Origin: Fermentimonas sp. | GTDB taxonomy: Bacteria; Bacteroidota; Bacteroidia; Bacteroidales; Dysgonomonadaceae | Length of the DNA stretch: 41,445 bases | NCBI GenBank assembly: GCA_028709385.1 | Contig: JAQVXD010000024.1 | Location: 1 to 41,445, forward strand | Direction of reading: 5' to 3' | Shown: positions 1 to 41,445 of the stretch, in pieces | How the letters are laid out: each line of letters opens with the position of its first letter | How positions within the stretch are numbered: the stretch's first letter is position 1 | The notes under the pieces: generated by a model | Told to the model about the DNA's origin: nothing | The model's input: only the letters and a program-made list of their open reading frames with translations | The model's database searches: none | Translations under genes and position numbers: made by a program

Positions 1-40
1 AGTTACAGTCAGCCCCATTTGGCCACTCTGGTAACTGCCC
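1..40 (-). tRNA. tRNA-Tyr (GUA), 5' part only
   Basis: The minus strand from base 40 reads GGGCAGTTACCAGAGTGGCC and continues through a D-arm to an anticodon loop CUGUAAC, giving anticodon GUA for tyrosine. The gene is cut by the left edge just after the anticodon loop. Positions 8-9 (UA) and the class II style D-arm fit tRNA-Tyr. It lies 10 bases downstream of tRNA-Thr on the same strand, the arrangement that precedes tuf in many Bacteroidales. Confidence 0.85.
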
Positions 41-50
41 AAAAATTCTG

Positions 51-124
51 AGCCTCTTGTCGGATTCGAACCAACGACCCCGAGATTACAAATCACGTGC
101 TCTGGCCAACTGAGCTAAAGAGGC
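51..124 (-). tRNA. tRNA-Thr (UGU)
   Basis: On the minus strand the acceptor 5' half GCCTCTT (118-124) pairs with AAGAGGC (52-58). The D-arm is GCTC/GAGC, the T-arm is GTTGG-TTCGAAT-CCGAC, and the anticodon loop UUUGUAA gives anticodon UGU (Thr). The anticodon stem CGUGA/UCUCG has one U-U mismatch in the middle; I recall the same stem in Bacteroides tRNA-Thr genes, so this is probably a clade feature, not damage. CCA is not encoded. The gene follows hpf by about 100 bases and is probably processed from the rpsU operon transcript. Confidence 0.95.
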
Positions 125-225
125 TTGCATACTTGATTTTAACCGTTCCTAAACGTTTTTAGGAGTGAAACGGTCGCAAAGGTAGTGATATTTTTATAGA
201 TGCCAAAACTTTTAATTGATTTTTT

Positions 226-528
226 TCAGAAGTTGTCTTTTGTTTTTTCCTTAGTCTTTATTATTTGTTTCTCAATAGCCATAACACACAGGTCGATAGC
301 TTCCTCAAATGTGTCTGCGGTTTTATTTGCGAATGCTTCTTTTTGTTTAAGATTCAGCTTAATGGCAGCATCTTTGTTCTTTACAGAGTCCGGTTTTATA
401 ACCTTCAGGATCACTTCGGCCAGAATAATTTCATCAGAAAAACGCTCAAGCTTTTTTATTTTTTTCTCAGTAAAAGCTTTTAACTGATCAGTTGCATCAA
501 AGTTTACAGATTGAATTGTTAGTTCCAT
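226..528 (-). CDS. hpf: Ribosome hibernation-promoting factor, short form
   Basis: This 100-residue protein has the HPF/RaiA (sigma-54 modulation, S30Ae) fold: it opens MELTIQSVNFDATDQLKAF, followed by the basic helix EKKIKKLERF and a second helix TFEEAIDLCVMAIEKQI. It binds the 30S decoding region and inactivates or dimerises ribosomes in slow growth. It is the short form, lacking the C-terminal dimerisation domain of long HPF. It lies 13 bases downstream of xerC on the same strand. The start is fixed by AGGAGGT at 535-541, seven bases before the ATG; this is a perfect Shine-Dalgarno sequence, very unusual in this window, and it abuts the xerC stop codon. Confidence 0.92.
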   Translation of the reverse strand: MELTIQSVNFDATDQLKAFTEKKIKKLERFSDEIILAEVILKVIKPDSVKNKDAAIKLNLKQKEAFANKTADTFEEAIDLCVMAIEKQIIKTKEKTKDNF

Positions 529-534
529 AAATTT

Positions 535-541
535 ACCTCCT
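535..541 (-). promoter_or_regulatory. Strong Shine-Dalgarno sequence before hpf
   Basis: The minus strand reads TAGAGGAGGTAAATTTATG: the xerC stop TAG, then a full anti-SD complement, then seven bases to the hpf ATG. The other starts I checked here (rpsU, xerC, dnaK, recN, tatA, aspS, eno, mdh, hsdM) show no comparable site, as expected for Bacteroidota. This marks hpf for a different mode of initiation. Confidence 0.85.
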
Positions 542-1432
542 CTATTTTTTTGCTCTTGGGTGAGCCTTTTGATAAGTTTTTTTCATTTCCTCAAATGTAA
601 CATGAGTATAGATTTCTGTTGACGAGAGACTCACATGACCCAGTAACTCTTTTACAGCATTAATCCCGGCACCGTTGTTCATCATTTCAGTTGCAAATGA
701 ATGACGAATCACGTGCGGACTCTTTTTAGACAGAGTAGGAATCTCATTCAAATGGTTGTGAATAATATTGTAAACAAGTATGGGATTCATTGGCTCTCCA
801 TCTTCTTTAACAAACAAAAATGGCGATTTGTTCTTAATTTCGGCGTCTCTTACATCTTTATATTGAAGAATTTTTTCCTTTGTCATATCTGAAAAAGGTA
901 TAAACCGCTGTTTATTTCCTTTCCCTGTCACTCTGATAGTGCATTTGTTGAAATCAATATCATTGTCTTTTATAGATATAACCTCGGCACGACGCATACC
1001 GGTTACGTATAAAAGCTCAATTAAAAAACGGTCACGGCATCCTGTAAAATCATCAGAGAAATTGTCAGGATTGTCGAGAATCTTAGTCATATCTCTGTCA
1101 TTCACAAAAACCGGAAGCTTTTTTGGGGTTTTAAGTCCTGAAATAAGTTTTACGGGATTTTTTGCAATAAGCTCTTTTCGCTCAAGAAAATTAAAGAACG
1201 CTTTCAGCGAGCTTAGTTTCCTGTTTACCGTACTGGGCTTCATTCCCTGCTCCATTAATGAGCTCATCCATATTCGCACGATATCACTGTCTATTTCAGA
1301 TGGAATAAATTCCCCTGTTTCCTCAACAATGAAATCTTCGAATTGAGTAAGATCTATTAAATAAGAAATCTCCGTCTGAGAAGAGTAGTTCTTCTCAAAA
1401 CGGAGATAATCAGTAAATTTTTCTTTCCACAT
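542..1432 (-). CDS. xerC: Tyrosine recombinase XerC/XerD-like
   Basis: This is a 296-residue tyrosine recombinase. Residues 1-90 form the SAM-like core-binding domain and about 110-290 the catalytic domain. All catalytic residues are visible: Arg147 (TGMRRAE), Lys171 (TGKGNKQR), His240 and Arg243 (HVIRHSFA), His266 (LLGH) and the nucleophile Tyr275 (STEIYTHV). The size and lack of accessory domains fit the Xer family that resolves chromosome dimers at dif. Its place between rpsU and hpf in a housekeeping operon argues for a resident Xer and against a mobile-element integrase. XerC versus XerD cannot be settled from sequence reading alone. Confidence 0.88.
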   Translation of the reverse strand: MWKEKFTDYLRFEKNYSSQTEISYLIDLTQFEDFIVEETGEFIPSEIDSDIVRIWMSSLMEQGMKPSTVNRKLSSLKAFFNFLERKELIAKNPVKLISGLKTPKKLPVFVNDRDMTKILDNPDNFSDDFTGCRDRFLIELLYVTGMRRAEVISIKDNDIDFNKCTIRVTGKGNKQRFIPFSDMTKEKILQYKDVRDAEIKNKSPFLFVKEDGEPMNPILVYNIIHNHLNEIPTLSKKSPHVIRHSFATEMMNNGAGINAVKELLGHVSLSSTEIYTHVTFEEMKKTYQKAHPRAKK

Positions 1433-1495
1433 CCGGTAGCTTTCAATAAATCTTTCAGCTACGAAGTTAAAGAATATATTCAGATATTGAAAATT

Positions 1496-1687
1496 TTATT
1501 CTTCGTTTTCCTGCATTTTCTGAACATAAACAGCGTGTTGTTTTTGTTTGCGGTTCTTCACAGAAGGCTTCATGTATGCCTGACGTCTGCGAAGTTCTTT
1601 AACAACCCCTGTTTTTTCGTATTTACGTTTAAATTTTTTCAAGGCTCTTTCTATATTTTCGCCTTCTTTTAATGGTACTACTATCAT
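1496..1687 (-). CDS. rpsU: 30S ribosomal protein bS21
   Basis: This 63-residue basic protein begins MIVVPLKEGENIERALKKFK and carries the conserved KRKYEKTGVVKELRRRQAY core of bS21, with a lysine/arginine-rich tail. bS21 binds the 30S platform near the 3' end of 16S rRNA. In Bacteroidota it takes part, with bS6 and bS18, in covering the anti-Shine-Dalgarno sequence (published for Flavobacterium). Here it is the first gene of rpsU-xerC-hpf-tRNA. No SD lies directly before its ATG; the only strong SD in its leader is about 160 bases upstream (1845-1853). Confidence 0.95.
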   Translation of the reverse strand: MIVVPLKEGENIERALKKFKRKYEKTGVVKELRRRQAYMKPSVKNRKQKQHAVYVQKMQENEE

Positions 1688-1709
1688 TCTTTTGAAATTT
1701 GTTTTTTAA

Positions 1710-1763
1710 TTATTTTGTTAATATTATTGCAATCGGGATCAATAGAATTATCGGTATAAACAT
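1710..1763 (-). CDS. Possible 17-residue hydrophobic leader peptide
   Basis: In the rpsU leader the minus strand encodes MFIPIILLIPIAIILTK followed by TAA. The ATG is preceded by GAGGT at seven bases, and it overlaps the stop of a four-codon frame (ATG AGG TAT GAC TAA TG). The peptide would be one short membrane helix ending in lysine. Seen: the frame, the GAGGT and the stop-start overlap. Inferred: that it is translated. A reading frame this short could easily be chance in AT-rich DNA. Confidence 0.25.
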   Translation of the reverse strand: MFIPIILLIPIAIILTK

Positions 1764-1844
1764 TAGTCATACCTCATCTATTTATAAAATTATAGCTTTA
1801 TGTAATTATCCCTTTTCTCTATCTTGTCACTGAGTGTTGCAATA

Positions 1845-1853
1845 ACCTCCTTT
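1845..1853 (-). promoter_or_regulatory. Anti-SD complement at the 5' end of the rpsU leader
   Basis: The minus strand reads AAAGGAGGT, a nine-base complement of the 16S anti-SD, a few bases downstream of the expected transcription start. It is followed immediately by TTATTG and a possible seven-codon TTG frame ending in TAG, not by the rpsU start, which is about 160 bases further on. It could be a ribosome standby or sensing site. Confidence 0.6.
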
Positions 1854-1865
1854 CTATTTGGGCTG

Positions 1866-1895
1866 CAAAGATAATAATAAAAATATAAAGATCAA
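1866..1895 (-). promoter_or_regulatory. Promoter of the rpsU operon
   Basis: The minus strand carries the -7 box TATCTTTG at 1866-1873 and the -33 element TTG at 1893-1895, with a 19-base spacer. This matches the Bacteroidota housekeeping promoter exactly. It predicts transcription starting near 1860 and a leader of about 170 bases before rpsU. Confidence 0.8.
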
Positions 1896-2096
1896 TCTCA
1901 TAATCAGATTTTTTGTTACTTATTGCAGCCGGTTATCCAGCCTTTATTATAATACATTATTCTGACAAAACCTATACATTGTTATTACATTGGCCTTACC
2001 AAGTCCAGTATCTCCTTATATAAATATGAAGTTGATAAGGCTCAGATTAGGGGAAGACAAGTTAGTGATACAGCTGATGTTTATGTGAGGCAGCAA

Positions 2097-2140
2097 TAAA
2101 AAAAGAGGCCGACTGCAAGTAAACTTGAGACGGCCTCTTT
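2097..2140 (-). terminator. Rho-independent terminator of dnaK
   Basis: A perfect 10-bp stem AAAGAGGCCG (2102-2111) and CGGCCTCTTT (2131-2140) with a 19-base loop is followed, on the minus strand, by a T-run. It starts 34 bases after the dnaK stop. Confidence 0.88.
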
Positions 2141-2173
2141 CGGTGTTAAGATATATGTAGTTTGCTTAAATCA

Positions 2174-4087
2174 TTATTTTACCTCTTCGAAATCTACATC
2201 AGTTACATCCTGGTCAGACGATTTGTCATTTCCTTGTGTTGACTGCTGTCCTGCATCTGCACCCGGCTGTGCTCCGCCCTGAGCATTGGCTGCATTGTAC
2301 ATTTCCTGAGAAGCTGCCTGGAATACTGCATTCAGTTCGTTAGTTGCAGCATCTATTCCGTCTAAGTTTTGTGCTTTATGAGCCTCTTTCAGTTTGTTTA
2401 GTGCAGCTTCGATAGGCCCTTTCTTATCAGCAGGTAATTTATCTCCAAGATCTTTCAATTGTTTTTCAGTCTGGAAAATAGTTGAGTCTGCCTGATTCAG
2501 CTTATCAATACGCTCTTTCTCTTTTTTGTCAGCTTCAGCATTTGCAGCAGCCTCTTCTTTCATTCTCTTGATTTCATCATCGCTTAATCCTGAAGATGCT
2601 TCGATTCTGATCTTTTGTTCTTTGCCCGAAGCCTTATCCTTTGCTGATACATTAAGTATACCGTTAGCATCGATATCAAAAGTAACTTCGATCTGAGGCA
2701 CTCCTCGTGGGGATGGTGGAATTCCGTCAAGGTTGAACACCCCGATTTGTTTGTTGTCTCTAGCAAGTGAACGCTCACCCTGCAGCACATTTATCTGAAC
2801 CGAAGGTTGATTGTCTGCAGCGGTTGAGAATGTTTCACTCTTTTTGGTAGGAATTGTTGTGTTTGCATCGATAAGTTTTGTCATCACTCCACCCAATGTT
2901 TCAATACCAAGTGACAAAGGTGTCACATCAAGCAAAAGCACATCTTTAACCTCGCCTGTTAATACAGCACCCTGGATAGCAGCACCAACAGCTACAACCT
3001 CATCAGGATTAACTCCCTTGTGCGGTTTCTTACCGAAAATAGATTCTACCATATCCTGTACAGCAGGAATTCTGGTGGAACCCCCAACAAGTATAACTTC
3101 GTCAATGTCAGAGTTGCTCATTCCTGCATCTTTCATTGCGTTTTGAATAGGCGCCTTACATTCCTGCAGCAGATCGTCAATCAGCTGTTCGAATTTAGCA
3201 CGTGTAAGAGTTTTCACCAAGTGTTTTGGAATACCGTTAACCGGCATTATATAAGGTAGATTTATCTCAGTTGTTGTTGCACTTGAAAGTTCAATCTTAG
3301 CTTTTTCTGCGGCTTCTTTCAATCTTTGGAGAGCCATAGGATCTTTGCGCAAATCTAAGCCCTCATCTTTTAAAAACTCATCTGCCAGCCAGTCTATGAT
3401 TCTGTGGTCGAAGTCATCGCCGCCAAGGTGTGTGTTACCATTTGTGGATTTTACTTCGAAAACACCGTCGCCCAACTCAAGAATAGAGATATCAAAAGTA
3501 CCTCCGCCAAGGTCGAAAACAGCAATTTTAGAATCTTTGTTTTGTTTGTCAAGACCATAAGCAAGTGCTGCAGCAGTGGGTTCGTTTACTATACGACGAA
3601 CGGTAAGACCTGCAATTTCACCTGCCTCTTTAGTAGCCTGACGCTGAGCGTCGCTAAAGTATGCAGGAACTGTAATTACAGCTTCCTTGATCTCCTGGCC
3701 AAGATGATCCTCTGCAGTCTTTTTCATTTTTTGCAAAACGATTGCAGAAATTTCCTGAGGTGTATAAAGTTGACCGTTTATGTCAACACGCGGAGTGTTA
3801 TTGTCACCACGTACTACTTTATAAGGCACCCTGCCAATTTCCTTCTGCACCTGATCAAAAGTCTCACCCATAAATGTTTTTATAGAAGAAACCGTATTGT
3901 TAGGATTTGTAATTGCCTGACGTTTTGCAGGGTCGCCAACTTTACGCTCTCCGTTATCAACAAAAGCAACAACGGAAGGTGTAGTTCGTTTTCCTTCGTT
4001 ATTAGGTATTACAACAGGTTCATTTCCCTCCATTACGGCGACACATGAATTTGTTGTACCTAAGTCGATTCCGATTATTTTTCCCAT
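2174..4087 (-). CDS. dnaK: Chaperone protein DnaK (Hsp70)
   Basis: This 637-residue Hsp70 is full length for bacteria. The ATPase domain spans about 1-380, with phosphate-binding loops [14 protein letters not shown] and [14 protein letters not shown] and the adenosine motif [15 protein letters not shown]. The peptide-binding domain follows the linker [19 protein letters not shown], then a helical lid and an acidic end [10 protein letters not shown]. It folds cytoplasmic proteins with DnaJ and GrpE, neither of which is adjacent. It appears monocistronic: its own terminator lies downstream and a divergent gene upstream. I saw no CIRCE element in the 250-base upstream region. Confidence 0.98.
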
Positions 4088-4270
4088 ATTTGTAATCTAT
4101 TTATTTTTATATAGTTTGTTGTTTTTCTTATTTTTATTTCTCTTATCATATTATTCTCAAATCTTGTGCCAAAATTCAGGATGTGCGGAGAATCTGCCAT
4201 AATGACTGATTGAAATTGCCTCTTTTTTAAGTTTTATTTGTTGTTTTTATTCTTTTCGGCATATTTTTTT

Positions 4271-4304
4271 TATCTTTGGGTTGTTAGTTCACAGTGCCGG
4301 CACT
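4271..4304 (+). promoter_or_regulatory. -7 box and 12-bp palindrome before the DUF4301 gene
   Basis: TATCTTTG at 4271-4278 is a perfect -7 box, though no TTG lies at the ideal distance upstream. Fifteen bases further on is the perfect palindrome AGTGCCGGCACT (4293-4304), just past the expected transcription start and conspicuously GC-rich for its surroundings. It may be an operator or a short 5' hairpin in the mRNA. Confidence 0.5.
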
Positions 4305-4339
4305 ATGAGTTTATCATTCACTGCTTAATACTATAAATT

Positions 4340-5857
4340 ATGTACACAAAACAAGACCTTGAATTACTGAAGAAGAAAGGGATAACAGAATCTCAGATTG
4401 AAACACAACTGGATTATTTCAAATCCGGATTTCCTTTCTTACAGATTGTATCAGCGGCATCAATCGGGAACGGAATTTTAAAAATTGAAGAAGATAAAGA
4501 GGCTCATTATATGGAGATATGGAGTAAATATTTGAACAGTGATAAAACTGTAACCAAATTTGTGCCCGCTTCAGGTGCAGCAAGTCGCATGTTTAAAGAT
4601 TTTTACACTTTTTATAATTCAGACTACGATAAACCTACAACAGATTTTGAGAAAACATTCTTCAGGGATATTCAGAAGTTTGCATTTTACGGTTCACTTG
4701 ATGAAACATGCAAAACAGTTTTCGGAAAAGGAGCAGGTGAAATGATAGAGGAGGGCAACTACAAGGATGTTGTTGCCGCCTTGCTTTCACCTGACGGACT
4801 TGATTATGGCAGTTTGCCAAAAGGGTTGTTGCTTTTTCATCATTACCCCGAGGGTAACAGAACACCGGTGGGTGAACATCTAACCGAAGGTGTGCTTTAT
4901 GCCAAAAATGCAGAAGGTAAGGTAAATGTGCATTTTACGGTATCCGAAGAGCACATGCAACTGTTTGAGTTATTGGTTGCTGCAAGGAAAATAAACTATG
5001 AACATAAGCTTGATGCAAAATTTTCCGTAACATATAGTATTCAGAAACCTGCTACTGACACTATTGCCGTAGATATGAACAACGAGCCGTTCAGGGAAGA
5101 GGACGGAACTCTGTTGTTCCGTCCCGGAGGGCATGGTGCACTTATAGAAAACCTTAATGATATCGATTCAGATATTATTTTCATAAAAAACGTGGATAAT
5201 GTCGTCCCCGACAGGTTAAAAGCAGACGAGGCACGATACAAGAAGCTGCTTGCAGGAGTGTTGGTTTCATTTCAACAACGTGCTTTTGAATACCTCACCA
5301 GACTTGAATCTGATGATGTCAGTGCTGAAGAGTTGTCAGAAATGCTGCTGTTTACTAAAAATGAATTATGCATTTCTAATAATGAGAAGTTTGAAACTGA
5401 TGAGGATCTTAAAAAGTATCTGAAAAAGAAACTTGACCGTCCTTTCAGAGTCTGCGGAATGGTAAAGAACGTTGGGGAACCGGGCGGAGGACCGTTTATT
5501 GCTGTTAATTCAGACGGAACGGCTTCTCTGCAGATTCTTGAGAGTTCGCAAATAGATAAAAATAACCCGGAAGCTGTGAAAGCTTTTAACAACGGGTCGC
5601 ACTTCAACCCTGTTGATCTGGTATGCGGAGTGAAATGTTATCAGAACAACAAATTTAATCTGACCAAGTTTGTGGACAAAAACACAGGGTTTATATCACA
5701 GAAATCAAAAGACGGTAAGGATTTGAAAGCATTGGAGCTTCCGGGTCTCTGGAATGGTGCAATGAGCGACTGGAACACTGTTTTTGTTGAAATACCGGTT
5801 TCAACATTTAATCCTGTTAAAACAGTAAACGATCTTTTAAGACCGGAGCATCAGTAA
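4340..5857 (+). CDS. DUF4301 family protein
   Basis: This 505-residue soluble protein has no signal peptide. I recognise it as DUF4301, a family largely confined to Bacteroidota, from features such as FVPASGAASRMFKDFY (about 75-90), the glycine-rich LLFRPGGHGALIENLND, and GMVKNVGEPGGGPFIAV. The PASGAASRM and RPGGHGALI segments resemble sugar-nucleotide or nucleotidyl transferase loops, but I assign no activity. It heads a tight plus-strand run (20-base gap to the next gene) that includes the PorE-like lipoprotein, so a cell-envelope role is conceivable but inferred only from context. Confidence 0.8.
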   Translation: MYTKQDLELLKKKGITESQIETQLDYFKSGFPFLQIVSAASIGNGILKIEEDKEAHYMEIWSKYLNSDKTVTKFVPASGAASRMFKDFYTFYNSDYDKPTTDFEKTFFRDIQKFAFYGSLDETCKTVFGKGAGEMIEEGNYKDVVAALLSPDGLDYGSLPKGLLLFHHYPEGNRTPVGEHLTEGVLYAKNAEGKVNVHFTVSEEHMQLFELLVAARKINYEHKLDAKFSVTYSIQKPATDTIAVDMNNEPFREEDGTLLFRPGGHGALIENLNDIDSDIIFIKNVDNVVPDRLKADEARYKKLLAGVLVSFQQRAFEYLTRLESDDVSAEELSEMLLFTKNELCISNNEKFETDEDLKKYLKKKLDRPFRVCGMVKNVGEPGGGPFIAVNSDGTASLQILESSQIDKNNPEAVKAFNNGSHFNPVDLVCGVKCYQNNKFNLTKFVDKNTGFISQKSKDGKDLKALELPGLWNGAMSDWNTVFVEIPVSTFNPVKTVNDLLRPEHQ

Positions 5858-5877
5858 CAGTTTAATCAGATTATGAT

Positions 5878-7911
5878 TTGCAATATTTCATCTCAAAAGC
5901 CGTTTATAGTAAAAAATCGACGGAATTGAAGTATTGTTTTTCATATACTTTACTGCTGGCATTTGTGTTGTTGCCGATATCGTGTAACCGGGTCAAACTG
6001 AGTGACGCAAGAGATCAATATGTTAACGGGGAGTATTATTCTGCTTCAGAATCTTACAGAAAGTTATATCAGAATACACCCCGCGAGAAAGAGGTCTTAC
6101 GTGGAGTAATATCCTTTGAGATGGCTGAGACGAATAGAAAGCTTGGCCGCACTATACGTGCCCTTTCGTCATACAAAAACGCAATCCGTTTTGATTACCC
6201 CGATACACTTATGTATCTGCATTATGCAAAAATGCTCCACAGAGAAGGAGAATACGGGTTAGCTGTTGAAGCATACGATGATTTCCTGAAACTATCGCCC
6301 GGTAACCTATTGGGAATAAACGGCAGAGAGGGTGCAGAGCTGGCGAAAGTCTGGAGAGAAAATCCAACCCGATATAAAGTTGAAAGAGTAAATATTTTTA
6401 ATACCGGCAGGGCAGAGTTTAGTCCTGTTTTGTCACAAAACGATGAGGTGATATATTTTACATCTTCGGGCGAAAGTGCTTCGGGCACAAACAGGAGTCC
6501 CGTTACCGGCATGAAATACACTGATATTTTCGTTTCAAGAAAGAACTCCCGGGGTGAATGGCAGAAGCCGGACGTGCTCAATTCTGAGATTAACGGTGAT
6601 TATGATGAAGGGACACCCTCCATCACCTCAGACGGCAGATATATGTTTTACACAGTCAGCTATCCCGATCCTGAAAAATCAACCAGACCGGAAATTTATA
6701 TCTCGAGGAGAGTAAACGGAATATGGACCACCGGCATTCCTTTTGAGATTAATAATATTGACTCGTCTGCCATCTTTGCACATCCCTCAATATCACCATC
6801 AGGAAAGTTTCTTTATTTTGTCACAGATATGCCCGGTGGTTATGGCGGAAAAGATATCTGGCGTGCTTCACTTTCATCATCATACAATGTTGTTTCGGTT
6901 GAGAATTTGGGACCTGCCATAAACAGTCCCGGTGATGAAATGTTCCCTTATATTCGTGATGAAAACAGTTTATACTTCTCATCCGACGGACACCCCGGGA
7001 TGGGAGGGTTAGACCTTTTTGAAGCACATTACAGTGAAGAAGGAAACGAATGGCAAATAGAAAATATGAAATCACCCGTTAATTCCTATCAAGACGATTT
7101 TAGTATTACATTTGAGCGAAATGCAGAAAAGGGCTACTTCAGCACAAGCCGTAATGATGTCAGGGGCTATGATCATATATTCTCTTTCGAATATCCGACT
7201 GCAAAAATAAATATCGAAGGTTTTGCAATAGACCCTGAAGATGAGTTTGTATCTGGTGTTAATGTTTCGGTAGTCGGGAGTGACGGATTCCTGCGAAATT
7301 TAATTACCGATAATGCAGGTGAATATAAGTTTGAAGCAGAAAGAGGCGTGTCTTATGTGTTTATGGCGAGTGCAAAAGGCTTTTTAAATCAAAAGCAGGT
7401 GCTGCAGACAACAAACGAAGAGATTGATACCACATATTATGTAGACTTTGAACTGATACCCTATAATAAGCCGGTGATACTTGAAAATGTCTTCTACGAT
7501 TTTGATAGTGCAACACTTCGTACAGAGTCGGAATCAGAACTCGATAAGCTTGTAGCCATGCTAAATGAGCACCCTGAAATATACATAGAGTTATCGGCAA
7601 ACAGCGACCGGTTTGGTGATGAGGAGTATAACATGCGGCTTTCAACTGATCGTGCTCAATCAGTTGCCGACTATTTAATAAAAAAAGGAGTAGATGGTGA
7701 AAGGTTAGTAGTAACAGGTCACGGTAAGTCTAATCCAAAAAAGATAAACAGGAGTATCGCAGATACTTACGATTTCTTAGAAGAAGGTGATAAACTTACT
7801 GAGGAATTTATTGACAATCTGACACCCGAACAGCAGGAAATTTCAGATCAGTTGAACAGGAGGACTGAGTTTAAGGTTTTTAATCTTATGGAAACAGATT
7901 CTCCGAAATAA
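5878..7911 (+). CDS. porE: PorE-like T9SS lipoprotein (TPR, beta-propeller, CRD, OmpA)
   Basis: The 677-residue protein has a hydrophobic N-terminal segment ending LLPISC, so Cys36 is the likely lipidated residue. Domains in order: TPR-like helices (about 40-150), PD40/WD40-like propeller repeats (about 165-420; for example GEYYSASESYR before and FSPVLSQNDEVIYFTSS within), a carboxypeptidase-regulatory-like beta domain (about 430-520) and an OmpA-like peptidoglycan-binding domain (about 535-677; VFYDFDSATLR, LSTDRAQSVADYL). This order matches Porphyromonas gingivalis PorE (PG1058), a type IX secretion component that ties the machinery to peptidoglycan. The only workable starts are TTG (5878 or 5926); the nearby ATG at 5873 is out of frame. 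Paralogues with the same layout exist, so the PorE assignment is likely but not certain. Confidence 0.72.
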   Translation: MQYFISKAVYSKKSTELKYCFSYTLLLAFVLLPISCNRVKLSDARDQYVNGEYYSASESYRKLYQNTPREKEVLRGVISFEMAETNRKLGRTIRALSSYKNAIRFDYPDTLMYLHYAKMLHREGEYGLAVEAYDDFLKLSPGNLLGINGREGAELAKVWRENPTRYKVERVNIFNTGRAEFSPVLSQNDEVIYFTSSGESASGTNRSPVTGMKYTDIFVSRKNSRGEWQKPDVLNSEINGDYDEGTPSITSDGRYMFYTVSYPDPEKSTRPEIYISRRVNGIWTTGIPFEINNIDSSAIFAHPSISPSGKFLYFVTDMPGGYGGKDIWRASLSSSYNVVSVENLGPAINSPGDEMFPYIRDENSLYFSSDGHPGMGGLDLFEAHYSEEGNEWQIENMKSPVNSYQDDFSITFERNAEKGYFSTSRNDVRGYDHIFSFEYPTAKINIEGFAIDPEDEFVSGVNVSVVGSDGFLRNLITDNAGEYKFEAERGVSYVFMASAKGFLNQKQVLQTTNEEIDTTYYVDFELIPYNKPVILENVFYDFDSATLRTESESELDKLVAMLNEHPEIYIELSANSDRFGDEEYNMRLSTDRAQSVADYLIKKGVDGERLVVTGHGKSNPKKINRSIADTYDFLEEGDKLTEEFIDNLTPEQQEISDQLNRRTEFKVFNLMETDSPK

Positions 7912-7977
7912 AGTGTATTTTTGTTTAATGGAATACCCATTTTAATTGAGGATTTACAAAAGAGATTTGTTTATTTT

Positions 7978-9642
7978 ATGCTGAAATCATTATCAATAGA
8001 AAATTATGCACTGATTGACTCTATTTACATAGAATTCGACTCGGGATTAACTGTGATAACAGGAGAAACAGGTGCAGGCAAATCGATTCTGCTGGGTGCA
8101 TTATCCCTGATTCTGGGACAAAGAGCTGAAAGCCGGCATATCAAACATGGCGAAAACAGATGTCTGATTGAAGGTGTTTTTGATATATCATCCTATAACC
8201 TCAAATCGTTTTTCGAACAATGTGATTGGGTGTATGACGGAAATGTATGCATAATCCGCAGAGAAATATGGAGTAATGGCAAGTCACGTGCTTTTGTAAA
8301 TGATTCACCTGTTTACCTTAACGATCTGAAGGAAATTGGGGAAAGGTTGATTGACATCCATTCGCAACATCAGAACCTTGCTCTGAATGATAATCTTTTT
8401 CAGCTGAATGTTGTTGACACACTTGCCGCTACTGACAAAGAACTAAAGGAGTATGAGAAGGCGTTTACTGACTTTCGATCTTCAGAAAAAGAGCTGAACG
8501 AAACACGTTTGCTGTCTCAAAAGAACAGAAAAGAAGAGGATTACCTGCGATTTCAACTGAAAAGTTTATCAGAAATTTCTCTTAAGCCGGGTGAACAGGA
8601 GGAACTTGAGGAAGAACTTGAAGCTCTAACACACTCCGAGGAGATAAAATCAGGATTATTTGCCGTAATATCAATGCTTTCGGAAGATGAGAAAAGTATT
8701 GAATCACTGCTGAAATCAACAAAGGATACACTGCAGAATGTTCAGAATGTATATCCTAAAGTAGCCGAACTGACAGAAAGGGTTAATTCTGCATATATAG
8801 ATTTAAAAGATGTGAGGGAGGAGGCTTCCCGTTATTTTGAAGAGGTTGATTTTGATCCCGGGCGGCAACAGATAATTGAAGACAGACTCAGCGCTATCTA
8901 CAGCTTACAGAAAAAACATTCCGTAAATACCGTTGATGAATTGATATTGCTCCGGGATGATATAGCTGCTCAATTAAAGAGTATCGATTCACTGGATGAG
9001 AAAATATCGCTGCTTGAAAAGGAAACATCAGAAAAGCGTACTTTAATGCTCGAGAAAGGTAAGGTGTTAAGTAAAAAGAGAAAAGATGCAGCTCCTGAAA
9101 TTGAGAGGCAGCTGGTTAACAGGCTGACTTATTTGAAAATGGCAAACAGTCGCTTTAAATGTGATTTCAGTGAAAAGCACACCCCTGATATAACAGGAAT
9201 TGATAATCTTGAGTTCCTTTTTTCAGCTAATAAAAACACAGCACTGCAACCGGTATCTGAAGTTGCTTCGGGTGGTGAGATATCACGTCTGATGCTTTGT
9301 CTGAAAGCTATGATTGCAGGTGCAACGGCACTGCCGACTATAATTTTTGATGAAATAGACACCGGTACGTCCGGAGAAATTGCTGACAGAGTAGGGACTA
9401 TCATGCGTCAGATGAGTCGCGAAATGCAGGTGATTACTATCACGCATTTACCTCAGATAGCCTCAAAGGGTGATGCTCACCTTGTTGTATTTAAGGAAGA
9501 GACACAAAACGATGTTACATCTAAAATAAAGGTCTTATCCAATGACGAAAGAGTTGATGAGATTGCTCAAATGCTGAGTGGTGCTGAGGTGACAACAGAA
9601 GCAATAGAAAATGCCAAAGCTATTCTTGGCATACAATCCTAA
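7978..9642 (+). CDS. recN: DNA repair protein RecN
   Basis: This is an SMC-like ATPase of 554 residues. Walker A is GETGAGKS at about 29-36, a long coiled-coil middle covers about 150-380, the ABC signature is EVASGGEISRLML and Walker B is PTIIFDEIDTGTSGEIADRVG without the last residue, with QVITITHLPQIAS after it. RecN acts early in double-strand break repair. I chose the ATG at 7978 because the family begins with MLKSLSIENYALID; the open frame extends upstream to a TTG at 7921 but that part has no family resemblance. It sits 66 bases after porE and 8 bases before rlmB. Confidence 0.95.
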   Translation: MLKSLSIENYALIDSIYIEFDSGLTVITGETGAGKSILLGALSLILGQRAESRHIKHGENRCLIEGVFDISSYNLKSFFEQCDWVYDGNVCIIRREIWSNGKSRAFVNDSPVYLNDLKEIGERLIDIHSQHQNLALNDNLFQLNVVDTLAATDKELKEYEKAFTDFRSSEKELNETRLLSQKNRKEEDYLRFQLKSLSEISLKPGEQEELEEELEALTHSEEIKSGLFAVISMLSEDEKSIESLLKSTKDTLQNVQNVYPKVAELTERVNSAYIDLKDVREEASRYFEEVDFDPGRQQIIEDRLSAIYSLQKKHSVNTVDELILLRDDIAAQLKSIDSLDEKISLLEKETSEKRTLMLEKGKVLSKKRKDAAPEIERQLVNRLTYLKMANSRFKCDFSEKHTPDITGIDNLEFLFSANKNTALQPVSEVASGGEISRLMLCLKAMIAGATALPTIIFDEIDTGTSGEIADRVGTIMRQMSREMQVITITHLPQIASKGDAHLVVFKEETQNDVTSKIKVLSNDERVDEIAQMLSGAEVTTEAIENAKAILGIQS

Positions 9643-9650
9643 TAAAATAT

Positions 9651-10415
9651 ATGAGAGATAAAGAGATGATTTTCGGCATTCGTGCTGTTATTGAGGCGAT
9701 TGAAGCCGGAAAAGATATAGACAGGGTGTTAATTAAGAGAGAACTGTCTGGAGAATTAATTAGCGAACTGTATCAGCTTTTGCGTGAATATGAGATTCCG
9801 ATGCAGAAAGTTCCTGTGGAACGAATCGACAGGATTACAAGGAAAAACCATCAGGGTGTAATAGCATTTATATCTGCCGTCACCTATCAGAAGCTGGAAC
9901 ATATCATTCCCTTATTATATGAAGAGGGCAAAAATCCTTTTATTATTGTACTGGACGGATTGACAGACGTTCGTAATTTTGGAGCCATAGCCCGTACCTG
10001 CGAAGTTGCGGGAGTAGACGCCATTGTTATACCCGAGAGAGGCAGTGTTTCTGTAAATGCTGATGCTATTAAAACTTCGGCAGGAGCATTGCACAGTATA
10101 CCTGTATGTCGTGAGAAAAGTCTGAAAGAAGCAATCCTGTTTATGAAAAACAGTGGGATTAAAGTTGTTGCTGCATCTGAAAAAGCGGCAGAATTATACA
10201 CAGAAGCCGATATGTCTGTACCAGTTGCCATATTAATGGGTTCGGAGGATGTTGGCATAGATACCGAACATCTCAGGATCAGTGATGAACTTGTTAAACT
10301 CCCCCAGGCAGGAAATATAAAGTCGCTGAACGTATCGGTTGCCGCAGGTGTTATGATATATGAAGTTCTGCGTCAGAGAAACATTATTTTAAAACAGTTT
10401 GATATCAAAATTTAA
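9651..10415 (+). CDS. rlmB: 23S rRNA 2'-O-ribose methyltransferase, TrmH/SpoU family
   Basis: The 254-residue protein has an N-terminal substrate-binding domain (about 1-80, ending RKNHQGVIAFIS) and a SpoU knotted methyltransferase domain. The three SpoU motifs are visible: GLTDVRNFGAIARTCEVAG, AILMGSEDVGI, and LPQAGNIKSLNVSVAAGVMI. RlmB methylates G2251 of 23S rRNA in E. coli; other TrmH-family targets cannot be excluded. It is 8 bases downstream of recN and 6 upstream of ridA, so it is cotranscribed. Confidence 0.9.
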   Translation: MRDKEMIFGIRAVIEAIEAGKDIDRVLIKRELSGELISELYQLLREYEIPMQKVPVERIDRITRKNHQGVIAFISAVTYQKLEHIIPLLYEEGKNPFIIVLDGLTDVRNFGAIARTCEVAGVDAIVIPERGSVSVNADAIKTSAGALHSIPVCREKSLKEAILFMKNSGIKVVAASEKAAELYTEADMSVPVAILMGSEDVGIDTEHLRISDELVKLPQAGNIKSLNVSVAAGVMIYEVLRQRNIILKQFDIKI

Positions 10416-10421
10416 GATAAA

Positions 10422-10799
10422 ATGAAAAAAGTTGTATCTACAAGAAATGCTCCTGAAGCAATTGGCCCATACAGCCAGGCAATTGAGGTTAACGGAATCC
10501 TGTTTGTTTCCGGAATGTTGCCGATAGACCCCACAACCGGTGATTTCGTTCCCGGTGGAGTAAAAGAGCAGACCGCACAGATTTTTATAAATATAAAAGC
10601 AGTTCTTTCTGCTGCTGAGATGAACATTGGACATATAGTAAAGACTACTGTTTTTTTGAGTGATATGTCACTTTTTGATGGAATGAATCAGGTATATGCC
10701 ACACAGTTTAAAGATTCTTTTCCTGCCAGGTCGACTGTCGCAGTAAAAGGACTGCCAAAGAATTCATTAGTTGAAATTGAAGTGATAGCTGCAAAATGA
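10422..10799 (+). CDS. ridA: RidA family reactive imine/enamine deaminase
   Basis: This 125-residue protein fits the trimeric RidA/YjgF/UK114 family: it has the APEAIGPYSQAI start, the VSGMLP strand, and the catalytic-site arginine in PARSTVAVKGLP followed by EIEVIAA. RidA hydrolyses reactive 2-aminoacrylate and related enamines from PLP enzymes. Its stop overlaps the start of the next gene in ATGA, which indicates translational coupling. Confidence 0.93.
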   Translation: MKKVVSTRNAPEAIGPYSQAIEVNGILFVSGMLPIDPTTGDFVPGGVKEQTAQIFINIKAVLSAAEMNIGHIVKTTVFLSDMSLFDGMNQVYATQFKDSFPARSTVAVKGLPKNSLVEIEVIAAK

Positions 10800-11173
10800 A
10801 AACGCTTGGAAATATCATTTGGGTAGTTTTTGGCGGATTCCTGATTGCTATAGAATATGTAATCGGCAGTATAACATTGATGATTACAATAATAGGAATC
10901 CCTTTTGGCCTGCAGTCATTAAAACTCGCAGAGGTAGCTCTGTGGCCTTTCGGCAAAAGGGTAATACACAATCAAACATCCACAGGTTGCCTCTCTCTGC
11001 TGATGAATATTATTTGGTTTTTTGTGGGAGGTCTGCCAATAGTGCTGACTCACTTTCTGTTTGGTTTACTTTTTTATATCACTATAATTGGTATCCCCTT
11101 TGGAAATCAGCACTTCAAATTGATGAAGCTTGCTTTGTCACCATTTGGCAAAGTTGTGATAGATAACAGATAA
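10796..11173 (+). CDS. YccF domain inner-membrane protein
   Basis: This 125-residue membrane protein consists of two similar YccF-type repeats, each ending in an IIGIPFG...PFGK...V motif (first about 30-60, second about 95-122). Each repeat is preceded by hydrophobic segments, giving about four membrane passes. YccF function is not established. It overlaps ridA by four bases and ends the run. Its stop is only eight bases from the stop of the convergent tatC, with no obvious terminator between. Confidence 0.85.
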   Translation: MKTLGNIIWVVFGGFLIAIEYVIGSITLMITIIGIPFGLQSLKLAEVALWPFGKRVIHNQTSTGCLSLLMNIIWFFVGGLPIVLTHFLFGLLFYITIIGIPFGNQHFKLMKLALSPFGKVVIDNR

Positions 11174-11181
11174 TTTAAGGC

Positions 11182-12006
11182 TTAGTCGATTACAGCAGGC
11201 AAAGTTTCTTCTTCCTCTTCCGGCGGATCCTTTTTAACAACGAATGCACTGATCTCCCAAAGAGCGTAGATAGGCAGAGTTACCACAAAAAGTGAAAATG
11301 GGTCACCCGAAGGTGTTATTAGTGCTGCTGCTAAAAGTGAACCGACTACTGCGTGGCGTCGATATTTTCTGAAAAAAGAGCGGTAAACCAGTCCAAGGTT
11401 AGACAGTAGCCAAAATACCAACGGAAGTTCGAATACCAATCCCATAATCAGTATAAGAGTATAGAAATTACTCATGTAAGAATCGAGTGAGATCATATTT
11501 TCAATTGACTCACTCAGTTCAAATGTTATAAGGAATCGGAATATTAATGGAAATACAATGTAATAACCAACCAGGCAACCGATTATAAACATAATTCCAC
11601 CAAAACCAAAAGCTTGTTTTACTCCTTTTGCTTCGTTTTCATAAAGTGCCGGACTGATGAATTTCCAGATTTCGTATAATATATAGGGGATTGTACAAAG
11701 AATTCCAAAAGCGAAAGATGTTGAAATATAGGTCATGAACTGTGTAGTCATGTTAATATTCAACATCTGTACATTGAATGATTCAGCAGAGAAATCCGGT
11801 AAGAAGGGTATATATTGACTTGCTTTATCCAGAAATTTATAGGTGGCAAAATCAGAATTACGCGGTGCCAGTATAACTGAATCGAAAATATGTGGGATAA
11901 TGATGAATCCCAGTATAGAAAAGACTACAACAGCAATGATAATATGAATAATAGTCCATCGGAATTCTTCCAGATGATCCCAAAAGGACATTTCTTTCTC
12001 TGCCAT
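11182..12006 (-). CDS. tatC: Sec-independent protein translocase TatC
   Basis: The 274-residue protein has six membrane segments and the family start MSFWDHLEEFRWTII, whose HLEEFR motif and glutamate belong to the twin-arginine recognition site. The signature FRKYRRHAVVGSLLAAALITPSGDP without its last residues is also present. TatC binds Tat signal peptides and recruits TatA to move folded proteins across the inner membrane. It is 37 bases downstream of tatA. The C-terminus is short and acidic. A Tat substrate candidate lies at 26932-28254. Confidence 0.96.
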   Translation of the reverse strand: MAEKEMSFWDHLEEFRWTIIHIIIAVVVFSILGFIIIPHIFDSVILAPRNSDFATYKFLDKASQYIPFLPDFSAESFNVQMLNINMTTQFMTYISTSFAFGILCTIPYILYEIWKFISPALYENEAKGVKQAFGFGGIMFIIGCLVGYYIVFPLIFRFLITFELSESIENMISLDSYMSNFYTLILIMGLVFELPLVFWLLSNLGLVYRSFFRKYRRHAVVGSLLAAALITPSGDPFSLFVVTLPIYALWEISAFVVKKDPPEEEEETLPAVID

Positions 12007-12043
12007 GTGTATATCTGTACGCTATAGGGTCCTGATTATTAGT

Positions 12044-12247
12044 TTACTTTTCGGCTGTTGTCTTTTTATCTGCAGGATCCGCTTTTATATCATCTTCAAT
12101 ATCGTTAAGACCTTTCTTGAAGCTGTTTATACCTTTTCCGAGACCTTTCATGAATTCAGGTATTTTCTTGCCACCGAAAAGTATTAGAATAACTAAGACT
12201 ATAATAGGAATTTCCCAACCGTTTAAATTAATAAGTAATGGATTCAT
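12044..12247 (-). CDS. tatA: Sec-independent protein translocase TatA/E
   Basis: This 67-residue protein has a single N-terminal membrane helix ([21 protein letters not shown]), the conserved FGGKKIPE hinge, and an amphipathic helix ([16 protein letters not shown]) followed by a charged tail. TatA oligomers form the translocation zone. It is first in a two-gene tatA-tatC operon with no tatB, as is usual in Bacteroidota. Confidence 0.95.
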
Positions 12248-12333
12248 AGGTTTTTTTATTTGTTTGTAATGTTGTAATTGTTGATGTTGATTAAATCTTA
12301 TAGATTTTATTTTTCTATCTACTATAGAGTATA

Positions 12334-12365
12334 CAAATGTATTGCTAATTTATCAAACAAACCAA
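12334..12365 (-). promoter_or_regulatory. Promoter of tatAC
   Basis: On the minus strand TACATTTG (12334-12341) matches the -7 consensus TAnnTTTG, and TTG at 12363-12365 lies 21 bases upstream. This implies a leader of about 80 bases before tatA. Confidence 0.55.
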
Positions 12366-12409
12366 CTGTTTTAATATAAAGTTTGAAAAAATAAGTAGTT
12401 AAACACGTA

Positions 12410-13483
12410 TTAAATTGCTGAATGTGGATTAATTATTAAATCCGTATAAATTGGAAGATGGTCGCTGAACCCATTGTTATAACGGGGTCCCAGATTGGTT
12501 CTGAATGGTTTTTTACCATAGTATTTCTTATCATCTTCTAAAAGGAAATCTCCGTTATAAATATTTACTTCATTGTTTTTAACGTTAACAGGGCTTTTTG
12601 GATTCAAAAGATTGCCGCTGACAATAATATGGTCATTAATATACCATTTGCCCTGGTATTTATAAGTCCCCTTGTCCCTATCCTTTTCAATGTCACTGCT
12701 TCGGAATAAATTAAACAGTTCTTTATCGTAATCAATTTCAGATAACTTGTATTCAGAAAGAATATCAATACTGCTTGCCTGAAGTGATTCAGACATGCTT
12801 TTATCATCGGGTTGATCGTTAAAATCTCCCATGATAATTATATTTGCAATATCCCGCTTTGAAAGCAGACTGTCAACTCTCTCTCTCAGCACCAATGCTG
12901 ATTCAATCCTTGCCTGCTCAGTCTCTTTTTCTCCTCCGCTTCTTGAAGGAAAGTGACATACAAATACATCAAGAGTGTCGCTGTTTATGATTAAGCCTGT
13001 AGCATGTAGTATGTTGCGTGTCGGTCTTCTGTTTTTTTCTTTTAATTTTATTTCATACTCAGTGCTTCCCAAAAGTTTAAACTGATGCCGCTGATAAAGC
13101 AGGGCAATATTTATTCCTCTGATATCGGGAGAGTCTGTTATTACGTAATCATATCCCTGCGCCCACAGAGGGGAGTGATTGATAAGATCATGCATGACAC
13201 TGTCATTTTCAACTTCACAAAGTCCAGCCAAAGCAGGTGAATGCATGCCGCCTACAGCAGTTATGACACTTGTTATATTGCGCAGTTTTTTACGATACTT
13301 CCAGGGTGTCCAGTTCATAAAACCGTCAGGCAGAAAATCATTGTCATCTTTAACAGGATTGTCAGATGTGTCAAATAGATTTTCAACATTATAAAACATT
13401 ACACGGAGATTGTTTTGTGAAACAATTTCCGTGAATGATATTATCAAATATAGAGATAATATGAATACTCTGCGACCTGACAC
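12410..13483 (-). CDS. Secreted endonuclease/exonuclease/phosphatase family protein
   Basis: The 357-residue protein has a cleavable signal (residues about 1-22) and then the complete EEP fold. Visible motifs are RVMFYNVENLFD (Asn and Glu metal ligands), LAGLCEVEND, VCHFPSRSGG, the MGDFNDQPDD catalytic Asp/Asn, and the terminal GFSDHLPI (Asp-His). Such proteins hydrolyse phosphodiester or phosphomonoester bonds in nucleic acids, lipids or inositol phosphates; the substrate cannot be read here. It follows pepD by 16 bases on the same strand and is probably periplasmic. Confidence 0.88.
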   Translation of the reverse strand: MSGRRVFILSLYLIISFTEIVSQNNLRVMFYNVENLFDTSDNPVKDDNDFLPDGFMNWTPWKYRKKLRNITSVITAVGGMHSPALAGLCEVENDSVMHDLINHSPLWAQGYDYVITDSPDIRGINIALLYQRHQFKLLGSTEYEIKLKEKNRRPTRNILHATGLIINSDTLDVFVCHFPSRSGGEKETEQARIESALVLRERVDSLLSKRDIANIIIMGDFNDQPDDKSMSESLQASSIDILSEYKLSEIDYDKELFNLFRSSDIEKDRDKGTYKYQGKWYINDHIIVSGNLLNPKSPVNVKNNEVNIYNGDFLLEDDKKYYGKKPFRTNLGPRYNNGFSDHLPIYTDLIINPHSAI

Positions 13484-13499
13484 TAAATATTACGGATAT

Positions 13500-14969
13500 T
13501 TATTTCATATCATCAGAAGAGATATTCTCCAGTATTTTCACCAGGAAGTCCCAGAATTTACCTACAGAGGAAATTTTCATTTTCTCATCGGGTGAATGAA
13601 CATCAGTCATGTCAGGTCCAATCGAGATCATATCGAGATTAGAATATTTTTCCAGAAACAATCCGCATTCAAGTCCGGCATGTATTGCCTTTACCTTAGG
13701 ATTTTTATTATAAAGCTTTTTGTATTCTCTTTGTGCCAGTTTAAGCAGTTTAGAATCCGGATTTGGCTGCCATCCCGGGTATCCTTCGTTGTGAACTACT
13801 TTAGCACCTGCCAGTTCAAATACAGATGAAACCATGTTGACTACGTATCTTTTTTGTGATTCGACAGAGCTGCGCTGACTTGTGCCTATTTCAATCTGAT
13901 TATCGGGCAGCATTTTTACGGAAGCCAGATTTGTAGAAGTTTCAACAAGACCGGGTATGTCGTGACTCATCCCTATAACGCCGTGTGGACAAGCATTAAG
14001 TGCAAGAATCAGTCTTTCGGTTGTTTTTTTGTTTATTACTTTTGAAGGTATCTGTACTGATTCAAGCTGAATATCAAGATTTGGCTCAGTATGTTTTAAT
14101 TCATTCTGTACATCAGCAAGAAACGTATTTAGTTTTACTCTGATATCCTCTTTATACTTCTCTTTGACACCTAACAGTGCATATGCTTCCCTGGGAATAG
14201 CATTGTGAAGGTTTCCACCTCCAATTTCGGAAAGAATCATATCATATTTTTTTCTGGATATAGAGTTTAAAAAGCGGGCAAGAATCTTGTTGGCATTGCC
14301 GAAACCTTTGTCAATATCACTACCGGAGTGTCCACCCCTTAATCCTTTCACCATCACCCTGAACCAGAAGTATTTCTTAGGTGCATCTTTCTCCTTGTAT
14401 TTGAAGTATGCTTTTGTCCCTTTTCCACCGGCACACCCTATATATATTTCACCCTCTTCCTCCGTGTCCAGGTTTATCAGAAGATTGCCTGACAGGAAAT
14501 CTTTCACGAGAGCGTTAGCACCGGTTAATCCTGTTTCTTCGTCAACAGTGAAAAATGCTTCAATTTTACCATGGGCAATATTGTCAGAAGCCAGTACTGC
14601 CAGTTCTGCCGCAACACCTATTCCGTTGTCGGCTCCGAGAGTAGTGCCGTTGGCCTTTACCCAATCACCTTCAATAATAGTTTCAATAGGGTCATTGTCA
14701 AAATCATGTTCGACGTCTGAGTTCTTCTCACAAACCATATCGATATGAGATTGAAGAATAATAGTAGGCAGATCCTCTTTGCCGGTAGTCGCAGGTTTTG
14801 TTATAAGTATGTTTCCTGCCTTGTCCTGTTTTACTTCCAGATTGTGTTTCTCAGCAAAATCAAGTAAATATGCCCTTATCTTTTCCTCTTTTTTTGAAGG
14901 TCGCGGGATTTGAGTGATATCATAAAAATAACCCCATATTGCCGATGGCTCTAATTCTTTTATTGTCAT
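13500..14969 (-). CDS. pepD: Aminoacyl-histidine dipeptidase (PepD, M20 family)
   Basis: This 489-residue M20 metallopeptidase has no signal peptide. Metal and catalytic residues are evident: ILQSHIDMVCEKN (His, catalytic Asp), TTLGADNGIGVA (bridging Asp), VDEETGLTGA (catalytic Glu-Glu), LINLDTEEEGEIYIG (Asp) and MTDVHSPDEKM (His). GLRGGHSGSDIDKG is in the dimerisation domain. It cleaves Xaa-His dipeptides in the cytoplasm. It heads a two-gene minus-strand unit with the secreted EEP protein. Confidence 0.94.
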   Translation of the reverse strand: MTIKELEPSAIWGYFYDITQIPRPSKKEEKIRAYLLDFAEKHNLEVKQDKAGNILITKPATTGKEDLPTIILQSHIDMVCEKNSDVEHDFDNDPIETIIEGDWVKANGTTLGADNGIGVAAELAVLASDNIAHGKIEAFFTVDEETGLTGANALVKDFLSGNLLINLDTEEEGEIYIGCAGGKGTKAYFKYKEKDAPKKYFWFRVMVKGLRGGHSGSDIDKGFGNANKILARFLNSISRKKYDMILSEIGGGNLHNAIPREAYALLGVKEKYKEDIRVKLNTFLADVQNELKHTEPNLDIQLESVQIPSKVINKKTTERLILALNACPHGVIGMSHDIPGLVETSTNLASVKMLPDNQIEIGTSQRSSVESQKRYVVNMVSSVFELAGAKVVHNEGYPGWQPNPDSKLLKLAQREYKKLYNKNPKVKAIHAGLECGLFLEKYSNLDMISIGPDMTDVHSPDEKMKISSVGKFWDFLVKILENISSDDMK

Positions 14970-14999
14970 AGTATATTAGTATTTATAATTTCTAATCTA

Positions 15000-15030
15000 T
15001 AAAAATAGGTGAAATAAAACGTTCTCACAA
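15000..15030 (-). promoter_or_regulatory. Probable pepD promoter
   Basis: The minus strand has TATTTTTA (15000-15007, one mismatch to TAnnTTTG) with TTG at 15028-15030, a 20-base spacer. It lies in the 143-base divergent region shared with the next plus-strand gene. Confidence 0.45.
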
Positions 15031-15082
15031 TAATTTTAGCATCTTTAATAAGAAAAAATCGTGTTTAATTAAGTAAATAATC

Positions 15083-15090
15083 TATCTTTG
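15083..15090 (+). promoter_or_regulatory. -7 box for the small membrane protein gene
   Basis: TATCTTTG is a perfect -7 element 22 bases before the ATG at 15113. No clear TTG is found 19-21 bases upstream. Confidence 0.55.
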
Positions 15091-15112
15091 CGACTCGAAA
15101 AGAAGTATTATT

Positions 15113-15334
15113 ATGTTACAAACAATAATTATAAGTATAGTAGTAGGCTTTATAGCAATACTTTTGATGGGTGTTCGTGTTTTTTTTACCAAAAAAGGTG
15201 AATTCCCCAATACACACATAGGAGCAAGTAAAGCTATGCAAGATAGAGGTATAAGTTGTGCTACATCTCAAGATACTGAATATCGCTATAAAGAAAGCCC
15301 TATTGTGAAATTAATGAAAAACGAAAAATTATAA
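15113..15334 (+). CDS. Conserved small single-pass membrane protein, function unknown
   Basis: The 73-residue protein has one N-terminal membrane helix (about 3-24), a basic patch and a polar tail. The tail contains FPNTHIGASKAMQDRGISCA, with a single cysteine followed by TSQD. I recognise this segment as typical of short Bacteroidota proteins but know no function for it. It is 12 bases upstream of the OmpH/Skp-like gene and shares its promoter region. Conservation of the SKAMQDRGISCATSQD block would suggest a binding or redox role; this is a guess. Confidence 0.75.
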   Translation: MLQTIIISIVVGFIAILLMGVRVFFTKKGEFPNTHIGASKAMQDRGISCATSQDTEYRYKESPIVKLMKNEKL

Positions 15335-15346
15335 ACTTCCTTAATA

Positions 15347-15979
15347 ATGAAGAATTTCACCAATTATATAGTCAGTGGAGTACTGGCTATTGCAGTTATT
15401 GTTCTTTTTATCCTGCATTTTACAACAGGCAAATCCGGAAAAGATGCAGGTAGTAGTGATTTATCAATCTTATTAAATGACTCTTCAGTTACTTTGCCAA
15501 TAGCTTATGTTAACGTTGATTCACTATTGATGAATTATAATTTTGCAAAGGATTTGAATGAATCTCTTTTAAGAAAAGAAGAGAGCACACGAGCTACGCT
15601 TAATCAGCGTCAGAATCAAATTAACTCTGCGGCACAGGAATTTGAACGTAAATTGCGCAATAATGCCTTTTTGAGTCAGGAAAGAGCTCAGCAGGAACAG
15701 GAGCGTATACTTCAGATGAATCAGGAGTATCAGCAGCTGGCAGACAGACTGTCGCAGGATTTCATGCTTGAGCAGCAGAAACTGAATCTGCAAATGGAAG
15801 ATACTATTAAAGTCAGAATGACTGAATTCAACCGTGAGAGAAATTACGAAATTATTTTTAGCAATATTTCAACCAGTACATTAATTTATGCTAAGGACAA
15901 ATATGATATTACTGATGAAGTGGTACAGTTCCTTAATAATAAATATGGACCGGCAACTGCTCCTGCTACAGGAGAATAA
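15347..15979 (+). CDS. OmpH/Skp family periplasmic chaperone
   Basis: The 210-residue protein starts with a hydrophobic segment (about 8-27) that looks like a retained membrane anchor. The conserved beta strand LPIAYVNVDSLLMNYNFAKD follows, then a long glutamine/glutamate-rich coiled coil (about 70-160) and a C-terminal strand region (IIFSNISTSTLIYAKD). Skp/OmpH proteins hold unfolded outer-membrane proteins in the periplasm. It is translated just after the small membrane protein and is closed by a strong terminator. Confidence 0.88.
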   Translation: MKNFTNYIVSGVLAIAVIVLFILHFTTGKSGKDAGSSDLSILLNDSSVTLPIAYVNVDSLLMNYNFAKDLNESLLRKEESTRATLNQRQNQINSAAQEFERKLRNNAFLSQERAQQEQERILQMNQEYQQLADRLSQDFMLEQQKLNLQMEDTIKVRMTEFNRERNYEIIFSNISTSTLIYAKDKYDITDEVVQFLNNKYGPATAPATGE

Positions 15980-16031
15980 TCAGAATAATCAGATTAAGCA
16001 GAAGTTATCTTGGTTAATAGATAAATTATAA

Positions 16032-16060
16032 AGGTTCTTTGTTGCAAAGAGCCTTTTTTT
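16032..16060 (+). terminator. Rho-independent terminator after ompH
   Basis: A 10-bp stem AGGTTCTTTG / CAAAGAGCCT (one G-T pair) with a TTG loop is followed by a run of Ts. Confidence 0.9.
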
Positions 16061-16085
16061 GTTTTCTTATTCCTAATTTAGTCTT

Positions 16086-17276
16086 ATGAAACAAACTTTT
16101 AAGAATTACTTACAAAAACAGAAACAAAATTTTCTTGATGGGTACAATAATGAATTTCAAGAATCCGGTATTGTTATAGTTATACCTTGTTATGATGAGC
16201 CTGATTTAATTAATACTCTGGACAATATCACTAATTGTGATTTACCAGACGTAAAAGTGACTATTTTAGTTGTTATTAATTCGGCTGTTAAAACTGATTT
16301 AGAAATAGTGAGTCGAAATAGAGATACCTATTTAGAACTGTACGATTACAGGAAAAAAATCAGGGATCATGGTATTGAGCTTAGATTTTTGTGTTTAGAG
16401 CTACTTCCTGACAAACATGCCGGGGTAGGTTTTGCACGAAAAATCGGAATGGACCTTGCTGTTGACCATTTTTATAAGACAGATAATTACAACGGTATTA
16501 TTGTATCATTGGATGCGGACTGTGAAGTATCGAATAATTTTCTGACCAGTATTTACGATGCATTCAAGCAAAATGAAAAGCTTAAAGTCACGATACACAA
16601 CTTTTATCACAGAGTAGAAAGTGATGCCGGTAATATTGAATATGCAGTAAGGCAATATGAGGCATATCTGCACTATTACAGTGAAAGCCTAAAACAAATC
16701 GGTTTCCCCTATTATTATCACACAATAGGGTCAGCATTTGCAGTATCGGCAGATGCTTATGTTAGAGCAGGCGGCATGGGACGCCAGCAGGGTGGTGAAG
16801 ACTTTTACTTTCTGCAGAAAGTATTTCCTCTTGGTGAGGTGAAATTTTTAAAAGATACATTCGTTTATCCTCTTGCAAGATTTTCTGACAGGGTTCCGTT
16901 TGGTACGGGGCCGGCAATACAAAAAATACTGGATGAGCCTGACGGGATTTTGAAAGTTTATTCAAGGCAATCCTTTCATGAACTTAAGAGGTTTTTTGAT
17001 CTGAAGGAGTTCTTTTTTAAAAAAGATGATGCAACAATAATTTCAAAAGTGTCAGAATTGCACCCGGTACTGATTGACTTTTTAAATGAGAATGAATATT
17101 TGAAACTATTGAGAGATTGTAACGATAACTGTGCAACATTGAAAAGTTTTGTGAAGCGTTTCTTTCATAACTTTAATGCTTTCAGGATTGTGAAATATCT
17201 GAATTACGTACATCCTAAGCCTTTTGAGTTCGAAAAAATTACTACAGTTACTGACAAATTAAAATCCAGAGTTTGA
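16086..17276 (+). CDS. Family 2 glycosyltransferase
   Basis: The 396-residue cytoplasmic protein has a GT-A fold: IVIVIPCYDEPDLINTLDNI near residue 30, then IVSLDADCEVS with the metal-binding DAD around residue 142, and GGMGRQQGGEDFYFLQK, resembling the GG..GED acceptor motif. Helical segments follow to the C-terminus with no membrane segments. The long insertion between the first strand and the DxD differs from standard polysaccharide GT2 enzymes. No sugar-pathway genes are adjacent, so donor and acceptor are unknown. Confidence 0.82.
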   Translation: MKQTFKNYLQKQKQNFLDGYNNEFQESGIVIVIPCYDEPDLINTLDNITNCDLPDVKVTILVVINSAVKTDLEIVSRNRDTYLELYDYRKKIRDHGIELRFLCLELLPDKHAGVGFARKIGMDLAVDHFYKTDNYNGIIVSLDADCEVSNNFLTSIYDAFKQNEKLKVTIHNFYHRVESDAGNIEYAVRQYEAYLHYYSESLKQIGFPYYYHTIGSAFAVSADAYVRAGGMGRQQGGEDFYFLQKVFPLGEVKFLKDTFVYPLARFSDRVPFGTGPAIQKILDEPDGILKVYSRQSFHELKRFFDLKEFFFKKDDATIISKVSELHPVLIDFLNENEYLKLLRDCNDNCATLKSFVKRFFHNFNAFRIVKYLNYVHPKPFEFEKITTVTDKLKSRV

Positions 17277-17302
17277 TATTTTGCTTAAAATTGTTATTTT
17301 TG
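17272..17302 (+). promoter_or_regulatory. Promoter of the marC-like gene
   Basis: TTTG at 17272-17275 and TATTTTTG at 17295-17302 are separated by 19 bases, a textbook Bacteroidota promoter 48 bases before the ATG. The -33 element overlaps the end of the glycosyltransferase gene. Confidence 0.75.
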
Positions 17303-17349
17303 CACTCAAATAGTAAGCGTATCCTTTCATTATTCTAAATATATTTTTT

Positions 17350-17955
17350 ATGGTTGCTTTTAGCTGGGTTGAAATAGTAAGTGCTTTTTTGGTCTTGTTT
17401 GCAATTATCGATGTTACCGGATCAGTTCCGATTTTCCTGAATTTAAGAAGTCAGGGCAGGACAATACATCCGGAAAAAGCAGCTGTATACTCCACGATCA
17501 TACTTGTAGCTTTCCTGTTTGTAGGAGAAGGACTGCTAAAGCTTTTTCAAGTCGACATTTCATCCTTTGCTGTTGCAGGTGCAATTGTTTTACTCATTAT
17601 TTCCATAGAAATGATATTCGGTGTAGAGATTTTCAGAAATGATAATCCGTCTGCAGATAATTCTTCAACTCTTTTCCCGGTAGTTTTCCCGCTGATAGCA
17701 GGACCGGGAAGTTTTACCACACTATTAACTATGAGGGCTGAATATCATACCGTAAACATTATTATAGCTGTTTTGATTAACATGCTGATTGTTTATCTGG
17801 TGTTGAGGTATCTGGATCAGGTGAAAAAACTTCTAGGAGCAAGCGGAGCCTATATTCTGCGTAAATTTTTTGGTGTAATACTTATGGCAATTTCAGTTAA
17901 GCTTATTACCTCAAATATGAGTGCACTTGTTGAAACCGTGAATGCGGCTATGTGA
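17350..17955 (+). CDS. MarC family integral membrane protein
   Basis: This 201-residue protein has six predicted membrane segments. Family features include FAIIDVTGSVPIFLNL in helix 1-2 and the VFPLIAGPGSFTTLLT segment near the middle, both typical of MarC/UPF0056. E. coli MarC was once linked to multiple antibiotic resistance, but that role was not upheld and transport activity is unproven. It stands alone between its own promoter and the enolase promoter region. Confidence 0.9.
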   Translation: MVAFSWVEIVSAFLVLFAIIDVTGSVPIFLNLRSQGRTIHPEKAAVYSTIILVAFLFVGEGLLKLFQVDISSFAVAGAIVLLIISIEMIFGVEIFRNDNPSADNSSTLFPVVFPLIAGPGSFTTLLTMRAEYHTVNIIIAVLINMLIVYLVLRYLDQVKKLLGASGAYILRKFFGVILMAISVKLITSNMSALVETVNAAM

Positions 17956-17971
17956 TCAAATTTGTTATTTG

Positions 17972-18021
17972 ATTTTCTGAGTGTTATACGGAGTGTTTTA
18001 TCAGAAAATTATGTATATTTG
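17972..18021 (+). promoter_or_regulatory. Enolase promoter region with a 9-bp inverted repeat
   Basis: TATATTTG at 18014-18021 matches the -7 box. Directly upstream, ATTTTCTGA (17972-17980) and TCAGAAAAT (18001-18009) form a perfect inverted repeat with a 20-base spacer, spanning the -33 position where no TTG is seen. This could be an operator or activator site for eno. The leader to the ATG is about 115 bases. Confidence 0.45.
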
Positions 18022-18091
18022 CAGTAATATAATTAATTGAAGAAGATTGAGTGTATTAGGTTGTAATTCAATCAAATTGGGGTTAGTTTAA

Positions 18092-19426
<1,335 letters not shown>

Positions 19427-19449
19427 AAAGTCTTGTTGATTAGTTTAAG

Positions 19450-19480
19450 AGCCATCCTGTTTAAGGGGTGGCTTTTTTTT
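19450..19480 (+). terminator. Rho-independent terminator of eno
   Basis: AGCCATCC (19450-19457) pairs with GGGTGGCT (19466-19473), with one G-T pair and an eight-base loop, followed by a run of Ts. Confidence 0.9.
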
Positions 19481-19573
19481 GGTCTTTTTTTTACTGAAAA
19501 ACTCGTTTTATTCTGAAAAATTATCATCTTTGCAAATAATACCTTTTTTATGTAAAACTTTAAATGCCAGCCT

Positions 19574-21775
19574 ATGAACTACTTTTTCCTGATACCGATT
19601 GCCTCATTAGCAGCATTAGTATGCGCTTTTTATTTTTACAGAACTTTGATGAAAAAGGATGAGGGCACACTTAAAATGAGAACAATTGCCGGCTTCATCC
19701 GTGAGGGGGCCATGTCATACCTTAAACAGCAGTATAAGGTAGTTATAATTGTATTTATAATTCTGGCACTCATTTTTGCAGCAATGTCATTTTTTGGTCT
19801 GCAGAATAAATGGGTGCCCTTTGCATTTCTCACCGGAGGTTTTTTCTCCGGACTTGCCGGATTCTTTGGTATGAAAACTGCTACTTATGCTTCAGCCAGA
19901 ACTGCGAACGCAGTGCAGAAATCTCTGAACAGCGGACTGAGAATTGCATTCAGATCCGGTGCAGTGATGGGGCTGGTTGTAGTTGGCCTTGCACTATTGG
20001 ATATCTCGGCCTGGTATCTTATCCTTGATTTCTTTGTAGAGGATGCAGATGCCGGCCATAAGTTGATTATGATTACCACAACAATGCTGACATTTGGAAT
20101 GGGTGCTTCAACTCAGGCTTTGTTTGCCCGTGTAGGCGGAGGAATCTATACCAAAGCTGCGGATGTGGGTGCGGATTTGGTAGGTAAGGTTGAGGCGGGA
20201 ATTCCAGAAGATGACCCGAGGAATCCTGCTACAATAGCAGATAATGTCGGAGATAACGTTGGAGATGTTGCCGGAATGGGGGCAGATCTTTATGAATCAT
20301 ATTGTGGTTCAATTTTATCAACAGCAGCATTAGGTGCTTCTGCATTTATATTGAATCCCTCAATGCAGGAAAATGCAGTTTTGGCTCCCATGCTAATTGC
20401 TGCAATTGGAGTTTTCCTATCGATTTTGGGAATATTTATGGTTAAAACGAAAGAGGATGCAACTGTTAAGCAGCTTATGGATTCTCTCAACAGAGGAGTT
20501 AATATCAGTGCTGTTTTTATTGCTATAATTACTTTCGGTATACTCTATTTATTAGGATTCAGCAACTGGATTGGGCTTTCATTTTCAGTTATAACAGGAC
20601 TCCTGGCAGGTATTATAATCGGACAGGGAACAGAGTATTTCACTTCTTCTTCTCATAAGCCGGCAATTGAAATTGCAAATAGCGCAAAGACAGGTCCGGC
20701 TACTGTCATAATATCCGGCATGGGAACCGGTTTTATCTCTACTGTTATTCCAGTGCTTACAATTGTAGTTGCTATACTTATTGCCTATCTGTCTGCCATA
20801 CGATTTGATATTGTAAACATGCTTACAGCTGAAAACGTGAGTATGGGGCTGTATGGAATTGCGATTGCGGCAGTCGGCATGCTTTCAACACTTGGGATTA
20901 CGCTTGCAACTGACGCTTATGGACCGATTGCAGATAATGCAGGTGGCATTGCCGAGATGAGCGGTATGGATCCTGAAGTCAGAAGAAGGACCGATATGTT
21001 AGATTCATTAGGGAATACAACTGCTGCCACAGGAAAGGGGTTTGCGATTGGCTCAGCTGCACTTACCGGTCTGGCTTTGTTAGCATCTTATGTAGAAGAG
21101 ATCAGAGTTGCACTGTTGCGTGTAAACGATACTGTACTTGAATTTGCAGATGGACAGACAGTTGAAGTTGCCAAAGCAAGTTTTGTGGATTTTATGAATT
21201 ACTATCAGGTTACACTTATGAATCCAAAAGTACTTGCAGGATTATTCCTTGGATCAATGATGGTATTTCTGTTCTGCGGGCTTACTATTAATGCTGTAGG
21301 CAGGACAGCCAGGAAAATGGTTGAGGAGGTTCGTTATCAGTTCCGTGAATTTAAAGGAATACTTACAGGCGAAACTACGCCTGATTATGGGAGGTGTGTT
21401 ACAATCTCCACAAAAGGAGCGCAAAAGGAGATGCTGTTGCCTTCACTGCTTGCTGTTGCTGCACCTATAATTACCGGTCTGCTTATGGGAGTATCAGGTG
21501 TTATGGGTTTGTTAGCAGGAGGATTAAGTACCGGATTTGTAATGGCTATTTTTATGGCTAACTCGGGTGGTGCGTGGGATAATGCCAAAAAGTATATAGA
21601 AATGGGAAATCTGGGAGGTAAAGGAAGCGAAGCACACAAGGCAGCTGTGGTTGGAGATACTGTTGGTGATCCATTTAAAGATACTGCCGGACCCTCGCTT
21701 AATATATTGATAAAGCTAATGAGTATGGTGTCTATAGTTATGGCAGGACTGACTGTTGCATGGAGTTTGCTCTAA
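19574..21775 (+). CDS. hppA: Membrane-bound ion-pumping pyrophosphatase, K+-dependent type
   Basis: This 733-residue protein has about 16 membrane segments. The pyrophosphate-binding signature DVGADLVGKVE with EDDPRNPATIADNVGDNVGD and the second acidic site DNAKKYIE are intact. GNTTAATGKGFA carries alanine where potassium-independent enzymes have lysine, which predicts K+ stimulation. Such enzymes couple PPi hydrolysis to Na+ and/or H+ export; some Bacteroides enzymes pump both. Which ion is moved here cannot be decided by eye. It lies between eno and mdh, so the block is rich in central metabolism. Confidence 0.95.
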   Translation: MNYFFLIPIASLAALVCAFYFYRTLMKKDEGTLKMRTIAGFIREGAMSYLKQQYKVVIIVFIILALIFAAMSFFGLQNKWVPFAFLTGGFFSGLAGFFGMKTATYASARTANAVQKSLNSGLRIAFRSGAVMGLVVVGLALLDISAWYLILDFFVEDADAGHKLIMITTTMLTFGMGASTQALFARVGGGIYTKAADVGADLVGKVEAGIPEDDPRNPATIADNVGDNVGDVAGMGADLYESYCGSILSTAALGASAFILNPSMQENAVLAPMLIAAIGVFLSILGIFMVKTKEDATVKQLMDSLNRGVNISAVFIAIITFGILYLLGFSNWIGLSFSVITGLLAGIIIGQGTEYFTSSSHKPAIEIANSAKTGPATVIISGMGTGFISTVIPVLTIVVAILIAYLSAIRFDIVNMLTAENVSMGLYGIAIAAVGMLSTLGITLATDAYGPIADNAGGIAEMSGMDPEVRRRTDMLDSLGNTTAATGKGFAIGSAALTGLALLASYVEEIRVALLRVNDTVLEFADGQTVEVAKASFVDFMNYYQVTLMNPKVLAGLFLGSMMVFLFCGLTINAVGRTARKMVEEVRYQFREFKGILTGETTPDYGRCVTISTKGAQKEMLLPSLLAVAAPIITGLLMGVSGVMGLLAGGLSTGFVMAIFMANSGGAWDNAKKYIEMGNLGGKGSEAHKAAVVGDTVGDPFKDTAGPSLNILIKLMSMVSIVMAGLTVAWSLL

Positions 21776-21844
21776 TCATCTCTTTTAGTGTATATTTTAG
21801 TGAATTTTATTAAAACAGATACCTGCTGATCAGGCAATATTTTG

Positions 21845-21852
21845 TATATTTG
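21845..21852 (+). promoter_or_regulatory. -7 box of mdh
   Basis: TATATTTG matches TAnnTTTG 57 bases before the mdh ATG. No good TTG is present at the usual distance. Confidence 0.5.
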
Positions 21853-21908
21853 AAGTCCTAAAGTCACTTTATAGAGCGGAATCATTAATATTTAAATAAC
21901 AACCAATT

Positions 21909-22907
21909 ATGAGTTTTCTAACGAACGACAAATTAACTATTGTAGGAGCTGCCGGTATGATCGGTTCCAATATGGCGCAAACAGCTGCCATGATGCGTCT
22001 GACACCTAACATCTGTCTCTATGACCCTTTTGCAAAAGGACTTGAGGGAGTTGTTGAAGAGATGCGTCACTCTGGTTTCGATGATATAAACTTCACATAC
22101 TCTGACGATGTTAAAGAGGCATTTACCGGATCCAAGTATATGATTTCATCAGGTGGTGCACCACGTAAAGATGGCATGACACGTGAAGATTTACTGAAAG
22201 GTAATGCTGAAATTGCAGCACAACTGGGCAAAGATATCAAGTCATACTGCCCTGAACTGGAGCATCTGACAATCATCTTTAATCCTGCAGATATTACAGG
22301 TCTGGTAGCATTAATTTACTCAGGACTTAAACCCTCACAAGTTACAACACTGGCAGCGTTAGACAGTACAAGACTGCAAAGTGAGCTGGCTAAACATTTT
22401 GGCGTAGCACAGAATAAAGTTACAAATGCCCGTACTTATGGCGGTCACGGTGAACAGATGGCTGTATTTGCTTCTACAGCTAAAGTAGACGGCAAACCGT
22501 TGACTGATCTTATAGGTACAGACTCACTTACCAACGAGCAGTGGGCTGACTTAAAAGTTCGTGTAACCAAAGGTGGTGCAAATATTATTAAACTAAGAGG
22601 ACGTTCATCATTCCAGAGCCCTGCATACACTTCAGTGGAAATGATAAGGGCAGCAATGGGCGGTGAAGCTTTCCGCTGGCCTTCAGGATGCTACGTAAAC
22701 GAACAGGGTTTCGAGCATATAATGATGGCTATGGAAACAACACTTGACAAAAATGGTGTTTCTTTTGGCGAAATCAAAGGAACTGATGCTGAATTAGCAG
22801 AGTTGAAACAAAGTTATACCCATCTTGTAAAATTGCGTGATGAGGTTATATCTATGGGAATTATACCTGCAACTGATGAGTGGAGCAGTGTAAATCCTAA
22901 TCTCTAA
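21909..22907 (+). CDS. mdh: Malate dehydrogenase, Bacteroidota type
   Basis: The 332-residue NAD-dependent dehydrogenase has a modified nucleotide loop VGAAGMIGSNMA near residue 13, the substrate-loop region SSGGAPRKDGMTREDLLKGN, the catalytic-pair residues in LDSTRLQSELAK (Asp, Arg) and TYGGHGEQMAVF (His). The sequence is the divergent LDH/MDH form of Bacteroidales. It interconverts malate and oxaloacetate, in these organisms mainly on the reductive branch toward fumarate and succinate. It is monocistronic and ends at a strong bidirectional hairpin. Confidence 0.93.
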   Translation: MSFLTNDKLTIVGAAGMIGSNMAQTAAMMRLTPNICLYDPFAKGLEGVVEEMRHSGFDDINFTYSDDVKEAFTGSKYMISSGGAPRKDGMTREDLLKGNAEIAAQLGKDIKSYCPELEHLTIIFNPADITGLVALIYSGLKPSQVTTLAALDSTRLQSELAKHFGVAQNKVTNARTYGGHGEQMAVFASTAKVDGKPLTDLIGTDSLTNEQWADLKVRVTKGGANIIKLRGRSSFQSPAYTSVEMIRAAMGGEAFRWPSGCYVNEQGFEHIMMAMETTLDKNGVSFGEIKGTDAELAELKQSYTHLVKLRDEVISMGIIPATDEWSSVNPNL

Positions 22908-22956
22908 AAAAATGTTATTATAATCTGATTAAATAATAAGTAATCAGTATAGAAAT

Positions 22957-22984
22957 AAAGCCGGCTAAAATAGCCGGCTTTATT
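22957..22984. terminator. Bidirectional terminator between mdh and the DUF438 gene
   Basis: AAAGCCGGCTA (22957-22967) and TAGCCGGCTTT (22971-22981) form a perfect 11-bp stem with a three-base AAA loop. It has T-rich flanks on both sides and lies between convergent genes. Confidence 0.88.
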
Positions 22985-23052
22985 AATTATATACTTGTCA
23001 TGAAAATATGTAACACCAGTTTAAGGCGAAACATTACAATTTTTATAATAAA

Positions 23053-24291
23053 CTATTTATTTTCATAAGACAGCAGTCGCTGATTGCCTTCCAGGTTACG
23101 AAGCTTTGTAATATCCTGTGTTACTTCCAGTACACCCAAGTATTCATCATCCTTACCTCTGACAGCGTAGTACTGAATCACAATAAATCTGTACTTTTGA
23201 AATCCTGATATCCAGAAAATAGCTTTGTTCTCTCTGCCACTTTTGAAGTCTCTCAGTATTTGTTCCACAACATGTACACTGCCCGGTGGGTGACACATCC
23301 TCACATCGCGACCGATAATTGAGCGGTTTCGTTCAAACACCCTGTTAGGGCTGTGAGAAAAAAACCGCACTTTATCATCTTTATCAACGAACGTAATATC
23401 TATAGGAAGGTGTTTGAAAAGTGCCTCCAGCTCAGCAATACTGAAAGCTCCTGTAGACAATCTGATTCCATCAGCTTGAACATACTCCTGTTTTTCCACT
23501 TTTATTCCTGCCGGAGTCCATTCATCTTCAGGGTCATACAGGCAGTAGCCGAAATCAGGTGTCTCCTGATACACTTTATACCATTCTTCTTCATTAAGCG
23601 TATCCATCGCCATTGGGAAAAGTATCTCCTCCTCCTTCATAATCATTCCTTCAATCATCTCTACTGTTACGTCAAGCGATTCTTTTAAGGCTGATTTTAA
23701 GTATTCCGCATTGGCAATTGGAAAAGTGAGTATCTCATGAGATTTTTTAAGCAGTTCACGTGTCTCATCATGTTTACCCCACATAACTTTAGGAGGGCCG
23801 GTGATTAGATGCTTTTCCAGAAACGGGAACAAAAGATACTCCTTGCGTTTGTAGTGCTTGTCAATATCAGAGAAGTTGTTGAAAATAGTGCGTAACTGAA
23901 GAACATAACCGGGAACTTCAGAATCAGTTATGCCGTCAATCTCTTTTCTGGCCGCCCTGTAAGCCTCAATCTGTTGGCGAATCGCAATATTCTCTTTCAT
24001 AAATGTATCAACTGGATGTCCCGGAAGCACATCTTTTGCTCCTTGTAAATCGATACTTCCGTCAAGTACAGCCGTATGCAAATCGCAAAACTCCAGTATT
24101 TCCTGTTCAGTTAAAGAGTTGCTGTTAATCAGCTCCTGTTCAACCTCAACCACTTCATTATAAGGAATGCTTCTCAAAGCATTAATTAGATGCTGACGCA
24201 GCAATTTAGGATCTCCTCCGTTATGCAGTTCCAGCAGAAGGCTGCGAAGCTTCTCTTTACGCTGCGTTGAGTTATTAATAAATTCGCTCAT
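23053..24291 (-). CDS. DUF438 / hemerythrin / PAS protein
   Basis: The 412-residue cytoplasmic protein has three parts: an N-terminal DUF438 helical region (about 10-90; LHNGGDPKLLRQHLINALRS), a hemerythrin-like HHE domain (about 90-250) and a PAS-like domain (about 285-400; LPIDITFVDKDDKVRFFSHS). The HHE domain has iron ligands suggested by GHPVDTFMKEN, IDKHYKRKEYLLFPFLEKH, WGKHDETRE and KEEEILFP. Such proteins bind a di-iron centre and are candidates for NO or O2 sensing or iron-sulfur repair. It is 46 bases downstream of hcp on the same strand, so it is likely co-induced with it under nitrosative stress. There is no output domain such as a kinase. Confidence 0.88.
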   Translation of the reverse strand: MSEFINNSTQRKEKLRSLLLELHNGGDPKLLRQHLINALRSIPYNEVVEVEQELINSNSLTEQEILEFCDLHTAVLDGSIDLQGAKDVLPGHPVDTFMKENIAIRQQIEAYRAARKEIDGITDSEVPGYVLQLRTIFNNFSDIDKHYKRKEYLLFPFLEKHLITGPPKVMWGKHDETRELLKKSHEILTFPIANAEYLKSALKESLDVTVEMIEGMIMKEEEILFPMAMDTLNEEEWYKVYQETPDFGYCLYDPEDEWTPAGIKVEKQEYVQADGIRLSTGAFSIAELEALFKHLPIDITFVDKDDKVRFFSHSPNRVFERNRSIIGRDVRMCHPPGSVHVVEQILRDFKSGRENKAIFWISGFQKYRFIVIQYYAVRGKDDEYLGVLEVTQDITKLRNLEGNQRLLSYENK

Positions 24292-24337
24292 ATCCTTTTT
24301 ATTTAATTGTTTAGCGATTTTAATTATTTAGCGATGA

Positions 24338-26002
24338 TCAAGCTTCCATGAAAATCTTTAAATCTTCGTCAACTGTTGTAATACCCGAAATGCCAAACGT
24401 ATTAACCAGTACATTAGCCACGTTAGGTGAAAGGAAAGCAGGCAGAGTAGGTCCAAGATGGATATTCTTTACACCTAAAGAGAGCAACGTCAGTAAAACA
24501 ATAACAGCTTTCTGTTCATACCACGCAATATTATAAACAATTGGCAAGTCATTAAGATCATCAAAACCAAAAGCATCTTTAAGAGCAAGTGCAATTTTAA
24601 CCAATGAGTAGCTGTCATTACATTGACCCGCATCAAGTACACGGGGAATGCCATTTATGTCTCCCAGAGGCAGTTTGTTGTATCTGTACTTTGCACATCC
24701 GGCAGTCAGAATTACAGTATCTTTAGGCATCTTTTCAGCAAATTCTGTATAGTAATTTCTGCCTCTCACGCGACCATCGCATCCGCCCATCACGAAGAAT
24801 TTCCGAATAGCACCTGTTTTAACAGCCTCTATAATCTGATCCGACAAAGCAATCACCTGATTGTGAGCAAAACCACCCACAATCTCACCTGTTTCAATCT
24901 CCTCTGGAGCTTTGCATTTTTTAGCATGCTCAATAAGCTCTGAGAAATCTTTAGCCTCTCCCTCTTTGCGGTCATCAATATGCTTGAAACCTTCAAATCC
25001 GGAAGCACCGGTTGTATAAACCCTGTCGCCGTATGTAGAGTTTTTCCTTGGCGGAACTATACAGTTTGTCGTAAACAGGAAAACACCATTAAACGTTTCA
25101 AAGTCATTGATTTGGTTCCACCATGCACCACCGTAGTTTCCAACAAAATGACTGTATTTCTTGAATGCAGGATAATAATGAGCAGGGAGCATTTCGCTGT
25201 GAGTGTAAACATCAACACCGCTGCCCTCAGTCTGTTTAAGCAACTCTTCCATATCTTTCATATCGTGGCCGCTGATGAGGATACCCGGATTATTACGAAC
25301 GCCAAGATTAACCTTCGTAATTTCAGGATTACCATAGCTTGCAGTGTTTGCCTTATCAAGTAATGCCATTACCTGAACACCAAATTTTCCTGTCTCGAGT
25401 ACAAGAGCAGTCAGATCATCTGCGGACAAAGTGTCATCAGTTATATCCACTAAGGCTTTCTGCATAAAGCTGTAAATCTCACTGTCTGTATATCCCAGAT
25501 TATAGGCATGTTCAGCATATGCAGCCATTCCTTTCAGTCCGTATGTTGTCAATTCGCGAAGTGAGCGGATATCAATATCCTCACTCGCCAAAACGCCTAC
25601 TTCCAATGCTTTCTCAGCCATTTCCTCCTCAGTCTCACCAACCCAGAAAGCACCTTCAAACGTGATATCATCTATTTTTCCGCCTGCAGAAATCAAACGC
25701 TCTTTCGCCGCATTTCTTATCTCGTAAGCCATCAATATACGTGTAATAAACCGGCTCTTGTCAAAGTTTGCATTGGTGATAGTCATGAATAAACTGTCAA
25801 CTATAAACCTGTCAATTTCAGGAATCTCTATACCCAGTTTTCTTAGTCTCACGGTGTATTGAGAAATACCTTTACAAAGGAACATTAACAGATCCTGCAA
25901 ATTAGCCACATCAGCCGTTTTACCACATACCCCGACTATTGTGCAGCCTTCATTTTTACTTGTCTCCTGACATTGATAACAAAACATTTTTTCCATTTTC
26001 AA
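24338..26002 (-). CDS. hcp: Hybrid cluster protein (hydroxylamine/NO reductase)
   Basis: This 554-residue protein opens with cysteines 8, 11, 20 and 26 in the pattern CX2CX8CX5C, the class I (anaerobe-type) Hcp spacing for the proximal Fe-S cluster. Hybrid-cluster ligand regions are visible in [29 protein letters not shown] and [10 protein letters not shown]. Hcp reduces NO (and hydroxylamine in vitro) and protects anaerobes from nitrosative stress. The partner reductase Hcr is not adjacent. The Crp/Fnr regulator diverges from it and the hemerythrin gene follows. The start may be the MKM at 26002 or a later methionine; all precede the first cysteine. Confidence 0.96.
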
Positions 26003-26025
26003 CTATACATTTAAATTTTCTGATG

Positions 26026-26070
26026 CAAATTTATCTTCTTGAAGTTTCAATTTATGTAACCAAAGTTACA
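26026..26070 (-). promoter_or_regulatory. hcp promoter with a Crp/Fnr-type operator
   Basis: On the minus strand TAAATTTG (26026-26033) is a -7 box. The perfect dyad TGTAAC-CAAA-GTTACA occupies 26055-26070; its centre is about 41 bases upstream of the expected transcription start, the class II activator position for Crp/Fnr proteins. There is no good -33 element, as expected for an activator-dependent promoter. The regulator encoded divergently is the obvious candidate to bind it. Confidence 0.7.
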
Positions 26071-26119
26071 ACTCGCACTTTTAACCTGTTTTAATAAATA
26101 TCATAGACTCATTTTTACG

Positions 26120-26127
26120 TATCTTTG
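26120..26127 (+). promoter_or_regulatory. -7 box of the Crp/Fnr regulator gene
   Basis: TATCTTTG lies 22 bases before the ATG at 26149. The shared dyad would be centred about 69 bases upstream of its start, so autoregulation is possible. Confidence 0.6.
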
Positions 26128-26148
26128 TTTTCTAACGATTGAAATAAA

Positions 26149-26805
26149 ATGGATTTATCTAATTGTCCTCTGTTCACCGGTCTTTCAAAAAGTGAAACTG
26201 ACGAGATAATATCACGTTCCGTTTCAGAAGTTTTGGAAGTCGAAAAAGGACAGCATGTAGTCCGCCAGGGCGATATAATTCACTCACTATATATATTGGC
26301 AGATGGGTTAGTAAGAACAGAAATGGTGACCAAGGACGGGAATGTCGTTGAAATAGAGTTTATCGAACCTGTGCGCCCGTTGGCTCCTGCATTTCTTGTA
26401 GCCACAGAAAACCGCTATCCTGTAGATGTGATATCAATGCAGAAGAGTCAGTTTTACATAATCCCACGAACAAGTTGGTTAAAAGAGATGATGATGAATG
26501 AGCAGCTCCTTACTAATTTCATGAAGCTCAACTCAAATATGACGGTTTTTCTCTCCAAGAAGGTCCAGATGATGTCGATAAAAACATTAAAAGGAAAACT
26601 CTCATTATATATTTTAGAAAACACAACACTTCAGAACGATACTTTTATCCTGAAAAGGACCCAGAGTCAGTTAGCCGAGTATTTTGGAGTTCAGCGGCCT
26701 TCTCTTGCACGTACATTAGGAGATATGATCAGGGAAGAACTGATTTCCCTGTATAAGAGAGAAGTGAAGGTACTAGACAGGGGTAAATTGGAGAGTATGA
26801 TTTAA
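26149..26805 (+). CDS. Crp/Fnr family regulator, HcpR-like
   Basis: The 218-residue protein has an N-terminal cyclic-nucleotide-binding-type beta barrel (about 8-115; VEKGQHVVRQGDIIHSLYIL), a dimerisation helix (about 115-150) and a C-terminal winged helix with the recognition part RTQSQLAEYFGVQRPSLART. It lacks the N-terminal cysteine cluster of Fnr, so a different ligand, such as heme-bound NO as proposed for Porphyromonas HcpR, is plausible. Its divergent position next to hcp and the dyad between them support a role as the hcp activator; this is inferred from context. Confidence 0.85.
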   Translation: MDLSNCPLFTGLSKSETDEIISRSVSEVLEVEKGQHVVRQGDIIHSLYILADGLVRTEMVTKDGNVVEIEFIEPVRPLAPAFLVATENRYPVDVISMQKSQFYIIPRTSWLKEMMMNEQLLTNFMKLNSNMTVFLSKKVQMMSIKTLKGKLSLYILENTTLQNDTFILKRTQSQLAEYFGVQRPSLARTLGDMIREELISLYKREVKVLDRGKLESMI

Positions 26806-26853
26806 GAGATTATGATTTAATAATTTGGCAAATAATACTTTTCTTAGTTAAAA

Positions 26854-26884
26854 TTGAAATAGATAATAAATAATTATATATTTG
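26854..26884 (+). promoter_or_regulatory. Promoter of the Gfo/Idh/MocA gene
   Basis: TTG at 26854-26856 and TATATTTG at 26877-26884 are separated by 20 bases and lie 48 bases before the ATG. Confidence 0.72.
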
Positions 26885-26931
26885 CATTTAAAATATCAAA
26901 AAAGTACTTAAAACAATAATAATCTAAAGTC

Positions 26932-28254
26932 ATGAGTAATCAATTATCAAGAAGAAAATTTATCAAAACAGCTGCTGTCGGGGCATTAGGAATTGCCGCA
27001 TTTCCGCAGTTTCTGTCATCATGCAAACAAAGTAAAGAGTCAACTTCAACTGAAGGATTAGTCCGCCTGGGCTTTATAGGTCTCGGTCAACAGGCAATGT
27101 ACCTTTTAAACGGCTACATTGGTATGCCCGATGTTAAAGTCGTTGCAGGTTGTGATGTTTATGGAATCAAGAGAGAGCGTTTTCAAAAAAGAGTGAAAGA
27201 ACACTATGCAAATGGCGAAAATGAAGTTATTGTAGATGTTTATGAACACTATTCCGATTTAATTGCGCGCGATGATATTGATGCTGTTGTAATAGCAACA
27301 CCTGATCACTGGCACGCATTTATCGCTATTCAGGCATGTAACGCAAAGAAGGATGTTTATCTTGAAAAGCCTTTAACTTTTACTATTAAAGAAGGGCAGG
27401 AGCTGATAAAGGCTGTGAGAGACAATGGGGTTATTTTAGCAGTAGGCAGTCAGCAACGGTCTGATGCTAACTTCCAGCATGCTGTAAGAATGGTACAGGA
27501 GGGAAAACTGGGAACCATTGAGCGTATAAATGCTTATGTCGGTGCACCTCCCACTCCTTACGATCTTCCCGAGGAACCGGTGCCTGCAGATCTAAACTGG
27601 CCACTTTGGTTAGGTCCTTCTGAATACCTACACTACAACTCACAGCTCAATCCGATAATATCTATTGATCCTGAGCAGAATGAGCAAATCTGGGGAGCCT
27701 GGCGCTGGTATAAAGAGTTGGGCGGAGGCTTTACAACCGACTGGGGTGCTCATATGTTTGATATTGCTCAATGGGGTTTAGGAATGGATGGAAACGGACC
27801 GGTAGAGATTATTCCTGCAGGTTATCAGGATACTAAATTCCTTACTTATAAATACGCCAATGGTACAATCATGACTGAAGAGCCTTTTGACGAAAAGATG
27901 ACCAAGGGCGTTAAATTCTGGGGAGATAAAGGATGGCTTGAAGTATCCAGAGAGCACTTTATAGCATCTGATGACAGCCTGTTGCCTGTTCAAAGAGAAG
28001 AGACAGAAGGGGCTTATGAAACTCAGATACCTCACCTTGCTAATTTTATTGAATCAGTCAAGAACAGAACAGAACCTACAGTTCCCGTAGAAGTTGGGCA
28101 CAGTTCATGTGTTGTTTGCACACTTGGTAATATTGCCTATGATCTCGGTCGCCCGATAAAGTGGGATCCCGCTGCAGAAAAGTTTGTTGATGACGCAGAA
28201 GCAGATGCAAACCGACTTTTCAATAAAACATATACTGAAGGTTACGTTTTATAA
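26932..28254 (+). CDS. Tat-exported Gfo/Idh/MocA family oxidoreductase
   Basis: The 440-residue protein begins with a twin-arginine signal (LSRRKFIKTAAVGALGIAAF), followed by LSSCK, so it is probably a Tat-dependent lipoprotein anchored at Cys31. The Rossmann domain (LGFIGLGQQAMYLLNG), the DHWHAFIA segment and the EKPLTFTI lysine motif are typical of Gfo/Idh/MocA enzymes that carry tightly bound NAD(P). The C-terminal domain contains ELGGGFTTDWGAHMFDIAQW. Exported members of this kind often act on glycans or sugar derivatives. It is monocistronic, with its own promoter and terminator. Confidence 0.9.
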   Translation: MSNQLSRRKFIKTAAVGALGIAAFPQFLSSCKQSKESTSTEGLVRLGFIGLGQQAMYLLNGYIGMPDVKVVAGCDVYGIKRERFQKRVKEHYANGENEVIVDVYEHYSDLIARDDIDAVVIATPDHWHAFIAIQACNAKKDVYLEKPLTFTIKEGQELIKAVRDNGVILAVGSQQRSDANFQHAVRMVQEGKLGTIERINAYVGAPPTPYDLPEEPVPADLNWPLWLGPSEYLHYNSQLNPIISIDPEQNEQIWGAWRWYKELGGGFTTDWGAHMFDIAQWGLGMDGNGPVEIIPAGYQDTKFLTYKYANGTIMTEEPFDEKMTKGVKFWGDKGWLEVSREHFIASDDSLLPVQREETEGAYETQIPHLANFIESVKNRTEPTVPVEVGHSSCVVCTLGNIAYDLGRPIKWDPAAEKFVDDAEADANRLFNKTYTEGYVL

Positions 28255-28283
28255 TAAAAAAATTAACTGGTTTTTATCACAAC

Positions 28284-28308
28284 AAAAGCTGCCTATCAGG
28301 CAGCTTTT
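28284..28308. terminator. Bidirectional terminator between the oxidoreductase gene and aspS
   Basis: AAAAGCTGCC (28284-28293) and GGCAGCTTTT (28299-28308) form a perfect 10-bp stem with a five-base loop between convergent genes; the A/T-rich outer ends serve both strands. Confidence 0.8.
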
Positions 28309-28337
28309 GCTATTTATAATATTTTAGATACGACTGT

Positions 28338-30095
28338 TTATTTTGACTCCAAAGGTTTAAGCATAATACCTAATTCATCAAGCTGCTCTTTTGCTACCTT
28401 AGAAGGAGCATCAATCATAACATCACGACCTGCCGTATTTTTAGGGAAAGCGATTGTATCACGGATACTGTCCAGTCCCGCGAAGATAGAAACAAACCTA
28501 TCCAATCCGAATGCTATTCCGCCATGCGGAGGTGCGCCGTACTGAAAAGCGTTCATCAGGAAACCAAACTGAGCTTCTGCCTGCTCTTCCGTAAAACCGA
28601 GAACTGAAAACATCTTCTTTTGCAGTCCGCTGTCATGGATACGTATAGATCCACCCCCAATCTCAACACCGTTAATTACCATGTCATAAGCATTTGCACG
28701 CACAGCACCCGGATCAGAGTCCAGAAGCGGAATATCCTCCGGTTTAGGAGATGTAAACGGGTGATGTTTGGCAAAATACCGACCTAACTCCTCATCTTTC
28801 TCAAGAAGTGGAAAGTCAACCACCCACAGACATTTATAATTGTATTTATCTCTTAGTCCAAGTCGGTTACCCATCTCAAGTCGCAGTTCACTCAACTGCT
28901 TCTGCGTTTTTTCCGTTTCACCTGCTAGCACTAGCAGTAAATCACCCGGTTTTGCTTCACATCTTTCGATCCATGTTTTAAGAATATCCTCACTGTAAAA
29001 TTTATCTACAGATGATTTTACGGAACCGTCCTCATTATATCTCACATAGATAAGACCTTTAGCTCCAACCTGCGGACGTTTCACAAAATCGGTAAGTTCA
29101 TCAACCTGTTTACGAGTATAGGAAGCACACCCTTTGGCACAAATTGCACCAATATATTCAGCAGAGTCGAATACTCCAAAACCTTGACCTGTAGTCAAAT
29201 CCTTGAGCTCAGTGAAGGTCATGCCAAATCTGATATCAGGTTTATCTGATCCATAAAGTCTCATTGCATCGGCATAACTGATTCGCGGGAAATCCGGTAA
29301 ATCAATATCCTTGATTTTCTTGAAAAGATGTTTCGTAAGCCCTTCAAACATGTTGAGGACATCCTCCTGATTAACGAACGACATCTCACAGTCGATTTGA
29401 GTGAACTCAGGTTGTCTGTCAGCTCTTAAATCTTCGTCACGGAAACATTTGACGATCTGGAAGTAGCGATCAAACCCTGATACCATCAATAGCTGTTTGA
29501 ACAGCTGTGGTGACTGAGGAAGTGCATAAAATTCTCCCTGATTCATTCTTGAAGGAACAATAAAATCACGTGCACCTTCAGGCGTAGAGCCAATAAGAAC
29601 AGGAGTTTCAACCTCCAGGAAATTTCTTTCATCGAGATAACGGCGTGTCTCGAAAGTCATTTTATGACGAAGCTCCAGATTCTGACGGACAACACTGCGA
29701 CGTAGGTCCAGATAACGATATTTCATACGAAGTTCATCGCCACCGTCGGTCTCTGTCTCAATAGTAAAAGGGGGAGTTTTGGAAGCATTCAGAACAGTCA
29801 GTTCAGTAGCAATAATCTCAATATCTCCCGTAGGAATATGGCTGTTCTTGCTGCTGCGCTCTTTTACTGTACCTGTTACCCGGACAACCCATTCGCGTCC
29901 AAGTTTGTTAGCCTGTTCACACAGATCATGATTCACCTCCTGATTAAACGACAGTTGTGTTATACCATACCGATCCCTGAGATCAATAAAAGTCATTCCA
30001 CCCATCTTGCGAATCTTGGATACCCAACCTGCCAAAGTCACTTCACTGTTCACATCGGCCAGTCGTAACTCGCCACATGTCTTACTTCTGTACAT
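28338..30095 (-). CDS. aspS: Aspartyl-tRNA synthetase
   Basis: This 585-residue class II synthetase has an N-terminal OB anticodon-binding domain (about 1-105), the catalytic core with motif 2 ([19 protein letters not shown] without the outer residues), the bacterial GAD insertion (about 290-400) and motif 3 ([11 protein letters not shown]). The start [11 protein letters not shown] at 30095 is chosen because the 13 extra upstream residues do not match the family and would overlap a -7 box at 30132-30139. It lies 66 bases downstream of cydC but has its own likely promoter. Confidence 0.96.
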
Positions 30096-30131
30096 AAATG
30101 ATTTCCGTTTATTTACATTAAAATTTAAACA

Positions 30132-30139
30132 CAAATGTA
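30132..30139 (-). promoter_or_regulatory. -7 box of aspS
   Basis: The minus strand reads TACATTTG, matching TAnnTTTG, about 37 bases before the aspS ATG. The -33 element is not clear. Confidence 0.5.
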
Positions 30140-30161
30140 CATAATAAAATCAAAAGTGACA

Positions 30162-31760
30162 TTAAATCTTTATAACCTTATCAACAACCCGCTCAAACTC
30201 TTTCATATGGGTAGCCATAAGTATAGATATACCGGGATACTGCAATCTTATATTATTAAAAATTTCAATAGCGTTTTCTGCACTAATTCCCGCAGTCGGT
30301 TCATCCACCACAAGCAGTTGAGGTCTCTTTAGAAGAGCCTGTGCCAGCAGAAGTTTTTTTCTCTGCCCGCCGCTTAGTGTTTCTCCGTTTTCGCCAATCC
30401 AGCTTCCTAATCCATCAGGCAGAGATGTGCACCATGAAGTCAGGTCCACAATATCCAGCACCCTTTCAATCTCCTCGTCGGGATAACCTTCGAAATTCTC
30501 ACGTAACGTACCTGTCAGTAAATATGCTTTCTGAGTCACATAAATTGCTTCCGGCACCGGCAGATGAGTTAATTCCTGCTCATAATTCCATGTCATACTG
30601 CCATTATCCCTGTACTCCGGATAAAAGAGACTGTTCAGCAGAGTACTCTTTCCTTTACCTGTTTTCCCGTACAAAGCAACCCACTCACCCTTTTTTATAT
30701 TTACAGAAACAGGTCCCACCCGCACCGGTGTTCCGGGTATAACCGCCTCAATCGCTGTTAACTCTATTATCTCAAGTGGGAAATTTATTGACACTTCTTT
30801 TACAGGTTCAGACCCTTCATCAAACAGAGATACCATATCCTTTATTTGCTCTTCTACAGAACTTTTTTCAGATTTACCCGAAAACAACATCTCTGACAGC
30901 TCGGCCTGTGCCATAATACCGAAAAATATTCCGATAGCAAGAGGTGCATCCAAACCTTGCTGACCCGAACTCCACAGCAGGAAAGCAGCGATATAACTGA
31001 ATCCCAGTCCGACAATTAGCTGCATATAAAAGGAGTTGAATTGCAGTTTTTTATCTAACCTCTCAATCTGCAACCTGTTTTTCTCATGTGTGGAAACAGC
31101 CTTATCTTCAAGTTTATATTTTGATATCTCAATTCTTCCTCTGAAGCTTTGAATCAAAGCCTCGTGATTCTCTTCACGAACAGCCTTCAGTTGCCCGTTT
31201 AAAATCTTGTTTCTCCTGAAAGTAAATTGGGGTATCAGGAACAGGATAATTGCTGAAGAGATAATAAATTCAATTGCAATTACTTCTGAGAAAACCAGAA
31301 GAAAAATAAAATAAACTCCTATTGTTAACAGCAGGGCCGAAAAAGGCAATAACCAAAGGAGTATATGGTTAAGAATCTGATCAACTCCATGCGTACTGTT
31401 TTCAAGCAGTGATGAATTGTTATTTACCTGTTTCCTGAAATATGGCAATCCTGCCACTGATCTGAATATCTTTAATTGCAGGCTCTGTTGAACACTCAAT
31501 GTGGTTTTATGATTTTCTAAACGTTCGAAATAACGTGTAGCTGTTCGCAGAAGTGACAGCAACCTGATAATTGCAGAGGGTATAAGATATGAAAAACCTG
31601 TGTTAGCAGTGACAAACACCACACTGCATATAGCCAGGAACCATCCCGAAATTGCGGGCAAAGCAACAAAAGCAACAGTCCATAGTGCCAGCAACAAAAA
31701 CCCGTTCCACCATTTACCCTTAAAAGGTTTTACTATATATGTCAATACAAAATCACGCAT
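30162..31760 (-). CDS. cydC: CydC-like ABC exporter subunit
   Basis: The 532-residue ABC half-transporter has about six membrane segments (1-300) and an ATPase domain. Walker A is ALYGKTGKGKSTLLN, the signature is ETLSGGQRKKLLLAQALL and Walker B is LLVVDEPTAGIS. It overlaps the CydD-like partner by eight bases, so the two form a heterodimer. CydDC exports cysteine or glutathione, or handles heme, and is needed for cytochrome bd assembly. cydAB is not in the window, so the assignment rests on subunit order and sequence style. Confidence 0.78.
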   Translation of the reverse strand: MRDFVLTYIVKPFKGKWWNGFLLLALWTVAFVALPAISGWFLAICSVVFVTANTGFSYLIPSAIIRLLSLLRTATRYFERLENHKTTLSVQQSLQLKIFRSVAGLPYFRKQVNNNSSLLENSTHGVDQILNHILLWLLPFSALLLTIGVYFIFLLVFSEVIAIEFIISSAIILFLIPQFTFRRNKILNGQLKAVREENHEALIQSFRGRIEISKYKLEDKAVSTHEKNRLQIERLDKKLQFNSFYMQLIVGLGFSYIAAFLLWSSGQQGLDAPLAIGIFFGIMAQAELSEMLFSGKSEKSSVEEQIKDMVSLFDEGSEPVKEVSINFPLEIIELTAIEAVIPGTPVRVGPVSVNIKKGEWVALYGKTGKGKSTLLNSLFYPEYRDNGSMTWNYEQELTHLPVPEAIYVTQKAYLLTGTLRENFEGYPDEEIERVLDIVDLTSWCTSLPDGLGSWIGENGETLSGGQRKKLLLAQALLKRPQLLVVDEPTAGISAENAIEIFNNIRLQYPGISILMATHMKEFERVVDKVIKI

Positions 31761-33399
31761 ACTCCGTTTGTTCCCCCCAGTTTAAGTTAACAATATTGTC
31801 TGCCACAGATTCAAAACGCTGCTCGTGAGAAGCAACAATCACAAGTCGCTCCTCAGCCATTTTCACAATCTCAGAAATAATTACCTCAGTCGTTTCCGAA
31901 TCCAGATTTGAGGTAGGCTCATCCAGAATTGCCACCGGTTTAGGGTGTAACATCATTCTGGCGAGAGTGAGCAGCTGACGCTCACCCCCCGACAACTGCA
32001 CACCATTGTGACTCAGTTCAGTATCCCATCCATCCTCTTTCTTTTCCAGAATACGATTTAGGAAGTCCGGATATTCAACCCCTTCTTCTGCCTCTTTTTT
32101 CAGGAATACATTATAACGTAAAGACCCGTCAAAAATAAAAGGGAACTGGTTCATATAAGATGTGTTTTCTTTTAGCCACTGTTCAGACCAGAGATTATCT
32201 TTCCCGTTTACAGAAATATCCCCTTCTTTTACAGAAAGACTCCCGGCGCATATTTTCAGGAGTGTGGACTTACCGGAACCGGAAATACCCTTTACCAATA
32301 CAACTCCTTTTTCAGGGAAATGCTGATGTATATTATGTAACACCTTCACTGGCGAGTCGGGGTATGTAAAACTGATTTTACTGATATTCAGATTATGATA
32401 CGGCTCATTTTTGTCAGTTACCTCAGGCTCACTCTCACGTTCAAGTAACGGCATCAGCAGTTCCGCCGCCGCCAGCGCCCTGTTGCGGTCGTGGTAAGCA
32501 CTTACAAACTTGCGAATGTAAAAGAAGAAGTATGGCGTGATTGTAAGCAGAAACAGTGCTGTACCGAAATCGTAGCCCTTGCCGTAATTCGGACCGTTCA
32601 TAATCCCCATCAAACTCATTCCAAGGTAAATGGCAATTGCTGCAATAGCGATGGTTACAAACAGTTCGAGTACCGCCGACGATAGTATAGCTACTTTCAT
32701 CACATTTGTGGTGGCATTATTCAGCTCTTCACTCTTACGCGACAGAAACTTATACTGAGTATTAAAATTGGACAGGTTAACTGTCTCCGCGATAGTCTTC
32801 AGTCTGTTGTAAAATACAGCCGAGTACTTTAGAAAAAGCTGAGTATGCTTTTTGTGAATTGCTTCAGCACCAATTCCAATTACAGCCATCTGAATCGGAA
32901 TAACAAGTAATGAAATCATAAGTATCAATGCAACCCATTTTTCCACAATAAAACAGATAACCAGTAACAATATGCTGACTACCGCTGTAGCGATAGAATA
33001 GGGGACAAAAAACGCAAAGTATGGCCTTAAGTCATCACTAATTTTAGTTACATATAACGCACTGTCAGTGGAATTAAGTTTACTGTCATGCAACAAAACA
33101 GGAAAAAGCTCTTTTTTTATTTCAGCAACAATTGAATTACCTGCGTTGTAGTTAAATCTCGATTCCAGATGAGCAAATATATATCTACCTGCCAGAAACA
33201 GAGCAGCTATAAGCAATGTTTCAGTAACTATTAATCCGTTGTCCAGCCACGATGCCGCAAATTCAGACAGGTACAGGCTGAAGATCACGAAACAACCTGC
33301 ACTCAAGAGGGTGAATAGTGAAGCTGCAACATAATAACCGCGAGCACCTGCCATTCTCTTGCCGAGCCATCCGGAGGCGCTCTCTTGTTTTGTACTCAT
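31753..33399 (-). CDS. cydD: CydD-like ABC exporter subunit
   Basis: The 548-residue ABC half-transporter has a membrane domain (about 1-320) and an ATPase domain with Walker A KGISGSGKSTLLK, signature QLSGGERQLLTLAR, Walker B VAILDEPTSNLD and the switch histidine in VIVASHEQRF. It is the first gene of the cydD-cydC pair, with start-stop overlap to the second. No cytochrome bd genes are adjacent; a different small-molecule export role is possible. Confidence 0.78.
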   Translation of the reverse strand: MSTKQESASGWLGKRMAGARGYYVAASLFTLLSAGCFVIFSLYLSEFAASWLDNGLIVTETLLIAALFLAGRYIFAHLESRFNYNAGNSIVAEIKKELFPVLLHDSKLNSTDSALYVTKISDDLRPYFAFFVPYSIATAVVSILLLVICFIVEKWVALILMISLLVIPIQMAVIGIGAEAIHKKHTQLFLKYSAVFYNRLKTIAETVNLSNFNTQYKFLSRKSEELNNATTNVMKVAILSSAVLELFVTIAIAAIAIYLGMSLMGIMNGPNYGKGYDFGTALFLLTITPYFFFYIRKFVSAYHDRNRALAAAELLMPLLERESEPEVTDKNEPYHNLNISKISFTYPDSPVKVLHNIHQHFPEKGVVLVKGISGSGKSTLLKICAGSLSVKEGDISVNGKDNLWSEQWLKENTSYMNQFPFIFDGSLRYNVFLKKEAEEGVEYPDFLNRILEKKEDGWDTELSHNGVQLSGGERQLLTLARMMLHPKPVAILDEPTSNLDSETTEVIISEIVKMAEERLVIVASHEQRFESVADNIVNLNWGEQTEYA

Positions 33400-33463
33400 T
33401 TCAGGCTGTAATTTTAATTTATTGTGTACTTTTGATAAGAAACATTTTGTACACTTATTTTAG

Positions 33464-33471
33464 CAAAGATA
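33464..33471 (-). promoter_or_regulatory. -7 box of cydDC
   Basis: The minus strand reads TATCTTTG, a perfect -7 element about 65 bases before the cydD ATG, in the divergent region with the DUF4886 gene. On the plus strand TAAATTTG (33474-33481) may serve the other gene. Confidence 0.55.
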
Positions 33472-33526
33472 ATTAAATTTGTATTTTTACCATATAATGA
33501 TTCATGAATAGATATTTTTTAAGATT

Positions 33527-35191
33527 ATGAGAAGAGCACTTTTATTGTTATTTTGTTTACTGTTATCCCTTTTTTCGATTCACGCAGAACAAATCAAGCT
33601 GCTGGCAATCGGCAATAGTTTCTCTGATGATGCCATAGAACACTACCTGTATGGTTTGGCTGAAGCTGCCGGTGATACAATAATAATCGGCAATATGTAT
33701 ATTGGTGGCTGTTCACTCGAAACGCACTTCAATAATTCACAGAATAATTCAAACAGCTACTCATACAGGAAGATAGTAAACGGAGAAAAAACCGAAACTC
33801 CCGATTTCAATCTTATAGATGCAATTATTGATGAAGACTGGGATTATATCTCTTTCCAACAGGTTAGTTCCCTTTCAGGAGTTTATGAAACTTATTTTCC
33901 TTATCTAGATGATTTGATAAAATTTGCTGAAAGTCACTCCACAAACAGTGATGTTCAATTTGTACTGCATTCCACCTGGGCATATGCTCAGTCATCTACA
34001 CATTCCGGTTTCTCCAACTATGATTATTATCAGGCTGATATGTACAATGCAATTATTGATGCTTCTTACAGAGCCGCTGAAAAAGCTGGGATAAAAATAG
34101 TAATACCTGCAGGAACAGCCATACAGAATGGACGAACCAGCAGTCTGGGCGACACTTTTTGCCGTGACGGATATCATTTAGAATTAACATATGGAAGATA
34201 CACGGCATCATGTGCTTGGTATGAGAAACTGTTCGGAAAACCTGTACTCGGTAACAGCTATATACCGTTTACAATCGATCCTTTTCAGGCCAGAGTGGCA
34301 CAACTCGCTGCACATAAAGCTGTAATTAATCCCACATCAGTAACCCCGATCAGAATTAAAGAGGGTGCATGGCGTACAATCGAACCCTTATTTACTCCTC
34401 CCAAAGAGTACGAAAACACCCTACATGGATATAGGTCTCCACTCCAATTCAACGACGGGACCCCGGTAAAAGATAATAATGATTGGACAGAAAGGCGCAA
34501 TGAGATACGCGAGACCTGGCTAAGTATAACGGATGAGTGGCCCCCGATATTGGAAGATCAGCAATTTGAAATTATTGATCAGGAAAAGAGAGAAGATTTC
34601 ACACAATACACTGTTCGTTTCAAATGGACACAAAACGACTATACCGAAGGGTATCTCTTTATACCGGATAAAAAGGGAAAAATGCCCGCCGTAATCACGG
34701 TTGGCGATAAAGAAAACAGAGATTTTGCTAATCAATTAACGAAAAGAGGATTTGTGACATTATCTTTTGGTACAATCGAGACAACAGGAACAACCGAAAA
34801 TAAAACCGCAGAGGTCCGGCACCTGTCATCACTTGCATATTCAGCAGCCAACGCTTACGAAGCACTTGCAAAAGTAGATGTAGTAGATCCCAAAAGGATA
34901 GGGATCGTCGGGCACTCTTACGGAGGCAAGTGGGCAATGTTTGCATCCAGTTTGTATGATAAATTTGCAACGGCAGTATGGATTGACTCCGGAATTCACG
35001 AACTACATGCACTGATGGCACCCCGTCCATTTCTTGTATCAGGCGGATCAACTGACCCTGCTGAGCAGTGGATACCTTTAAACCACACCATAGCGGTAAA
35101 TAACTTGTTGGAATATAAACATCGTGTAGCAGTGAGTAAAGGGTCTAATGAAACAGTATATTCATTTTTAGAATGGTTCCTGGAGTATTAA
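33527..35191 (+). CDS. Secreted DUF4886 plus alpha/beta hydrolase fusion
   Basis: The 554-residue protein has a cleavable signal (about 1-20). Residues about 22-265 form a DUF4886 domain of SGNH-hydrolase type, with the nucleophile motif AIGNSFSDD and DGYHLELTYGR (Asp-His pair). Residues about 340-554 resemble an alpha/beta hydrolase (carbohydrate-esterase-like), with the nucleophile elbow GIVGHSYGGKWA and HELHALMAPRPFLVSGG. The C-terminal half looks shortened: AVWIDSGI runs straight into HELHALMAPRPF, and RVAVSKGSNETVYSFLEWF lacks the usual histidine-bearing stretch. The first domain appears active and the second possibly dead. It is likely an exported esterase acting on plant or host glycans. 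Confidence 0.8.
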   Translation: MRRALLLLFCLLLSLFSIHAEQIKLLAIGNSFSDDAIEHYLYGLAEAAGDTIIIGNMYIGGCSLETHFNNSQNNSNSYSYRKIVNGEKTETPDFNLIDAIIDEDWDYISFQQVSSLSGVYETYFPYLDDLIKFAESHSTNSDVQFVLHSTWAYAQSSTHSGFSNYDYYQADMYNAIIDASYRAAEKAGIKIVIPAGTAIQNGRTSSLGDTFCRDGYHLELTYGRYTASCAWYEKLFGKPVLGNSYIPFTIDPFQARVAQLAAHKAVINPTSVTPIRIKEGAWRTIEPLFTPPKEYENTLHGYRSPLQFNDGTPVKDNNDWTERRNEIRETWLSITDEWPPILEDQQFEIIDQEKREDFTQYTVRFKWTQNDYTEGYLFIPDKKGKMPAVITVGDKENRDFANQLTKRGFVTLSFGTIETTGTTENKTAEVRHLSSLAYSAANAYEALAKVDVVDPKRIGIVGHSYGGKWAMFASSLYDKFATAVWIDSGIHELHALMAPRPFLVSGGSTDPAEQWIPLNHTIAVNNLLEYKHRVAVSKGSNETVYSFLEWFLEY

Positions 35192-35256
35192 ATGATTTGT
35201 AACAACTGAGTCCATTTACACAATAGAAGAGTTTAAATAAAAAAATCCCGAAAAGA

Positions 35257-35287
35257 TTTGATGTTAAAAGAATAAGTTGTACTTTTG
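35257..35287 (+). promoter_or_regulatory. Promoter of tRNA-Pro
   Basis: TTTG at 35257-35260 and TACTTTTG at 35280-35287 have a 19-base spacer, a perfect match to the Bacteroidota consensus. The tRNA begins 45 bases further on. Confidence 0.8.
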
Positions 35288-35332
35288 CATCCGCATTAAG
35301 GCAATTCTAAATGCAATTCATAGTAAATCTTT

Positions 35333-35407
35333 CGGGGTGTAGCACAGTCCGGTTAGTGTACCTGGTTTGGGACCAGGGGGTCGCGAGTTCGAATCCCGCC
35401 ACCCCGA
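35333..35407 (+). tRNA. tRNA-Pro (UGG)
   Basis: Acceptor CGGGGTG pairs with CACCCCG, with discriminator A at 35407. The anticodon arm CCTGG-TTTGGGA-CCAGG gives anticodon UGG, which reads proline codons. The T-loop TTCGAAT is standard; the T-stem GCGAG/CCCGC has one A-C mismatch. CCA is not encoded. It has its own promoter and terminator. Confidence 0.95.
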
Positions 35408-35417
35408 CGAAAGAATA

Positions 35418-35456
35418 AGGGAGTTAAAAGTTAAACTTTAGCTCCCTTTATTTTTG
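35418..35456 (+). terminator. Terminator of tRNA-Pro
   Basis: AGGGAGTTAAA pairs with TTTAGCTCCCT (one G-T pair) around an eight-base loop, followed by a T-rich tail. It starts 11 bases after the tRNA. Confidence 0.85.
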
Positions 35457-35510
35457 CTCGAGAAATAGATGAAAATATGTGATAGTTTTTACAAATGTCT
35501 GGAGTAAGTT

Positions 35511-36077
35511 TCAAAAATCAAATTCACTCTCCCTCTTTACTTTTAATTCCCTAACAACCTCTATTACCCTCACAGTTTCACCTGCAAGCTGACGAATACG
35601 AAAATCAATGTCGTCACTTACTATTTGGTCGTCGATAAACAGTGCTTCGTTTATAAAAACATATTTGGGAACAACAATTGCCTTCATGTAGCTAAGAATA
35701 GGCTTTAACTGCGACTCTACCATAAGGAAATGCTTGTCAGACCCCGCAGTTGTGACAATACCCGCAACTTTGTCGTAAAACGCATCTTTGGGTAGCAAAT
35801 CAAATAAATTTTTTAAAGTCCCGGGGATTGATGACTGATAAACCGGAGTGCCAATTATAAAAGCATCTGCCTCCATAACTTTAGAAATCACTATGCTTGT
35901 GTCGCCCTCATAATCGCGGTAATCCCTGCCATCACTAAAAACCAAATCAAAATCACCCAGGCTTATAATTTCTGTCTCAGCCGAATCATCTTTATCCTTG
36001 ATCGCCTTTATTACTGCTTCCACAGCCAAAACAGTCTTTCTACTTTTTATTGACCCCGCTATACCTAAAATCTTCAT
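35511..36077 (-). CDS. NADPH-dependent FMN reductase
   Basis: The 188-residue flavodoxin-like protein has the phosphate-binding loop GIAGSIKSRKT at the start and the GTPVYQSSIPGTLKNLFDLL motif of SsuE/MsuE-type reductases. It supplies reduced flavin to partner monooxygenases. The luciferase-like oxidoreductase gene lies seven bases upstream on the same strand, so the two probably form a two-component flavin system. Substrate unknown. Confidence 0.9.
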   Translation of the reverse strand: MKILGIAGSIKSRKTVLAVEAVIKAIKDKDDSAETEIISLGDFDLVFSDGRDYRDYEGDTSIVISKVMEADAFIIGTPVYQSSIPGTLKNLFDLLPKDAFYDKVAGIVTTAGSDKHFLMVESQLKPILSYMKAIVVPKYVFINEALFIDDQIVSDDIDFRIRQLAGETVRVIEVVRELKVKRESEFDF

Positions 36078-36084
36078 ATTTGAA

Positions 36085-37143
36085 TTAATCCTTTTTCGTT
36101 TCTTTTCTTACTGCCGGAGCAACCTTGTCTGCCAATATATCAATGATTTTCTCAATCTTAGAGAATGGCAGTCCCCCAAAATCCACCTGAGCAAGAAATC
36201 TTTGATGACCATAAAGCTCATGCTGATACAGAATCTTCTCCACGATCAGTTCCCAATTGCCCACCATAAGAGTATTCTTACTGTTTTTAGCTTCAGCAAA
36301 AAGATACTTAGAGAATGGTCTGCCGTTAACATATTCAAAACCACTGCTCATGTAAGGAAAATACTCCCTCATGGCAGTTGAGGTGTCATCTGCAATATAA
36401 CACAGACTGGTTGTTGCAACCGGAAACTCCGATGCATTGTAACCATTTTGATCCAGAGCAAGCCTATAGGCATCAACAGACTGCTTGAAAGCAGATGCCG
36501 GTCCCGCCAAGGTAGCCAGTGTCATAGGCACACCCTGAAATCCTGCCTTAATCGCACTTGCCGCAGAGCCGCCCACGCCTCTCCATATTATGAGTCTGTC
36601 ATTCAGCGGACGAGGCAAAATCTCAGCATCTTCAAGAGCCGGACGATACTTACCTTTCCAGTTAACAACCCTCTCCCTGTTCAGTTGCAAGAGCAGATTG
36701 AACTTCTCCTCAAATATTGCTTCATAATCTCGTAAACTGATACCCATTAGCTTGTAAACACCAGTTCGTGAAGCACGACCCGGGATCAGCTCGATGCGAC
36801 CGTCTGATAAAAGATCTAGAGTGGAAAACTCCTCAAATACCCTCACCGGGTCGGCAGTACTCAGCACTGTCACACCACTGCTGATCTTTATTTTGGAAGT
36901 AACTGCAGCGATATAACCAAGAATAACCTGATGCGCCTGACTTATAAAATATTTCTGATGACTTTCACCCAGACTGAAAACGTCCAGTCCCGCCTCCTCA
37001 GCAAGTCTGGCCGTCTGCACAATGTTTTTTATCCTTTCCTGCTCAGATATTGTATTACCTGTGTGAGCATCAGGAAGGAGATCTCCAAGAGAATAGAGAC
37101 CAATCTCCATACCCTTTGACTCGTCTATATTGTAACCCTTCAT
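36085..37143 (-). CDS. Luciferase-like (LLM class) flavin-dependent oxidoreductase
   Basis: The 352-residue TIM-barrel protein contains MEIGLYSLGDLLPD, AGLDVFSLGESHQKYF, and FEEFSTLDLLSDGRIELIPGR, typical of bacterial luciferase-like monooxygenases. It should use FMNH2 made by the reductase encoded seven bases downstream. A start at the internal methionine (residue 12, MEIGLYSLG) is possible. In a largely anaerobic lineage such a pair may deal with sulfonates, aldehydes or redox stress; the substrate is not evident. The promoter contains a perfect dyad (37151-37168). Confidence 0.9.
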   Translation of the reverse strand: MKGYNIDESKGMEIGLYSLGDLLPDAHTGNTISEQERIKNIVQTARLAEEAGLDVFSLGESHQKYFISQAHQVILGYIAAVTSKIKISSGVTVLSTADPVRVFEEFSTLDLLSDGRIELIPGRASRTGVYKLMGISLRDYEAIFEEKFNLLLQLNRERVVNWKGKYRPALEDAEILPRPLNDRLIIWRGVGGSAASAIKAGFQGVPMTLATLAGPASAFKQSVDAYRLALDQNGYNASEFPVATTSLCYIADDTSTAMREYFPYMSSGFEYVNGRPFSKYLFAEAKNSKNTLMVGNWELIVEKILYQHELYGHQRFLAQVDFGGLPFSKIEKIIDILADKVAPAVRKETKKD

Positions 37144-37150
37144 AATAGTT

Positions 37151-37188
37151 TGTATCTATAAAGATACATAACCAATAAGAAGGACAAA
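37151..37188 (-). promoter_or_regulatory. Promoter and overlapping operator of the flavin monooxygenase operon
   Basis: On the minus strand TTTG (37185-37188) is followed after 18 bases by TATCTTTA (37159-37166), a near-consensus promoter. The perfect dyad TGTATCT-ATAA-AGATACA (37151-37168) covers the -7 box, an ideal repressor position. No regulator gene is adjacent. Confidence 0.6.
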
Positions 37189-37207
37189 TGTTCAAAAGGG
37201 CATGATC

Positions 37208-37834
37208 TCAAAGTTTAAAATAAAGGCTGTCAGAGTTGTGTGATAAACTATAGGATGTCATATAAACCCATATATGAGTGTCAGAAATTTCCCAATTATC
37301 CGGGAGACTAAAACAGGCTTTGCTATCAGAACGTTTAGGTGCACTAAATAAAAGTTTTGCAACTGAGAATTTTTCGTTGAAGTAAACAACGTTCAGTTTG
37401 TCATCAGGTCTACCCGGTTTATCCTGGAATTCTAAATCACTGATCCAGTTTAAGTTAACCCTGTTATTGCTTTTATCTATGTCAACTGAAATATTTTGAG
37501 GTAACTGTAGTTTTCCTTCCGCAATCTGAATTAAACTATAAACTAAAGACAGGTTAGGATATTCTCCAACGATACAATTCTTCATAGCTGTGCTAATTGC
37601 AGATCTGTAAGCCTTGCTGTTGCCAATGTGTCCCCGTTTAATCTCGATCTTTAGAGGCGAAAGCCCTTTATTCGCCACCTCACATTTCATGCGTTGAGCC
37701 AATTGAGCAGGTGTTTTCGGATCATTAGGAACGACATATTCTCTAATTACCTGAGTGCCATCTCTTTCGAACGTAACAATATCTCCAATTTTTCCCGATG
37801 CACCCTTTAAGAGCGCGTTTTTAGATTGTGCCAT
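37208..37834 (-). CDS. DUF6266 family protein
   Basis: The 208-residue protein has no signal or membrane segment. The N-terminal part fits DUF6266: GASGKIGDIVTFERDGTQVI, REYVVPNDPKTPAQLAQRMK, then a region with YRSAISTAMKNCIVGEYPNL and a C-terminal beta-rich half. The family is frequent in Bacteroidota and uncharacterised; the first 60 residues recall small phage-structural or binding proteins, which I cannot confirm. It diverges from hsdM across a repeat-rich region. Confidence 0.75.
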   Translation of the reverse strand: MAQSKNALLKGASGKIGDIVTFERDGTQVIREYVVPNDPKTPAQLAQRMKCEVANKGLSPLKIEIKRGHIGNSKAYRSAISTAMKNCIVGEYPNLSLVYSLIQIAEGKLQLPQNISVDIDKSNNRVNLNWISDLEFQDKPGRPDDKLNVVYFNEKFSVAKLLFSAPKRSDSKACFSLPDNWEISDTHIWVYMTSYSLSHNSDSLYFKL

Positions 37835-37908
37835 TTGTTTTAAAATTAACTAATCCTGCAATTTAACTAAAATTTATAATAGATGCAAGGTAAATGAGTT
37901 GATGATCA

Positions 37909-37933
37909 ATAATACTTAGGTATTATATAATAC
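37909..37933. repeat. Triple ATAATAC dyad
   Basis: ATAATAC (37909-37915), its inverse GTATTAT (37920-37926) after a TTAG spacer, and ATAATAC again (37927-37933) make two overlapping perfect palindromes in which the middle copy can pair with either neighbour. Confidence 0.75.
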
Positions 37934-37936
37934 GTC

Positions 37937-37995
37937 ATCACCTCATAAAAGTATGAGGTGATTATGAAGAAACTATGAGGAGTATATGAGGAGAT
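37937..37995. repeat. 11-bp dyad followed by four 11-bp tandem repeats
   Basis: ATCACCTCATA (37937-37947) and TATGAGGTGAT (37952-37962) are perfect inverse copies around AAAG. The second copy begins a tandem array with exact 11-base spacing: TATGAGGTGAT, TATGAAGAAAC, TATGAGGAGTA, TATGAGGAGAT. The spacing equals about one helical turn, so all copies face the same side of the DNA. Confidence 0.8.
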
Positions 37996-38176
37996 AGAGG
38001 CTTTTGTATATATTAGGTAGAGACGAAACATGAGTAATAAAGTAACTTAATCCCGTTATTGGAAAAGAATTATACTATGAATAAAAGGCGTTTAAAGAAA
38101 TATGGTTTCTTTTCAATATTAATTTCCTTAAATTTACAGTCCAATATATTAATCAGATCTTTTTATTTAAAAGTTA

Positions 38177-40525
38177 ATGAATCAAATAGCACACAACAGA
38201 CTAATATCATTTATCTGGTCAATTGCAGACGATTGTTTACGAGATGTATATGTAAGAGGAAAATATAGAGACGTAATACTGCCAATGGTGGTTTTACGTC
38301 GGCTTGATGCACTGCTTGAACCTACAAAAGATAAAGTATTAGAGGAACTGGCATTTCAAAAAGAAGTAGCGGGGTTTACAGAATGGGATGAAAGTAGTTT
38401 AAGAAAGGCAAGCGGATATGTTTTCTATAACATTAGCAACTGGACACTGCAACGAATTTGTGACACCGCAACAAACAGTCAGCAGATTCTTCAAACAAAC
38501 TTTGAGGAATACCTTAACGGGTTTAGCCCAAATGTAAAAGAAATCATTGATAAGTTTAAGTTGAGAAGCCAGATACGTCATATGGCATCGAAAGATGTAT
38601 TACTTGATGTTTTAGAGAAGTTTACCTCACCATATATCAACCTTACTCCCTTTGAAAAAGAAGATCCTGAAGGCAGGAGACTTGCCCCGCTTACTAATCT
38701 GGGTATGGGTTATGTTTTTGAAGAGCTTATAAGGAAGTTTAATGAAGAAAATAACGAAGAGGCAGGTGAGCACTTTACACCCAGAGAGGTTATTCAACTT
38801 ATGACTCACATCATTTTTGAACCTATTAAAGACAATCTGCCCCCGGTAATGACAATATATGATCCCGCTTGCGGATCAGGTGGTATGCTTACCGAGTCCC
38901 AGAATTTCATTAAAGACGAGGAGGGCATTATCCGTGCAACGGGCGATGTGTATTTGTACGGAAAAGAGATAAACGACGAAACTTATGCGATTTGTAAATC
39001 GGATATGATGATTAAAGGAAATAATCCTGAAAACATACGTGTAGGCTCAACCCTGTCAACAAACGAGTTTTCGAGTGAAAGGTTTGATTTTATGCTTTCA
39101 AATCCACCTTATGGCAAGTCGTGGAGCACCGAACTGAAATACATTAAGGATGGCAAGGATATTATTGACCCTCGCTTTAAGGTAGTTTTAAAAGACTACT
39201 GGGGCAATGAGGAAGAGGTGGATGCCACTCCCCGTACTTCAGACGGGCAGTTACTGTTTCTTATGGAAATGGTTGATAAGATGAAGACGATTGAACAGAA
39301 TGGCATGGGCTCAAGAATAGCATCTGTGCATAATGGATCGAGCTTGTTTACCGGTGATGCAGGCGGGGGTGAGAGTAACATTAGAAGATATATTATCGAG
39401 AACGATATGCTTGATTGTATTATACAACTGCCCAACAACCTCTTTTATAATACAGGTATTACTACCTATATTTGGATTTTGACAAACAATAAAGTTGAAA
39501 GAAGAAAAGGGAAGGTTCTGCTTATAGACGCTTCGCAACGCTACTCTAAGCTGAGAAAGAATCTTGGTGCCAAGAACTGTGAGCTGCGACCTGAACATAT
39601 TGATGAAATACGTGATGCATACATGCAGTTTAGTGATATTGACAGAGCCAGAGAAGATGGATTAACAGCCAGACTGTTTAATAATAGTGATTTTGGGTAT
39701 TACAAGGTTAGCATCGACCGCCCATCACGATTAAAAGCACAGTTTAATGCTGACAGAATTGCAGATCTGCGATTTGATAAATCACTAAAAGAGCCTATGC
39801 AGTGGGCTTATGAAGCTTATGGAGAAAAGGTTTACAGTGATATTAAGAGTATAAGTAAGGAGTTGCAGCATTGGTGTGAGAAAAACGATATAAACCTTAA
39901 TACCAAGAAGCGTAAAGAGCTTGTTTCTTCAAAGTTATGGGAAAAACAAAAAGAGATATATGACTGTGCAGTTTTGCTGATGAAAAAAATCGGTACCGAC
40001 GAGCATGACGATTTTAATAAGTTTAGCGAGAAAGTTGAAGAGATTCTAAAAGAGGAAAAGATCAAACTAACTTCAAGTGATAAGAATCAGATATATGCTG
40101 CAATAAGCTGGTATGATGAAACTGCAGCAAAAGTAATCAAGAGAAAACAAAAGATAAGCGGAGAAAAACTTGATCAGCTGCTCAGTCATTTAGACTGCAC
40201 TGCCAATGAGTTGCCGGATTTTGGATATTACCCTACAGGCAAGGCAAATGAGTATGTAGTTTATGAAAGTCAGAGTGACCTCCGCGACTCTGAAGTTGTG
40301 CCCCTGAATGAGGATATTCACGAATACTATCTGCGTGAAGTGAAACCACATGTGTCCGAAGCATGGATTGATCTGGATAAAACAAAGATTGGTTATGAGA
40401 TAAGTTTTAACAAATACTTCTACAAACATAAACCTCTGCGCTCTATTGATGAAGTTACTAATGAAATTCTTGAGTTGGAGAAACAGAATGATGGACTGAT
40501 ACTGGAAATTTTAAATCTGAACTAA
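38177..40525 (+). CDS. hsdM: Type I restriction-modification DNA methyltransferase subunit
   Basis: The 782-residue N6-adenine methyltransferase has an N-terminal HsdM helical domain (about 5-150), the SAM-binding motif DPACGSGGM at 229-237 and the catalytic NPPY at 309-312. GEHFTPREVIQLM precedes the core, as is typical. The final 250 residues are an extra helical, lysine-rich region, so the protein is longer than the classic 500-residue HsdM. It modifies the recognition adenines together with HsdS. The stop and the hsdS start overlap in TAATG, giving translational coupling. No hsdR is in the window. Confidence 0.95.
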   Translation: MNQIAHNRLISFIWSIADDCLRDVYVRGKYRDVILPMVVLRRLDALLEPTKDKVLEELAFQKEVAGFTEWDESSLRKASGYVFYNISNWTLQRICDTATNSQQILQTNFEEYLNGFSPNVKEIIDKFKLRSQIRHMASKDVLLDVLEKFTSPYINLTPFEKEDPEGRRLAPLTNLGMGYVFEELIRKFNEENNEEAGEHFTPREVIQLMTHIIFEPIKDNLPPVMTIYDPACGSGGMLTESQNFIKDEEGIIRATGDVYLYGKEINDETYAICKSDMMIKGNNPENIRVGSTLSTNEFSSERFDFMLSNPPYGKSWSTELKYIKDGKDIIDPRFKVVLKDYWGNEEEVDATPRTSDGQLLFLMEMVDKMKTIEQNGMGSRIASVHNGSSLFTGDAGGGESNIRRYIIENDMLDCIIQLPNNLFYNTGITTYIWILTNNKVERRKGKVLLIDASQRYSKLRKNLGAKNCELRPEHIDEIRDAYMQFSDIDRAREDGLTARLFNNSDFGYYKVSIDRPSRLKAQFNADRIADLRFDKSLKEPMQWAYEAYGEKVYSDIKSISKELQHWCEKNDINLNTKKRKELVSSKLWEKQKEIYDCAVLLMKKIGTDEHDDFNKFSEKVEEILKEEKIKLTSSDKNQIYAAISWYDETAAKVIKRKQKISGEKLDQLLSHLDCTANELPDFGYYPTGKANEYVVYESQSDLRDSEVVPLNEDIHEYYLREVKPHVSEAWIDLDKTKIGYEISFNKYFYKHKPLRSIDEVTNEILELEKQNDGLILEILNLN

Positions 40526-41445
40526 TGGAAGCAGTGGAAGTAAAAGTGCAATATGAAAAATACCCTGCCTACAAAGATTCCGGTGTGGAGTGGTTGGGTG
40601 AGATTCCGGAAGGGTGGGAGTTAGTAAAAGGTAAATGGCTTTTCAAAAAAGAAGAAAGACCTATTCGTAAGATAGATGGAGTAATTACTTGTTTTAGAGA
40701 TGGTCAAGTAACTTTAAGAAGTAACAGAAGAACAGATGGATTTACAAATGCATTAAAGGAGCACGGATATCAAGGTGTACGCAAAGGGGATTTAGTAATA
40801 CATGCTATGGATGCTTTTGCAGGTGCTATTGGTGTAAGTGATTCGGATGGAAAGTCAACACCAGTTTATTCAGTTTGTACACCTAAAAAAGAGAATTTTG
40901 TAAATCAATATTATTATGCTTATTTCTTAAGAAATATGGCTCATAATAATGTAATATTGGCATTAGCAAAAGGTATCCGTGAGAGATCGACCGATTTTAG
41001 ATATAATGATTTCGGAGAATTGAATATAGTCTTACCTCCACTAAAAGAACAAACCGCCATTGCCAATTACTTAGACGATAAAACCTCCAAGATAGATCAT
41101 CTGATTTCTCAAAAAGAAAAGATGATTTCATTATTGGAAGAGCGTAAGCAAATCATCATCCAGGAATTAGTTACGGGTAAAAAGGTTTGGAATGAAGAGA
41201 TAAATGAATGGTTAGGGCCGACTTGTGTAAAGGATTCGGGTGTTGAATGGATTAGGGAGATACCGGAGGGGTGGAAGGTGAAGAGGTTGAAGTACGTTGC
41301 TAAAATAAATAGTAAATCTTTACCAGACAATACACAATCATCCTTTATGTTCCATTATGTAGATATTGGAAGTGTGAGTTATGAAAAAGGGATTGAGAAG
41401 ACTGAGTTTTATGAATTTAAAAATTCACCATCCAGGGCAAGGAGA
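40525..41445 (+). CDS. hsdS: Type I restriction-modification specificity subunit, 3' end cut off
   Basis: The frame opens at ATG 40525 (TAATG overlap with hsdM) and stays open for 307 codons to the window edge. It has the two-half HsdS plan: target recognition domain 1 starts at KDSGVEWLGEIPEGWE (40573-40620), followed by LPPLKEQTAIANYLDDKTSKID without its last residues and a coiled spacer (KEKMISLLEERKQIIIQEL). The second half starts at KDSGVEWIREIPEGWK (41230-41277). The paired openings are 219 codons apart and allow domain exchange by recombination. The protein determines the DNA sequence recognised by the methyltransferase and nuclease. Confidence 0.93.
   Translation, partial: MEAVEVKVQYEKYPAYKDSGVEWLGEIPEGWELVKGKWLFKKEERPIRKIDGVITCFRDGQVTLRSNRRTDGFTNALKEHGYQGVRKGDLVIHAMDAFAGAIGVSDSDGKSTPVYSVCTPKKENFVNQYYYAYFLRNMAHNNVILALAKGIRERSTDFRYNDFGELNIVLPPLKEQTAIANYLDDKTSKIDHLISQKEKMISLLEERKQIIIQELVTGKKVWNEEINEWLGPTCVKDSGVEWIREIPEGWKVKRLKYVAKINSKSLPDNTQSSFMFHYVDIGSVSYEKGIEKTEFYEFKNSPSRARR

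Follow-up and report, generated by a model that had tools for sequence, protein, structure and literature searches.

The heptamer AGGAGGT that separates xerC from hpf in a Fermentimonas sp. genome is, judging from its conservation and position, a real and selected Shine-Dalgarno (SD) site of hpf, and it lies in a genome that is SD-poor in general and in which hpf is an outlier. We propose, with a probability of roughly 55%, that this selected site is preferred by 30S subunits whose 16S 3′ tail is free, and that HPF would consequently rise with incomplete 30S subunits and ribosomes would be parked. The region under study sits near one end of the window (the whole stretch of DNA that was analysed, 41,445 nt of contig JAQVXD010000024.1) and comprises the following features:

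1496..1687, minus strand: rpsU (bS21), 63 aa, with Tyr54; PF01165; no SD adjoining its start
542..1432, minus strand: xerC-type tyrosine recombinase, 296 aa; stop TAG at 544-542; PF00589; the upstream neighbour of hpf
541-535, minus strand: AGGAGGT, the SD site of hpf; adjoins the xerC stop, with a six-base spacer to the ATG
226..528, minus strand: hpf, short hibernation promoting factor, 100 aa; ATG at 528-526; PF02482, E 3.9e-19
50..124, minus strand: tRNA-Thr, downstream of hpf

Read on the minus strand, the junction runs ...AAAATAG AGGAGGT AAATTT ATG (xerC stop, SD, spacer, hpf start), which confirms the placement of AGGAGGT against the xerC stop and before the hpf ATG that had been noticed from the sequence alone and sets the spacer at six bases. 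The hpf product clears the curated cut-off of PF02482 (Ribosomal_S30AE; 69.6 vs 23.7 bits), and hibernation activity is predicted for it. The name xerC is taken from context, Pfam yielding the integrase family PF00589. Gene order suggests that rpsU, xerC and hpf are co-transcribed on a shared mRNA. Evidence against the mechanism proposed here comes from one predicted fold of the junction in the window, that of minimum energy, in which the SD bases GAGGU are paired; the same bases are free in the centroid, and the junction region is no better folded than shuffles (z 0.29).

The rarity of such sites in this genome was assessed on 310 ORFs of at least 100 aa, 30 from the window and 280 from 20 further stretches (400 kb), with starts taken as the first ATG by a simple ORF caller, so that part of the start calls are wrong. 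By predicted pairing with the 16S tail, hpf ranks first of the 310 (-13.5 kcal/mol), and GGAGG ends 3-14 nt upstream of the start in only five ORFs, hpf among them, or in six when any ATG within the first 30 codons is permitted. On average, pairing is weaker at starts than in a mock window further upstream (mean energy -1.4 vs -2.3); pairing of -9 or below occurs at 9 starts vs 10 mock windows, and of -11 or below at 4 vs 2. Genome-wide, the pattern AGGAGGN4-9ATG occurs 123 times, vs 114 for its reversed control. The sequence-only reading had found nothing similar at nine other starts, and its observation thus extends to the larger set; its broader statement that the genome otherwise avoids SDs is borne out on average and fails as an absolute, as rpsR and an ExbD-type gene carry conserved SD-like sequences, each of which, in the one locus traced, falls within the last part of the preceding gene's coding sequence.

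From 100 of the 123 places with AGGAGGN4-9ATG, 20 regions around 22 of them, mostly chosen for an A/T-rich spacer, were inspected. Four (L211, L216, L218 and L221) look by eye like plausible real starts, and conservation was scored for L221. The first three have an SD-like site before an unknown 260-aa protein, an AbgT-like transporter and a short lipoprotein-like protein, respectively (names by eye). L221 is the ExbD-type gene, for which GGAGG precedes the start in 27/30 genus loci (L257-L286; 30 loci of 52 matching genomes). It was set aside as a comparable case: the GGAGG falls within Gly-Gly codons of the upstream gene (locus L257) and may therefore be kept by protein conservation. Also rejected was an extended SD at L217 (-16.2 kcal/mol), which is apparently part of a terminator hairpin just past what reads by eye as the ribosomal protein gene rplT.

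Among relatives, the site upstream of hpf is widely retained. The genus group, in which matching records carry the names Proteiniphilum and Fermentimonas (32 genomes with a match, 30 with loci), has GGAGG upstream of hpf in 29/30 loci and GGAG in all 30. When 24 other families of the order were sampled with one genome each (22 with a match, 20 fetched), GGAGG was present in 15/20, AGGAG only in two (L065 and L070) and neither in three (L064, L066 and L073). The third set, named Bacteroidales, consists of the best 80 of 571 loci matching the bS21 of the window; it is for that reason skewed to close relatives, and it shares part of its genomes with the genus set. With hpf out of view in nine loci and no nearby ATG in one, 70 of these best 80 of 571 could be scored, and GGAGG lies within 24 nt upstream of hpf in 62 of them, where composition shuffles of the same 24 nt average 1.2 loci and reach 7 at most (2000 runs). 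In the same best 80 of 571, GGAGG precedes 0/205 other ORFs of at least 100 aa and 2/65 xerC starts, and pairing of -9 kcal/mol or below is found at 62/70 hpf starts, 4/205 other ORFs and 5/65 xerC starts. The median hpf pairing energy over the 70 loci is -12.15. Of the eight scored loci in this best-80-of-571 set that are missing GGAGG, L122 retains GGAG. No SD-like site is seen at hpf in L119, L124, L125, L126, L131, L142 and L163; several of these are labelled as rumen or gut isolates, and the SD may have been lost repeatedly. Across relatives carrying the operon, where the sequence-only reading staked its proposal on the SD being conserved, these frequencies leave that proposal unrefuted.

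Elsewhere in the class the site is patchy, whereas in Bacteroidales it is usual. We surveyed 119 genomes, 115 of which had a PF02482 match, and inspected 90, mostly those with better-scoring matches. Three of the 90 are Bacteroidales, all with an SD at hpf (3/3). In the other orders, an hpf SD of -8 kcal/mol or below is present in 24/87 loci (13/45 families), leaving 63/87 without a site at that threshold. By motif search, it is found in 19/64 loci with a xerC motif just upstream and in 5/23 without one. Two loci of other orders, L188 and L304, have an SD-like site (-9.3 and -8.4 kcal/mol) though no xerC motif was found upstream. Across the 46 other-order loci with rpsU in view, we detect no association between an hpf SD and an rpsU SD (both in 4, hpf only in 11, rpsU only in 12, neither in 19; Fisher p 0.52). 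Both this result and the loci that have no strong site, inside the order and beyond it, count against the mechanism proposed here.

The use of such a site depends on the state of the anti-SD. The 16S tail TGGAACACCTCCTTTCT was recovered in 10 copies from 5/7 genus genomes probed and ends in CACCTCCTTTCT, with an intact anti-SD; no 16S was detected in the assembly of the window itself, and the tail was matched in 0/3 genomes of other families, from whose assemblies the 16S gene may be missing. Residue 54 of bS21 is Tyr in 79/80 loci (best 80 of 571). In F. johnsoniae, the Y54A substitution in bS21 raises the output of an SD reporter (McNutt et al. 2023, PMC9976891, cited throughout from the parts of the paper available to us), and a paper on the Borrelia ribosome counts Tyr54 of the F. 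johnsoniae protein among the residues implicated in anti-SD sequestration (PMC10618245, in part). Taken with the 16S tail, the retention of Tyr54 makes a covered anti-SD plausible in these Bacteroidales. Strong SDs on rpsR have been described in the order (Jha et al. 2021, as cited in the available parts of PMC9976891 and PMC8710568), and we find GGAGG there in 21/24 genus loci and 4/6 others (30 loci of 57 matching genomes), with pairing of about -12 kcal/mol in most scored loci. Since these SDs had already been published, their detection shows that the scoring recovers a known case.

We considered whether the hpf site might serve something other than initiation by a particular class of ribosomes. 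One possibility is termination-reinitiation, in which ribosomes finishing xerC are retained at the junction and begin again on hpf. The site does lie at or near the upstream stop here, and among the best 80 of 571 loci, 65 in which two ways of locating the upstream stop agree include 58 with an SD, 14 of which place it 0 or 1 nt from that stop. Over the same 58, however, the SD follows the hpf ATG rather than the stop: its spacing to the ATG is 4-8 nt in 58/58, while the stop-to-SD distance varies from -21 to +113, and the SD survives in six loci where the gene gap is 30 nt and in L130, where it is 126 nt. Because the spacing to the ATG is fixed and the distance to the stop variable, the SD is best assigned to hpf initiation. 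Other close gene pairs in the genome are also mostly without an SD (4/98 besides hpf), and in those four the purine stretch lies inside the upstream gene, as the gene distances are -8 to +4. We therefore regard reinitiation as improbable. Less probable still, to the point of being very unlikely, is that the purine stretch owes its conservation to something else, for instance an RNA-binding protein or the stability of the RNA: its conserved core complements the anti-SD at canonical spacing, and the nine loci containing the junction that were scanned gave no Rfam match there. Protein conservation offers no explanation in 46 of the 58 loci (from the best 80 of 571), since the SD comes after the upstream stop there; in the other 12, it falls among the final codons of the preceding gene.

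A more serious contender, which we nonetheless hold to be unlikely, is that all ribosomes can use the SD as they would any strong initiation signal, hpf simply needing high output whatever the level of bS21. Conservation and good positioning of the site would fit this equally, and tail sequestration has been demonstrated in Flavobacterium only, within the partly available literature that we searched. The SDs on rpsR in Bacteroidales and on several other ribosomal genes in certain Bacteroidia (PMC9976891) also favour it. Yet starts in this genome generally lack an SD, in a sample of ORFs drawn regardless of expression level, and the retention of bS21 Tyr54 in 79/80 loci (best 80 of 571) also speaks against it. 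Moreover, AGGAGGU raised no output in wild-type F. johnsoniae, where slightly less product was obtained with it (PMC9976891), a decrease that also weighs against the mechanism favoured here.

We thus favour selective reading of hpf by 30S subunits with a free tail. By analogy with F. johnsoniae, the 3′ tail of 16S rRNA would normally be held in a pocket formed by bS21, bS18 and bS6, and because of this ordinary ribosomes would profit little from the hpf SD. Subunits whose tail is free, either new or damaged and without bS21 and perhaps bS18, could pair with the SD and would start more often on hpf, a preference carried over from the F. johnsoniae reporters; HPF output from the rpsU-xerC-hpf mRNA would therefore climb with the share of incomplete 30S. 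HPF would in turn park ribosomes, a step that we infer, as we do its physiological trigger. Since SD-less mRNAs are poor templates for in vitro initiation by ribosomes largely without bS21 (PMC9976891), such parking could help. A preference of bS21-deficient ribosomes for hpf is plausible; that a shortage of bS21 sets off hibernation is offered as a proposal. The size of the effect may be judged from a tuf reporter in F. johnsoniae, before which the same heptamer, AGGAGGU, was placed: mutation or depletion of bS21 increased its output by 40% to more than 2-fold, whereas SD-less reporters were hardly altered by bS21 defects (PMC9976891). An rpsU'-gfp fusion rose 3- to more than 4-fold, and by 60% in the depletion strain with inducer (PMC9976891). 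On the tuf reporter, a modest response of hpf to bS21 is expected.

The start of rpsU itself is mostly without an SD in these genomes (75/80, with an adjoining SD of -9 kcal/mol or below in 5/80 of the best 80 of 571), and in the available parts of PMC9976891 no Bacteroidales meet the published rpsU criteria. Further upstream in the window, the rpsU leader contains the following features:

1866..1873, minus strand: TATCTTTG, which matches TAnnTTTG; putative promoter box
1845..1855, minus strand: extended SD AGAAAGGAGGT, complementary to the 16S tail over 11 nt; ends 157 nt upstream of the rpsU ATG
1837..1845, minus strand: proposed left arm of helix P1, TTATTGCAA, directly following the leader SD
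1724..1732, minus strand: proposed right arm of helix P1, TTGCAATAA

We take TAnnTTTG to be the Bacteroidota -7 promoter box, and the extended SD is presumed to lie near the 5′ end of the rpsU transcript. An element of the form [AG][AG]GGAGGTTA is found upstream of rpsU in 25/28 genus loci with rpsU in view and is not seen in L012, L022 and L037 (189-274 nt in view); the TAnnTTTG box lies upstream of it, within view, in 23 of the 25. The GGAGG of the element is 149-344 nt from the rpsU ATG in 22/25, while in L018, L021 and L024 it starts 15 nt before the ATG and the element ends 9 nt before. Pairing with the U residues of the 16S tail is kept through G-U in the variants AGAGAGGAGG and AGAAGGGAGG. 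The element is also present in L089, L097, L112, L137, L151 and L152, the names there including Dysgonomonas, Petrimonas and Prevotella. We read it as a remote version of an rpsU SD, with a putative function. A helix directly follows the leader SD in many minimum-energy folds; helix P1 is nevertheless suggestive only, because for most leaders the shuffled versions form a longest helix at least as long, and the right arms of different groups do not line up. A mobile origin of the leader insert was considered and finds no support, the insert being single-copy in the genome of the window, and Rfam gives no match at it.

Together, these features raise the possibility, which we advance tentatively and consider rather doubtful, that the circuit has been rewired in Bacteroidales, with bS21-deficient ribosomes reading hpf instead of rpsU as a checkpoint and the leader SD as a possible second sensor. 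If so, incomplete ribosomes would be parked by a checkpoint encoded in the same operon, and the genus and its near kin would have retained the extended rpsU SD at the 5′ end of the mRNA, where ribosomes would land far from the rpsU start. Should selective reading of hpf prove correct, ribosome hibernation would, in a large order of bacteria, be linked directly to the composition of the small subunit, specialised ribosomes would gain a target other than a ribosomal protein, and the hidden anti-SD would have a use where the rpsU start is mostly without an SD (75/80, best 80 of 571).

In the literature searched, which was seen in part and without supplements, we did not find an hpf SD described in Bacteroidales, nor anything that connects hpf expression in the phylum with bS21 or the use of SDs. 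The word hpf is absent from the available text of PMC9976891, where hibernation occurs once, in the reference list, and from the main texts, as available, of PMC10783764, PMC8710568 and PMC6847099; in the accessible part of PMC10618245, which deals with HPF and bS21 in the Borrelia ribosome, we found no SD control of hpf. The published SD screen took in whole genomes for Flavobacteriales and ribosomal protein genes for other orders (PMC9976891), so that hpf beyond Flavobacteriales falls outside it.

Three known systems bear comparison. The SD of rpsR (bS18) resembles that of hpf in being strong and in occurring in the same genomes; it differs in that rpsR encodes a component of the pocket and, in the genome of the window, has its SD within the final coding part of the gene before it. 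Yeast ribosomes deficient in eS26 are a parallel in that the loss of one small-subunit protein alters mRNA choice, although the protein and the signal are different and about 1500 genes are affected (as described in the available parts of PMC9976891). The closest counterpart is rpsU autoregulation in F. johnsoniae, with which the present case shares an SD in a group that hides its anti-SD, a bS21 with Tyr54 and the very heptamer, AGGAGGU, tested there. McNutt et al. argue that this autoregulation requires an extended SD of less than -13 kcal/mol (PMC9976891); the hpf pairing is -13.5 here and has a median of -12.15 over the 70 loci (best 80 of 571), values obtained with a different energy program from theirs. 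In F. johnsoniae the target is rpsU, with a pairing of 9-13 bp, whereas here it would be hpf, with a shorter SD, and a bS21-dependent hpf would add a new target to the published Flavobacterium rpsU circuit.
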